A DNA stretch of 58,525 nt, from contig NZJW01000019.1 in the NCBI GenBank assembly GCA_002692055.1, positions 6,433 to 64,957 of the forward strand, given 5' to 3'. How positions within the stretch are numbered: position 1 is the first letter of the stretch; every line of letters begins with the position of its first letter. This DNA comes from Candidatus Pelagibacter sp. (GTDB taxonomy: Bacteria > Pseudomonadota > Alphaproteobacteria > Pelagibacterales > Pelagibacteraceae). Of the stretch, positions 1 to 58,525 are shown piece by piece. The notes beneath the pieces were generated by a model. The model was given only the letters and a program-made list of their open reading frames with translations, did no database searches and had not been told where the DNA came from. Made by a program: the position numbers and the translations under genes.

Positions 1-56
1 AAGCCGTAATTACCAAGGAATTGATAGAAATTATTTCTGGTGCGGAGTCACTATAA
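1..56 (+). CDS. atpG: ATP synthase F1 gamma subunit, C-terminal fragment (5' truncated by window)
   Basis: Frame 3 reads ...AVITKELIEIISGAESL* ending at TAA 54-56, directly upstream of atpD; matches the gamma subunit C-terminus. Confidence 0.85.
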   Translation, partial: AVITKELIEIISGAESL

Positions 57-1487
<1,431 letters not shown>

Positions 1488-1489
1488 AA

Positions 1490-1873
1490 ATGCAAGTTGA
1501 TATTGTAACACCAGAGAAGATCTTGTTTTCAGAGAGCGGTGTGCAAATCGTAACCATTCCAGGCATAGAAGGTCAAATGGGTTTATTGGATAATCATATT
1601 CCTATAGTAACTTTTTTGAAACCAGGGGTTATAAATATTGAAAATGAAAACAAAAACTATTATTTTACAACGGGTGGTGTTGCAGACTTTAAAAATAATT
1701 CACTATCTATTCTATGCCAAGAAATCTTTAATATAAAAGAACTGACAGATCAAAATATTAATCGACTCAAGAATAGTGCAAATAAAAAAATTGAAGATAT
1801 AAATAGTTCAGATCACGAAATATTCATTTCTCATTCTATAATTGAAGAACTCAATTTATTGAAGTTTAGATAG
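1490..1873 (+). CDS. atpC: ATP synthase F1 epsilon subunit
   Basis: MQVDIVTPEKILFSESGVQIVTIPGIEGQMGLLDNHIPIVTFLKPG; follows atpD. Confidence 0.95.
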   Translation: MQVDIVTPEKILFSESGVQIVTIPGIEGQMGLLDNHIPIVTFLKPGVINIENENKNYYFTTGGVADFKNNSLSILCQEIFNIKELTDQNINRLKNSANKKIEDINSSDHEIFISHSIIEELNLLKFR

Positions 1874-2333
1874 AATTTCGAAATTCATTAATTACAGATA
1901 AATATAATTTTTTTTTAAATGGCACAATTATGTTTGGAAGCTCATCAATATCAACCCATTTCCACTCAATAAATTCAGGGTTCCCCTGATTAAGATTAAC
2001 TTCGCTTTGTGGTCCAAGAAACTTTATAAGAAACCAAATCTGTCTTTGGCCCTTATATCTACCTTTCCATATTTTTCCTACTAATTGATCAGGAAGATCG
2101 TAAACAAACTCTTTTTTGGATTGACAAATTATTCTTATAGATCGGATACCAGTTTCTTCATAAAGTTCGCGTTTTGCAGCTGATACGTGATCTTCGTCAT
2201 TATCAATACCACCCTGCGGCATTTGCCATGCTTTTTGGTTATCAATTCTTTTACCGACAAAAATTTTTTTTTGATCATTAAATACCATCATCCCTACACC
2301 ATTACGATAGGGCAGATCTTTAAAATTAATCAT
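1866..2333 (-). CDS. rppH: RNA pyrophosphohydrolase (Nudix)
   Basis: YRNGVGMMVFN...WQMPQGGID..., Nudix box AAKRELYEETGI. Confidence 0.93.
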   Translation of the reverse strand: MINFKDLPYRNGVGMMVFNDQKKIFVGKRIDNQKAWQMPQGGIDNDEDHVSAAKRELYEETGIRSIRIICQSKKEFVYDLPDQLVGKIWKGRYKGQRQIWFLIKFLGPQSEVNLNQGNPEFIEWKWVDIDELPNIIVPFKKKLYLSVINEFRNSI

Positions 2334-3469
2334 GACTTTTTTAATAATTTTATAGCGTAATTTAACTGATTATCAGTTTTCGTATTGATTTTAAAATTAT
2401 CTTTATTTCTTTTTACAGTTATATCAGGTTCAACACCTTTTTCATGAATAGAAATTCCCGATGGTAAATAATATTTTGCAGTTGTTAAACGTAAGCCACC
2501 TTTATTTTTAAGAGGAATAATAGATTGAACAGATCCTTTTCCAAAAGTTTTTTCACCTAATAGAATGGCTCTTTTGTGATCTTTAAGCGCACCGGATACT
2601 ATTTCTGATGCGGAGGCCGAACCTTGATTAATTAAAATTATTAGTGGCTTGTTGTTTATGCTATCACCTTTTTTTGCGTTAAAAATTTTTATATCATTTT
2701 TATCCCTTCCTTTTGTTGATACTATTTCACCACCATCTAAAAATGTTTCTGTGATTTTAATTGCTTGGGAAAGTAAGCCACCAGGGTTATTCCTTAAATC
2801 AAGAATATATCCAGTAATATTTTTATTTGATATTGTGTTTATTTTCTTAATTAATTGACTGTGACTTTGCTGATTGAATGCTCGCAATCTGATATATCCG
2901 ATATTATTTTTTACTTCTGCTGAGACCTCTCTAATTTTAATAATAGCCCTTTTTATTTTAAACCTTATTTCCTCATCTACTTCAGGGCGTCTTATAGTAA
3001 TATCTATGCTTGTACCAACTTTGCCACGCATTAATTTCACAGCATCAAGCAAACTCATTCCTTTTACCTGTTTATTATTAATTTTCACAATATAATCACC
3101 TGCTTGTACACCTGCCCTATCTGCCGGTGTTCCTTCTATAGGAGTTATAATTTTAACTAATCCAGCTTCCATTGTAATCTCAATTCCAAGGCCTCCAAAT
3201 TCACCTTTTGTATCTCTATTCATATTTTTAAAAGCTTCTGGACTCATATAAGAAGAATATGGGTCAAGTGATTGCAACATTCCATTTATTGCCGAATCTA
3301 TAACTTTGTCTTGTTCTATTTCATCAACATATTCCTTTGAAAGTGTATTTAATACATCGCTAAATAAATCTAATTTTTGATATAATTTGTCACTAGGGTT
3401 TGATTGTACAGATGTAGCCAGATTGATGGTAAAAAATATTATTAGTAAAATTCTTAAAATATAATTCAT
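2330..3469 (-). CDS. ctpA: C-terminal processing peptidase, S41 family with PDZ domain
   Basis: PDZ plus GSASASEIVSGALKDH and GEKTFGKGSVQ motifs. Confidence 0.95.
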   Translation of the reverse strand: MNYILRILLIIFFTINLATSVQSNPSDKLYQKLDLFSDVLNTLSKEYVDEIEQDKVIDSAINGMLQSLDPYSSYMSPEAFKNMNRDTKGEFGGLGIEITMEAGLVKIITPIEGTPADRAGVQAGDYIVKINNKQVKGMSLLDAVKLMRGKVGTSIDITIRRPEVDEEIRFKIKRAIIKIREVSAEVKNNIGYIRLRAFNQQSHSQLIKKINTISNKNITGYILDLRNNPGGLLSQAIKITETFLDGGEIVSTKGRDKNDIKIFNAKKGDSINNKPLIILINQGSASASEIVSGALKDHKRAILLGEKTFGKGSVQSIIPLKNKGGLRLTTAKYYLPSGISIHEKGVEPDITVKRNKDNFKINTKTDNQLNYAIKLLKKS

Positions 3470-3903
3470 TAGTATTTATGATACGGGTGATTAGATAATA
3501 TAGTAGCACATCTGTAAATTTGTTCACACAAAATAACTCTAGCCAAAGAGTGTGAAAATGTCATTTTGCTTAAAGATATTTTATCAAATTTAGTAATATT
3601 TTTAGCAAAACCCTCAGGTTTACCTAAAAAAAAATTAACTAATTCAATTCTATCATTATTTAGAAATTTAATTTTTTTTGTCAGATCTAATGTACTTAAA
3701 TTTGATCCTTTTTCATCTAATATAAAGTTTTTAATATTTGTATTACCTTTGATTTTATAATTTGTAAAATTAGAAATTTTTTTTATCTCGATTTTTAAAA
3801 TACCACTTTTTTTTAGTGTGGAAATTCTTTTTAGATATACGTTGCATATCTCATTTTCTATACTTTTATTTAACCTACCCTCACATAGAATATTTATTTT
3901 CAT
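3469..3903 (-). CDS. rlmH: 23S rRNA pseudouridine(1915)-N3 methyltransferase RlmH
   Basis: RlmH C-terminus (FSHSLARVILCEQIYRCATILSNHPYHKY); start trimmed from the ORF track to MKINILCEGR at 3903. Confidence 0.92.
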   Translation of the reverse strand: MKINILCEGRLNKSIENEICNVYLKRISTLKKSGILKIEIKKISNFTNYKIKGNTNIKNFILDEKGSNLSTLDLTKKIKFLNNDRIELVNFFLGKPEGFAKNITKFDKISLSKMTFSHSLARVILCEQIYRCATILSNHPYHKY

Positions 3904-4247
3904 TAAATTGTAATTTGTTGTTTTGGTAAAATATCTTCCCACATTTTTTCAAGATTATATAATGACCTTTTTTCTGGATGAAAAACATGTATCACTACTT
4001 CTATAGCATCAATTAATTTCCAATCATCACTATCCTGTCCTTCGATACGACAATTATCATATCCAAAAGCCTTTAATTTTTGTGCAGTATTTTCTGAAAT
4101 AGACTGAATGTGTCTTGATGATGTTCCACTTACAATGATCATATAGTCTGCAATAGAACTTTTATCTTTAAGATTTATTATTACGATATTTTGAGCTTTA
4201 TTATCGTCTAAAATTTTTTGAACTTTATTTATAATTGTATTTTTCAA
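3903..4247 (-). CDS. rsfS: ribosomal silencing factor RsfS
   Basis: DYMIIVSGTSSRHIQSISE...GQDSDDWKLIDAIEVVIHVFHPEKRSLYNLEKMW. Confidence 0.95.
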   Translation of the reverse strand: MKNTIINKVQKILDDNKAQNIVIINLKDKSSIADYMIIVSGTSSRHIQSISENTAQKLKAFGYDNCRIEGQDSDDWKLIDAIEVVIHVFHPEKRSLYNLEKMWEDILPKQQITI

Positions 4248-4256
4248 ATTTTTAAT

Positions 4257-4832
4257 TTATTTATTTTTATATATTCTATTTTTAATACTTGATGAAGATA
4301 TTTTTTTACCTTTATCGTTTATAAAAATCCATGTTTTTCCAGGCAAAATTCTGAGGTCATTTAATTTTTTCTTTAGAAATTTATTGTAATTCTTAAAAAA
4401 AACTGAATTTACTAATTCTTTATAATAACCAGGCCTATTAATCACTACAAGAGTACTATATTCTATAATTTTAGCAAACTTCTTCCATTTATGAAAATAT
4501 TTTAAATTATCTAAACCAATAAGAAAATAAATTTCTGAATTTTTATAATTATTTTTAACTGATTCAACAAGTTTATAAGAATACTTTTTATCGTAATCAT
4601 TAATTTGAATTTTTTTATAATTTTTACAAATTTTTTTTGATAAGGTCACTCTTTCTTTGTAAGAATGAAAATAGTTTTTTTTAAATAACGGATTTCTTAT
4701 TGATACATTCCATATAAGTTTATCTAATTTAAGTTTATTAATAAATAATTTTGCTATATAAGTATGCCCTTTATGTGGAGGGTCAAATGAGCCACTAAAT
4801 ACTCCAACTTTAAATTTATTATTCTTCTTCAA
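4257..4832 (-). CDS. nadD: nicotinate-nucleotide adenylyltransferase
   Basis: GVFSGSFDPPHKGHTYIA nucleotidyltransferase motif; ISSSSIKNRI C-terminus. Confidence 0.93.
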   Translation of the reverse strand: MKKNNKFKVGVFSGSFDPPHKGHTYIAKLFINKLKLDKLIWNVSIRNPLFKKNYFHSYKERVTLSKKICKNYKKIQINDYDKKYSYKLVESVKNNYKNSEIYFLIGLDNLKYFHKWKKFAKIIEYSTLVVINRPGYYKELVNSVFFKNYNKFLKKKLNDLRILPGKTWIFINDKGKKISSSSIKNRIYKNK

Positions 4833-6088
4833 CTACGAATTTGACCTTTTCCGTTAACAATATATTTATATGTAACAAGTTGTTCTAGACCAACTGGCCC
4901 TCTAGGGTGCATCTTATTTGTTGATATACCAACTTCTGATCCAAGACCGAATTCATACCCATCTGCAAATTGGGTTGAAGCATTAGTCATCACTATTGAA
5001 CTGTCAATATTTCTTTCAAATGTTTTAATATTTTTTTTGTTTTTTGAAATTATACATTCAGTATGATTAGTTCCATATTTTTTGATATGCTTTATTGCTT
5101 CATTAATATTATCAACTATTTTTACCGATATTTTAGACTCCAAATATTCCTTAGACCAGTCACTTTCTTTTGCTAATATAGATTTTTTAAATATTTTTTT
5201 TATTTTTTTATCTCCAATTATTATACATCCACTACCATTTAATTTTTTTAAAATTTTATAAATATCATTCACTTTAACAGATTTATGAATCAATAAAGTT
5301 TCAGCAGCACCACATATACTTGTTCTTCGTAACTTAGAATTAAAAATTATTTTTTCAGCTGTCTTGTAGTCATACTGGTAATCTAGATATACATGACATA
5401 ATCCTTCCAAGTGACCAATTGTTGGAACATTTGAGAGTTCAAGTACTTTTTTAACTAGCCCCTTACCTCCTCGAGGTATAATAATATCAAGGTAGTTAGA
5501 CATTTTAGATAACATTAAATCAACAATTTTTCTGTCGGTATTATTTACCAATTGTATACAATCTTGATTGACGTTATTTATTTTTAAACTTGATCTAAAT
5601 AAATTAGATATGACAATATTTGACTGCAGTGCCTCTTTGCCTCCGCGAAGTATCGCAGAATTTCCAGACTTAAAACTTAATATTGCTACATCAGAGGTAA
5701 CATTTGGTCTTGCTTCATAAATAACACCTAATACACCTATTGGCATAGTAACACGATTGATAATTAAATTATTCGGCCTTCTCCATTTCGCAATAACCTT
5801 GTGAGTTGGGTCTTTAAATGAAATGACTTCATCAATTGAGTCAAGTATAGATTTAATTCTATCTTTATTTAGTAAACTACGATCAATTAAATTATCTTTT
5901 AGCTTATTTTTTTTACTATTATTTATATCGATTTTATTTGAATCAAGTATTTTTTTTGAATTTTTCTTTATTTTTAAATAAAAAGATTTTAAGACTGAAT
6001 TTTTCTTTTTTTCAGATAGAACAGAAAGATCTTGAGCTGCTTTCTTAGCCTTAGTACCTAATTTACGAATATAATTTAGTTTGTTCAT
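4829..6088 (-). CDS. proA: gamma-glutamyl phosphate reductase
   Basis: MPIGVLGVIYEARPNVTSDVA; MTNASTQFADGYEFGLGSEVGIST; adjacent to proB. Confidence 0.97.
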   Translation of the reverse strand: MNKLNYIRKLGTKAKKAAQDLSVLSEKKKNSVLKSFYLKIKKNSKKILDSNKIDINNSKKNKLKDNLIDRSLLNKDRIKSILDSIDEVISFKDPTHKVIAKWRRPNNLIINRVTMPIGVLGVIYEARPNVTSDVAILSFKSGNSAILRGGKEALQSNIVISNLFRSSLKINNVNQDCIQLVNNTDRKIVDLMLSKMSNYLDIIIPRGGKGLVKKVLELSNVPTIGHLEGLCHVYLDYQYDYKTAEKIIFNSKLRRTSICGAAETLLIHKSVKVNDIYKILKKLNGSGCIIIGDKKIKKIFKKSILAKESDWSKEYLESKISVKIVDNINEAIKHIKKYGTNHTECIISKNKKNIKTFERNIDSSIVMTNASTQFADGYEFGLGSEVGISTNKMHPRGPVGLEQLVTYKYIVNGKGQIRS

Positions 6089-7187
6089 TTATTGAATACC
6101 ATATTATCAATATGTATTACTTCGCCTCTTGATATATATCCTAACTTATCTTTAATATTACTACTCTTTATACCTTTGATCTTGAAAATTTCATCACTTG
6201 AATATGATACAACGCCTGTACCTATTTTATTATTTAATTTATCTAAAATTGATACAGTTTCTCCTCTATTAAATTTTCCTTTAACATCATAAATTCCAAC
6301 CGGTAGTAAGCTTTTACCTTTGATTATCGCCTCATTGGCCCCGTCATCTATAATAATCGATCCTTTATTATTAAGACTGCTTAGTATCCATTTTTTTTTC
6401 GCATTATATTCATTAGTATTTGGAATAAATATCGTACAAAATTTATCTTTTTCTAATTTGCTTATAGGGTTATTTACTGAACCTTTGGTTAAAATCATTC
6501 TACAACCTGCGTCCATACATATTTTTGCTGCATCAATTTTAGTAATCATTCCACCAGAACCATAATCTGTAACACTTTTAGTAGCACTTTTTATGATTTG
6601 GGTAGTTATTTTTTTAACTTTTTTAATATGCTCTGCATTTTTAAATTTCTTTGGATCTTTAGTATAAAGCCCATCTATATCTGATAACATTATTAAAGTG
6701 TCAGCAGATAATATTTGAGCAACGCGTGCAGCCAAACGATCGTTATCACCATAACGTATCTCATTAGTAGCAGTAGTATCGTTCTCATTTACGATAGGTA
6801 TTCCTTTAAGTTTGAAAATATTTTCTATAGTGTCTTTAGCATTCAATGCCCTACGTCTATTTTCAGTATCTTCTAAGGTTAGCAGAATTTGACCAATTTT
6901 TATCCTTTTCCTCGCGAGAGCTTTTTTAAAAAGATTAATTAGTTCAATTTGCCCAATTGATGATACTGCTTGATATTCCTTTAATTTTAAATTTTTCCTA
7001 CTAATTTTAAGATATTTGCAACCTAAAGCAATTGCACCACTTGTCACTATTGTAATATCAATTTTTCTTTTTGATAGATTGAAAATATCCTTTGAAAGAT
7101 TACTGACCCAGTTATTATTAATTTTATTGTTTTTTATTAATAGTGATGATCCAATTTTAATAACTATTCTTTTAGATTTTAAAAACA

Positions 7188-7188
<1 letters not shown>
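6085..7188 (-). CDS. proB: glutamate 5-kinase with PUA domain
   Basis: RIVIKIGSSLL; NENDTTATNEIRYGDNDRLAARVA; C-terminal PUA. Confidence 0.97.
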
Positions 7189-8165
<977 letters not shown>

Positions 8166-8203
8166 TTATATTAAATTAAATTAAGAATTAGGTCTTAATA
8201 TGA

Positions 8204-8458
8204 TTAATGAGGAACTACGGATATGAAGGTTTTGCCAAATTTTTTTTTTTGAAACTTTACCTTACCTTCTATTTTAGAGAATATTGTATGATCTCTCCCC
8301 ATACCAACGTTTTGACCAGGGTGCATCTTGGTACCTCTTTGTCGATAAATAATATTTCCAGGTATTACTTTCTGACCACCATATTTTTTCACACCTAATC
8401 TGCGACCTTCACTATCTCTTCCATTCTTTGATGATCCACCCGCTTTTTTTGTTGCCAT
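8204..8458 (-). CDS. rpmA: 50S ribosomal protein L27
   Basis: [29 protein letters not shown]...[13 protein letters not shown]. Confidence 0.98.
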
Positions 8459-8472
8459 AAATAATTATACCA

Positions 8473-8862
8473 CTATGTACTTTTTTTTGTAGCAGTTTTA
8501 AGCTTTTTGTTTGCTACTTTATCAATTTCTGACAAAAGCTTACCACCTTTGCCGAAAATTTTTGTAATTTGAACAACGCTCATTTTTTGTCTATGCCCAT
8601 TTTTCCTTCGAGAATTATGTCTTCTTCTTTTTTTAAAAATTAAAACAGTTTTATTTTTGGTTTGTTTTATAATTTTAGCCTCAACCTTTGCGCCATTAAT
8701 TAAAGGTGATCCTAACTCCATATTTTTATCATTATTTATCAAAAGAACCTGATCAAACTCTATAGATTTGCCTTCCTCACTAGGTAATTTTTCTATTCTT
8801 AATTTATCGTTGGCACTAACTTTATATTGTTTACCGCCTGTGTTGATTACTGCAAATGTCAT
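8473..8862 (-). CDS. rplU: 50S ribosomal protein L21
   Basis: MTFAVINTGGKQYKVSANDKLRIEKL; KRRRHNSRRKNGHRQ. Confidence 0.97.
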   Translation of the reverse strand: MTFAVINTGGKQYKVSANDKLRIEKLPSEEGKSIEFDQVLLINNDKNMELGSPLINGAKVEAKIIKQTKNKTVLIFKKRRRHNSRRKNGHRQKMSVVQITKIFGKGGKLLSEIDKVANKKLKTATKKST

Positions 8863-8923
8863 AAATTTAATTGGGCAATATAGCTAGCGATCTAATTATG
8901 TCAAGAAAGACAAAGGATTTAAA

Positions 8924-9694
8924 TTAAAAATTATCCTTCAATTCCCTAAGCTTTTTGAATACTTTAATAGGTGGTTGTCCTTCAAGTTCAAGTTTACGAG
9001 CAATTGATTCATTATTGCATCTAAAAAAAATGTTACTTTTCTTTTCGTCTAAAATAGTTGTTGGAATGGTTGGAAGATTATTACCTCTTAATTTCTGCAC
9101 TTCATTTGCTCTTTTTTTTAAATCATAATTATTTTCATCATATTTTAAGCAAAATTTTAAATTACTTTCGGTGTATTCGTGACCACAATAAATTTTAGTT
9201 TCATCAGGTAAAGACCTAATTTTCATGACAGAATTATACATCTCATCTGTATTGCCTTCAAATATTCTTCCACACCCTAAAGAAAAAACAACATCACCAA
9301 CAAATGCCAATTTATTTTTTTTAAAATAATAAAAAATATGTCCATTTGTATGGCCAGGAGAAAAATTTAATTGTATTTCCTCGTTTTCAAAATTAAATAT
9401 TTCGTTATTATTTATCTTTATATCTATCCCTGGAATTCTCACTGCATCTTTACTAAATCCCACAATTTTACAATTTAATTTATTTTTCAGCTCTATATTT
9501 CCACCCACATGATCTTCATGATGATGAGTAATCAGTATATAATTTAGCTCTAAGCTTAATTTATTAATTTCATTCATAACCGGTGTTGCTTCTGCAGGAT
9601 CTATAACAATAGCTTTTTTTGAATTAGGATTAAAAATAATATATGAATAGTTATTAGATAAACATTTTACAATTTTAACTATTAAATGACTCAT
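8924..9694 (-). CDS. gloB: hydroxyacylglutathione hydrolase (glyoxalase II)
   Basis: THHHEDHVGG metallo-beta-lactamase motif; SPGHTNGHIFYY; CGHEYTESNLKF. Confidence 0.93.
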   Translation of the reverse strand: MSHLIVKIVKCLSNNYSYIIFNPNSKKAIVIDPAEATPVMNEINKLSLELNYILITHHHEDHVGGNIELKNKLNCKIVGFSKDAVRIPGIDIKINNNEIFNFENEEIQLNFSPGHTNGHIFYYFKKNKLAFVGDVVFSLGCGRIFEGNTDEMYNSVMKIRSLPDETKIYCGHEYTESNLKFCLKYDENNYDLKKRANEVQKLRGNNLPTIPTTILDEKKSNIFFRCNNESIARKLELEGQPPIKVFKKLRELKDNF

Positions 9695-9695
9695 A

Positions 9696-10409
9696 ATGTA
9701 TTTCGACTTTTTAAATTATCAAAAATTTTATGATAGCACCATTGGTAATTCACTGTCTAGTCATATTGAGTCTAAATTAAAAAAATCCTGTTGTTTATAT
9801 GAGAAGCAAAATATAGGATGTTTTGGATTTTGTTTTCCATATTTAAACTTTTTAAAAAATTATAATTCTCCAATATCTTATTGCTATCCAAAAAAGATGG
9901 GCATTTCAGAAAAACCTTTTCATAAATTTTATAAGATATTAATTGATGAGGATAACATTCCTTTTCAAGACTCTCATTTTGATCATATTTTTTCAATTCA
10001 CTATCTTGAAAATGTCGATAATACAAAAATCTGTCTCAGAGAATTATGGAGAGTGCTATCTCCAGAGGGTCAACTTTATTTAATTATACCCAATAAAAAA
10101 TCATCTTGGCACCTATCCGATAAAAGTCCATTTTCTTCTGGTATTGGTTTTTCAAAAAATCAGATAAGCTCAATGTTAGATGACAGTTTTTTTGAAATAC
10201 AATTTATAGATCGTTTAGTTTATTTTCCTAATACAAACCTAAGAATTATTAGAAAAAATAAAGATTTAATCGATAAATTTGGATCGATTTTTTTCAAATT
10301 TTTTAACGGCGTATATTTATGCGTTATTAAAAAAAAGATTCATGCAAGTATTACAAGTCGATTGGCAATTAAAAAAAATTTGATTAAAAGTATTATAAAA
10401 AATACTTAG
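9696..10409 (+). CDS. SAM-dependent methyltransferase family protein, divergent from gloB
   Basis: Methyltransf_11-like segment DSHFDHIFSIHYLENVDNTKICLRELWRVLSPEGQLYLIIPNK. Confidence 0.75.
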   Translation: MYFDFLNYQKFYDSTIGNSLSSHIESKLKKSCCLYEKQNIGCFGFCFPYLNFLKNYNSPISYCYPKKMGISEKPFHKFYKILIDEDNIPFQDSHFDHIFSIHYLENVDNTKICLRELWRVLSPEGQLYLIIPNKKSSWHLSDKSPFSSGIGFSKNQISSMLDDSFFEIQFIDRLVYFPNTNLRIIRKNKDLIDKFGSIFFKFFNGVYLCVIKKKIHASITSRLAIKKNLIKSIIKNT

Positions 10410-10410
10410 A

Positions 10411-11007
10411 TTATTTACTAACAACAAATACACCGAGTTCAGAAATTAAATTTTTAACTTCCATATTATTTGACGTGATATCACTGATTTTATTTGATGA
10501 AATTGATATAGATTTATTGACTTTGATGTTATCTAATGAACAAAGGTTATAAAAATCTTTAATCGAACTCATATGTAAATTTGGTGTATCATACCATGAG
10601 TGTGGTAACGTTTTCGTTATCGGCATTGTTCCTGTTATAAATAGATTTAAGCGTACTTTCCAGTAACCAAAGTTAGGAATCGTTATAATTGCTTTTTTGG
10701 CTATACGTAACAACTCATTAAGTACTTTCCTGGGTTCATAAAATTGCTGAATTGCCTGGTTAAGAATAGCTATATCGAAAGATCTATCGGGATAGTTAAT
10801 CAAATCTTTTTCAGCATCACCCTCAACAACAGCCAAACCCTTCCCTAAACATTCTTGAACATTTTTTTGGTTTATTTCAAGACCTCTTCCATCTATTCTT
10901 TTATTCTTTTTTAAGTAAAGAAGTAAATTTCCATCGCCGCACCCAACATCGAGTACTTTAGAATTTATTTCTATTAATCCAGCTAAGACATCATCTTGAA
11001 TTTTCAT
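10411..11007 (-). CDS. metW: methionine biosynthesis protein MetW
   Basis: SKVLDVGCGDGNLLLYLKK; overlaps metX 3' end; PHSWYDTPNLHMSS typical of MetW. Confidence 0.93.
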   Translation of the reverse strand: MKIQDDVLAGLIEINSKVLDVGCGDGNLLLYLKKNKRIDGRGLEINQKNVQECLGKGLAVVEGDAEKDLINYPDRSFDIAILNQAIQQFYEPRKVLNELLRIAKKAIITIPNFGYWKVRLNLFITGTMPITKTLPHSWYDTPNLHMSSIKDFYNLCSLDNIKVNKSISISSNKISDITSNNMEVKNLISELGVFVVSK

Positions 11008-12130
11008 TTTTAAAATCCTCGTATGTTGAGTCTAAAAAACCTTTAAGGGTTTGAAAAAATTCAGGTTCTTCTACTAGAAATGAGTCATGGCCATTATTAG
11101 TTATTATATTAACGAAACTTACTTTTGCACCAATTGAGTTAAGTGCAATTACTATTTTTTTACTTTCCTCTGTCGGGTATAACCAATCAGTTGAAAATGA
11201 AATAATACAAAATTTAACTTTAGTATCTTTAAAAGCCTTAGATAAATTTCCATTGTTTAATTTATACAAATCAAAATAATCCATTGCTCTCGTAATATAT
11301 AAATATGAGTTAGCGTCAAACCTATCAACAAAAGCATAACCTTGATATTTTAAATAACTTTCAACTTGAAAATCAGCGTCAAAAGAAAATTTTAAACCTT
11401 CACCTTCCTGCAATTTTCTACCAAATTTATTTTCTAGACCTTGTTCAGATAGATAACTTATGTGACCTGCCATCCTTGCTACAGCAAGTCCGTTTCTTGG
11501 GACTTTTCCGCTTAAAAAATAATTTCCAGAATCCCAATTGGGATCGGCCATAATTGCTTGTCTTGCAAGTTCATTAAATGCGATATTTTGCGCTGAGTGA
11601 CTTGCAGCACAAGCCACCGGAACTGATGAATATGTACGATTAGGAAACAATGAACAGAATTGCAATGCTTGCATTCCACCCATAGACCCTCCGAGAACAC
11701 ACAACGTTTTATCAATTCCTAAATAGTCTAGTAAATGAATTTGTGCGCTGACCATATCTTTTATTGTAATAACTGGAAAATTTAAACCGTAAGGTTTATT
11801 AGTTTTTGGATCAATTTCTTTTGGTCCAGAGCTACCCATGCATCCACCGAGAACATTAGCACAAATCACAAAGTATTTATTTGTATCAATTGATAAACTT
11901 GGGCCCACCACATAATTCCACCATCCTTCTCTACCAGTAACTTTATTTGTCCCGGTTACAAATTGATCACCAGACAAGGCGTGAAAAACTAAAATGGCAT
12001 TAGATTTAGATTCGTCTAACCTTCCAAATGTTTCGTATGCTATGTCAAATTTTTCTAAAGTTTCACCGCAATCAAGTTTTAAGGGTTTATTGATGATAAT
12101 TTTATTAATTTTGCTGTAATCAATATTCAT
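10991..12130 (-). CDS. metX: homoserine O-acetyltransferase/succinyltransferase
   Basis: NAILVFHALSGDQFVTG; VLGGSMGGMQALQF nucleophile elbow; NGHDSFLVE. Confidence 0.96.
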   Translation of the reverse strand: MNIDYSKINKIIINKPLKLDCGETLEKFDIAYETFGRLDESKSNAILVFHALSGDQFVTGTNKVTGREGWWNYVVGPSLSIDTNKYFVICANVLGGCMGSSGPKEIDPKTNKPYGLNFPVITIKDMVSAQIHLLDYLGIDKTLCVLGGSMGGMQALQFCSLFPNRTYSSVPVACAASHSAQNIAFNELARQAIMADPNWDSGNYFLSGKVPRNGLAVARMAGHISYLSEQGLENKFGRKLQEGEGLKFSFDADFQVESYLKYQGYAFVDRFDANSYLYITRAMDYFDLYKLNNGNLSKAFKDTKVKFCIISFSTDWLYPTEESKKIVIALNSIGAKVSFVNIITNNGHDSFLVEEPEFFQTLKGFLDSTYEDFKNENSR

Positions 12131-12153
12131 ATTTTAAAATCGCAATGCGATTT

Positions 12154-12196
12154 CCTTTTTAGCTGTTATCGCCCGCAATTCGGTAAATCGGCGGTG
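12154..12196 (-). ncRNA. SAM-II riboswitch aptamer in the metX leader
   Basis: Minus strand reads CACCGCCGATTTACCGAATTGCGGGCGATAACAGCTAAAAAGG, a close visual match to the SAM-II metX aptamer recalled from memory (CGCGCUGAUUUAACCGUAUUGCAAGCGCGUGAUAAAUGUAGCUAAAAAGGG). Confidence 0.87.
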
Positions 12197-12200
12197 ATGT

Positions 12201-12229
12201 TTTGTACTAAAAGGGCATTTCTTTGTCAA
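12201..12229 (-). promoter_or_regulatory. probable sigma70-type promoter of metX
   Basis: Minus strand TTGACA - 17 nt - TACAAA; predicted start lies at the 5' edge of the SAM-II aptamer. Confidence 0.6.
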
Positions 12230-12281
12230 ATAATGAACTTTTTTTGATTGTATTAAAAAAGTATTGTAAGAACTTCAAAAA

Positions 12282-13355
12282 ATGAGTTTACCAAAGCCAA
12301 AACAAGTTAATATTGATTTATATGAGGGAGGAACATCTGAATTTAAAAATTTAAGAAGTCCACTAAAACTATCAGCAAATGAATCAGCGCTCGGACCATC
12401 ACCCTCGGTAATGGAAATCTTTAATCAGAATTTAAATTTAAAACAATATCCAGATGGGAATAGCAAAAATTTAAAAGATATAATTTCAAAAACTTTCGGT
12501 TTAGATAAAGACCGACTAATTATTGGAGCTGGGTCCGACGAAATTATAAGTTTAATAAGCCAGTGTTTTCTATCAGAAGGGGACGAAGTTATAGTGGCTG
12601 AAGAATCATTCTTGATGTACAGAATTTACTCTCAAATAAATGGCGCAAAAGTGAAGTATGCAAAAAATATAAATAACAAATTTTCTGTCGATGAGACCGT
12701 GAAATTAGTTTGTAATAAAACAAAAATTGTATTTATTGCCAACCCAAATAATCCAACAGGAACATATATAGCAGATAAGGAAATGCTAAAATTAAGAAAA
12801 AATTTGCCAGATAATATATTATTAATGGTGGATGATGCGTATGCAGAATATGTTACTAAAAAAGATTATAAAAGTGGTTTAGAAATTTTTAACAATTCGT
12901 CAAATACTTTTGTTTGTAGAACATTTTCAAAAATATATGGACTAGCAAATTTGAGATTAGGATGGGGATTTGGTCCCAAAGAAATAGTTGAGGCTGTAAA
13001 TTTTTTTAGACCTCCATTTAATATCTCTGGTATTGCAGAAAAGGCTGGTTGTGAGGCTTTGAAAGATAAAAATTGGTTAGTAAAAAATATAGAGCATAAC
13101 AATAAATGGTCGAAAATTATTTATGATAAAGTAATAACAAAAAATATTAAAACAAATGAGCCTGTGGCAAATTTTTTTTTATTAAATTTTGATAATGCAA
13201 AACACAATGAAAAAGAAGCATATAAAATTTTTAGTGAAAATAATATCTTGTTGAGAAAAATGAATTCTTATGGAATAAATAATTCGTTAAGGTTAACAAT
13301 TGGAAACGAAGAAGCTAATAATAAATTTTTAGATATATTAGAAAAAAATTTTTAA
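12282..13355 (+). CDS. hisC: histidinol-phosphate aminotransferase family
   Basis: IFIANPNNPTGTY; CRTFSKIYGLANLRLGWGFG PLP lysine region. Confidence 0.92.
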   Translation: MSLPKPKQVNIDLYEGGTSEFKNLRSPLKLSANESALGPSPSVMEIFNQNLNLKQYPDGNSKNLKDIISKTFGLDKDRLIIGAGSDEIISLISQCFLSEGDEVIVAEESFLMYRIYSQINGAKVKYAKNINNKFSVDETVKLVCNKTKIVFIANPNNPTGTYIADKEMLKLRKNLPDNILLMVDDAYAEYVTKKDYKSGLEIFNNSSNTFVCRTFSKIYGLANLRLGWGFGPKEIVEAVNFFRPPFNISGIAEKAGCEALKDKNWLVKNIEHNNKWSKIIYDKVITKNIKTNEPVANFFLLNFDNAKHNEKEAYKIFSENNILLRKMNSYGINNSLRLTIGNEEANNKFLDILEKNF

Positions 13356-14227
13356 TGAAATCAGTAACAATAATTGGTATAGGGCTTATAGGTTCTTCAA
13401 TTGCAAGAGCCTTAATAAATGTTGATCCCAAGATACATATAAATATTGTAGATTGTTCAAAAGAAAATTTAGAAAAAAGTAAATTATTAAAAATTGGCAA
13501 TAATTTTAATAATGAGATTACTTTAGATGTTGAAAGTTCAGATATTATTTTTATTTGTGCGCCTATAGGTTCATATGAAAAGATATTTCATTCATTAAAT
13601 GAATTTAAATTATCCAAGACTATAATCACAGATGTAGGGTCTTCCAAAGTAAAAGTAATAGGATTAGCAGAAAAAATTTTGGGCAATAAAATATTCGTTC
13701 CAGGCCATCCAATTGCAGGCACAGAAAAAAGTGGACCTGAGAATGGTTTAAAAAATTTATTCAAGAATAAATGGTTTATTTCTACAGATTGTAAATTATG
13801 TAAAGAAGAGAATATTAAGTTTATAAATTCATTATGGGAAAAATTTGGATCAAAGACTGTTACAATGAAATCAAAAGATCATGATTCTATTATGGCAATT
13901 ACAAGCCATATTCCACACTTAATTGCTTATAATATCGTCGGCACAGCGAGTGATTTGGAGGATAATATTAAATCTGAAGTTATTAAATTTAGTGCAGGTG
14001 GTTTCAGAGATTTTACTAGAATAGCATCCTCTGATCCAATAATGTGGAGAGATATTGTGTTAAGCAATAAAAATGAAATTATTTCTTTATTACAAAAATT
14101 TAATAATGATTTAAAAAAAATATCAGATGCCATTGAAAATGAGGACGGTAATTTTTTAATTAAAAAATTTAAAAAAACAAAAGATATAAGAAAAAAGATT
14201 ATTCAGGCAGGACTTGATAATAATTAA
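13355..14227 (+). CDS. tyrA: prephenate/arogenate dehydrogenase
   Basis: SVTIIGIGLIGSSIARAL; DVGSSKVKVI; GHPIAGTEKSG; AITSHIPHLIAY. Confidence 0.93.
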   Translation: MKSVTIIGIGLIGSSIARALINVDPKIHINIVDCSKENLEKSKLLKIGNNFNNEITLDVESSDIIFICAPIGSYEKIFHSLNEFKLSKTIITDVGSSKVKVIGLAEKILGNKIFVPGHPIAGTEKSGPENGLKNLFKNKWFISTDCKLCKEENIKFINSLWEKFGSKTVTMKSKDHDSIMAITSHIPHLIAYNIVGTASDLEDNIKSEVIKFSAGGFRDFTRIASSDPIMWRDIVLSNKNEIISLLQKFNNDLKKISDAIENEDGNFLIKKFKKTKDIRKKIIQAGLDNN

Positions 14228-14910
14228 TTATATAAAGAATTTTCTAGTTTCTTTATAAATTCATCACTCGACAAGTTAGGTTCAATATAATCTTTAAATA
14301 TAAAATTTATTTCTCCCGGGTACTTTAAAAAACTATTTTTTGGCCAAACTTTTCCTGTATCAAGCTTTATAGGTAAACATTTAATTTTTAAGTTTTGATA
14401 TATTCTCTGAACACCCTTTTTTAGAGGTGTTTTTTCGTCTATTTTCACACGAGTGCCTTGGGGAAAAATTATTAAAGTATTACCTTCAGAAATATTTTTT
14501 TGTAACAGTTGAGAAAAATTTAAATTTTTTTTGGTAGTTTTTCCACGTTCAACAGGGATACATTTTAATTTTTTTAAATAAAGACCAAATATTGGAATAT
14601 TCATTAATTCTTTTTTTAATATAAAAAAATTGTTCGGAATTATATAGTTATAAACGAATGTTTCGAACATAGATTGGTGAGCTGAAGCAACAAAAAATTT
14701 TTGAGATACTTTTAACTTTTCTAATCCTAAAATATTTACTGGTGTATTTAAAATATATTTGCTTAAAAAAATAAAATACCATCCTAATATTGAACTGAGC
14801 TTACGTAAATAAAGTGATGGTAAAATTAATAAAGGTAATCCACATAAACATGAAGAAACTATCCCAAGATACAAAAAAATATTAAAAACTAGAGATCTTA
14901 TAAAAATCAC
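14224..14910 (-). CDS. plsC: 1-acyl-sn-glycerol-3-phosphate acyltransferase
   Basis: ASAHQSMFET (HX4-type motif variant), PVERG, IFPQGTR. Confidence 0.85.
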   Translation of the reverse strand: MIFIRSLVFNIFLYLGIVSSCLCGLPLLILPSLYLRKLSSILGWYFIFLSKYILNTPVNILGLEKLKVSQKFFVASAHQSMFETFVYNYIIPNNFFILKKELMNIPIFGLYLKKLKCIPVERGKTTKKNLNFSQLLQKNISEGNTLIIFPQGTRVKIDEKTPLKKGVQRIYQNLKIKCLPIKLDTGKVWPKNSFLKYPGEINFIFKDYIEPNLSSDEFIKKLENSLYN

Positions 14911-14911
14911 T

Positions 14912-16144
14912 TTAAATCAAATCTTCAATCTTTTGTCTTAGCCTGACGGTTTTGTAAAGATTTTTATCAAAAACTATTTCTTCTATAAAAGGTCGCATAT
15001 TATAATTTGAACTCAAAGTTCTTCCATAAGCGCCACAATTTGTTATACAAGCATAATCATTCTCAGTAAGAAGTGAAAAATCATTATAAATACCAAAGGT
15101 ATCACTACTTTCACAAATAGGTCCGACAAATTCAACTTTTTTCGAAAATTTTTTTGAATTTTTTACTAATGGAATAATTTCATGAAAGGCTTCATATATT
15201 GCAGATCTAGCCATATCGTTCATTCCAGCATCTAAAATAATAAAATATCGATCTTTAATTTTTTTTACGTAAATAACCTTTGATATAAGGACTCCACTAT
15301 TGCCAGTAATAAATCTTCCGATTTCAAAAATTATTTTAATTTTTTCTTTTTTATAAAATTTATCAACTAATTCACCAAATTTATTAAAATTAAATTTTTT
15401 TTCATTTTTAAAATATGGGATACCCATTCCGCCACCTAAATCTACGTGATCAATTATATGATTTAACTTTTTTAATTTTGTTAAAATTTTGCTAATTAAA
15501 GTTAAAACTTTTTTATAAACATTAAAATCTTTAATTTGGCTTCCAATGTGAACACTTAGTAAATAAATATTAATATTATTAAATTTTTTTTTATTTTTTA
15601 TTATCTTATAAAATTCAGAAATACTGATACCAAATTTATTTGCTCTATTCCCTGTTGCTATTTTTTTATTAGTTTTAGCTTGGATATCAGGATTTATTCT
15701 GATTCCTATATTTGTTTTCTTATTTAGATTTTTGGAAATTTTATCTATTATTTCAATTTCATTGATAGATTCTGCATTAATTGATAATATCCTTTTTTGT
15801 ATTGCATATTTAATTTCTTCATATGTTTTACCAACGCCTGAAAATACTATTTTTTCATGGCTGATGCCAGCTTTTAAAGCTAATTTAAGTTCACCAATTG
15901 ATACTACGTCAGCTCCAAGATTATTATTTTTTAATTCTTTAAGAACATCTAAATTTGAATTCGCTTTAATCGCATAACAAATTAATGGATTAAAGTTTTT
16001 AAAGGATGATCTAACTAAACTAATATTTTTTCTTATTTGATCCAATGAATAAAGATAAAAAGGAGTTTGTCTTTTTTTAACAATTTTTTTTAGGTCAATA
16101 TTATTAATATAAAGTTTTTTATTTTTAAATTTTAAAAAATCCAT
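14912..16144 (-). CDS. lysA: diaminopimelate decarboxylase
   Basis: CYAIKANSNLDVLKEL; VHIGSQIKD; DLGGGMGIPY; CESSDTFG; TNCGAYGRTLSSNYN. Confidence 0.95.
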   Translation of the reverse strand: MDFLKFKNKKLYINNIDLKKIVKKRQTPFYLYSLDQIRKNISLVRSSFKNFNPLICYAIKANSNLDVLKELKNNNLGADVVSIGELKLALKAGISHEKIVFSGVGKTYEEIKYAIQKRILSINAESINEIEIIDKISKNLNKKTNIGIRINPDIQAKTNKKIATGNRANKFGISISEFYKIIKNKKKFNNINIYLLSVHIGSQIKDFNVYKKVLTLISKILTKLKKLNHIIDHVDLGGGMGIPYFKNEKKFNFNKFGELVDKFYKKEKIKIIFEIGRFITGNSGVLISKVIYVKKIKDRYFIILDAGMNDMARSAIYEAFHEIIPLVKNSKKFSKKVEFVGPICESSDTFGIYNDFSLLTENDYACITNCGAYGRTLSSNYNMRPFIEEIVFDKNLYKTVRLRQKIEDLI

Positions 16145-16153
16145 TTTTTTAAA

Positions 16154-16267
16154 CTAGGATTGTTTTATTATCAAATTAGATTTTTCCTGGTACACTGGTG
16201 GCCCTTTTTTTCCACAACTTGAACATAAGATTATAAATATGAAGATGATAGTAAAAATTTTTTTCAT
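16154..16267 (-). CDS. LptM/YifL-like short lipoprotein (37 aa)
   Basis: Not in ORF track: MKKIFTIIFIFIILCSSCGKKGPPVYQEKSNLIIKQS*; lipobox followed by GKKGPP; between argH and lysA. Confidence 0.85.
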   Translation of the reverse strand: MKKIFTIIFIFIILCSSCGKKGPPVYQEKSNLIIKQS

Positions 16268-17658
16268 TTAAATTCTTTTTTCATTTTTTTTATCATTTTA
16301 ACAACATTTTTAAGTGAAGTTCCACCGTAAGAATTTTTCAAATCAACTGAATTTTCAACTTTCAATATTTTTATCACATCTTTTTCAATTAAAGGATCTA
16401 TTTTTTTTATATCTTCAAAATTTAATTGGTCTAAAGGTATATTTTTATTTTCTGCAATATTCACCAACTTAGCAGATTTCTTATGAGCTACTCTGAAACT
16501 CAAACCCTTTTTAACGAGGTAATCTGCGAAATCTGTAGCTGTAGTATATCCATCATTAGCAAATTTTTTCATAATTTTCTTATTTAATTTAAGGCTCTCA
16601 ATTAATTCTTTCGCAATTTTTAAGTTTAAAATTAAAATTTCATAACTTTTAAAAACTGGCTCTTTGTCCTCCTGCATGTCTTTAAAATATGATAAGGGCA
16701 ACCCTTTCATTGTAACAAGAAGAGAATTGAGACATCCATAAACCGATCCTGTTTTACCTCTTATTAATTCTGCTCCATCTGGATTTTTTTTTTGTGGCAT
16801 TATAGATGAACCAGTCAGCATGTTGTCTTTAACTATAATCATGTTCACTATGTCTGAATTCCATAAGATAATTTCTTCTGCTAATCTTGATAAGTGCATT
16901 GAACATAAACTTGATACAAATAAAAATTCTAAAGCGTAATCTCTATCAGAAACGCCATCTATTGAATTGTCAGTTGGTTTAGAAAAACCAAGTAATTTAG
17001 ATGTATAATTTCTATCAATATTAAAACTTGTCCCAGCTAAAGCAACGGATCCTAGAGGATTATCAGATGAATTATTAATAACGTTTTGAAATTTTTTATA
17101 ATCCCTCTTAAACATCTCTGCGTAAGCAAGCATGTAATGTGAAAATAATATTGGTTGGGCATTTTTTAAATGAGTAAAACCTGGCATAATTGTTTTATAA
17201 TTTTTTTCAGCTAATTTTGTGATTGCTTTAATTAAATTTTTAATTTCAATATTCAATTTTTTTGATGCATCAATTACCCAAAGTTTAAAATCAGTAGTAA
17301 CCTGGTCATTTCTAGATCTAGCTATATGAAGAAAACCTGCGTCATCTCCAATTATTTGAAATAATCTTTTTTCTATATTTAAATGAATATCTTCATCAAA
17401 CTCAGAAAATTTAAACTTTTTTTGTTGTATTTCTTTTTCAATTTTTTTAAGACCTTTTATTATTCTATTTGATACATTATTTTTAATTATTTTTTGCTTT
17501 GCTAGCATTTTACTATGGACTATTGAGGCTTTTATATCTTGAGCATATAATTTTTTATCAAAATGAATAGAAGCGTTAATTTTTGTTAAAAGATTGGAAG
17601 GATTAGACTTCATTCTTTCACCCCAAATTTTATTTGTTTTCGTTTTTTTATTATTCAT
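16264..17658 (-). CDS. argH: argininosuccinate lyase
   Basis: GSSIMPQKKNPDGAELIRGK signature; IHLNIEKRL. Confidence 0.97.
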   Translation of the reverse strand: MNNKKTKTNKIWGERMKSNPSNLLTKINASIHFDKKLYAQDIKASIVHSKMLAKQKIIKNNVSNRIIKGLKKIEKEIQQKKFKFSEFDEDIHLNIEKRLFQIIGDDAGFLHIARSRNDQVTTDFKLWVIDASKKLNIEIKNLIKAITKLAEKNYKTIMPGFTHLKNAQPILFSHYMLAYAEMFKRDYKKFQNVINNSSDNPLGSVALAGTSFNIDRNYTSKLLGFSKPTDNSIDGVSDRDYALEFLFVSSLCSMHLSRLAEEIILWNSDIVNMIIVKDNMLTGSSIMPQKKNPDGAELIRGKTGSVYGCLNSLLVTMKGLPLSYFKDMQEDKEPVFKSYEILILNLKIAKELIESLKLNKKIMKKFANDGYTTATDFADYLVKKGLSFRVAHKKSAKLVNIAENKNIPLDQLNFEDIKKIDPLIEKDVIKILKVENSVDLKNSYGGTSLKNVVKMIKKMKKEFK

Positions 17659-17671
17659 TTATTATATACCT

Positions 17672-18202
17672 ATGTTTCGCAGTACTTTTTTTTTAACAAG
17701 TATTTTTCTAATACTTAATACTAATAATACTTATTCACAACCCAATATCCTTAATTCATTTAAAAATATAATAATTCACGAGATTCCAAAAGATCTACCA
17801 ATTTTAGAATTTAAAAATAAAAAAGGAAATCGGATTATTTTTAATGATTTTTCATCAAAATTAACACTAATAAATTTTTGGGCAACTTGGTGCGCTCCAT
17901 GTAGAAAAGAGTTACCAAAATTAAACAACTTAACTAAACAAATTTCAAAAAATCAAATGAGGATAGTTTTGGTAAATATAGAAAATATTAAATATGGGAA
18001 AATTAAAAACTTTTTTGATGAAATTAAAATTAAAAATCTAGATAGTTTTTTTGATATTAACTTAAAAATTACAAAGGAGCTAAAATTGAGAGGTATACCC
18101 GTTACTTTAATAGTAGATTCTTACGGTAAAGAAAAAGGTAGAATTATAGGAGATCTAGATTTTACTGATTCGAGATTTGTCAATTGGATCAATGCCCAAT
18201 AG
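17672..18202 (+). CDS. TlpA/ResA-like periplasmic thioredoxin
   Basis: LINFWATWCAPCRKELPKL; signal-peptide start MFRSTFFLTSIFLILNTNNTYS preferred to the longer ORF start. Confidence 0.88.
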   Translation: MFRSTFFLTSIFLILNTNNTYSQPNILNSFKNIIIHEIPKDLPILEFKNKKGNRIIFNDFSSKLTLINFWATWCAPCRKELPKLNNLTKQISKNQMRIVLVNIENIKYGKIKNFFDEIKIKNLDSFFDINLKITKELKLRGIPVTLIVDSYGKEKGRIIGDLDFTDSRFVNWINAQ

Positions 18203-18406
18203 TTATTTTCCCATAATATAGGCGAGAAACATTAAAATAATTATTGCACAAAACTGTAACATTATTCTCATTTGCATGAGTTTATTACTTTTTTTTTTGG
18301 TTTCGAGGTTTCCTCCTATAAAAAAAGTTTTCAATCCTCTTATTAGAACAATAACTACAGCGACCATGGCCAATATAGCAAAAAATTTTATTATATTTTC
18401 AGTCAT
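18203..18406 (-). CDS. HIG1-domain-like twin transmembrane protein
   Basis: Two TM helices around a basic loop with RIMLQ, resembling the HIG1 RX3Q motif. Confidence 0.65.
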   Translation of the reverse strand: MTENIIKFFAILAMVAVVIVLIRGLKTFFIGGNLETKKKSNKLMQMRIMLQFCAIIILMFLAYIMGK

Positions 18407-18447
18407 CTATTTGTCTGTAGCATAAAAAAGTTATAAAGATAATAAAA

Positions 18448-19110
18448 ATGTCTTTAAAATACTTAGAATTAAAAAATACATCTAATAGATGCAATAAATT
18501 AATTTTTATCTTGCACGGCTATGGAGCTGATTCTAATGATTTACAATCGATTGCCACGTACTGGCAAAGATTTTTACCAGAGGCTTATTTTTGTTTACCA
18601 AATGCACCTAATATTTGTCAAATTAATCCCAAGGGATTTGAATGGTTTGATTTAATGCAAACTGATAACGAAAAAATTATTGAAGAGAGCTTAATTTCAC
18701 TTAAAAAACTTGAAAATTTAATAAATGAGAAGTTAGAAATATTAAATTTAAAATTTAAAAATTTATTTTTGGTTGGGTTCTCACAAGGGACAATGGTTAG
18801 TATACAGTATGCTATTAGTCAATCTAAAGAGATTGCTGGAGTAGTTGGTTACTCAGGAAAAATATTTGATTATGAACTATTTGAAAAAAACTTTAAAAGT
18901 AAAGTAAAAATTAAATTTTTGCATGGCAATAAAGATGAAATCGTTTCAGCAGAAGAAATGTATAAATCAGTAGATTTTCTAAAATCAAAAAAATTTCACG
19001 TAGATTACAAAGTATACGAGAACCTTGGACATAATATCTCACCACAGGGATTAAGTGATGGTTTAAAATTTATCAAAAAGAGTTTTGATATAAGTTTAAC
19101 TTGCTTATAG
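18448..19110 (+). CDS. phospholipase/carboxylesterase, alpha/beta hydrolase
   Basis: FILHGYGADSNDL; LVGFSQGTMVSI; HGNKDEIVS; LGHNIS. Confidence 0.9.
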   Translation: MSLKYLELKNTSNRCNKLIFILHGYGADSNDLQSIATYWQRFLPEAYFCLPNAPNICQINPKGFEWFDLMQTDNEKIIEESLISLKKLENLINEKLEILNLKFKNLFLVGFSQGTMVSIQYAISQSKEIAGVVGYSGKIFDYELFEKNFKSKVKIKFLHGNKDEIVSAEEMYKSVDFLKSKKFHVDYKVYENLGHNISPQGLSDGLKFIKKSFDISLTCL

Positions 19111-19135
19111 ACATAAATTTATATATTTTTTCTAT

Positions 19136-19705
19136 ATGATTGTATCAACAAGTCACTATCTACCTCTCGAAAAGTGTCCAGCACTTGTGTTAAATGCTGA
19201 TTATAGACCTTTGAGTTATTATCCTTTGTCACTTTGGAGTTGGCAAGATGCTGTAAGAGATGTTTTTTTAGATCGTGTAAATATCGTATCAGAGTATGAC
19301 AGAGAAATAAGAAGTCCGTCGTTTTCTATGAAATTACCGAGTGTAATTTCGTTAAAGAAATTTGTAAAACCATCTGAATTCTCAAATTTTACAAGATTTA
19401 ATGTTTTCTTAAGAGATAAATTTACCTGCCTATATTGTGGAGATAAAAAAAATTTAACTTTTGATCATGTACTGCCTAAATCGTTAGGTGGGAAAACAAC
19501 ATGGGAAAATGTGGCAACGGCTTGCTCACCGTGCAATGTTAAAAAAGGAGGTAAAATGCCCAATGAATGTGGTATGGTACCAAAAATAAAACCTTATAAA
19601 CCTACCGAGGAACAATTACACAGAAATGGAAGAAATTTTCCACCAAATTTTTTACATCAAAGTTGGTTAGATTATTTGTACTGGGACGTTAAACTTGAAC
19701 CTTAA
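19136..19705 (+). CDS. HNH endonuclease family protein
   Basis: CLYCGDKKNLTFDHVLPKSLGGKTTWENVATACSPCNVKKGG, complete HNH with CxxC pairs. Confidence 0.92.
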   Translation: MIVSTSHYLPLEKCPALVLNADYRPLSYYPLSLWSWQDAVRDVFLDRVNIVSEYDREIRSPSFSMKLPSVISLKKFVKPSEFSNFTRFNVFLRDKFTCLYCGDKKNLTFDHVLPKSLGGKTTWENVATACSPCNVKKGGKMPNECGMVPKIKPYKPTEEQLHRNGRNFPPNFLHQSWLDYLYWDVKLEP

Positions 19706-20242
19706 TTAAATTCTTTTTGCAACTTTAATAGCAATTTTAGAACCTGTTTTTATTATTGCATCTAAAAAAAAGAATGGCCCATCTTTAGTTGCGCCTTCTT
19801 CATAAGCAATATCTCTATGATCTAATTCATCTTGTCTAAATTTCTTTATTTTTTTTAACAAATTCTTTTCTTCCTTCTCTTCTGACTCCAAATATTCGAT
19901 TTGTGATTGATAGTGTTTATCTATTACTTCCTCGACAGATGCAGTACACAACATAGTAGCTTTTTTTCCCATAATGCCTGTAACAAAACCTAGACTTACA
20001 CCAAGTAAATCCCAAAGCGGCAAAAAGAGTGTAGGTCTAACTTTTCTCTCAGCCAGCTGTTGTTCAAAATATTTCAGATGCTCTTTTTCATGCTCTTTCA
20101 TTTCAGCAATTTTACTTTCAGTATCCGGATCAGATTTTAATAATTGTAATGCAAAGAGTTGACCATCATAGATATTTACCGCACCACGCTCACCAGCGTG
20201 ATCTACCCTTATTAATTCTTCAATTTTTTTGTTTTTTTTCAT
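19706..20242 (-). CDS. coq7: 2-octaprenyl-3-methyl-6-methoxy-1,4-benzoquinol hydroxylase (Coq7)
   Basis: RVDHAGERGAVNIYDGQL; EMKEHEKEHL; DELDHRDIA di-iron motifs. Confidence 0.94.
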   Translation of the reverse strand: MKKNKKIEELIRVDHAGERGAVNIYDGQLFALQLLKSDPDTESKIAEMKEHEKEHLKYFEQQLAERKVRPTLFLPLWDLLGVSLGFVTGIMGKKATMLCTASVEEVIDKHYQSQIEYLESEEKEEKNLLKKIKKFRQDELDHRDIAYEEGATKDGPFFFLDAIIKTGSKIAIKVAKRI

Positions 20243-20699
20243 ACCTTATTATATGTACACAAATTACTAAAAATACAACATTAATTAGAAAATTTAATTC
20301 GGACAATGAAAAATTAAATAATTTAAAATTGACTTTTGAACAACCCTGCTTTTCTTGATTAATAAGTACATTTAATAGATCTTTAGTATTTTCCGGTGTA
20401 TCTTTTGTTATACATGCTTCGGATTCTGTAAAGAATTTATATTCAATGCCAATATGATAAAATGAAATTCCAACATTAATAATAATAGAGACTAACAAGA
20501 TATAAAATAGTCTATTAAATCGGGCTTTATCTAAAATTAAAAAACTTAGCAGTATTATATTAACAAAAAAAGGCACTCTTTGATACTTGCATAAACTGCA
20601 TGCATAAATATGCATAACGTGTTCAATATAATATACTATTAAAAGTATGAGAATTTGAGCAACGATGAGACATTTTAATAAAATTTTAATATTGAGCAT
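20220..20699 (-). CDS. disulfide bond formation protein DsbB family
   Basis: CSLCKYQR CxxC after TM1; second Cys pair in CITKDTPEN...GCSKV; multi-TM. Confidence 0.8.
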   Translation of the reverse strand: MLNIKILLKCLIVAQILILLIVYYIEHVMHIYACSLCKYQRVPFFVNIILLSFLILDKARFNRLFYILLVSIIINVGISFYHIGIEYKFFTESEACITKDTPENTKDLLNVLINQEKQGCSKVNFKLFNFSLSELNFLINVVFLVICVHIIRYEKKQKN

Positions 20700-21322
20700 T
20701 ATTTTAGAAAAACATCGTAATTATTATAAATTAAATAAGCAATATAAAAACCTAATAGCAGTAAACTTAAAATTATAATCAATATTTTACCAGAAAATTT
20801 TACAATATATGGTAAAAATTTGTTGCCAAAGAAACTTAATAATCCAGCTAAGATAAAAAATCTTGTTCCACGTGTTAAAGTAGCAACCAAAATAAATACA
20901 AAAAAGTTGAAATGTATTAAACCACTTGAAATGGTTAATAACTTAAATGGAACAGGAGTAAAACCTGCAATAGATAATAGAATAATCCAAGTCCAGAAAC
21001 CTTTACCAATTTGTATTTGTTCCTTAAAACTTTTGAAACCTTCAAAACCATAAAACTCAAAGATATGTATACCTACCTCCTTATAGAAAAAATATCCAAT
21101 TGCATAACCAATTATACCACCAAAAATAGACGATATAGTTGCAATTGTAGCAATTTGAACCCATCGTTTTTTTTTAGCTAAAGTCATCGGAATAATCATA
21201 ACATCTGGCGGAATAGGAAAAAAAATACTCTCAATTATACAAACAAAGGATAAAAAAAACTTGGCGCTTTTATGAGCAGCTAAAGCTACGGTTTTATTCA
21301 ATAAATCTTTAAACATATTCAA
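20699..21322 (-). CDS. YqaA/DedA (SNARE-associated, VTT) family membrane protein
   Basis: CIIESIFFPIPPDVMIIPM; GGIIGYAIGYFF. Confidence 0.85.
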   Translation of the reverse strand: MNMFKDLLNKTVALAAHKSAKFFLSFVCIIESIFFPIPPDVMIIPMTLAKKKRWVQIATIATISSIFGGIIGYAIGYFFYKEVGIHIFEFYGFEGFKSFKEQIQIGKGFWTWIILLSIAGFTPVPFKLLTISSGLIHFNFFVFILVATLTRGTRFFILAGLLSFFGNKFLPYIVKFSGKILIIILSLLLLGFYIAYLIYNNYDVFLK

Positions 21323-21377
21323 CTAGAAATATAATAGATATAGATTAAATAAACTATAAAATAGCTATTTAGAAAGG

Positions 21378-21460
21378 GGGCGAATGGCGGAATTGGTAGA
21401 CGCAGCGGACTCAAAATCCGCCGGGAAACCTTAAGGGTTCGACTCCCTTTTCGCCCACCA
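21378..21460 (+). tRNA. tRNA-Leu (CAA anticodon), CCA encoded
   Basis: GGGCGAA acceptor pairs TTCGCCC; anticodon loop CTCAAAA; T arm GGTTCGACTCC; terminal ACCA. Confidence 0.97.
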
Positions 21461-21463
21461 ACA

Positions 21464-23152
21464 ATGAATATTAAAGATTTAAATAATCTATATGAGCTTT
21501 TTTGCTTACAAAGTAAAAAATATAAAAATACTGACTTTCTGCATTCAATTAGAAAAAACAAATCTATAGAATCTCTAAGTTGGTATAACGTTAATAAAAA
21601 AACAGAATCAATAGCTAATTTTCTTTTTAAAAAAGGGGTTAAAAGAGGAGACAGAATCATGCTTGTCTCAGAAGGAAGACCTGAATGGATGATTAGTGAC
21701 CTAGCAATTATCAAAATAGGCGCAATAACTGTACCAAACTATACAACGTACACTCAAAAAGATTTTGAGTTTGTACTAAAAGATTGCCAACCGAAAGGGT
21801 TAATAGTTTCAAATGATAAATTATATAAAGTGATATTAAATGCTTCCAAAAAAATAAATTTTAATTTTGAATTTGTAATAAGTTTTGACCAACTAAATAA
21901 TACTGAATATTTTAAAGAAATCGAAAATAATCAAGAACAAGTATCATATAATCCTAGTAGAAAAGATCCTGCATGCATTATTTACACATCTGGGACACAA
22001 GGTAATCCTAAAGGAGTTATATTAAGTCATGGCGGAATATTAGCAAATTGTGAAGATGCAAAATATTTAGTCGAAAAGTTGCAGATCAAGAATCCTAGAT
22101 TTTTGACATGGTTACCATTGTCACATTCTTATGAACATACCGTTCAATTTGTACAAATTTCTTTAGGTGCAAAAGTTTATTATTCACCAATTATAGAGCA
22201 GCTTCTTGATAATATAAAGTTAGTAAAACCACATGTCCTAACTGCTGTGCCAAGATTTTATAATAATTTATATAATAAAATGCAGACCTCAGTAAAAAAA
22301 GCATCAAATTTTAAAAAAGCAATATTCTACAAAACTATAGAGTTAGGTAAAAAAAAATTTAATGAGGAAAAATTAGCAATAAAAGAAAAAATAATTAATA
22401 AAGCTTTAGATATACTAGTTAGGAAAAAAATCATTTCTAGTTTTGGAGGTAATTTGAAAGCTTTTGTGTCTGGGGGAGGGCCGTTAGATAAAAATGTTGG
22501 ATTGTTCTTAAATGCATTAGGTTTGAAGACTTTGCAGGGATATGGGTTAACAGAAACATCTCCCGTAGTTTCGTGCAATCCAGTAAATAAAATAAAAATT
22601 GATACGGTTGGAACAATTTTTTCAAATAATAAGGTCAAAATATCAAATGACGGAGAAATATTGGTTAAAGGTGAAAATGTAATGTTAGGATATTGGAATA
22701 ATCATGAAGCAACTAAAGCAGTAATTAAAAATGAATGGTTACATACCGGAGATATTGGAGAGATAGATGATGAAGGTTATTTAAAAATTACAGATAGAAA
22801 AAAGGATATAATAGTTACAGTTGGTGGAGATAATATTTCTCCATCGAAAATCGAAAACTTACTTTGTTTAAATAATGAGATAGAGCAAGCATATGTTGAA
22901 GGAGATAATCAAAAATATCTAGTATGTTTGCTTGTTTTAAATAAAAATTTTAATAGAAACGATGAAAAAATAAAAAAAATTATTGAAGAAACAAATAAAG
23001 AATTGACTCAAATCGAAAGAATAAAAAAATTTGAAGTAATTAAAGAAGAATTTACAATTAATAATGAATTATTGACACCGACTATGAAAATTAGACGACA
23101 TAAAATTAAATTAAAATATAAAATAATTTTAGAAAATTTTTATAAACATTAA
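21464..23152 (+). CDS. AMP-dependent long-chain acyl-CoA synthetase-like ligase
   Basis: IIYTSGTQGNPKGVILSHGG; LQGYGLTETSPVVS; GDIGEIDDEGYLKITDRKKDIIV. Confidence 0.93.
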   Translation: MNIKDLNNLYELFCLQSKKYKNTDFLHSIRKNKSIESLSWYNVNKKTESIANFLFKKGVKRGDRIMLVSEGRPEWMISDLAIIKIGAITVPNYTTYTQKDFEFVLKDCQPKGLIVSNDKLYKVILNASKKINFNFEFVISFDQLNNTEYFKEIENNQEQVSYNPSRKDPACIIYTSGTQGNPKGVILSHGGILANCEDAKYLVEKLQIKNPRFLTWLPLSHSYEHTVQFVQISLGAKVYYSPIIEQLLDNIKLVKPHVLTAVPRFYNNLYNKMQTSVKKASNFKKAIFYKTIELGKKKFNEEKLAIKEKIINKALDILVRKKIISSFGGNLKAFVSGGGPLDKNVGLFLNALGLKTLQGYGLTETSPVVSCNPVNKIKIDTVGTIFSNNKVKISNDGEILVKGENVMLGYWNNHEATKAVIKNEWLHTGDIGEIDDEGYLKITDRKKDIIVTVGGDNISPSKIENLLCLNNEIEQAYVEGDNQKYLVCLLVLNKNFNRNDEKIKKIIEETNKELTQIERIKKFEVIKEEFTINNELLTPTMKIRRHKIKLKYKIILENFYKH

Positions 23153-23246
23153 ATAAAAACATTGAAAACATTAACTTTTTTAACAAAATTTTTATTTAAA
23201 CTTTAAATTGAATTTTTTTTGTAATTTTTTGCAAAGCTTTAAATGT

Positions 23247-23277
23247 TTGACATTAATCACGAATTAGTTTTTAAGTT
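23247..23277 (+). promoter_or_regulatory. candidate promoter for the Lys-rich miniprotein
   Basis: TTGACA at 23247-23252 with an AT-rich TAAGTT-like -10 at 23272-23277 (19 nt spacer). Confidence 0.4.
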
Positions 23278-23336
23278 AATTAACGAATCACATAACAATT
23301 TATGTGATACTCCAAACTTTAAAGAGAGGAACGGAG

Positions 23337-23432
23337 ATGGCTAAACGTAGAAAAAAAGCTAAAAAAGCTAAAAAAGCTAAGAAAGCTAAAAAAGGTAAAA
23401 AGAAAGCTAAGAAAAGAAAGAAAAAAAGATAG
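23337..23432 (+). CDS. 31-aa Lys/Ala-repeat basic miniprotein (histone H1-tail-like)
   Basis: Not in ORF track: MAKRRKKAKKAKKAKKAKKGKKKAKKRKKKR*, 23 of 31 residues K/R; purine-rich SD (AGAGAGGAACGGAG) upstream, terminator downstream. Confidence 0.8.
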   Translation: MAKRRKKAKKAKKAKKAKKGKKKAKKRKKKR

Positions 23433-23464
23433 TTTTTTAGTATCTTTTTATTTTTTTAGAAAAA

Positions 23465-23500
23465 AACGCTCTTCTATTTTTAGAAGGGCGTTTTTTTTTC
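23465..23500. terminator. bidirectional intrinsic terminator between the Lys-rich miniprotein gene and carD
   Basis: AACGCTCTTCT-atttt-AGAAGGGCGTT hairpin followed by T9 on + and preceded by an A run (T run on -). Confidence 0.85.
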
Positions 23501-24241
23501 GTTAAGAGATGAGTTTTCCTCTGTTTTTTTTCCAAGAGATTTATTTAATTTAGCCTTGCCTTCATCTTCAGATAATTTAAGCACAATAGATACTTCTCCA
23601 AGTAATCTATCATATGCTTTTTCAAACAATTGACGTTCACTATAAGATTGATCGATCGGCATATCAGTATTTTTATTTAGATCCCTAACTACCTCTGCAA
23701 TTAAATAAATATCTCCAGAATTAATTTTTTGCTCATACTCCGCTGCTCTTCTACTCCACATAGTCCTTTTTATTTTTGCTTTACCTTTTAATATGCCCAA
23801 AGCTTTATTTACTTGATTAGAACTGGATAAGGATCTTAAATGTTGTTGTTGATTAGTAGGAATTGTGAGATTTAATCGATCTTTAGTGATTTCAATTTTA
23901 TAAACACTCACTTCAATATTTGCGATATTCAACTTATCAATAGATATAATTTGCCCTATTCCATGTTTAGGGTAAATTACGTAATCTTTTACTTTGTAAA
24001 TTCTTTTTTCATTTTCTTGTTTTCGAACCTTTTTTATCTCAACGACATCATTTTGTTGCCCCTGTCTAATATTGGGCGATTGGGATGATTTTTTTTCTAA
24101 GAAGTTTTTTTTGGCCTTTTTATCTTTTAATTTTGACTTTTTTTTTACCTTACTTTTTTTAGGAATTTTTTTAGAGGTTTTTTTAAGAACCTTCTTTTTT
24201 TTTATATTTTTTTTCGTCTTAAGCTTTTTTGTTTTTGGCAT
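23480..24241 (-). CDS. carD: CarD/CdnL-type transcription factor with a Lys-rich N-terminal extension
   Basis: YKVKDYVIYPKHGIGQIISI RNAP-interacting domain; preceded by a tail with 28 Lys in the first 51 residues. Confidence 0.92.
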   Translation of the reverse strand: MPKTKKLKTKKNIKKKKVLKKTSKKIPKKSKVKKKSKLKDKKAKKNFLEKKSSQSPNIRQGQQNDVVEIKKVRKQENEKRIYKVKDYVIYPKHGIGQIISIDKLNIANIEVSVYKIEITKDRLNLTIPTNQQQHLRSLSSSNQVNKALGILKGKAKIKRTMWSRRAAEYEQKINSGDIYLIAEVVRDLNKNTDMPIDQSYSERQLFEKAYDRLLGEVSIVLKLSEDEGKAKLNKSLGKKTEENSSLNEKKTPF

Positions 24242-24300
24242 GAACTCCGTCAGTTATATTATTAATATAATCTTTTCAATCCTAAATAACATTTATGAAA

Positions 24301-24624
24301 TTATTTTTTTTCAAAATACTTATTAAATTTGTCTTTTTCGTCTTTATACTTTTCCCAATCTGTCATTGGATCTTTCTTTTTAGAGATATTTGGCCATTTT
24401 GTGGAATATTCTTTATTTACTAATAACATCTCTTCAGTATTTGTGTTTGTATCAGGCTCAATGGCATCGATAGGACATTCTGGTTCACAAACTCCGCAAT
24501 CTATACACTCGTCAGGATTGATTACTAACATGTTTTCACCTTCGTAAAAACAATCAACTGGACAAACATCTACACAATCAGTCAATTTGCATTTAATACA
24601 TTTCTCATTAACTATATAAGTCAT
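24301..24624 (-). CDS. fdxA: 7Fe ferredoxin (FdxA type)
   Basis: [28 protein letters not shown]...[17 protein letters not shown]. Confidence 0.95.
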
Positions 24625-25030
24625 TTTTAATCTTAATTTTAATCTCTCCTAAATCTTTACTTTCAATATAAATTAGACCTGCAATTTTTCTAACTAATCG
24701 GTCTTCGTACTGACAAAGTTGTCGATCTGAATATATTATTTTAAATATAATTTCAATGATTTCCAATCTATTTTCATATTTAAGCTTTTTAATCTCTTTA
24801 GTCATATTTAAAATTTCAACACTGTCTTTTTCTTTGATTTCACAATATTCAATTAAGTTCTTAATATATAAATCATCTTTTTTAAATTTTGTGAAATAGC
24901 TTTTAATAATCTTTTTCTCTTGAATTTCATATCTTTCATCGGTTCGTGCAGCATGTATTAGAAGCATACAAATTGCTATATCAATATCACTTAAGTCATT
25001 TTTTTTTTCTTTATTTTTATTAAAAAACAT
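24608..25030 (-). CDS. TerB-like (tellurite resistance/DjlA-like) domain protein
   Basis: [32 protein letters not shown] helical TerB-like pattern. Confidence 0.7.
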
Positions 25031-25034
25031 TAGT

Positions 25035-27506
25035 TTAAACTTTTAATTTTTGTAAAATAGAAAATACGTTTCCTTTATTTTTTTTTATAGTTTTCTTATA
25101 CTTTTTTTGAATAAATTTAAATTCAATATCTTCAGCAGACTCCATGCATTGATAACCTAAATATCTTATAAATTTTATAAAATCATTTTTATTACAACCA
25201 AGTAAATTCAAAATTTTTGAGTTAAGTTTAAATTTATAATTTTTTGAATTTGATAAGATTTCTAAAAATAATCTTTCCAAAATATCTATTCTAATAATAA
25301 ATTGACCAAAAGTTTCAAATCCACAAATTCTTAAAAAATCTTTATTTTTATTTTTAAAATTACTCAAGAAATTTAAACCAAAAGTAGGATATACCATATC
25401 TTTTGAGCTAAAAAAGCATTTCCATAAAATACTTTTAAATTTTATTGCTTCTGGTCTTATCATCCGTGGTTGATATATATGATATTTCCCAATTTTAATT
25501 CCACTTTGTCTTAAAATATAACGTTCTTCTTTAGAAAGATTTTTCACTATCTCGTTGGCTTGTTCTCTCCTCAAAACACCATTGTTCTCAAACAACTGAT
25601 AAGCAAGACCTCTTGCAAATGAATTTTTAAATACTGCTTTTTCTATTGATATTAAATCTTTTAAGTATTTTTTTTTCTGATCATTAATCCAATTTCCAAT
25701 AGCTAATTTGAGTTTGATATATTGCCCCTCCTCAACTGTATCGTCTGTATAAAGTTTAATCTGTGGGTTCAAGTAATTAGTTCCAGGCTTAAGTTCTGCA
25801 ATTTTCTTATTATTCCAATATACTTTATAATCATCTCTCAATTCCAGTGTCTCTATATTACTTATAATATATTTAATTCTCTTATTTAGTTCTTCTTGAG
25901 CACCCGATCTAGCTGCTTTTTTTAAGGACTTAATATCGGTATCTAAATTTGATTTTGAATAATTTAGTTCTATTTTGAGACCGTTTAATTTTCCAATAAA
26001 ATGATCATTGATATAAATTTTATTTTCCTCAACAATTTTTGTATTTAATTGTATATCTTGCTTCAACCCTTTAGATAAAATACTTATTCTTTTGTCCACA
26101 AAACTTTTTGATAGTTCCTCATGTAACTTCTCAGATAATTTATCCTCAATGTCTTTCGTTTTTGCAATCCAGTAATCCGCATTTTCAACCCAATTACTTT
26201 TGTTAGAAACATAAGACCACGTTCTTACATAGGATATTCTATTCGAGAGGGTATCTATGTTACCTTCATAGTTATCTAAATTAATTAATTGTTGTTTCAT
26301 CCAGCTGTTATTAACCTTCCCATTTTTAGAAGATAAGAATGAAAATACTTTTAAAATAATTTCCGTATGTTCATTGTAAGAACTTTTTGTAAAATCTGGT
26401 ATTTGACAACATTCCCACAATAACTTCACATATTCAGAGTTGTTTACAAAATTCAATCTTGAGTCCTCAGAAACAAGGTACCTAAAGGTGCTTTCATCGA
26501 TTAGATCTTTGTTACGAGATAATACTTTGTCGTGTGGTTTTTTATTTAAGCTTTGAATTAAATCCATACTAGATGAAAAATCTAGTACATTATTTCTCCA
26601 ATAAATATTTAAAACATCATCAAATTTATGATTTTCAACTTTATCAATTTGTTCATCAGTGAGTTTTTCGCAATCACCTGTTGTACCAAAAGAACCGTCA
26701 TTCATGTATCGTCCTGCTCGTCCACTTATTTGACCAATTTCACTATCCCTAAGATTTCTTATTTGTTTGCCGTCGTATTTTTTAATACCACTAAAATATA
26801 TATTTTCGATATCCATATTGATACCCATACCAATCGCATCGGTAGCAATAAGAAAATCAACATCACCAGATTGATAGATTTCTACTTGAGAATTTCTAGT
26901 TTTTGGGCTCAAAGATCCCATAACTACTGCAGCTCCGCCTTTTTGCCGTCTTACAAATTCAGCAAGTGCATAAACATCATCTATCGAAAAAGCTATTATT
27001 GCGCTACGTGGTTTTATCCGAGATATTTTTTTAAAACCAGAATATGTCAATTTTGATAGTCTATTTCTGTAAATAAATTCTGTTTCAGGCACTAAATATG
27101 AAATAAGAGTTTTGATTGTATCTGAACCAAGAAACATGGTTAATTTATCACCACGATAATTTAAAAGCCTTTCTGTAAATATATGACCTCTTTCCGGATC
27201 AGCACACATTTGTATTTCATCTATAGCTGAAAATTCAAAATTAATATCTAATGGCATAGATTCAACAGTACACAGATAAAAATCCGCTTTAGGAGGAACT
27301 ATTTTTTCTTCTCCTGTTATAAGAGCAACACGTTCACAACCAATCTTTTTAACAACTTTATCGTAAACTTCTCTTGCTAATAACCTTAATGGAAATCCAA
27401 TTACACCATTTCCATATTCGAGCATTCTTTCAATTGCTAAGAAAGTTTTTCCTGTGTTTGTTGGTCCTAAGATTGCTAAAATTTTTGATTCTGTTTCTTG
27501 TGGCAT
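25035..27506 (-). CDS. SUV3-like DEAD/DEAH-box RNA helicase
   Basis: ILGPTNTGKTFLAIERM; FSAIDEIQMCADPERGHIFTERLL; DAIGMGINMDI; QISGRAGR. Confidence 0.92.
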   Translation of the reverse strand: MPQETESKILAILGPTNTGKTFLAIERMLEYGNGVIGFPLRLLAREVYDKVVKKIGCERVALITGEEKIVPPKADFYLCTVESMPLDINFEFSAIDEIQMCADPERGHIFTERLLNYRGDKLTMFLGSDTIKTLISYLVPETEFIYRNRLSKLTYSGFKKISRIKPRSAIIAFSIDDVYALAEFVRRQKGGAAVVMGSLSPKTRNSQVEIYQSGDVDFLIATDAIGMGINMDIENIYFSGIKKYDGKQIRNLRDSEIGQISGRAGRYMNDGSFGTTGDCEKLTDEQIDKVENHKFDDVLNIYWRNNVLDFSSSMDLIQSLNKKPHDKVLSRNKDLIDESTFRYLVSEDSRLNFVNNSEYVKLLWECCQIPDFTKSSYNEHTEIILKVFSFLSSKNGKVNNSWMKQQLINLDNYEGNIDTLSNRISYVRTWSYVSNKSNWVENADYWIAKTKDIEDKLSEKLHEELSKSFVDKRISILSKGLKQDIQLNTKIVEENKIYINDHFIGKLNGLKIELNYSKSNLDTDIKSLKKAARSGAQEELNKRIKYIISNIETLELRDDYKVYWNNKKIAELKPGTNYLNPQIKLYTDDTVEEGQYIKLKLAIGNWINDQKKKYLKDLISIEKAVFKNSFARGLAYQLFENNGVLRREQANEIVKNLSKEERYILRQSGIKIGKYHIYQPRMIRPEAIKFKSILWKCFFSSKDMVYPTFGLNFLSNFKNKNKDFLRICGFETFGQFIIRIDILERLFLEILSNSKNYKFKLNSKILNLLGCNKNDFIKFIRYLGYQCMESAEDIEFKFIQKKYKKTIKKNKGNVFSILQKLKV

Positions 27507-27593
27507 AATGATTTTGACATACTATATTTGGATAAAACTATAGAACAAATTAGGGATAAAAAGGGACCGAATCAACCCTTAAAATGTTCTTAT

Positions 27594-28346
27594 TTACCCG
27601 AAAGGCCTCTTAATAGATGACAATTTGAGTGATTTTTTTATTAATATTGAAATTAATTTATTTATTTGCATTTTAATAACTTTTTTGGATGGACCGTATG
27701 CATGTACACATTGTTTTTTACTAATGACGATTGCAACGTGCCCTTTCCAAAATAGTAAATCTCCTTTTTTTATATTATTTCTATTAATTGACTTTTTAAA
27801 AAAAATCTCTTGCTCTTTACTATTACGAGGGCACCTAATTAGCTTATTTTTCATTAATTCTTGGACTAAACCAGAGCAATCTACCCCATCATTTGTGTTA
27901 CCACCCCATACATATTTTGATTTATAAAATATATTTATATTTTCTAAGTAATTCCTATTCTTGATTTTTTTTATAGCTATTAAATCACGATTTCTGATCC
28001 AACCAGCATTACTTTTAGAAAGATTTTTTCCATCATTTGAAATAAAAACTTTTGAATTGAAATATAAAAACTTGTTAGTTTTTGATCTAAAATTATTATT
28101 CTTGTATAAATACGCTTTACCTGATTTTACCAAATAATTATTTTTAATAAGATGATTGTTCATATTAGTTTTTTTTACATATCCAAAATACTTATCAAAC
28201 TGTGTAAAACCATAATAAAATTTTTTGTATTCTTTCAGTTTAATAAAGATTTCTCCAAATAATATCTCTTTTAAATGCTCCGACCTAAAATTAGGTTTTT
28301 TGTAAAGAATAGATGTTTTATTTTTACAGTAAAAAAATTTACTCAT
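27594..28346 (-). CDS. NlpC/P60 peptidase with SH3-like repeats
   Basis: YVWGGNTNDGVDCSGLVQELM; GDLLFWKGHVAIVI. Confidence 0.88.
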   Translation of the reverse strand: MSKFFYCKNKTSILYKKPNFRSEHLKEILFGEIFIKLKEYKKFYYGFTQFDKYFGYVKKTNMNNHLIKNNYLVKSGKAYLYKNNNFRSKTNKFLYFNSKVFISNDGKNLSKSNAGWIRNRDLIAIKKIKNRNYLENINIFYKSKYVWGGNTNDGVDCSGLVQELMKNKLIRCPRNSKEQEIFFKKSINRNNIKKGDLLFWKGHVAIVISKKQCVHAYGPSKKVIKMQINKLISILIKKSLKLSSIKRPFG

Positions 28347-29919
28347 TGGTCTTAAATTTAGTTTTTTGTATTAATAAAATTGTTAGGTAAGGAAGTAAGA
28401 ATGTTGTTAAAATAACAACTATTATTAAGACTCCAAGTTCCTCATAATTAGCATTAGTTAAAATATTTTGATTAAACTTATCCTTTACATCACGTGTAAC
28501 AACAAAAATTTTATTTAAATATTTTGTTAACAAATTACTTGCACTTAGGGCTAAATTCGTGAAAGAAGCGAATACTGCAAAAAAAGTTGCTTTTAAATTA
28601 TACGGAGCATTTTTTGCTATCCAAGCCAGCATAGGAATCATAGCCACTTGTCCCAAAGGGGATTCTAGCGCGGTATTTATAATTGCAATGAATTTGGCAT
28701 TTATTACGTCATTTGTGATAGCAGAGGTCCATTCATGAAAACCATAATACATAGATAAACTTGGTAATAATAATATTGCATTTAAAAAAGATAAATAAAT
28801 TATTATTTTTACAATAGTATTTTCGTACATAAATTTCCTAAAAAAAATTATCCCTGCCATTGTTAACAATGAGCTTATGAGTGATAGTAAAGAGAAGAAT
28901 CCCTGGTCAAAACCTAAAATATCAATTTCAAACCAGCTCATTCCAGCTCCAATACTTGGTACTGATCTAAATGCAAATATAGCGATAGCAGTACCTACAA
29001 TCGTATTTTTAATATTTGGTGATATTTTTTTTAAAAGGTTTTTCATCAAAAAAATTACAATCATTAGTGAACCAAAGAAAACGATCTCTTGAGACATTGG
29101 ATGATTTAAAAGTCCAACTATTGAGATAAAAATTACAAAAACTAAACTACCAATTATTATTGAGTAATCTGGATTTATTTTTTTAATATTTATTTTATTA
29201 TTTGTTAAAATAATCTTAGATAAAATTACACCTAAAATTGATATTATTGGAATTATTAATGCGTAAAGATAAATATTAGAATATAAAATTATTTTTTGAC
29301 TATCATTTAAAGTAGAAGCATCTCTGAAGAAGTAAATATTTACCGCAGCTACTAAAACAGTACCTCCAATAATTGAAAATCTACCAAAGGTTTGCATCGT
29401 TGTGTGCATGGCTTTAATTTCTTTGTCGGTGTAATTTTTTTGATTTTTATTATATTTCGGTACAGCCTCTACTGTCATTGCATCAGCCACCACATCTTGA
29501 AGTACATATCCAACTGGTGATAAAATAGTACTTAAAATAAACCATTTCTCTGCCGACAGGTATTTGACCATAAACTCAGTATTTGAGATTAACAAATACA
29601 TGATGATAAGACTTACCGAGATAAGAAACGCACCAATGTAAATTAAAATATTTTTTCTTGTCCAAATCAAATCAACCACATGTCCCAATGGCATTTTTAA
29701 TGCCCAAGGAATACCAGCCCAAAAACCAAGACCTGCAAGAAAAGCTGCTGAGAGATTTAAGTAGTCTTTGATAAAGAAAATTCCTACTATTCCAGTTATA
29801 CTTGAAACACCTGCAGCAAGGTAAATAAGTAGTGGTGGTATAAATGATAATTTAAAATGTTTACTTATATCCAAAAAAACTGGTTTTAAGAAAAAATTAT
29901 AAATTAATAAATTTTTCAT
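28339..29919 (-). CDS. MFS / BT1 (folate-biopterin)-like transporter
   Basis: About 12 TM segments; PLGHVVDLIWTRKN; LSPVGYVLQDVVADAMTVE resembles BT1 family. Confidence 0.7.
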   Translation of the reverse strand: MKNLLIYNFFLKPVFLDISKHFKLSFIPPLLIYLAAGVSSITGIVGIFFIKDYLNLSAAFLAGLGFWAGIPWALKMPLGHVVDLIWTRKNILIYIGAFLISVSLIIMYLLISNTEFMVKYLSAEKWFILSTILSPVGYVLQDVVADAMTVEAVPKYNKNQKNYTDKEIKAMHTTMQTFGRFSIIGGTVLVAAVNIYFFRDASTLNDSQKIILYSNIYLYALIIPIISILGVILSKIILTNNKINIKKINPDYSIIIGSLVFVIFISIVGLLNHPMSQEIVFFGSLMIVIFLMKNLLKKISPNIKNTIVGTAIAIFAFRSVPSIGAGMSWFEIDILGFDQGFFSLLSLISSLLTMAGIIFFRKFMYENTIVKIIIYLSFLNAILLLPSLSMYYGFHEWTSAITNDVINAKFIAIINTALESPLGQVAMIPMLAWIAKNAPYNLKATFFAVFASFTNLALSASNLLTKYLNKIFVVTRDVKDKFNQNILTNANYEELGVLIIVVILTTFLLPYLTILLIQKTKFKTNE

Positions 29920-30316
29920 TTAATTGTTCTTTAAAAAAACTGATATATGATTTAACTATTTCGGTTACGAATTCTAAACTTTCATAATAATTCTTTAGAT
30001 TGGGATAATGTTCTAAAATTTCTAGCTTGTAATGAATAGTAATTTTGTAAATTATAAAACAAAATACTAAAAATATTAAATTATATAATAGTAGTTTCGA
30101 GTCTTTTTTATTATCTTTAGTTTTAAAATTAATATTTGCCTTAGATGGATTAATTTGATCAAGAACATCTATATCTTCACTTTTTAATTTTTCTTTGCCA
30201 AAATTTTGGAACCACTCTTCATTACAAATTTCACATTTTACATTACGTCCTGGAATTGAAACTTCATCCTTTGGTATTTTAAACTTGTATTTCTTACATT
30301 TGCATTCAATAATCAT
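29897..30316 (-). CDS. zinc-ribbon (MJ0042-type) domain membrane protein
   Basis: MIIECKCKKYKFKIPKDEVSIPGRNVKCEICNEEWFQ plus one TM helix. Confidence 0.75.
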   Translation of the reverse strand: MIIECKCKKYKFKIPKDEVSIPGRNVKCEICNEEWFQNFGKEKLKSEDIDVLDQINPSKANINFKTKDNKKDSKLLLYNLIFLVFCFIIYKITIHYKLEILEHYPNLKNYYESLEFVTEIVKSYISFFKEQLNEKFINL

Positions 30317-31105
30317 ATGAACTTATTAATTATAATTTTAAATTTAATGCAAGTTATATCAAATATAGATTATTTAGTATTAATTCAGGTAATTTTAATT
30401 TTCTTAACGGGAGGTATAGTAAAAGGTTTGATTGGTGTAGGTCTTCCTACAGTCACATTGACCCTTTTAAGTTTTTTATTTGATATTAAAGAGTCTATAT
30501 CAATTATCCTATTGCCAATAATATTAACAAATTTATATCAAATGTTTAATGGTAAATATTTAAAACAAATTGTAAATGATGTTAAGATTTTTCAATTTGC
30601 AGCTTTTTTATTTATATTTCCAGGTTTTTATTTTTTAACTATTTTAAAATCTGATACTATTTTATTTTTTCTTGGAATCATATTAATTTTAAATTCTCTT
30701 CTTGGATTGATGAAGTATGAAATAAAATTTAAAAATTATACGTCAAAATATTTTCATATTTTCATAGGTAGTATGACAGGAGTCGTAACTGGAGTTACGG
30801 GTATATATACTATGCCATTTATATTTCTGATCCAGTCTTTACAATATTCAAAAGACAAAGTTATTCAGTTAATGGGACTAACCTTCTTTATTTTCGGATG
30901 TACACAGTTTTTTTTATTTAGCTTACATGATATGATTAATGTTGATAAATTAATTTTTTCTTTAGTTGCTTGTTTTCCAATATTATTTGGTGTTTACCTA
31001 GGGACGATTTTACGAAAAAAAATAAGTGAGGATTCGTTTAAAAAATTATTTAATTTTATTTTAGTTGTAATGGGAATAATACTTATATTAAAAATTACTT
31101 TTTAG
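30317..31105 (+). CDS. TauE/SafE family sulfite exporter-like permease
   Basis: GGIVKGLIGVGLPTVTLTLL and TGVVTGVTGIYTMPFIFLIQSL duplicated motif. Confidence 0.88.
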   Translation: MNLLIIILNLMQVISNIDYLVLIQVILIFLTGGIVKGLIGVGLPTVTLTLLSFLFDIKESISIILLPIILTNLYQMFNGKYLKQIVNDVKIFQFAAFLFIFPGFYFLTILKSDTILFFLGIILILNSLLGLMKYEIKFKNYTSKYFHIFIGSMTGVVTGVTGIYTMPFIFLIQSLQYSKDKVIQLMGLTFFIFGCTQFFLFSLHDMINVDKLIFSLVACFPILFGVYLGTILRKKISEDSFKKLFNFILVVMGIILILKITF

Positions 31106-31445
31106 TTTTTAATTTATTTTTGTAATTTTCGAGTTCCTTTTTGGAAATTTTACCGTCTTTGTTAACATCTATTTTTTTTGCTAACTCCTGTGATCTTTTC
31201 CTCAATTTTTTCGCTCTTTCTTGCCTAGCTTTTAAAACTTTTTTTGTCCAAATCTCATTCTCTTTGATATCTATTTTTTGATCTTTGTTTGTATCAATCT
31301 GATCAAATCTTTTTTCTAAAATTTTTAAATTTTTTTCTAAAAACTCTTTTTTAGTAATAGTTTTAAATTCAGCATTAGCTTGAGAACTGAAAAGTGGAAT
31401 TAATATTAACAAATACTTTATTATTCGCATGCGCGTCAATATCAT
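31095..31445 (-). CDS. EF-hand domain secreted protein
   Basis: Signal peptide; two EF-hand loops DTNKDQKIDIKE and DVNKDGKISKKE. Confidence 0.88.
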   Translation of the reverse strand: MILTRMRIIKYLLILIPLFSSQANAEFKTITKKEFLEKNLKILEKRFDQIDTNKDQKIDIKENEIWTKKVLKARQERAKKLRKRSQELAKKIDVNKDGKISKKELENYKNKLKTKK

Positions 31446-31450
31446 TGGTA

Positions 31451-32929
31451 TTACTTCGTGTAAAATTTTAATTTAACTGAATTCAAGTATATAATAATAA
31501 AAATTACAGGCAGACCCAATATGGCAGTGAATATAAAAAAAAGTGGATAATTCAGTATATCTACGATTGTGCCAGAATAACCTGCAATTAATTTTGGAAT
31601 AAAAAGCATTAAAGAAGTAAAAAGAGCGTACTGAGTAGCAGTGAACTTGATTGAAGTTAAAGAAGATAGATAAACCACAAATGACGCTCCTGCAAATCCA
31701 CTCGCTAAATTATCTGCAATTATAATTGTAGCTAAATACACCAAGTTTTTATCTATAATTGCCAAGAGAGCAAATAGTAAATTTGTAGAAGATGCTGCTA
31801 TTGCTCCAATTAATAAGCTTTTATAGGTGCTAAATTTCATTGCACAAAAACCTCCAAGAAACCCTCCGCATATCGTAGCAATCAGCCCGAAGAACTTTGA
31901 AAATGTTGCTATATTTTTAATTTCATATCCCTTTTCTAAATAAAAAATGTTAGCCATAACACCCATTACAACATCAGCTATTCTGTAAAGACCAATAAGT
32001 AATAAAATTATTATTGCTATTTTTCGATATCTTTTAAAAAAATTGGTAATTGGTTCTATAAATATTTCTCTAGATTTTTTTTTTGGTAAAAATTTTATTT
32101 TTTCTAAAATATAAAGGGTTATTAGAGAAGATACAAAACTAAATAATATTTTTGTTAAACTAAAAAGAAAAGTAAATAAATAGTTTGAATTATCAATTAT
32201 TGGAAAATTCAAAAAAACAACGAAAAAAATTATAACAGAAAATAATGTAGAGATAGTAAATTTCACTTGGCTAATTTTGCCTATTTTATTTTGATTTTTT
32301 GTATTCGGTTCTTTCGCAAATATAGTTGAAATTAGACCTATACCCATAAACAAACTTATAATTTGATAAACGTGTTTCCACACATTTTGTTGATATGATT
32401 CGCCACCAAAAATTGCTGCCAGCCAAAGACTGCCAGCTCCTGAAACAATCATAGCCACTCTATATCCTGCCAGATACATAGACGATAACGGCCCCTGTTT
32501 TTTTTCAGGAGCTGACTCAATTCTAAATGCATCAATTACTATGTCCTGTGTAGCGCTGAAAAAAGCTATCAGCACGATTGATAACACCATAAATTTTAAG
32601 CCACTTTGAGGATTTGAATACGAAGCCAAAATAATTGAAAAAAAAATTAAAAGTTGAGTTGTTAACAACCAACTCTTCCGGTGTCCGATTTTTCCTAAAA
32701 TAGGAATTTGAAATTTATCAACTATCGGGCTCCATAAAAACTTAAAAGAATATGCAAATCCTGCCCAACTAAATAATGTTACAGTACTTCTGTCAATACC
32801 CGCAGTTATTAACCAAACTGATAGAGTCGAAAAAACTAACATTATTGGCAGACCAGCTGAAAAACCTAGGCCTCCCATTATTATGTTTTCCTTTTTTAAA
32901 AAAATATTAAGTTCTTTAATCATTAACAA
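31451..32929 (-). CDS. AmpG-like muropeptide MFS transporter
   Basis: GGLGFSAGLPIMLVFSTLSVWL; FLWSPIVDKFQIPILGKIGHRKSWL; STQDIVIDAFRIE. Confidence 0.88.
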   Translation of the reverse strand: MLMIKELNIFLKKENIIMGGLGFSAGLPIMLVFSTLSVWLITAGIDRSTVTLFSWAGFAYSFKFLWSPIVDKFQIPILGKIGHRKSWLLTTQLLIFFSIILASYSNPQSGLKFMVLSIVLIAFFSATQDIVIDAFRIESAPEKKQGPLSSMYLAGYRVAMIVSGAGSLWLAAIFGGESYQQNVWKHVYQIISLFMGIGLISTIFAKEPNTKNQNKIGKISQVKFTISTLFSVIIFFVVFLNFPIIDNSNYLFTFLFSLTKILFSFVSSLITLYILEKIKFLPKKKSREIFIEPITNFFKRYRKIAIIILLLIGLYRIADVVMGVMANIFYLEKGYEIKNIATFSKFFGLIATICGGFLGGFCAMKFSTYKSLLIGAIAASSTNLLFALLAIIDKNLVYLATIIIADNLASGFAGASFVVYLSSLTSIKFTATQYALFTSLMLFIPKLIAGYSGTIVDILNYPLFFIFTAILGLPVIFIIIYLNSVKLKFYTK

Positions 32930-32959
32930 ATTTTCATTAAGGTTTAAAAAATAATTTAA

Positions 32960-33502
32960 TTATTTTAAAGGTACGGGTGCATCACTTTTGCTATTCATAT
33001 AGGCAATAACGTTAGCTCTATCTTTATCTTTTTTTAAACCAATGAAACCCATTTTAGTTCCCTTCATGTATTTCATAGGTTTATGTAGAAAACCATTCAA
33101 TTCTTCAAATGACCAATTTTTCCCATATGTTGCCATTGCAGTGGAATATTTGAAGCCTTCAACAGCACCGATTTTTCGATTTACAACACCCCATAAAGCG
33201 GGCCCTATTTTATTCACTCCACCCTTATTAACGCTATGACAAGCTGCACATTTTTTGAACACTTTTCCTCCAGCTTCAATGGAAGCTGATGCTAATAATG
33301 GTTTTATAGAAGTTAATTGTACTTCTATTTTAGTTTCCTTTTTTACCTTCGAGGTGTTTTCAACAATTCCTTCAACTTTATATGCAGATTTTTTTGGTTT
33401 ATCTACTTTATAAACAAAATTGCCCAATTCTTTGATACCTATAAATAGGAGCGCAGTAATTAGCACTGCTGCTGCAATTTTGTTAAATTCAAAACTATCC
33501 AT
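32960..33502 (-). CDS. membrane-anchored cytochrome c (c2/cycM type)
   Basis: N-terminal TM; KKCAACHSVNKGGVNKIGPALWGV; MKGTKMGFIGL. Confidence 0.93.
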   Translation of the reverse strand: MDSFEFNKIAAAVLITALLFIGIKELGNFVYKVDKPKKSAYKVEGIVENTSKVKKETKIEVQLTSIKPLLASASIEAGGKVFKKCAACHSVNKGGVNKIGPALWGVVNRKIGAVEGFKYSTAMATYGKNWSFEELNGFLHKPMKYMKGTKMGFIGLKKDKDRANVIAYMNSKSDAPVPLK

Positions 33503-33577
33503 TACTTAATAATTGAATTCATATATTATTTTTTTAAAGATTTAGAGTATAAAATAAAGTAACAGTTGTCGCACTTA

Positions 33578-34297
33578 ATGAATAAAACTGCTATTATCAT
33601 ACCCAGTCATTTAGCAGCCAAAAGGCTACCAAATAAACCATTATTGAAAATAAATGACAAGTCTATGATTTTGCATGTTTTAGAAAGAGCAAAAAAAACA
33701 AACATTCGAGATGTATTCGTTGCAACCGCGGATGAAGATATTGCAAGAGAAATAAAAAAAAATGGTGGGAATGCTATTATTACTGGAAGTCATCATACTA
33801 CTGGTAGTGATAGAATTTATGAGGCAATTAAAATATTAAATTTAGATCACGAAATTATAATCAATGTACAGGGCGATATGCCAACAATTAACCCTAAAAC
33901 AATTAATATGATAAATGATTTTATGATTTCTAATCCTAATGTTTCAGTTTCTACAGTTGCTAGTAAGATAAATGAAAAAGAAATTAATGACGTCAATGTA
34001 GTCAAAGTAGTGACATTAGATAATTTGAGTAAAAATAAATTCTTGAAATCTTCAGATTTTGTTAGATCAATTACTAAAGAAAAGTTTTTTTATCATCATA
34101 TAGGACTTTATGCTTATAAAAAGAATATTTTATCAGAATTTGTAAAGATGAATAAAACTAAAAATGAATTAAACAGAAGTCTTGAACAAATGAGATTTAT
34201 TGACCATAATATTGATATATTTGTTGGTTACACTGATGATAATCCATTAAGTGTAGATACTAAAGATGATTTAAAAAGAATTAGGAAGATATTATGA
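33578..34297 (+). CDS. kdsB: 3-deoxy-manno-octulosonate cytidylyltransferase
   Basis: IIIPSHLAAKRLPNKPLL; INVQGDMP; HHIGLYAYKK; start placed at ATG 33578 rather than upstream TTG. Confidence 0.93.
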   Translation: MNKTAIIIPSHLAAKRLPNKPLLKINDKSMILHVLERAKKTNIRDVFVATADEDIAREIKKNGGNAIITGSHHTTGSDRIYEAIKILNLDHEIIINVQGDMPTINPKTINMINDFMISNPNVSVSTVASKINEKEINDVNVVKVVTLDNLSKNKFLKSSDFVRSITKEKFFYHHIGLYAYKKNILSEFVKMNKTKNELNRSLEQMRFIDHNIDIFVGYTDDNPLSVDTKDDLKRIRKIL

Positions 34298-35139
34298 AGA
34301 ATAAAATAGCTATACAAGGTGAATTAGGATCATATTCGCATCTTGCTGCGAACGAAATTTATAAGGAAGTGGATGTAATTCCGTGTAAGACTTTCGATGA
34401 AGCATTAAATTTAACTAAAAATAATAAAGATATAAATGCTGTCATTCCTATAGAGAACTCAATTGCGGGAAGGGTTGCAGACGTTCATTATTTGTTACCA
34501 AAATACAAACTAAAAATAATCGGTGAGTCTTTTCATAAAGTCAGTCATTGTCTAATAATATTAAAAGGAAATAATTTAAAAAACGTTAAATATGTTAAAA
34601 GTCATTCACATGCAATTAGCCAATGTCATGATAAAATAAATAAATATAATCTTATACCTATAATTGAAGCTGATACAGCAGGCGCAGCTAAAAAATTAAG
34701 TGAAGAAAAAAATATTCAATCTGCAGTGATAGCTTCAGATTTAGCAGCAAAGATTTACAATTTAGAGGTAATAGAAAAAAGTTTTGAGGATAGATCTGGA
34801 AATACAACCAGATTTTTAACAATGTCTTCAGAAAAAAGCAAAACTATTTCTTTTGAAGAAAATAAAAAATATATTACTACCTGTATATTTAAACTAAAAA
34901 GCTTACCCGCTGCACTTTATAATTCTTTAGGAGGATTTGCTTTTAACAATGTAAACCTGACAAAGTTAGAGAGTTTTACCGTTAATAATACTTTTGATCA
35001 GGCACTTTTTTATTTAGACATAGAAGGTCATTTTGAAGATCCCAAGGTAAGTTCCGCTATACGTGAACTTAAAAAAAATACTGAAAGTTTAGATATTTTA
35101 GGAGTTTATCGTGCTTCTGATTACAGAAATAAAAATTAG
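34294..35139 (+). CDS. pheA: prephenate dehydratase
   Basis: IAIQGELGSYSHLAA; VIPIENSIAGRVADVHYLL; GNTTRFL; ACT domain NNVNLTKLESF. Confidence 0.94.
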   Translation: MKNKIAIQGELGSYSHLAANEIYKEVDVIPCKTFDEALNLTKNNKDINAVIPIENSIAGRVADVHYLLPKYKLKIIGESFHKVSHCLIILKGNNLKNVKYVKSHSHAISQCHDKINKYNLIPIIEADTAGAAKKLSEEKNIQSAVIASDLAAKIYNLEVIEKSFEDRSGNTTRFLTMSSEKSKTISFEENKKYITTCIFKLKSLPAALYNSLGGFAFNNVNLTKLESFTVNNTFDQALFYLDIEGHFEDPKVSSAIRELKKNTESLDILGVYRASDYRNKN

Positions 35140-35188
35140 TCCACAGATTCTACTCTGTAGATTTTAAACTAACTTGTTATATTAGTAT

Positions 35189-35284
35189 GGGGAATTGGTA
35201 ATAGGTGGATGTTACGTTAATCCGGTCAGATTCGAGAGAAAGCAGCCGTACCGTAAATTTTTCAGGTTATTATTCAGTTCCCCG
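35189..35284 (+). ncRNA. ffs: signal recognition particle RNA (4.5S type)
   Basis: GGTCAGATTCGAGAGAAAGCAGCC matches the SRP domain IV core (GGTCAGGTCCGGAAGGAAGCAGCC in E. coli); terminal GGGGAATTG pairs CAGTTCCCC. Confidence 0.93.
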
Positions 35285-35293
35285 CTTAAAAAT

Positions 35294-36958
35294 ATGAATA
35301 ATAGAAAACCATTAGCATTAAAATATCGTCCCCAAAAATTCAATGAATTAATTGGACAAAATTCTATGGTTCTATCAATTCAGAATGCAATCAAATCAGA
35401 TCGAATACCAAATGCTTATTTATTAACCGGTATTCGCGGCACTGGAAAAACTTCAACAGCCAGAATAATAGCAAAGGCAATTAATTGCGAATTTGGTTTT
35501 GCCTTTAACAACGAAAACAAAAATAAAGATTTTTGTGAGTGTGATAACTGTAAAGCAATTACTAATTCAAATCACATTGATATTCTAGAAATGGATGCTG
35601 CATCAAAGACTGGGATTGATGACATAAGAGAAATATTGGAAGCATCAAAATACCATCCATCAATAGCAAAATTTAAAGTTTTTATTATTGACGAAGTGCA
35701 TATGTTATCCAAGCAAGCGTTTAATGCATTATTAAAAACTTTAGAAGAACCACCTTCTCATTTAAAATTTATATTAGCTACTACTGAAATAAAAAAAATC
35801 CCTGTAACTATTTTGTCAAGATGTCAAAGATTTGACCTTAGAAGAATTAAAGTTGATGAAATGAATATTTTTTTAAATCAAATAGCGCAAAAAGAAAAAG
35901 CTGATATAGATAGTAATTCTCTAAGTTTAATATCTAAATCGTCAGAAGGTTCTGTAAGAGATGCATTATCTATTTTAGATCAAGTAATTATTACCTATAA
36001 TCTTGCAGGAGAAAAGGCAACAGAAGATAAAGTTAGAAAAATACTTGGCTTAGCAGATGAGTCTAAAATTATTGATTTAATGTCACATGTTGTTGAAGGT
36101 AATTGTTCAAAAGCCATTGAAAGCTCGGAAGAAATTTTCGATATTGGAGCTGATCCAAAACTTGTTTTACATAGTCTATTAGAGGTTTGTTATTTAATGA
36201 CAAGGACAAAAATATTGGGAAAAATTTCAAAAGATTTAAACGTTTCAGAAACAGAATCGAAACGTTTAGAAGAAATTGTCAAAAATTTAGATTTGACATA
36301 TTTAACAATGTTATGGCACTTTTTAATAAAGGGTTTAGAAGATCTAAATTTATATCCAAATTTATCAGTAGCTTTCCAAATGTTATTGACAAGATTATGT
36401 CATCTGAAAAATATGCCAGATCCCCAGGAAGTTTTAAATAGTATGAAGGATATAAAAATAAACAACTCAAATATAGAAAATAGTGATAATTTAATTACGA
36501 AGCCAAAAACTCAAATCAAAAATATTTCACAAGAATTAGAAAAACCTAAATCAAATTTAAACGAGAATAAAATTACTTCAAAAATTAATAGTTTAAATGA
36601 TCTAATCAATATTACTGAAAAGGAGAAGGAAATAGAATTGAAATTTGATTTAGAGAGAAATGTTAGATTAGTAAAATTTTCTAATGGTAAAATTGATATC
36701 GCCTTTAATGAGAAATTATCGAAAGATTTTATAAAAAAACTTACATCAAAATTACTTGAATGGACCGGTCAAAGATGGATAATAACTTTATCCAAGGATA
36801 TAGGTGACCAGACAATTTATGAGAAAAAATATGAAGTAAAAAAAAAACTATTTGAGGATGCAAAAAAGACTGAAGTTTATCAAAGGATTAAAGAACTTTT
36901 CCCTGATGCTGAAATAACTGACGTAGAACAAATAAACGATCAAGAAAGAGACGAGTAA
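35294..36958 (+). CDS. dnaX: DNA polymerase III subunit gamma/tau
   Basis: LALKYRPQKFNELIGQ; TGIRGTGKTSTARI; CDNC zinc module; start moved to ATG 35294 because the upstream part of the ORF is SRP RNA. Confidence 0.95.
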   Translation: MNNRKPLALKYRPQKFNELIGQNSMVLSIQNAIKSDRIPNAYLLTGIRGTGKTSTARIIAKAINCEFGFAFNNENKNKDFCECDNCKAITNSNHIDILEMDAASKTGIDDIREILEASKYHPSIAKFKVFIIDEVHMLSKQAFNALLKTLEEPPSHLKFILATTEIKKIPVTILSRCQRFDLRRIKVDEMNIFLNQIAQKEKADIDSNSLSLISKSSEGSVRDALSILDQVIITYNLAGEKATEDKVRKILGLADESKIIDLMSHVVEGNCSKAIESSEEIFDIGADPKLVLHSLLEVCYLMTRTKILGKISKDLNVSETESKRLEEIVKNLDLTYLTMLWHFLIKGLEDLNLYPNLSVAFQMLLTRLCHLKNMPDPQEVLNSMKDIKINNSNIENSDNLITKPKTQIKNISQELEKPKSNLNENKITSKINSLNDLINITEKEKEIELKFDLERNVRLVKFSNGKIDIAFNEKLSKDFIKKLTSKLLEWTGQRWIITLSKDIGDQTIYEKKYEVKKKLFEDAKKTEVYQRIKELFPDAEITDVEQINDQERDE

Positions 36959-36961
36959 TAA

Positions 36962-37279
36962 ATGGATTTTAGTAAAATGTTAAAGCAAGCTCAAGAAATG
37001 CAGCAGAAAATGATGGAAGCTAAAAATGAACTTAAAAATATTGTAGCCGAAGGTGCGTCCGGTGGCGGAACTGTTAAAATTCAAATGAATGGGCATTTTG
37101 AAGTCGTAAAAGTAAATATTAGTGAAGAGATTTTAAAAGAAGATAAGGGTGTAATAGAAGACCTGATTATAGCTGCAACGAATAATGCGAAGAAAGAAGT
37201 TGAGGGAAAAACGCAAGACGAAATGTCAAAAATAACAGGCGGTATTAAGATGCCACCTGGATTTAAATTCCCGATGTAA
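36962..37279 (+). CDS. ybaB: YbaB/EbfC nucleoid-associated protein
   Basis: MLKQAQEMQQKM; ITGGIKMPPGFKFP; between dnaX and recR. Confidence 0.95.
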   Translation: MDFSKMLKQAQEMQQKMMEAKNELKNIVAEGASGGGTVKIQMNGHFEVVKVNISEEILKEDKGVIEDLIIAATNNAKKEVEGKTQDEMSKITGGIKMPPGFKFPM

Positions 37280-37280
37280 A

Positions 37281-37898
37281 ATGAAATTAATTGAACCTGC
37301 ACTTGATAATTTAATAAGTCTAATTTCTCGGTTACCTGGCTTAGGACCAAAATCCGCCAGAAGAATAGCTTTGTATTTATTAAAGAATAAAAACAATCTT
37401 ATGAAACCTTTAGCGGAGACGCTTTCAATTGCTCATTCTAAAATTTTAAGATGTAATATTTGCGGTGGTATTAAATCATTAGATGTAAGTTGCACTATTC
37501 AAAAATGTGAATATTTGAGTAATTCTTATGATCAATTATGTATCGTAGAAAATATTGCTGATATGTGGGCAATGGAGGCAACGAATATTTACAAAGGTCA
37601 CTATCATATCCTTGGCGGGACATTATCAGCGTTAAATGGATCTGATCCAGCAACATTATTGATAAATTCTTTAATTGAAAGAGTTAAAAAAAATAATGTT
37701 AAAGAGGTTATCATTGCTACATCTGCGACCATTGAAGGTCAAACAACTGCACATTATATTCATGATAGTTTAAAAGGTCTTAAAGTAAAAATTACAAAAT
37801 TAGCCCATGGTTTGCCTGTAGGTAGTGAAATTGAATACTTAGATGATGGTACATTATTTTCTGCTTTTAAATATAGAAATTCAGTAAGCGAAAAATAA
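37281..37898 (+). CDS. recR: recombination protein RecR
   Basis: LPGLGPKSARRIALYLL; YHILGGTLSALNG; TKLAHGLPVGSEIEYLDDGTL. Confidence 0.96.
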   Translation: MKLIEPALDNLISLISRLPGLGPKSARRIALYLLKNKNNLMKPLAETLSIAHSKILRCNICGGIKSLDVSCTIQKCEYLSNSYDQLCIVENIADMWAMEATNIYKGHYHILGGTLSALNGSDPATLLINSLIERVKKNNVKEVIIATSATIEGQTTAHYIHDSLKGLKVKITKLAHGLPVGSEIEYLDDGTLFSAFKYRNSVSEK

Positions 37899-37899
37899 A

Positions 37900-38409
37900 A
37901 TGGCAGTTTTACAAATTTTACAAGAACCGAATCCAATCTTAAGAATGAAATCCAAAGATGTTGAAAAAGTTGATCATAAACTTCAAACTTTAATGAATGA
38001 AATGCTTGAGACTATGTATCAGGCTCCTGGCATAGGATTAGCAGCACCGCAGGTTGGAGTATTAAAAAGAGTAATCGTGATAGATCTCTCAAAAGATGAA
38101 GAAAAAAAAAATCCTTTATTTTTTGTTAATCCTAAAGTTGTTTGGAAGTCAGAAGATATAGTTTCCCGTGAGGAAGGATGTTTATCAATACCTGGTCATT
38201 TTGCCGAAGTTAGAAGACCAAACAAATGTAAGGTTGAATATTTAGATTATCATGGAAAAATGAAGTTGCTTGATGCTGAAAATTTACTAGCGACTTGTAT
38301 TCAGCACGAAATTGACCATTGTAATGGAGTATTATTTATAGATTATTTATCAAAACTAAAAAAAGATATAATTATTAAAAAATTAATAAAAGCAAATAGA
38401 GAAAATTAA
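37900..38409 (+). CDS. def: peptide deformylase
   Basis: GIGLAAPQVG; EGCLSIPG; QHEIDH. Confidence 0.97.
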   Translation: MAVLQILQEPNPILRMKSKDVEKVDHKLQTLMNEMLETMYQAPGIGLAAPQVGVLKRVIVIDLSKDEEKKNPLFFVNPKVVWKSEDIVSREEGCLSIPGHFAEVRRPNKCKVEYLDYHGKMKLLDAENLLATCIQHEIDHCNGVLFIDYLSKLKKDIIIKKLIKANREN

Positions 38410-38429
38410 ATCTAGCGATAATATTATCA

Positions 38430-39320
38430 ATGAAAATAGCCTTTATGGGAACCCCAACTTTTGCCATCCCTGCATTAAAAAAAATTGATCAAACATTTAA
38501 AATAGATACTATTTATACGCAACCACCAAGAAAGTCTAAAAGGGGTATGAAAGAATTAATTAGCCCTGTTAACGAAATATCAAATCAATTAAAATTAGAT
38601 GTTAGAACACCATACAACTTAATTGATGATTTAGACTTTTTTAAGTCAAAAAGTTTTAATTTAGCAGTGGTCGCTGCATATGGCCAGATTATTCCAGAAA
38701 TTTTTTTGAAAGAATGTTTATTTATTAATATACATGCATCAATGTTACCAAGATGGAGAGGGGCTGCTCCAATACAAAGATCATTAATGAATAAAGATAA
38801 ATCTACAGGAATTTCAATTATGAAAATTGAGAAAGAACTTGATAGCGGTCCAGTTTTATTAACTCAAGGTTTACCACTAACTATTTACTCTAAGCACGGC
38901 GATATTGAAAATAAACTTTCAAAAATTGGTTCTGAATTAGTTGTGAAGGCAATCAAGAAAATAAATGATAACAATTATAAATTTGTAGAGCAAAATCATA
39001 ATTTAAAAACATATGCTAAAAAAATTTCAAAAGAAGATGAGGAAATTATTTGGAATTTAGAAGCAGAAACTATTATAGCAAAAATACATGCTTTATCACC
39101 AAATCCAGGTTCATATTTTTATTATAATCATGATAAATTAAAAATATTTGAGTGCAAACTGACAGAAAAAAAATCTGATAAACCTGGCTGTGTTCATATT
39201 AAAAATGAGAGATTGTTTATTGCCTGTAAAGATAAATATGTTGAAGTTTTGGAAATTCAAAAATCAGGAAAAAATAGACAAAAAGCAAAAGAATTTTTAA
39301 AGGGTTATAAATTTTACTAA
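38430..39320 (+). CDS. fmt: methionyl-tRNA formyltransferase
   Basis: IAFMGTPTFAIPAL; INIHASMLPRWRGAAPIQRS. Confidence 0.96.
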   Translation: MKIAFMGTPTFAIPALKKIDQTFKIDTIYTQPPRKSKRGMKELISPVNEISNQLKLDVRTPYNLIDDLDFFKSKSFNLAVVAAYGQIIPEIFLKECLFINIHASMLPRWRGAAPIQRSLMNKDKSTGISIMKIEKELDSGPVLLTQGLPLTIYSKHGDIENKLSKIGSELVVKAIKKINDNNYKFVEQNHNLKTYAKKISKEDEEIIWNLEAETIIAKIHALSPNPGSYFYYNHDKLKIFECKLTEKKSDKPGCVHIKNERLFIACKDKYVEVLEIQKSGKNRQKAKEFLKGYKFY

Positions 39321-40057
39321 TGCCTCGTTACAAAGCAATTGTTGAATATAATGGCACAGGTTTTGAAGGTTGGCAATCACAATCTAGTGGAAATACAATT
39401 CAACAATTAATTGAAAAATCTCTTTCAGATATTCAACTAAATAAAATAAAAATTTTCGGATCTGGTCGAACAGATTCTGGCGTTCATGCATTAGGTCAAG
39501 TATTTCATTTTGATTATAATAAAGAGCTAGATTGTAAGAGAGTACTACTTGGAATTAATCATTATTTAAAAAAAAAATATATAAGTATTCTATCTATGGT
39601 TTCTACGAGTGATAATTTTGACTCACGTAGAGACGCCAGGCTGAGGACATATAGATATAAAATTTTAAATCGAATAGCCTTTCCTGCCATTTTAGAAAAT
39701 CAGGTTTGGCACATAAAAAAAAATTTGGACTTTGAACTAATGAAAAAAGCATCTGCATTATTTCTTGGCTCGCACGATTTTACAACTTTTAGAGCCTCTT
39801 CCTGTGAAGCCACTTCGCCTCTGCGGGAAATTATATTATCAGATTTAAAAAAACATGATGATGAGATTATTTACACAATTAAATCAAGATCATTTTTACA
39901 ACATCAAGTAAGATCTATGGTTGGTGCTATAAAAGCAGTTGGAGAAAATAAATGGACATTAAAAGATTTTGACATTGCGTTAAAGTCGAAAGATAGAAAT
40001 AAATGTGCTACTCCAGCGCCCGCATGTGGTTTATATTTAGTGTCTGTAGAGTATTAA
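39320..40057 (+). CDS. truA: tRNA pseudouridine(38-40) synthase
   Basis: VEYNGTGFEGWQSQ; GSGRTDSGVHALGQVFHFD. Confidence 0.96.
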   Translation: MPRYKAIVEYNGTGFEGWQSQSSGNTIQQLIEKSLSDIQLNKIKIFGSGRTDSGVHALGQVFHFDYNKELDCKRVLLGINHYLKKKYISILSMVSTSDNFDSRRDARLRTYRYKILNRIAFPAILENQVWHIKKNLDFELMKKASALFLGSHDFTTFRASSCEATSPLREIILSDLKKHDDEIIYTIKSRSFLQHQVRSMVGAIKAVGENKWTLKDFDIALKSKDRNKCATPAPACGLYLVSVEY

Positions 40058-40058
40058 A

Positions 40059-41993
40059 ATGGAAAATAAATTTTTATGGAAAGCAGATGATAATAGAAAG
40101 AAAAATTCTAATATTAAAAAGTTTGCTGATAAAATATCTAAAAAATATAACATTGATTTTAAAGATAGTTTCATAGAATTGCATAATTGGTCGATTAAAA
40201 ACCCCGAACATTTCTGGAATGATTATTGGGATTATTCACAAATTATTGGAAACAAAGGTAAACAAGTAATAACTAAACATAAAGTTTTTTACAAAAATCA
40301 ATTTTTTAAAGACTCAAAACTGAATTTTGCAGAAAATTTATTAATCAAAAATAATCAGGAAACAGCAATCTATTCTTTGAAAGAGGGTGGTTTAAAAGAA
40401 AGTATTACATGGAAAAAACTGTGCGAAAATGTATTTAAAATATCTTCTTTTTTTAAAAAAATTGGTCTTAATAAAAATGATCGTGTTGCTGGATATGTTC
40501 CGAATACAATAGAGACGATTATAAGCTTTCTAGCAGCTGCTAAAAACGGGCATATATGGTCTAGCTGCTCTCCTGATTTTGGAATTCAGGGGTTAGTAGA
40601 TCGTTTCAAACAAATTGAACCAAAGGTTCTTATTGCTTGTGATTATTATTATTACAATGGAAAAAAAATTAATATTCTCAATCGTATTCCAGAAATATTG
40701 AAAGAAATACCCTCAATCAAAAGAGTCATAATTTTTAATTATATTGAAAAAGAAGTATCAATCCATGATTATGATAATTTCAAAGAAATTTTAGACACAT
40801 CAGACCAAGACGATCAGTTTGAGAGATTTGAATTTAATCATCCTATTTATATTTTATATTCAAGTGGTACTACTGGAGTACCAAAGTGTATTGTACATGG
40901 TGCAGGCAACGCATTGATTGAGCAAAAAAAAGAACTCTCAATACATTGTGATGTCAAAGATAAAGATAGGTTGTTTTATTTCACTACAACTGGATGGATG
41001 ATGTGGAACTGGCAAGTCGCAGCATTATCATGTGGTGCAACAATTTATTTGTATGATGGATCACCTTTTTATCCTAAACTAGATATTTTAATTGAATATT
41101 GTTCTGAAAATAAATTTACATTATTCGGAGTTAGTGCAAAATATTTAGATCATTTAAAGAATGAGAAATATAATGCTTCTAAATTTGATTTAAGCAATTT
41201 GAAAACAATCACATCTACTGGATCTCCATTGGTTGCTGAAAGTTTTGAATATGTTTATAAAAATATTAAATGTGATGTCCATTTATCTTCTATAAGCGGT
41301 GGAACAGATGTTGTTGGAAGTTTAGTTATAGGTAATATTTTTCAATCAGTTTACGCAGGAGAAATTCAAGGTTCCAGTTTAGGAATTGAAATTGATATTT
41401 TCGATGAAAAAGGAAATGGCTTACCGAATGATGAAAAAGGTGAACTGGTAGTTAAGAGACCTTTTCCATCAATGCCAATAATGTTTTGGGAGGATTCCGA
41501 TGAATCAAAAATAAAGTCTGCATATTTTGAAAAATATTTTAATATTTGGCATCATGCTGATTATATTCAAAGAACAAAAAATAATGGATTTATAATTCAT
41601 GGAAGATCTGACTCTACATTAAATCCTGGCGGTGTAAGAATTGGGACATCAGAAATTTATAGGCAAGTCGAAAGTTTCGATGAAGTTACCGAAGCATTAG
41701 TTGTGGGACAAAATTTTAATGATGATGTTAGAATAATACTTTTTGTTAAGTTAAAAGACAAAATGATGTTAAGTGATAAATTGATTCAAAATATCAAATC
41801 CACAATTAGAAAAAATTGTTCACCAAGACATGTTCCACCAATAATTAAAAGTTGTCCAGATATCCCGAGAACTAAGAGCGGTAAAATTGTTGAGGTTGTA
41901 GTAAGAAAAATTTTAAATAAAGAAAGTATCAATAACATTGAAGTTTTAGCAAACCCTGAGATTTTAAATTTTTATAAAAATATTAAAATTTAA
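40059..41993 (+). CDS. acetoacetyl-CoA synthetase
   Basis: ILYSSGTTGVPKCIVHGAG; TTTGWMMWNWQVAAL; SISGGTDVVGSLV. Confidence 0.92.
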   Translation: MENKFLWKADDNRKKNSNIKKFADKISKKYNIDFKDSFIELHNWSIKNPEHFWNDYWDYSQIIGNKGKQVITKHKVFYKNQFFKDSKLNFAENLLIKNNQETAIYSLKEGGLKESITWKKLCENVFKISSFFKKIGLNKNDRVAGYVPNTIETIISFLAAAKNGHIWSSCSPDFGIQGLVDRFKQIEPKVLIACDYYYYNGKKINILNRIPEILKEIPSIKRVIIFNYIEKEVSIHDYDNFKEILDTSDQDDQFERFEFNHPIYILYSSGTTGVPKCIVHGAGNALIEQKKELSIHCDVKDKDRLFYFTTTGWMMWNWQVAALSCGATIYLYDGSPFYPKLDILIEYCSENKFTLFGVSAKYLDHLKNEKYNASKFDLSNLKTITSTGSPLVAESFEYVYKNIKCDVHLSSISGGTDVVGSLVIGNIFQSVYAGEIQGSSLGIEIDIFDEKGNGLPNDEKGELVVKRPFPSMPIMFWEDSDESKIKSAYFEKYFNIWHHADYIQRTKNNGFIIHGRSDSTLNPGGVRIGTSEIYRQVESFDEVTEALVVGQNFNDDVRIILFVKLKDKMMLSDKLIQNIKSTIRKNCSPRHVPPIIKSCPDIPRTKSGKIVEVVVRKILNKESINNIEVLANPEILNFYKNIKI

Positions 41994-42913
41994 TTCTCAA
42001 TTAAAGCTCTAACATGCTCATACGCACTTTCTCTAAGTGCATCAAGATTATAACCACCTTCTAAAATTGAAACTATTTTTCCATCACAAATGTCGTTTGC
42101 TATAGTTAGAATTCTTTTTGTAATTTCATAAAAATCTGAAGATTTTAAATTAATCTGCGCTAAAGGATCTTCAGTATGTGCGTCAAATCCCGAAGAAAGC
42201 AGAATAAACTCAGGTTTAAAGCTTTTTAATTTTTTAAGAATATATTCAAAGCTATTGAAATAAATGTTGCTTTTGGTTCCTGAGTCTAAAGGAATATTTA
42301 AAATATTATCCGAAGAACCTTTCTCGTTTGAAGATCCTGTACCTGGATAAAAGGGATATTGATGCGAAGAGATATATAGAACATTAGGATTATTATAGAA
42401 AATTTCTTGAGTACCGTTTCCGTGGTGAACATCATAATCAATGATTGCAATTTTGTTATATTTATAATGATATAATAAATATGAAGCACCAATAGCAACA
42501 TTGTTGTAGATACAAAATCCCATGGCTTTATTACTTTCAGCATGATGTCCAGGCGGTCTTACTGAACAAAAAGAGTTTTTATATTTTCTATTATTTACCT
42601 GGTCAATTGCCATTATTATAGATCCAACTGCATCCAATGCAGCTTGTTTAGATCCTGGCGATATTATGGTATCGCCATCTAAAAATTTAATTCCATTCTT
42701 AGGAAATGATAATGATAAATTATTTAAGTATTTCTTATTATGTGTTTTTTCAATAATAGAATGATCAAATGATTTTGGTTGAAACCATTCGATATTTTTA
42801 TCAAATTTTCTTAGTTCCTTATTGATAACTTTTACTCGATCTATACGCTCTGGATGACCGGGGCCCGTAATATGATTTTGATATGTTAACGATGTAATTA
42901 TTGAAGTTTTCAA
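41990..42913 (-). CDS. histone deacetylase-like (acetylpolyamine amidohydrolase/acuC superfamily)
   Basis: GHPERIDRV; RPPGHHAESNKAMGFCIYNNVAI; DYDVHHGNGTQEIF; SSGFDAHTEDPL. Confidence 0.94.
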   Translation of the reverse strand: MKTSIITSLTYQNHITGPGHPERIDRVKVINKELRKFDKNIEWFQPKSFDHSIIEKTHNKKYLNNLSLSFPKNGIKFLDGDTIISPGSKQAALDAVGSIIMAIDQVNNRKYKNSFCSVRPPGHHAESNKAMGFCIYNNVAIGASYLLYHYKYNKIAIIDYDVHHGNGTQEIFYNNPNVLYISSHQYPFYPGTGSSNEKGSSDNILNIPLDSGTKSNIYFNSFEYILKKLKSFKPEFILLSSGFDAHTEDPLAQINLKSSDFYEITKRILTIANDICDGKIVSILEGGYNLDALRESAYEHVRALIEN

Positions 42914-44070
42914 TTAAAAAAACATTTGATAATTTTAAGGTATATTGATTTGAGCTTTTTCATATCTTTAATCGATGATCTTTCATCTACTTGATGCATT
43001 GTATTACCAACCAAACCAAATTCAATACATGGAGCTATATCTTTTATAAACCTAGCATCAGAAGTTCCGCCTGTTGTTGATAATTTTGTTTTTTGTTTAG
43101 TTTCTTTTTTAATTATTTCTTGAATCTTTTTTACCATTCGATTTGGTTTTGTAAGAAAAGATGTTCCAGTACCAATAAATTTTACTTCAGTTTTGCATTT
43201 AAATTTTTTCTCAAATTTTTTAATTGTTTTTGATATTCTTTTTTTTAATGAATTAAAAGTATGTAGATTGTTATATCTTATATTAAAAGTTGCACTTGCT
43301 TTAGCTGGTATTACATTATCTGCAGTATTATCTATGTGAATTCTTGTTATTTCTAGATTAGACGGTTGAAAATTTTTGTTACCTTTATCCAAAGGCTTTG
43401 ATTTAAGTTCGTCCAAAATTTTAATAATTGGTGTTGCAGGATTTAATGCTTCGTGAGGATATGCAATATGACCCTGCTTTCCTTTTATAGTTAAATAAGT
43501 TGTGATACTACCTCTTCTTCCATGTTTAATCATCTGTCCTAATTTGCTTCTATTTGAAGGTTCACCCACAAGACAAAAATCAATGTTTTCCTTTTTTTTT
43601 TTTAAATATTCAACAACTTTCTTTGTCCCATTAACCGCAATTCCTTCTTCATCGCCAGTTATTAAAAAACTGATTGATCCATAGAATTTCTTATCTTCAT
43701 TTAAAAATTGACTTACAGCAGAAATAAAACAGCCAATAGCACCTTTCATATCACTAACACCTCTACCAAATAAATAGCCGCTTTTTATTTTTGCCTTGAA
43801 AGGATTGGTAGACCATGACGCTAAATCACCAGCCGGTACTACATCGGTATGTCCAGCAAAACATAGGTTTGGAGATTGAGTCCCATACCTTGCGTATAAA
43901 TTTATTATTTTCTCTGTTCCCTTTTCTTGGAATGACATTAACTTACATTTAAATCCAAGTTTTTTTAAATGTTTAGTTACTACTTTCATTGCTCCAAGAT
44001 CTTTAGGGGTAACACTAGGTTTGTTTATAAGTTCTTGTGTAAATCTAATTTCGTCAATGAGCTTACTCAT
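42910..44070 (-). CDS. dapE: succinyl-diaminopimelate desuccinylase
   Basis: FAGHTDVVPAGD; GRGVSDMKGAIGCF; TGDEEGIAVNGT; TTGGTSDARFI. Confidence 0.95.
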   Translation of the reverse strand: MSKLIDEIRFTQELINKPSVTPKDLGAMKVVTKHLKKLGFKCKLMSFQEKGTEKIINLYARYGTQSPNLCFAGHTDVVPAGDLASWSTNPFKAKIKSGYLFGRGVSDMKGAIGCFISAVSQFLNEDKKFYGSISFLITGDEEGIAVNGTKKVVEYLKKKKENIDFCLVGEPSNRSKLGQMIKHGRRGSITTYLTIKGKQGHIAYPHEALNPATPIIKILDELKSKPLDKGNKNFQPSNLEITRIHIDNTADNVIPAKASATFNIRYNNLHTFNSLKKRISKTIKKFEKKFKCKTEVKFIGTGTSFLTKPNRMVKKIQEIIKKETKQKTKLSTTGGTSDARFIKDIAPCIEFGLVGNTMHQVDERSSIKDMKKLKSIYLKIIKCFFN

Positions 44071-44073
44071 TCG

Positions 44074-44883
44074 TTAGTCTCTAAGTAAATCATTTATAGA
44101 AGTTTTACTTCTTGTTTTTTCATCAACTGTTTTTACAATGACGGCACAATATAAACTTGGTCCGTTGCCATTCTTGTCTGGTAATGAACCAGGAACCACT
44201 ACTGAGTATGGAGGAATTTTTCCATATATAGTTTCACCGGTTTTTCTGTCAATTATTTTTGTAGATTGACCAATAAAAACACCCATTGAGATAACTGATC
44301 CTTCGCCAACAATTACACCTTCTACAATCTCAGACCTAGCGCCGATAAAACAATTATCTTCAATAATAGTTGGATTAGCTTGCATCGGTTCTAGAACTCC
44401 TCCAATTCCAGCCCCTCCAGATATATGACAGTTTTTTCCAACTTGAGCACACGACCCAACTGATGCCCAAGTATCAATCATAGAACCTTCATCTACGTAG
44501 GCACCAATATTCACAAATGAAGGCATAAGCACAACGTTTTTCGCTATATAAGATCCATGCCTTACAACTCCATTAGGCACCATTCTAAAATTTGCTTTTT
44601 TAAATTCTTCTTTACCCCACCCAGCGGTTTTACCTTTAACTTTATCCCACCAAGTTGCATAGGGTCCAGCAAGTGTGTCCATTTCACTTGTTTTAAAACT
44701 TAATAGTATTGCTTTCTTAATCCATTGATGAACTGCCCAATGAGACCCTTTTTTTTCAGCAATCCTGATTTCACCTTTGTCGACTTTGTCTATTGTATTA
44801 TTAATTGCATCTAAAATTGATTTATCTGAAGCAACACTAACATTAGATCTATCCTCCCAAGCATCATTAATAATTTTTTCCAT
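44074..44883 (-). CDS. dapD: tetrahydrodipicolinate N-succinyltransferase
   Basis: Hexapeptide repeats; [40 protein letters not shown]. Confidence 0.96.
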
Positions 44884-45554
44884 TATTGACCAATCGACTC
44901 ATTTGTTTGTTTTAAAAAATCCGTAAGATTTTTTATAGTATAATCAATATGATTTCCATCAAATCCTTTTTTACAATATGGGTCGTTACTTTCAATCCAT
45001 GCAGTTTTCATACCCATGTTATAGGCTGGTTCTAAATTTCGAGCAATATCTTCAATAAAAATACTCTTTTCGCATTCAATATTAAATTTTTTTACAAGTT
45101 TATTATAAGGTTCAACCTCGGGTTTTGGAATAAAATCACAATCTACGATATCAAATATTTTTTTAAAATTATTTATTATACCAAGACGTTCGATAACTCT
45201 TTCCGCATGTTTTTTAGAACCGTTTGTGAATATAATTTTTTCTCCAGGTAGTTTTTCTATTTGTTCATTAAGTTTAGGATTTTCTTTCAAAAAATCATAA
45301 TCAATATCATGAACAAATTCTAAAAAGTGATGAGCATCAATATCGTGTTTCTTCATTAATCCATTCAGAGTTGTCCCATGGTTATGAAAATATTCATTTT
45401 TAATTTTAAGAGCCTCATCCTTTGGTACTTTTAAATTTTCCATGATAAATTTACACATTTTCTTATCTATTTCCCCAAAAACATTGGTTGTTGCTGAATA
45501 AAGTGTGTTATCTAAATCAAAAATCCAATATCTAATGTTATTTAGTTCTTTCAT
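44883..45554 (-). CDS. HAD-family hydrolase, pyrimidine 5'-nucleotidase type
   Basis: [50 protein letters not shown]. Confidence 0.9.
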
Positions 45555-46411
45555 TTTGTAATTAATGTACCAGCGCCTTCATCTGTAAACAACTCATGCA
45601 GTACTGCATGTGGTCTTGTGCCATCAATAATAACTACACCCCCAACTCCGTTTTTAATAGCTGAGATACAAGTTTGTATTTTTGGTATCATACCGCCAGT
45701 TATAGTTTCATTATCAATTAATGTTTGAGCCTCTGATACTGTTAATTTCGAAATATATTTACCATTTTGATCTTTAACACCAGGTACATCAGTCATTAAG
45801 AGCAATCTTGTGGCCTTTATTTTTATTGCTATTATTCCAGCCGCAGTATCAGCATTTATATTGAAAACTTGATTTTTATCGCCAAGGCCCATTGGGGCAA
45901 TTACAGGCACTTTATTTAATTTTATTATATTATTGAGCTTATCAACGTCTATTTCTTCTGGATCGGCTACAAACCCTAGATCTGGATTTTTAGCTTTTGT
46001 AACTTTTAAAATTCCATTTTTATTTCTTGCAGTTATAGGTTCAGCAATAGCATTAAATGAATTAATTGTTCTTACTAAATCTGGGTTAATATCATTTAAC
46101 AAAACATCTTCCACAATTTTTATCACATTCTCGTCTGTTACTCTTAAGCCTAATATAAATTTACTTTTTATATTTTGCTTTTCTAACCTTTTTTTTATTT
46201 GTGGACCGCCACCATGTATAACTAAACTTTTTATACCAATCAGATTACATATTGCAGCATCCTGAGCAAAAGCTTTGGATAACTGATCATTCGCCATGAC
46301 TTGGCCCCCATATTTTAATACAATTTTTTTTAATTTATATTTTTCAACAAATTTGAGAGCTTTTTCTATTTGAGGTGCGTCTTTTTTTGGCCAAAGATTT
46401 TTAAGATCCAT
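45551..46411 (-). CDS. argB: acetylglutamate kinase
   Basis: VLKYGGQVMAND; VIHGGGPQIKKRLEK; GGMIPKIQTCISAIKNGVGGVVIIDG. Confidence 0.96.
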   Translation of the reverse strand: MDLKNLWPKKDAPQIEKALKFVEKYKLKKIVLKYGGQVMANDQLSKAFAQDAAICNLIGIKSLVIHGGGPQIKKRLEKQNIKSKFILGLRVTDENVIKIVEDVLLNDINPDLVRTINSFNAIAEPITARNKNGILKVTKAKNPDLGFVADPEEIDVDKLNNIIKLNKVPVIAPMGLGDKNQVFNINADTAAGIIAIKIKATRLLLMTDVPGVKDQNGKYISKLTVSEAQTLIDNETITGGMIPKIQTCISAIKNGVGGVVIIDGTRPHAVLHELFTDEGAGTLITK

Positions 46412-48093
46412 TAAACAGTTTTTACTTTAGTTTTTCTTATAATCACATATTGCTGAGCCATAGTTAAAATATTATTTATACTCCAGTAAATAACTAGACC
46501 GGATGGGAATGAAGCCAATAAAATAGTTAAAATAAAGGGAAAGAACATGAAAATTTTAGCTTGTATTGGATCTGGTGGAGCAGGATTAAGTTTTTGCTGT
46601 ATGTACATCGTCACCCCCATAATTATTGGCCACGCACCTATAATTAGAAAACTTGGTGGACTCCATGGAATTAAACCAAAAAGGTTAAATACTGTTGTGG
46701 GATCTGCCGCTGATAAATCTTTTATCCATCCATAAAACGGAGCATGTCTCATTTCAATCGTGACAAAAAGCATTTTATATATTGCAAAGAAAAAAGGTAT
46801 TTGAATTAAGACTGGAAGACAGCCTGAAATCGGATTTACCTTCTCTCTCTTGTATAAATTCATCATTTCCATTTGTATTTTTTGTTTATCATCTTTATAC
46901 AAATCTTTTAGGCGCTGCATTTCTGGCTGCAATGCTTTCATTTTTGCCATGGATGCAAAAGAGTAGTTTGCCAAAGGGAAAAATAGCAATCTCACAGCTG
47001 CAGTTAGTAGAATAATAGCAATACCAAAATTGCCACTAATTTTGTAAAGGTAATCAATTATAAAAAATAAAGGTTTGGTAAAAAAGTGAAACCAACCCCA
47101 ATCAATTGCTAAATCGAATTTATGAAATCCTTTGTTTTCTGCATAACCATCAACAACTGCCACTTCTTTTGCTCCAATAAATATATTGGATATATTAGAT
47201 CCTGATTGATTTACATTAATAGTTGTTGGATCTGTAATGATATAATTTGCTTTGTATGCCTTATCATAGGAAAACTCAGCATTAAAATTTTTACCTTTCT
47301 CTGGAATTACAGCTGTGAGCCAATATTTATCCGTAATGCCAACCCAACCTTTTGATCCCTTGTAACTTTTTTTTTTCTCTAGGACGTCATCATAATCTTC
47401 TTCTGTTAAATTTTCGTCAACAACACCAAGTAAACCCTCATGAAGAATATAAAAATCTTGTATTTTTGGTTTTTGCTTTCTTGTAATTTGAGCATAATGA
47501 AACAAGTTAATAGTTTGATTTGATTGATTTTTTATTTGTTCATTTACTGTTATTAAATATTTATTATCTATAGAAAATTCTTTGATAAAAGTTAGTCCTG
47601 CACCGTTACTCCATTCTAATTTAACAGATCTATTTGGATTTAAAATTTTATTCCCTACAGCTTTCCATTCAGTTTGATTATTAGGTACAATCTCACTCCC
47701 AGATGTTGCCCAACCAGTTTCTAAATAATAAGATTGATCAATTTTTTTTGGACTAAGTAAAACTACTTTATTACTATTTGCACTTTGATTTGAATTGTAA
47801 TTCTTTAATATTATATCATCTATCAGCCCGCCTTTTAATGCAATGGATCCAGATAAATTAGCATTTTCAATTTTTATTCTCCTTGTTTCTGTAATAGCAT
47901 CAGATCTAGAAACTTTAATCTCAACATTTTTTTTTACAATTGATGGAGCAGACGGTTTTTGACTCTTAGTAGTTTGCTCTGTTTTAATTTGTTCATTTTC
48001 CACTTCGACGTACTCATCGCCATACATAAATTGCCAAAAAATGATGACCATTGTTGAAAGTACAACAGCCATAAGAACATTTTTATTTTCCAT
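46411..48093 (-). CDS. yidC: membrane protein insertase YidC
   Basis: MENKNVLMAVVLSTMVIIFWQ; C-terminal MAKMKALQPEMQRLKDLY...INPISGCLPVLIQIPFF-like segment; start trimmed to 48093. Confidence 0.96.
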   Translation of the reverse strand: MENKNVLMAVVLSTMVIIFWQFMYGDEYVEVENEQIKTEQTTKSQKPSAPSIVKKNVEIKVSRSDAITETRRIKIENANLSGSIALKGGLIDDIILKNYNSNQSANSNKVVLLSPKKIDQSYYLETGWATSGSEIVPNNQTEWKAVGNKILNPNRSVKLEWSNGAGLTFIKEFSIDNKYLITVNEQIKNQSNQTINLFHYAQITRKQKPKIQDFYILHEGLLGVVDENLTEEDYDDVLEKKKSYKGSKGWVGITDKYWLTAVIPEKGKNFNAEFSYDKAYKANYIITDPTTINVNQSGSNISNIFIGAKEVAVVDGYAENKGFHKFDLAIDWGWFHFFTKPLFFIIDYLYKISGNFGIAIILLTAAVRLLFFPLANYSFASMAKMKALQPEMQRLKDLYKDDKQKIQMEMMNLYKREKVNPISGCLPVLIQIPFFFAIYKMLFVTIEMRHAPFYGWIKDLSAADPTTVFNLFGLIPWSPPSFLIIGAWPIIMGVTMYIQQKLNPAPPDPIQAKIFMFFPFILTILLASFPSGLVIYWSINNILTMAQQYVIIRKTKVKTV

Positions 48094-48340
48094 CTTTATT
48101 CTCCACAGGGTCAAACCCAGAACTGCCACCTAAAAATTTTATTGGATGGCATTTTAAAATCCTTTTCATACCTGAATAACTTCCAATTAAAAAACCTTTT
48201 TTTTGGATAGATTCGATAAAATAATTAGAACATGTTGGCAAAAACCTGCAATTTGGTCCTAGAAGCGGTGAAATTAAATACTTATAAGTTTTGATAATTG
48301 AAATTAGAGTTTTTGATAAAATTTTTTCAATAATTTTCAT
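48083..48340 (-). CDS. yidD: membrane protein insertion efficiency factor YidD
   Basis: YKYLISPLLGPNCRFLPTCSNYFIESI. Confidence 0.96.
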   Translation of the reverse strand: MKIIEKILSKTLISIIKTYKYLISPLLGPNCRFLPTCSNYFIESIQKKGFLIGSYSGMKRILKCHPIKFLGGSSGFDPVENKDGK

Positions 48341-48693
48341 TAAATTGATTTTAGTTTGATCATGAGTTTATCTACAATAATTTGGTAATCTTCATCATAA
48401 ATTTTGGATTTTGCAAAGATTGCATATTTAAATTTTTTTTTAAACTTATTTTTGATTTTTAAAATTGCTTTTCTTACAGCCATCTTTAATCTTCTTCTCA
48501 TTCTATTTCTCGCAACGGCGTTTCCCAGCTTTTTAGCTGCAACACAACTTAATTGAATTGAATTTTTATTATCAGATGTATCTTTTAATTTGTAAAAAAT
48601 TGTAAATAAATCTGAATTCATTTTTTCCCCTGATAGCACATATTTAAACTCTTTGCTCCCGCTTAAACTTACGAAGGAGATTCTGTTCTGCAT
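48340..48693 (-). CDS. rnpA: ribonuclease P protein component
   Basis: KKLGNAVARNRMRRRLKMAVR signature; between yidD and rpmH. Confidence 0.94.
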   Translation of the reverse strand: MQNRISFVSLSGSKEFKYVLSGEKMNSDLFTIFYKLKDTSDNKNSIQLSCVAAKKLGNAVARNRMRRRLKMAVRKAILKIKNKFKKKFKYAIFAKSKIYDEDYQIIVDKLMIKLKSI

Positions 48694-48696
48694 TAA

Positions 48697-48831
48697 TTAA
48701 GCTGATATTCTTTTTCGACCTTTAGCTCTTCGTCTAGCTAACGTTTTTCTGCCATTTTTCGTAGACATTCTTGATTTAAATCCATGTCTTCTGGCTCTGA
48801 CTTTTTTACTAGGTTGATAAGTTCTTTTCAT
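48697..48831 (-). CDS. rpmH: 50S ribosomal protein L34 (44 aa)
   Basis: Not in ORF track: [44 protein letters not shown]. Confidence 0.98.
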
Positions 48832-48874
48832 TACTATAATAAATTTTTTGCACTTATAAGAAATTCTTATTTGT

Positions 48875-49615
48875 ATGTACAGTAAAAAATTATTGGCGAT
48901 ATTACTAATGAATACACTATCTAAAATAAAAATTTATTTAGGTTTAGCATATTTAACAGTTGTTACATGTGTTGTAATTGCTTTCTTCTATTATGGAGTA
49001 AATACATTTTTAAGTCCATCTTATCTGATAGAAAATAAAAATTATATTTTTGAATTAAGAGACCAAAATCTTTTATTAATTGGAAGTGCTTATTTCGTTT
49101 TTTCTGTCATTTGGGTTTTTTTAATGGGCTTTGGGACACCGCTAGTCATATTTGCTGGATTTGCTTTTGGTACAATTTTAGGATCGGTATTGTCAATTTT
49201 TTCTTTCACAATTGGAGCAACATTCCTTTACTGTTTTGCAAATAATTATTTTGGAGATTTGGTTGAAAAATATTTAGGTAGAAAGTATTCTAAATTAAAA
49301 AATAATATTAATGAAAATGAATTAAGTTATTTTTTTAGTCTAAGAATTGTTCCAGGAATACCTTTCCCAATAAAAAATTTATTACCGGTTTTATTTAATA
49401 TGAAAGTAAAAAATTTTTTTTTAGCAACACTCTTTGGCGAAGCAGTACCTATAATAATTTCTGTAAGTATTTTTAGTGGTATTAGTAGCGCATTTCAAGG
49501 CGATAAAGATTTTAGTTTAAATTTATTATTTGCACCAGAGATCTTTTTTCCATTATTAGCTCTTGCTATAATGTCTTTAGTCGCAAATTATATAAAAAAA
49601 AAATATTTTAATTAA
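48875..49615 (+). CDS. TVP38/TMEM64 (VTT/DedA superfamily) membrane protein
   Basis: [57 protein letters not shown]. Confidence 0.85.
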
Positions 49616-49620
49616 GAAAA

Positions 49621-50508
49621 ATGAGATTCGTAACATTTAAAAAAAATAACAACATTAGAGTAGGATTAGAAATACTTAACAAGGGAATTATTGATGTAAA
49701 CAAAGCAAATAACAATCTTCCTAATGATTTAAATAATATAATCAAAAAATATTCAGAATTTGAAAATCAGATTCAAAATATTAATAATACTCAAAATATT
49801 CATTATTCTATAGATGAGGTAAAATTATTATCTCCTATACCCGTTCCGGTACGTGATATTATTTGTGTTGGTAAAAATTATGCTAAACATGCTAAAGAAG
49901 TTCAGAAATCATCCTTTAGTACGTTGCAAGAAAAAAAGTATGTTCCAAATGAGCTAATTATTTTTAATAAGGCGACTACTTCAGTTATTGGACCAAATGA
50001 TAAAATAGAATTAATAAATGACCGAACAAACACAACGGATTATGAAGGAGAGCTTGGCGTGGTAGTAGGAAAGAGGTCTAAAAATATAAAGTATTCCAAT
50101 GCAACAGATATAATTTTTGGATATACAATAATAAATGATGTTACCGCCAGAAAGTTACAAAATAATCATAAGCAATGGTTTATTGGTAAAAGTCCTGACA
50201 CATATTGTCCAATGGGACCTTGTATTATTACAAAAGATGAAATCGAAAATATTAAGAATATTAAGATACAAACAACTGTTAATGGTGAAACTAGACAAAG
50301 TGGAATTGTCAAAGATATGATTTTCAATATTTCAACTATAATTGAAATTTTAACTAAATCGATGACACTTGTAGAAGGTGATATTATAGCAACAGGCACT
50401 CCCTCCGGTGTTGGTATTGGGTTTGATCCGCCTAAATTTTTAAAATCTGGTGATAAAATAAAAATATCAGTAGATTCAATTGGAATACTTGAAAATGAAG
50501 TAATTTAA
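49621..50508 (+). CDS. fumarylacetoacetate hydrolase family protein
   Basis: DIICVGKNYAKHAKE; DYEGELGVVVGKR; IIATGTPSGVGIG. Confidence 0.94.
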   Translation: MRFVTFKKNNNIRVGLEILNKGIIDVNKANNNLPNDLNNIIKKYSEFENQIQNINNTQNIHYSIDEVKLLSPIPVPVRDIICVGKNYAKHAKEVQKSSFSTLQEKKYVPNELIIFNKATTSVIGPNDKIELINDRTNTTDYEGELGVVVGKRSKNIKYSNATDIIFGYTIINDVTARKLQNNHKQWFIGKSPDTYCPMGPCIITKDEIENIKNIKIQTTVNGETRQSGIVKDMIFNISTIIEILTKSMTLVEGDIIATGTPSGVGIGFDPPKFLKSGDKIKISVDSIGILENEVI

Positions 50509-50523
50509 AAGTATAAGCAATGC

Positions 50524-51117
50524 ATGACATTCGAATTACCTAAACTAGATTACCAAAATGATTCATTAGCACCCATCATGTCACAAGAGACATTAGATTT
50601 ACATCACGGCAAGCATCATCAAACATATGTGACAAATTTAAATAATTTGCTTAAAAATACTGATTTAACTGGAGCATCATTGGAGGAGATTGTAAAAAAA
50701 ACGGCAAATGATAACTCAAAAGCAGGAATTTTTAATAACGCAGGCCAACACTGGAATCATATTCTATTTTGGAAATGTATGAAACCAAAGGGTGGGGGAG
50801 CAATGCCATCCGACTTAGAGAAAAGAATTATAGCTGATTTTGGTAGCATTGATAAATTTAAAGATGATTTTATTCAAGCGGGCACTACTCAATTTGGTTC
50901 AGGATGGGCATGGCTTGCTATCGATAACGGAAAGTTAGTTGTTACGAAATCTGCAAATGCATCAAACCCTTTAGTTCATAACATGAAACCTATCCTAGGT
51001 TGTGATGTGTGGGAGCATTCGTATTACGTTGATTATAGAAATCGTAGACCTGACTATTTAAAGGCATTCATCAATGATCTCGTTAACTGGGAATATGTTG
51101 CGTCTCTTTTAGATTAA
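50524..51117 (+). CDS. sodB: superoxide dismutase (Fe/Mn)
   Basis: LDLHHGKHHQTYVTNLN; AGQHWNHILFW; DVWEHSYYVDYRNRR. Confidence 0.96.
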   Translation: MTFELPKLDYQNDSLAPIMSQETLDLHHGKHHQTYVTNLNNLLKNTDLTGASLEEIVKKTANDNSKAGIFNNAGQHWNHILFWKCMKPKGGGAMPSDLEKRIIADFGSIDKFKDDFIQAGTTQFGSGWAWLAIDNGKLVVTKSANASNPLVHNMKPILGCDVWEHSYYVDYRNRRPDYLKAFINDLVNWEYVASLLD

Positions 51118-51780
51118 TTTTTTTGCTTTTTTAAATATATAAACCATTTTTTTTGTATTAATTCGTTTAGTATTAACGTTACGTGGAGATGGATGATAGC
51201 AACCAAATATTGTTAATCCATTTATATTGTATTTACATCCATGACCAAATTTATAAGATCCTATGAGTCCATAATTTTCTTTGTAAAATTTTATACAAGT
51301 ATCAAATGCAATTTTGCCAAGCGCAACAATAACCTTTTTATTTTTAATCATATTTAATTCTTCCTTAAAAAAAACTGAGCAATTTTTTAACTCTTCTTGT
51401 GTTGGTTTATCTTCTGGTGGTACGCACCTTAAAGCAAGAGTAATAAATGTATTCTTTAGTTTCAAACCATCTTTAATATGATCTGAGTTTGGTTGGTTGC
51501 TCAAGCCTGATTTAAATAAACAATTAAATAAAAAATCTGCTGATTTATCACCAGTAAAAACACGTCCAGTGCGTGTAGCCCCATGCGCAGCTGGCGCAAG
51601 TCCAATAATAATTATTTTGGCACTTAAATCACCAAAGCCAGAAACTGGTTTACCCCAATAGACTTCATTCATATAAGATTTTCGCTTTTTTAAAGTAATT
51701 TTATTTCTAAAATTTAGTAATCTTGCACATTTATTACATTGATAAACTTTTTTTGAAAAAGATGTGAATTCTTTATTCAA
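51109..51780 (-). CDS. uracil-DNA glycosylase family (family 4/5-like)
   Basis: IIGLAPAAHGATRTGRVFTGDKS; four Cys (CNKCARL...); GCYHPSPRNVNT. Confidence 0.9.
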   Translation of the reverse strand: MNKEFTSFSKKVYQCNKCARLLNFRNKITLKKRKSYMNEVYWGKPVSGFGDLSAKIIIIGLAPAAHGATRTGRVFTGDKSADFLFNCLFKSGLSNQPNSDHIKDGLKLKNTFITLALRCVPPEDKPTQEELKNCSVFFKEELNMIKNKKVIVALGKIAFDTCIKFYKENYGLIGSYKFGHGCKYNINGLTIFGCYHPSPRNVNTKRINTKKMVYIFKKAKKLI

Positions 51781-51786
51781 TTTACT

Positions 51787-52008
51787 TTAGACCCAGTTTA
51801 TTATTACAATTTCCTCAATTTTAAAAAAAATTGAAATCCACCTTTTTTTTTCTTCTCTTTTCAGACTACTAGGGGGATATTGAAACTTACTATTGATCAT
51901 ATTTAGTGAAATATTTTTAGTATAATTTATAGTTGAAAAAAAACTATAGCAGATTAAAAAAAGAAAGAGGTAGTTTATAGTGATGATTTTTAAAATAATA
52001 TATTTCAT
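51787..52008 (-). CDS. small putative signal-peptide protein, uncertain
   Basis: 73-aa ORF with hydrophobic N-terminus, 6 bp upstream of the UDG gene, but its start overlaps the divergent ORF at 51980. Confidence 0.4.
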   Translation of the reverse strand: MKYIILKIITINYLFLFLICYSFFSTINYTKNISLNMINSKFQYPPSSLKREEKKRWISIFFKIEEIVIINWV

Positions 52009-52216
52009 TAAATATTTTAAACCTTCATTTAAATGGAGGCTTCCTTATCTACTTGGAGTATGTACAATACCAACAATCACATTGACACACTTTTCTTGTG
52101 TTGAGTATGGTATCAAAGCCGGTGTTGCCATTGGATTTTTTGGTTCGATACCTGTAATATGTTATGTATGTCACAAAGTTTTTATGGAACAATGGTTAGA
52201 AGAAGAGGATGAGTGA
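51980..52216 (+). CDS. small membrane protein, unknown function
   Basis: 78 aa, two hydrophobic segments, acidic C-terminus; overlaps the next small ORF by 8 nt. Confidence 0.6.
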   Translation: MMIFKIIYFIKYFKPSFKWRLPYLLGVCTIPTITLTHFSCVEYGIKAGVAIGFFGSIPVICYVCHKVFMEQWLEEEDE

Positions 52217-52358
52217 TTTACCGTCAATCGAGTTGTTATTATCTTATGGTTTTCTAGGGGGCGGGGCACTAATTATTTACGGAATTCTAAGTTTATTTAA
52301 AGATAGTATTGAAAAAAATCACAAAAAAATTAAAAAGAAAAAAAAAAATAAAAAATGA
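52209..52358 (+). CDS. 49-aa single-TM protein with Lys-rich tail
   Basis: Not in ORF track: MSDLPSIELLLSYGFLGGGALIIYGILSLFKDSIEKNHKKIKKKKKNKK*; 4-nt ATGA overlap with next gene. Confidence 0.65.
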   Translation: MSDLPSIELLLSYGFLGGGALIIYGILSLFKDSIEKNHKKIKKKKKNKK

Positions 52359-52696
52359 GCATAAAAGTTTTTTTTAATGAGTCGTGCAGTATTTGTAAAA
52401 AAGAAATAGATATTTACCGAAAAATGGAAAATAACCTTGAGTGGTATGATATTAAGGAAAAAGAGTCCCAAATAACAAATTTAAATACAGATAAACTATC
52501 TAGACGGCTACATGTAGTAGATCAAGGAAATCTTATTAAAGGAGCAAAGGCTTTTTTAGTAGTTTGGTCGAACATACCAAAACTTAATTGGTTATATAAA
52601 ATTTTTAAACAACCAATTTTGTTTCATGTTTTTGCATTTTTCTATGAAATTGCGGCTTTCATATTATATCTAAAAAACAAACTGCATAAGCACTAA
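52355..52696 (+). CDS. DUF393 / thiol-disulfide oxidoreductase-like (DCC) protein
   Basis: VFFNESCSICKKEIDIYRKME (CxxC), W-rich C-terminal half. Confidence 0.8.
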   Translation: MSIKVFFNESCSICKKEIDIYRKMENNLEWYDIKEKESQITNLNTDKLSRRLHVVDQGNLIKGAKAFLVVWSNIPKLNWLYKIFKQPILFHVFAFFYEIAAFILYLKNKLHKH

Positions 52697-52759
52697 ACTG
52701 TCAATATAAGAACACATTTCAGTTCATTCATTGTCTTATTTGTTCACTACAAAAGAATT

Positions 52760-52870
52760 ATGAGAAAAATTGTAATCATGTTATTCTTCATCTTTCTAGC
52801 TACTGCTTCAAGTATTGTAAGTAGTAATCATTCAATGTCTACTAATTCAATTGAACAAAAGATTAAGTAA
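52760..52870 (+). CDS. 36-aa putative secreted peptide, uncertain
   Basis: MRKIVIMLFFIFLATASSIVSSNHSMSTNSIEQKIK*: signal-peptide-like. Confidence 0.4.
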   Translation: MRKIVIMLFFIFLATASSIVSSNHSMSTNSIEQKIK

Positions 52871-52952
52871 ATCCGAGAAAAATTAAACAACATTTTTTAC
52901 CCAAATATTTAACTGGCAAATAAAAAAATAAAGTGTATCAAACGCAAAATTT

Positions 52953-54776
52953 ATGGCTAATAGTTTAAGAAATATTGCAATTATTGCACACGTTGATCAT
53001 GGTAAGACAACTTTAATAGATAATTTACTAAAACAAAGTGGCTTGTTTAGAGAAAATCAGAAAGTTGATGAGAGAGTAATGGATAGTGGTGATATTGAGA
53101 AAGAAAGAGGGATAACAATATTAGCAAAACCTACATCCGTTGTTTGGAAAGATACAAGAATAAACATTATTGATACACCAGGACATGCAGATTTTGGAGG
53201 AGAAGTTGAAAGAATTTTAGGCATGACAGACGGTGTCATACTTTTGGTTGATGCTGCTGAGGGCCCGATGCCACAAACAAAATTCGTTTTATCAAAAGCA
53301 TTATCTCAAGGTTTAAGACCTATAGTTATAATAAATAAAGTAGATAGATCAGATGCAAGAGCTAAAGAAGTTATAAATGAAATCTTTGATCTTTTTGTCG
53401 CTCTAGATGCTGATAATCAACAATTAGATTTCCCCATTCTTTATGCTTCTGGTCGTGATGGCTGGTGCAATTATGAACTTGATCAAAAGAGAGAAAATTT
53501 ACATCCACTCTTAGACCTAATACTTAATCATGTAAAAGAACCCGAGGTTGATTTAAGTAAACCTTTTGCAATGCTATCAACTTTGCTACATTCTGACACT
53601 TTTTTAGGCCGTTGTTTAATTGGACGGGTAGTGCATGGAATTGCAAAAGTAAATGATACGGTTAAATCTCTGAATTTAAATAATAGTAAAGTAGAGGAAG
53701 GTAGACTAACAAAATTATTTACGTTCTCAGGTACTGATAAAGTTGCAACCGATACAGTGACAGCAGGGGATATCGTGTGTGTAGCGGGATTAAAAATAAC
53801 ATCGGTTTCAGACACAATATGCCACTTGGATGTTAATGAAGCACTTAAAACCACACCGATAGATCCTCCTACTATGTCAGTAACTATAACAGTAAATGAT
53901 TCACCTATTTCGGGACTGGAAGGTAAAAAAGTGACTTCTACCATGATACGGGAAAGATTACTTGCAGAAGCAGAAACAAATGTTGCGATTTCATTTACCG
54001 AAAATGATAATAAAGACTCATTTGAAATTGGAGGACGTGGAGAACTTCAAATCGGTGTTTTAATTGAAACAATGAGGAGAGAGGAATTTGAATTATCTGT
54101 ATCAAGACCAAAAGTGTTATTTAAACATGAGAATAATAAAAAATTAGAACCTTTTGAAGAAGTTACGATTGATGTTGATGAGGAATACTCAAGTACTGTA
54201 ATTGACTCAATAAATCAGAGAAAAGGTGAAATGATAGATATGCGTGATACTGGCCAAAATAAAAAAAGAATTATTTTTAAGGCACCTTCAAGAGGTTTGA
54301 TCGGATATCAGAGTAAGTTTTTGACTGAAACTAGAGGAACAGGTGTAATGAACCGAGTATTTGACTCATATGGAGATTTCAAAGGAGATATCAAAAGTCG
54401 AAGAAATGGAGCACTAATTTCAACTGATAGCGGTGAGGCCGTTGCATATGCAATCTTTAATTTACAAGATAGAGGCCTAATGTTTATTGAACCTCAGACT
54501 AAAGTATATGGTGGAATGATTGTTGGCGAGCATAATAGAGATAATGATTTAGAAATTAATGTTTTAAAGGGTAAAAAATTAACTAACGTTAGAGCTGCTG
54601 GTAGTGACGGTTTAATCTCTCTCACACCACCTATTAAAATGTCATTAGAAGAGATGATGTCATATGTGAATGAAGATGAATTATTAGAGGTAACCCCTAA
54701 AAATTTAAGATTAAGGAAAAAACTCCTCTTGGCCCATGAAAGAAAAAAACATCAAAGAGAAACTCTCCCTGCCTAA
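52953..54776 (+). CDS. typA: TypA/BipA ribosome-associated GTPase
   Basis: IAHVDHGKTTLID; GITILAKPTSV; DTPGHADFGGEVER; SRGLIGYQSKFLTETRGTG. Confidence 0.98.
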   Translation: MANSLRNIAIIAHVDHGKTTLIDNLLKQSGLFRENQKVDERVMDSGDIEKERGITILAKPTSVVWKDTRINIIDTPGHADFGGEVERILGMTDGVILLVDAAEGPMPQTKFVLSKALSQGLRPIVIINKVDRSDARAKEVINEIFDLFVALDADNQQLDFPILYASGRDGWCNYELDQKRENLHPLLDLILNHVKEPEVDLSKPFAMLSTLLHSDTFLGRCLIGRVVHGIAKVNDTVKSLNLNNSKVEEGRLTKLFTFSGTDKVATDTVTAGDIVCVAGLKITSVSDTICHLDVNEALKTTPIDPPTMSVTITVNDSPISGLEGKKVTSTMIRERLLAEAETNVAISFTENDNKDSFEIGGRGELQIGVLIETMRREEFELSVSRPKVLFKHENNKKLEPFEEVTIDVDEEYSSTVIDSINQRKGEMIDMRDTGQNKKRIIFKAPSRGLIGYQSKFLTETRGTGVMNRVFDSYGDFKGDIKSRRNGALISTDSGEAVAYAIFNLQDRGLMFIEPQTKVYGGMIVGEHNRDNDLEINVLKGKKLTNVRAAGSDGLISLTPPIKMSLEEMMSYVNEDELLEVTPKNLRLRKKLLLAHERKKHQRETLPA

Positions 54777-54895
54777 TTGTTAGTATCCTGTGACAATAAC
54801 TAACAACGTTCATGTTTTGACTCATTTTTTTCTCAAAAATGAAACCATTACGATGTACTAGTTATAAACACTGTTAATATGTGAATATCTAAATC

Positions 54896-55141
54896 TTAAC
54901 GTGTTTTTGGGGATATGATTTTACCTTCCTTAAATTGAGGAGGTGTATACTTGCCATCAGAAGGATCTTTATCAGACAGTCTAAAAAAAATTAGAACCAA
55001 GGCTAATAATAGTAAACTTGCGAGTGATAAAGGTATGATTGGAAATTTTTTGTTTGTATCTTTTTTAATCAAGTAAGTAGATAAATAGTAAAGTAGAAAA
55101 GGCAGTAAAATTGCTACAATCAAAAAAATTTTTTTTATCAT
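54896..55141 (-). CDS. small membrane protein (DUF-like), two TM helices
   Basis: 81-aa ORF with two TM segments downstream of amt. Confidence 0.65.
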   Translation of the reverse strand: MIKKIFLIVAILLPFLLYYLSTYLIKKDTNKKFPIIPLSLASLLLLALVLIFFRLSDKDPSDGKYTPPQFKEGKIISPKTR

Positions 55142-55178
55142 AGATAATAGATATAATATGTCACTAAATGATTAAAAT

Positions 55179-55212
55179 TAATCTAGGGCCTGAAGTCACA
55201 GGCCCTAGATTT
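55179..55212 (-). terminator. intrinsic terminator downstream of amt
   Basis: Perfect inverted repeat AATCTAGGGCCTG-aagtca-CAGGCCCTAGATT just after the amt stop; AT-rich 3' side on -. Confidence 0.85.
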
Positions 55213-55220
55213 AAACTGAT

Positions 55221-56510
55221 TTAGTCTCGTATTGAGTAAGCAACTACTCCAATTTCAGCTTTATCGGTTCCAAGTTTTTCCGCCTCTTTACTAATTCTTA
55301 ATCCAATGCTTATACTTATTGTTTTGAATACTAAAAAAGATAAAACAAAGCTAAAAACGCATACAGAAAAAACCCCTACAAATTGAGTTACAAAAGATGT
55401 ATCTCCATTTGTTAATGGCACCACTAATGTCCCAAATATTCCAGCAAACATATGCACTGGTATAGCCCCTACCACATCATCTAAACCAAAGTTTTCAAGC
55501 ATTTTGGTTCCAAAATACATTATGATTGCTCCAATAGCGCCTATCATCATCGCAGTAGTTGGATTTGGGGTCAGAGGTTCAGCAGTGATTGCGACCAAAC
55601 CAGCTAAGGCACCGTTTAACATCATTATGACATCTGTTTTGCCTCCGTACACTCTAGAGATTGCTGCACCAGCAAATGTTCCCGCTGCACCAGCTAAATG
55701 CGTATTTACAGCAATTTTAGTAATCGCTGTTGCATCATCAAAGGTCCCCATGGCCAATTGGCTAAAACCGTTAAAGCCAAACCAGCCGAACCATAATAAA
55801 AATGTTCCAAGTGTGGTTAAAGGAATACTTGAAGCTGCAAAAGGAACCATTACTCTTTTAGAACCTGACCCTGTAAATCTTCCACTTCTAGCTCCTAATA
55901 CAATCACACCAGCTAAAGCGGCGGCTCCACCACAAGCATGAACTAATGTCGATCCAGCAAAGTCAGAGAAACCAGCTTTAGCTAACCAGCCACCTCCCCA
56001 TTGCCAACCCATTGAGATTGGATATATAAAGCCTGACATCAATATTGCGAATAGAAAAAAAGGCCAAACTTTAATTCTTTCTGCAACAGCTCCTGAAACA
56101 ATTGATACAGTCGCGCAAACAAACATAGTTTGAAAAAACCAGTCTGAACTATCTGAATAACCAGTATCTATCTTTGATCCCTCAGTCCATATTGAAAAAC
56201 TACCAATATAACCACCTTCAGGTATTCCATATGCCATATTGTAACCAAATAAGTAAAAAATGATTGAGCAAATTGCGAATTTACCAATATTTTTTGCAGC
56301 AATTGTAGATACACTTTTATTTGTTACTAGACCACTTTCTAGCATACAAAATCCTGCAGCCATGAAAGCAACCAAAACACCACCTAAATAAAATGCTAAA
56401 GTATTAAATATATATTGACCTTCTTTACTTATCGTTGTGTCAGCTATGGCCATTGAACTTCCCGCAATTATCAAAATGACAAAAGCTATCGAGGTTTTTA
56501 AAATTTTCAT
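55221..56510 (-). CDS. amt: ammonium transporter (Amt family)
   Basis: GFCMLESGLVTNKS; DFAGSTLVHACGGAAALAGVIVLGAR; 11 TM pattern. Confidence 0.96.
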   Translation of the reverse strand: MKILKTSIAFVILIIAGSSMAIADTTISKEGQYIFNTLAFYLGGVLVAFMAAGFCMLESGLVTNKSVSTIAAKNIGKFAICSIIFYLFGYNMAYGIPEGGYIGSFSIWTEGSKIDTGYSDSSDWFFQTMFVCATVSIVSGAVAERIKVWPFFLFAILMSGFIYPISMGWQWGGGWLAKAGFSDFAGSTLVHACGGAAALAGVIVLGARSGRFTGSGSKRVMVPFAASSIPLTTLGTFLLWFGWFGFNGFSQLAMGTFDDATAITKIAVNTHLAGAAGTFAGAAISRVYGGKTDVIMMLNGALAGLVAITAEPLTPNPTTAMMIGAIGAIIMYFGTKMLENFGLDDVVGAIPVHMFAGIFGTLVVPLTNGDTSFVTQFVGVFSVCVFSFVLSFLVFKTISISIGLRISKEAEKLGTDKAEIGVVAYSIRD

Positions 56511-56570
56511 AAACTTTCTCCCTTTAAAGATTTGATTTTTTAGACCTTGAATATTGATGATATCACTTAT

Positions 56571-56612
56571 GCATATTAGACATATACTCCTATATCAACA
56601 TATCTAATATGC
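56571..56612. promoter_or_regulatory. inverted repeat in the amt upstream region
   Basis: GCATATTAGA (56571-56580) / TCTAATATGC (56603-56612), perfect 10-bp arms. Confidence 0.6.
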
Positions 56613-56624
56613 GTTTTAAGAATA

Positions 56625-56777
56625 TTAATATGAACCAAGAATATTTTGATATTTAATAAAATTCACTCCTATAGCCCATAAAGCTATTGAGAAACAAATC
56701 ATAGCCATTGCAACTGAGAAAAGAATTTCTTTTTTATATTTTATAATTTGCTCTTTAATCACGCGAAAATTAATCAT
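56625..56777 (-). CDS. 50-aa single-TM protein, unknown
   Basis: Not in ORF track: MINFRVIKEQIIKYKKEILFSVAMAMICFSIALWAIGVNFIKYQNILGSY*. Confidence 0.6.
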   Translation of the reverse strand: MINFRVIKEQIIKYKKEILFSVAMAMICFSIALWAIGVNFIKYQNILGSY

Positions 56778-56905
56778 TTTTTTTTAAAATAATTAAATAT
56801 TAGGTAAATTAAAATTAGTGAAATTGTCACAATTTGTATCATTTCCCCTTGGGTTAGGTTGGAAAAAATAGACTCATTGTAATTTTTCATATGTTCTGGC
56901 ATCAT
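56774..56905 (-). CDS. 43-aa single-TM protein, unknown
   Basis: Not in ORF track: MMPEHMKNYNESIFSNLTQGEMIQIVTISLILIYLIFNYFKKK*; ATGA overlap with the 50-aa gene. Confidence 0.6.
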   Translation of the reverse strand: MMPEHMKNYNESIFSNLTQGEMIQIVTISLILIYLIFNYFKKK

Positions 56906-56919
56906 TTAAATAAATCAGA

Positions 56920-57696
56920 ATGGACGAAAATATACAAATAAAAAAACTTTATTATTCACCAGTAAAATCTTTTAATTTTATTGAAGATGAGAGGTTAAAT
57001 ATCATTGAGAACAGGGGCATAGAAAATGATAGAATTTTTGCTTTTGTTAGGAATAAAACTCAAGATGAAGCAATCAAATTTCAAAATAAACAATATTTAA
57101 GAAATAATCAAAGTTATTTAAGTATAAAGAATACCCCCTTATTAAATTATTATCAGATTGTATTTAAAAAAAATGAACTTAAAATTTATAAAGAAACAAA
57201 AGAATTAGTTGCTATTAAAGATTTTGATTTTTCAAATCTTCAAAGAGTAGCGTCTCAAGTCAAAAAAAATGAGGATGAACTAAAAGATAAAGACATATAT
57301 TTTTTATATAATTTAAAAATACCCTTTTTTGATATGATCAATGATAATGTTGTATCCTTAATTAATTTGTCAAGTCTTAGAGATTTTGAAGCTAGATCGG
57401 GTCTTAAAATTGATCATGAACGCTTTAGAGCAAATATTGTTATTGATGGACTACCTGCCATGAAAGAATTAGAACTTGCCAAAAAGAAAATTAAAATTGG
57501 AAGTGTTGTATTTGATATATTCTGTAATACACCAAGATGTAGAGCAACTAATTTCCCATATCGATCAAAAGTTTTAGATATCAATTTACCCCAGAAGCTT
57601 AATCAAATTTATAATCATATTGACTTTGGTATCTATTTAAAACCAATAACTACTGGACAAATATTCTTAAATGATAGAGTAATTCTAAATGATTAA
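56920..57696 (+). CDS. MOSC domain protein (molybdenum cofactor sulfurase-like)
   Basis: YYSPVKSFNFIEDERLNIIENRGIENDRIFAFV; ERFRANIVIDGL; CNTPRCRATN. Confidence 0.88.
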   Translation: MDENIQIKKLYYSPVKSFNFIEDERLNIIENRGIENDRIFAFVRNKTQDEAIKFQNKQYLRNNQSYLSIKNTPLLNYYQIVFKKNELKIYKETKELVAIKDFDFSNLQRVASQVKKNEDELKDKDIYFLYNLKIPFFDMINDNVVSLINLSSLRDFEARSGLKIDHERFRANIVIDGLPAMKELELAKKKIKIGSVVFDIFCNTPRCRATNFPYRSKVLDINLPQKLNQIYNHIDFGIYLKPITTGQIFLNDRVILND

Positions 57697-58525
57697 AACT
57701 AAGTTTATAAATAATAAAGTAGCGCTATATACATTAATTATAGGGTGCTTTGTTGTCTCTGTATCAATGGGGATCCGTCAAACTTATGGCATATTTTTTC
57801 AATTTTTTGAAACAGATTTAAATATTACAAGTACATATTTTGGACTTGCAATTGGGGTACAAGCTATAGTTTGGGGAATTTTTGCAACAATTTTTGGAAT
57901 GATTGCCGATAAATATGGATCTAATAAAGTTGTAATGATTGCACTCGTTACTTACGCTATTGGTATTTACTCTTTGGGTAATTTGAATAGTCAGGGATTC
58001 TTATTTCAAATAAATCTTGGTATCCTAGTAGGCATAGGTTTAGGTGGAGCAGCTGCTCCAATAATTGTGCCAACAGTGGCAAAACATTTTCCCAATCATA
58101 ATAGAGCAAAAGCAGCAGGTTTAGTTACAGCTTTTGCCAGCGTTGGAATGTTTATTTATCCTATTATGTCTAGCACCTTGTTTAATTATTATAGTTGGGG
58201 CAAAATACTAAATATTTTTGTTTTAATTTTATTACTAGCTAGTGTTTTATCATTATTTTTAAAAGAACCTAAAGCTGATCAATTCAGTCAGAATAATATT
58301 GAAGTTAAACAATCATTATATCAAGCAATTAAAGAAGCTTTTGGATACAAAAGCTACTTATTTTTAATGGCTGGTTTTTTTGTTTGTGGTTTTCAAATTA
58401 CATTAGTTGCAACACATGTACCAAATTACGTTATTGAGAGAGGCTTAGATGGGTGGACGGGTGCAGCAATTTTATCTTTAATTGGTTTATTTAATATTTT
58501 TGGTACTTTAACGATGGGTTTTTTA
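57689..58525 (+). CDS. MFS transporter (MCT/OFA-like), 3' truncated by window
   Basis: Open frame MIKTKFINNKVALYTLIIGCFVVSVSMGIRQTYGIFFQFF...ADKYGSNKVVMIA...; no stop before window end. Confidence 0.88.
   Translation, partial: MIKTKFINNKVALYTLIIGCFVVSVSMGIRQTYGIFFQFFETDLNITSTYFGLAIGVQAIVWGIFATIFGMIADKYGSNKVVMIALVTYAIGIYSLGNLNSQGFLFQINLGILVGIGLGGAAAPIIVPTVAKHFPNHNRAKAAGLVTAFASVGMFIYPIMSSTLFNYYSWGKILNIFVLILLLASVLSLFLKEPKADQFSQNNIEVKQSLYQAIKEAFGYKSYLFLMAGFFVCGFQITLVATHVPNYVIERGLDGWTGAAILSLIGLFNIFGTLTMGFL

Follow-up and report, generated by a model that had tools for sequence, protein, structure and literature searches.

A short Lys/Arg-rich gene convergent to carD is conserved across SAR11 and, in several lineages, shares a promoter/leader element with HU

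Introduction

Among the proteins that resemble the product described here, the ribosomal mini-proteins of 24–33 aa are similarly basic, and bTHX, bS22, and eL41 are of nearly fixed length and contain residues other than Lys, Arg, and Ala. The H1-like proteins, namely AlgP of Pseudomonas, chlamydial Hc1/Hc2, and the HupB tails, are Lys/Ala(/Pro)-rich, repetitive, and variable in length, all of which are features that the SAR11 mini-protein shares; one of these repeat proteins, AlgP, is found in association with polyphosphate granules (PMC9239181).

The regulatory sequence discussed below has its closest counterpart in the Caulobacterales GcrA/CcrM regulon. In Caulobacter, TGATTCG (YGAKTCK) is the extended motif tied to activation by GcrA (PMC7987155), and the GANTC-bearing promoters that are activated at 40–60 min carry the site between -10 and -35 (PMC4287350). 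For the SAR11 order, ctrA is reported to be missing (PMC2877005), few likely conserved GcrA targets have been reported for Ca. Pelagibacter ubique (PMC7987155), and GANTC in Pelagibacter is methylated and linked to the cell cycle (PMC9516812).

Here, we describe a mini-gene from a window of 58,525 nt (the whole stretch of DNA analyzed), which belongs to an 871-kb draft SAR11 genome (G000) whose relatives include HIMB114. The mini-gene is a conserved core gene of SAR11 that is found order-wide beside carD, preceded by a promoter-like sequence of its own and a leader with a 5′ hairpin, and followed by a terminator. New here are the invariant CGAATCA that follows TTGAC upstream of this gene and the finding that almost no promoter except that of HU (in family f2 and four genera of family f1) has this element at a comparable spacing.

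Results

The mini-gene occupies positions 23337–23432 on the forward strand (96 nt) and encodes the 31-aa product MAKRRKKAKKAKKAKKAKKGKKKAKKRKKKR, in which Lys and Arg make up 23 of the 31 residues (74%), exactly as a sequence-only reading of the window had stated. The same reading had proposed an upstream region of ~180 bp, a TTGACA-like promoter, and a purine-rich Shine-Dalgarno (SD) sequence, each of which was recovered: (i) the preceding acyl-CoA-synthetase-like gene ends at 23152, leaving an intergenic gap of 184 bp; (ii) a -35 element, TTGACA, lies at 23247–23252 (+); and (iii) GAGAGG lies at 23324–23329 (+), where the relatives mostly contain GGGAG or GGGAGG. The ORF had also been described as falling below gene-caller cut-offs, which is true of many relatives (20–29 aa), whereas the 96-nt copy in the window is near the usual minima. 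Further, 100 simulated windows that preserved trinucleotide composition contained no ORF of ≥20 aa with ≥60% Lys+Arg, so that composition alone is insufficient to yield the mini-gene ORF. A 42-aa form starting from an in-frame GTG at 23304 was rejected because this codon falls inside the leader hairpin and ahead of the SD.

Downstream, a hairpin followed by a T-run (23466–23499, no strand assigned) had been taken for a dedicated terminator. However, its stem (23466–23475 and 23482–23491) overlaps the 3′ end of carD (23480–24241, −; PF21095 and PF02559; stop codon at 23480–23482), the convergent neighbor that served as our synteny anchor. Since this hairpin lies between convergent genes, overlaps the carD end, and is flanked by an A-run and, at its opposite side, a T-run, the terminator looks bidirectional and shared, and the relatives contain a similarly placed hairpin. 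The CarD proteins of SAR11 themselves contain a Lys-rich N-terminal extension of ~75–80 residues ahead of the RID domain (24015–24241, −, in the window), with the Pfam match beginning at residue 82, and the gene that encodes this extension adjoins the Lys-rich mini-gene.

Using carD as an anchor, we compared loci from named genomes and from 61 genomes (the window's own plus relatives). Wherever the sequence beyond carD was long enough, the SAR11 locus contained a short, hyper-basic ORF that converges on carD, and the SAR11 loci that lack it have a contig edge within ~100 nt of carD. The mini-gene is spread over two families (f1 and f2) and about 17 genera, with products of 20–99 aa and charges of +15 to +53. 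The ends of the mini-protein are conserved (MAKRRKKAKK...KKRRRR), and its middle varies in length. Members of f1 (20–50 aa) carry the MAKRRKKAKK start and Arg-rich ends and consist almost exclusively of Lys, Arg, Ala, Gly, Thr, Pro, and Ser, while members of f2 start with MEELKVIFAKAKKKAKKKAAPKKKK and reach up to 99 aa through the expansion of AAPKKKKK repeats, which both expand and contract. In near-identical f2 genomes (L023, L029, L030, L038, and L039), the mini-proteins differ by whole units of 19–20 residues, which indicates that repeat number changes quickly.

Conservation of the ORF beside carD, which the sequence-only reading had proposed as a check, was therefore strongly borne out. 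Frameshifts or stops amid conserved flanks, which it had named as counter-evidence, were unseen except at L074 (G013:C5), where the frame is off by one base in an A run, probably a homopolymer error of assembly or sequencing. Separately, one contig (G035:C6; L010 and L058) contains carD and the mini-gene twice, the duplicated region being mirrored, which is probably an assembly artifact.

Outside SAR11, the alphaproteobacterial carD loci examined had no hyper-basic ORF alongside; a class-wide profile search with the mini-protein, which is insensitive on low-complexity sequence, returned the window's own copy alone (E = 0.004); and a scan of other alphaproteobacteria with the promoter pattern gave scattered matches, with a Lys/Arg-rich ORF behind none of the 25 loci checked. 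Given the insensitivity of the profile search, absence outside SAR11 rests on carD synteny and the promoter-pattern scan. The window mini-protein was unmatched in NCBIfam up to E = 1, a test weakened by low-complexity sequence, and an Rfam scan gave no match at the locus. Moreover, a search of the open-access literature found no earlier description of the mini-protein, and the region is absent from the intergenic-region table of Meyer et al. 2009 (PMC2704228).

With its tiny size and extreme basicity, the mini-protein resembles bTHX, bS22, and eL41, and a ribosome-associated or rRNA-binding role is the main rival to DNA packaging. The MAKRRKK N terminus, the conserved Arg-rich C terminus, the strong SD, and the codon bias described below would all fit such a role. 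We nevertheless consider it unlikely, because (i) the length of the mini-protein is far from constant, since repeat expansion makes it vary fivefold (20–99 aa) inside a single order, unlike that of an integral ribosomal protein; (ii) the f1 members are almost devoid of residues beyond the seven listed above; (iii) none of 29 members matched Pfam up to E = 10, although profiles are weak on low-complexity sequence; and (iv) HU has the promoter element in common with the mini-gene, all but one of the matches in two promoter scans (below) being the mini-gene or HU.

The ORF is almost certainly real, protein-coding, and under purifying selection on its product, as judged from the following substitution patterns. 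All-purine codons, pooled over 43 related and hence non-independent sequences, comprised 891 AAR (Lys), 221 AGR (Arg), 20 GAR (Glu), and 1 GGR, such that position 1 was A in 1112 and G in 21, and position 3 was A in 821 and G in 312. Glu and Asp are confined to positions 2–3 of the f2 members, and the avoidance of GAR indicates that the ORF is not merely purine-rich RNA. The synonymous-site comparison suggested by the earlier reading likewise favored coding, with 85 synonymous versus 58 amino-acid-changing codon differences between close pairs; 28 of the latter exchange Lys and Arg, and none converts Lys to Glu. Indels between close pairs comprise whole codons and keep the frame. Further, among fourfold-degenerate Ala, Thr, Gly, Pro, and Val codons, the share of NNT is 79% in the f1 copies (related and non-independent), compared with 53% in HU and 41% in the window genes. 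This bias is of the high-expression type, and the mini-gene is probably highly expressed.

Upstream of the ORF, TTGAC is followed by CGAATCA 37–41 nt later in all 43 aligned SAR11 loci, and CGAATCA is 100% conserved in 30 f1 and 13 f2 sequences; the stretch between these two elements is poorly conserved. With a standard sigma-70 layout, this spacing would place CGAATCA at ~+3 to +7 of the predicted transcript (~+3 in the window, where it lies at 23284–23290, +, and contains GAATC, a CcrM GANTC site). CGAATCA forms the 5′ arm of a 5′-terminal leader hairpin, ATCACATAA-CAAT-TTATGTGAT in the window (23287–23308, +; z = -5.9 versus mononucleotide shuffles), which also folds in the relatives and is maintained by compensatory changes: stem position 7 is C-G in 19 sequences, A-T in 7, and T-A in 1, and position 8 is A-T in 5 and T-A in 9. 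A possible second hairpin (23310–23336, +), pairing CTCC with GGAG around the SD, is predicted in the genus of the window and in close relatives.

The promoter-leader-SD pattern was found in 332 of 397 SAR11 genomes (a tally that may count a few f2 genomes matched at HU alone), in 129 of 151 high-quality genomes, and in all 13 genera, whereas the reversed control pattern gave a handful of matches. The mini-gene is the single place in the window's genome where ACGAATCA has TGAT within the next 20 nt. Further CGAATCA/TGATTCG sites are present in the window at 27568–27574, upstream of a Suv3-like helicase gene (25035–27506, −), and at 32396–32402.

A short transcript beside convergent carD, equipped with its own promoter and a terminator and bearing a conserved, covarying 5′ hairpin, could alternatively act as RNA (as a small RNA, a leader peptide, or an antisense of carD), in which case the peptide would be incidental. 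Set against the strong constraint at the protein level, and against an ORF that retains frame and charge at freely changing lengths, such a role is highly improbable. A leader-peptide role was rejected because there is no same-strand downstream gene to control, the terminator and convergent carD coming next.

In f2, the order-wide scan revealed a second promoter with the element, in front of HU, where it was found in at least 18 genomes by adjacency to HU matches or direct reading. In f1, HU leaders at 13 loci in four genera (g1, g6, g8, and g12, which include the window's genus) carry AACGAWTC 18–21 nt before the start codon and ~39 nt after a TTGATT. By contrast, 16 f1 HU loci in seven other genera, including Pelagibacter (g4), are without the GANTC element, and co-regulation of the mini-gene and HU is thus not universal at present. 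HU of the window genome is not in its assembled contigs, in which only distant relatives matched. The f2 HU leaders (L112, L120, L125, L131, and L132) read ACGAATC(A/G)...(C)TCC...GGGG-ATG. In these leaders, CTCC may pair with GGGG around the SD, which would resemble the second mini-gene hairpin in the window's genus.

Whole-genome scans at promoter spacing, for which reversed-pattern controls led us to expect several chance matches, recovered almost no sites other than the mini-gene and HU. TTGACN{29,38}CGAATCA matched the mini-gene in 19 of 19 genomes and otherwise only HU (in two f2 genomes), while TTGAN{30,40}TAACGAWTCR matched four mini-genes, four HU genes, and one other site (G031:C1:1205142-1205194) in 12 genomes. 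HU resembles the mini-protein in being small and basic and in the TTGA...AACGAWTC promoter/leader element (f2 and four f1 genera); it differs in being folded and of ~91–98 aa here, and we claim no sequence relation between the two. From this distribution, we infer that HU once carried the promoter element of the mini-gene and that part of f1 later lost it from HU.

On the opposite strand, CGAATCA reads TGATTCG, the extended form of the CcrM-methylated GANTC motif, and this extended motif (YGAKTCK) is thereby conserved in the mini-gene promoter region at 43 of 43 loci. GcrA is present in 29 of the 31 SAR11 genomes tested, and a RAMA-domain (CcrM-type) methylase of CcrM size is present in all 31, the window's genome having both. 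On these grounds, we infer a putative control of the mini-gene by GcrA. The likeness to the Caulobacterales regulon lies in the extended motif and in the two regulators; the difference is that CGAATCA starts 37–41 nt after the -35 at all 43 loci, that is, at or after the predicted +1 rather than between -35 and -10. With the site downstream of the predicted start, unlike in Caulobacter, activation, repression, and an RNA role are all possible.

That location, together with the presence of CGAATCA within the hairpin in all sequences, would also be consistent with CGAATCA being retained purely for its part in an mRNA hairpin, of which it makes up the 5′ arm, and being unrelated to GcrA or CcrM. 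This explanation is doubtful, though it carries some weight. In the window's clade, a different pairing register leaves the first CGA outside the stem, yet CGAATCA is still invariant, which argues that the sequence itself is under constraint; and the HU leaders that carry the element share ACGAWTC, with A or T as the N of GANTC, without the 3′ arm of the mini-gene.

Discussion

We favor, with moderate confidence, the interpretation that the mini-protein is an H1-tail-like, nucleic-acid-binding polycation, probably nucleoid-associated, and that in the distant past the GcrA/CcrM replication-timing module probably controlled its gene jointly with that of HU. The label H1-like describes composition alone, namely Lys/Ala-rich, low-complexity repeats without acidic residues (also lacking from the repeat region of H1-like proteins), and since no curated model matched, we place the mini-protein in no known family. 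It differs from the H1-like proteins in having no folded domain, such that the f1 members would correspond to the tail alone, and in the absence of any detectable match in Pfam or NCBIfam.

The mini-protein would be equivalent to a histone-H1-type tail that stands free, and it would bind nucleic acid electrostatically, most likely chromosomal DNA, which it would neutralize and condense alongside HU. CGAATCA, at the start of the transcript, would couple transcription of the mini-gene to the GcrA/CcrM methyl-GANTC module, such that its output would track the replication of the locus, and the 5′ hairpin would stabilize the short mRNA. If ancestral HU had the same element, the two packaging proteins would have been made together. 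The more specific proposal, namely that CcrM methylation and GcrA time the synthesis of a free-standing, H1-tail- or protamine-like peptide (along with that of HU in several lineages) to chromosome replication, is tentative, and we hold it to be possible rather than likely.

The sequence-only reading had offered a nucleoid-compacting or an RNA-binding peptide, and these two are still the proper alternatives. A 20-residue Lys/Arg peptide could bind both DNA and RNA, and the element shared with HU tilts the choice toward the nucleoid. Together with the freely varying repeat length, the HU link favors, without proving, a nucleoid polycation over a ribosomal component. The AAPKKKKK repeats of f2 resemble those of AlgP, whose KPAA-repeat tail suggests another role, as a polyphosphate binder, a general counter-ion, or a condensate-forming polycation; the regulatory link that we found is to HU, however, and we regard such a role as improbable.

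In summary, our analyses add to the streamlined SAR11 genomes a near-universal gene that is absent from the protein-family libraries searched, and whose product ordinary proteomics would overlook, because trypsin would fragment it. The GcrA/CcrM module gains a conserved candidate target in an order in which ctrA is reported to be missing and few conserved GcrA targets were predicted, and the mini-protein offers a minimal natural system for the effect of a 20–30-residue polycation on a bacterial nucleoid. If the more specific proposal of replication-timed synthesis is true, the mini-gene would constitute a bacterial parallel to the S-phase-coupled supply of histones, in SAR11, which are among the ocean's most abundant cells.
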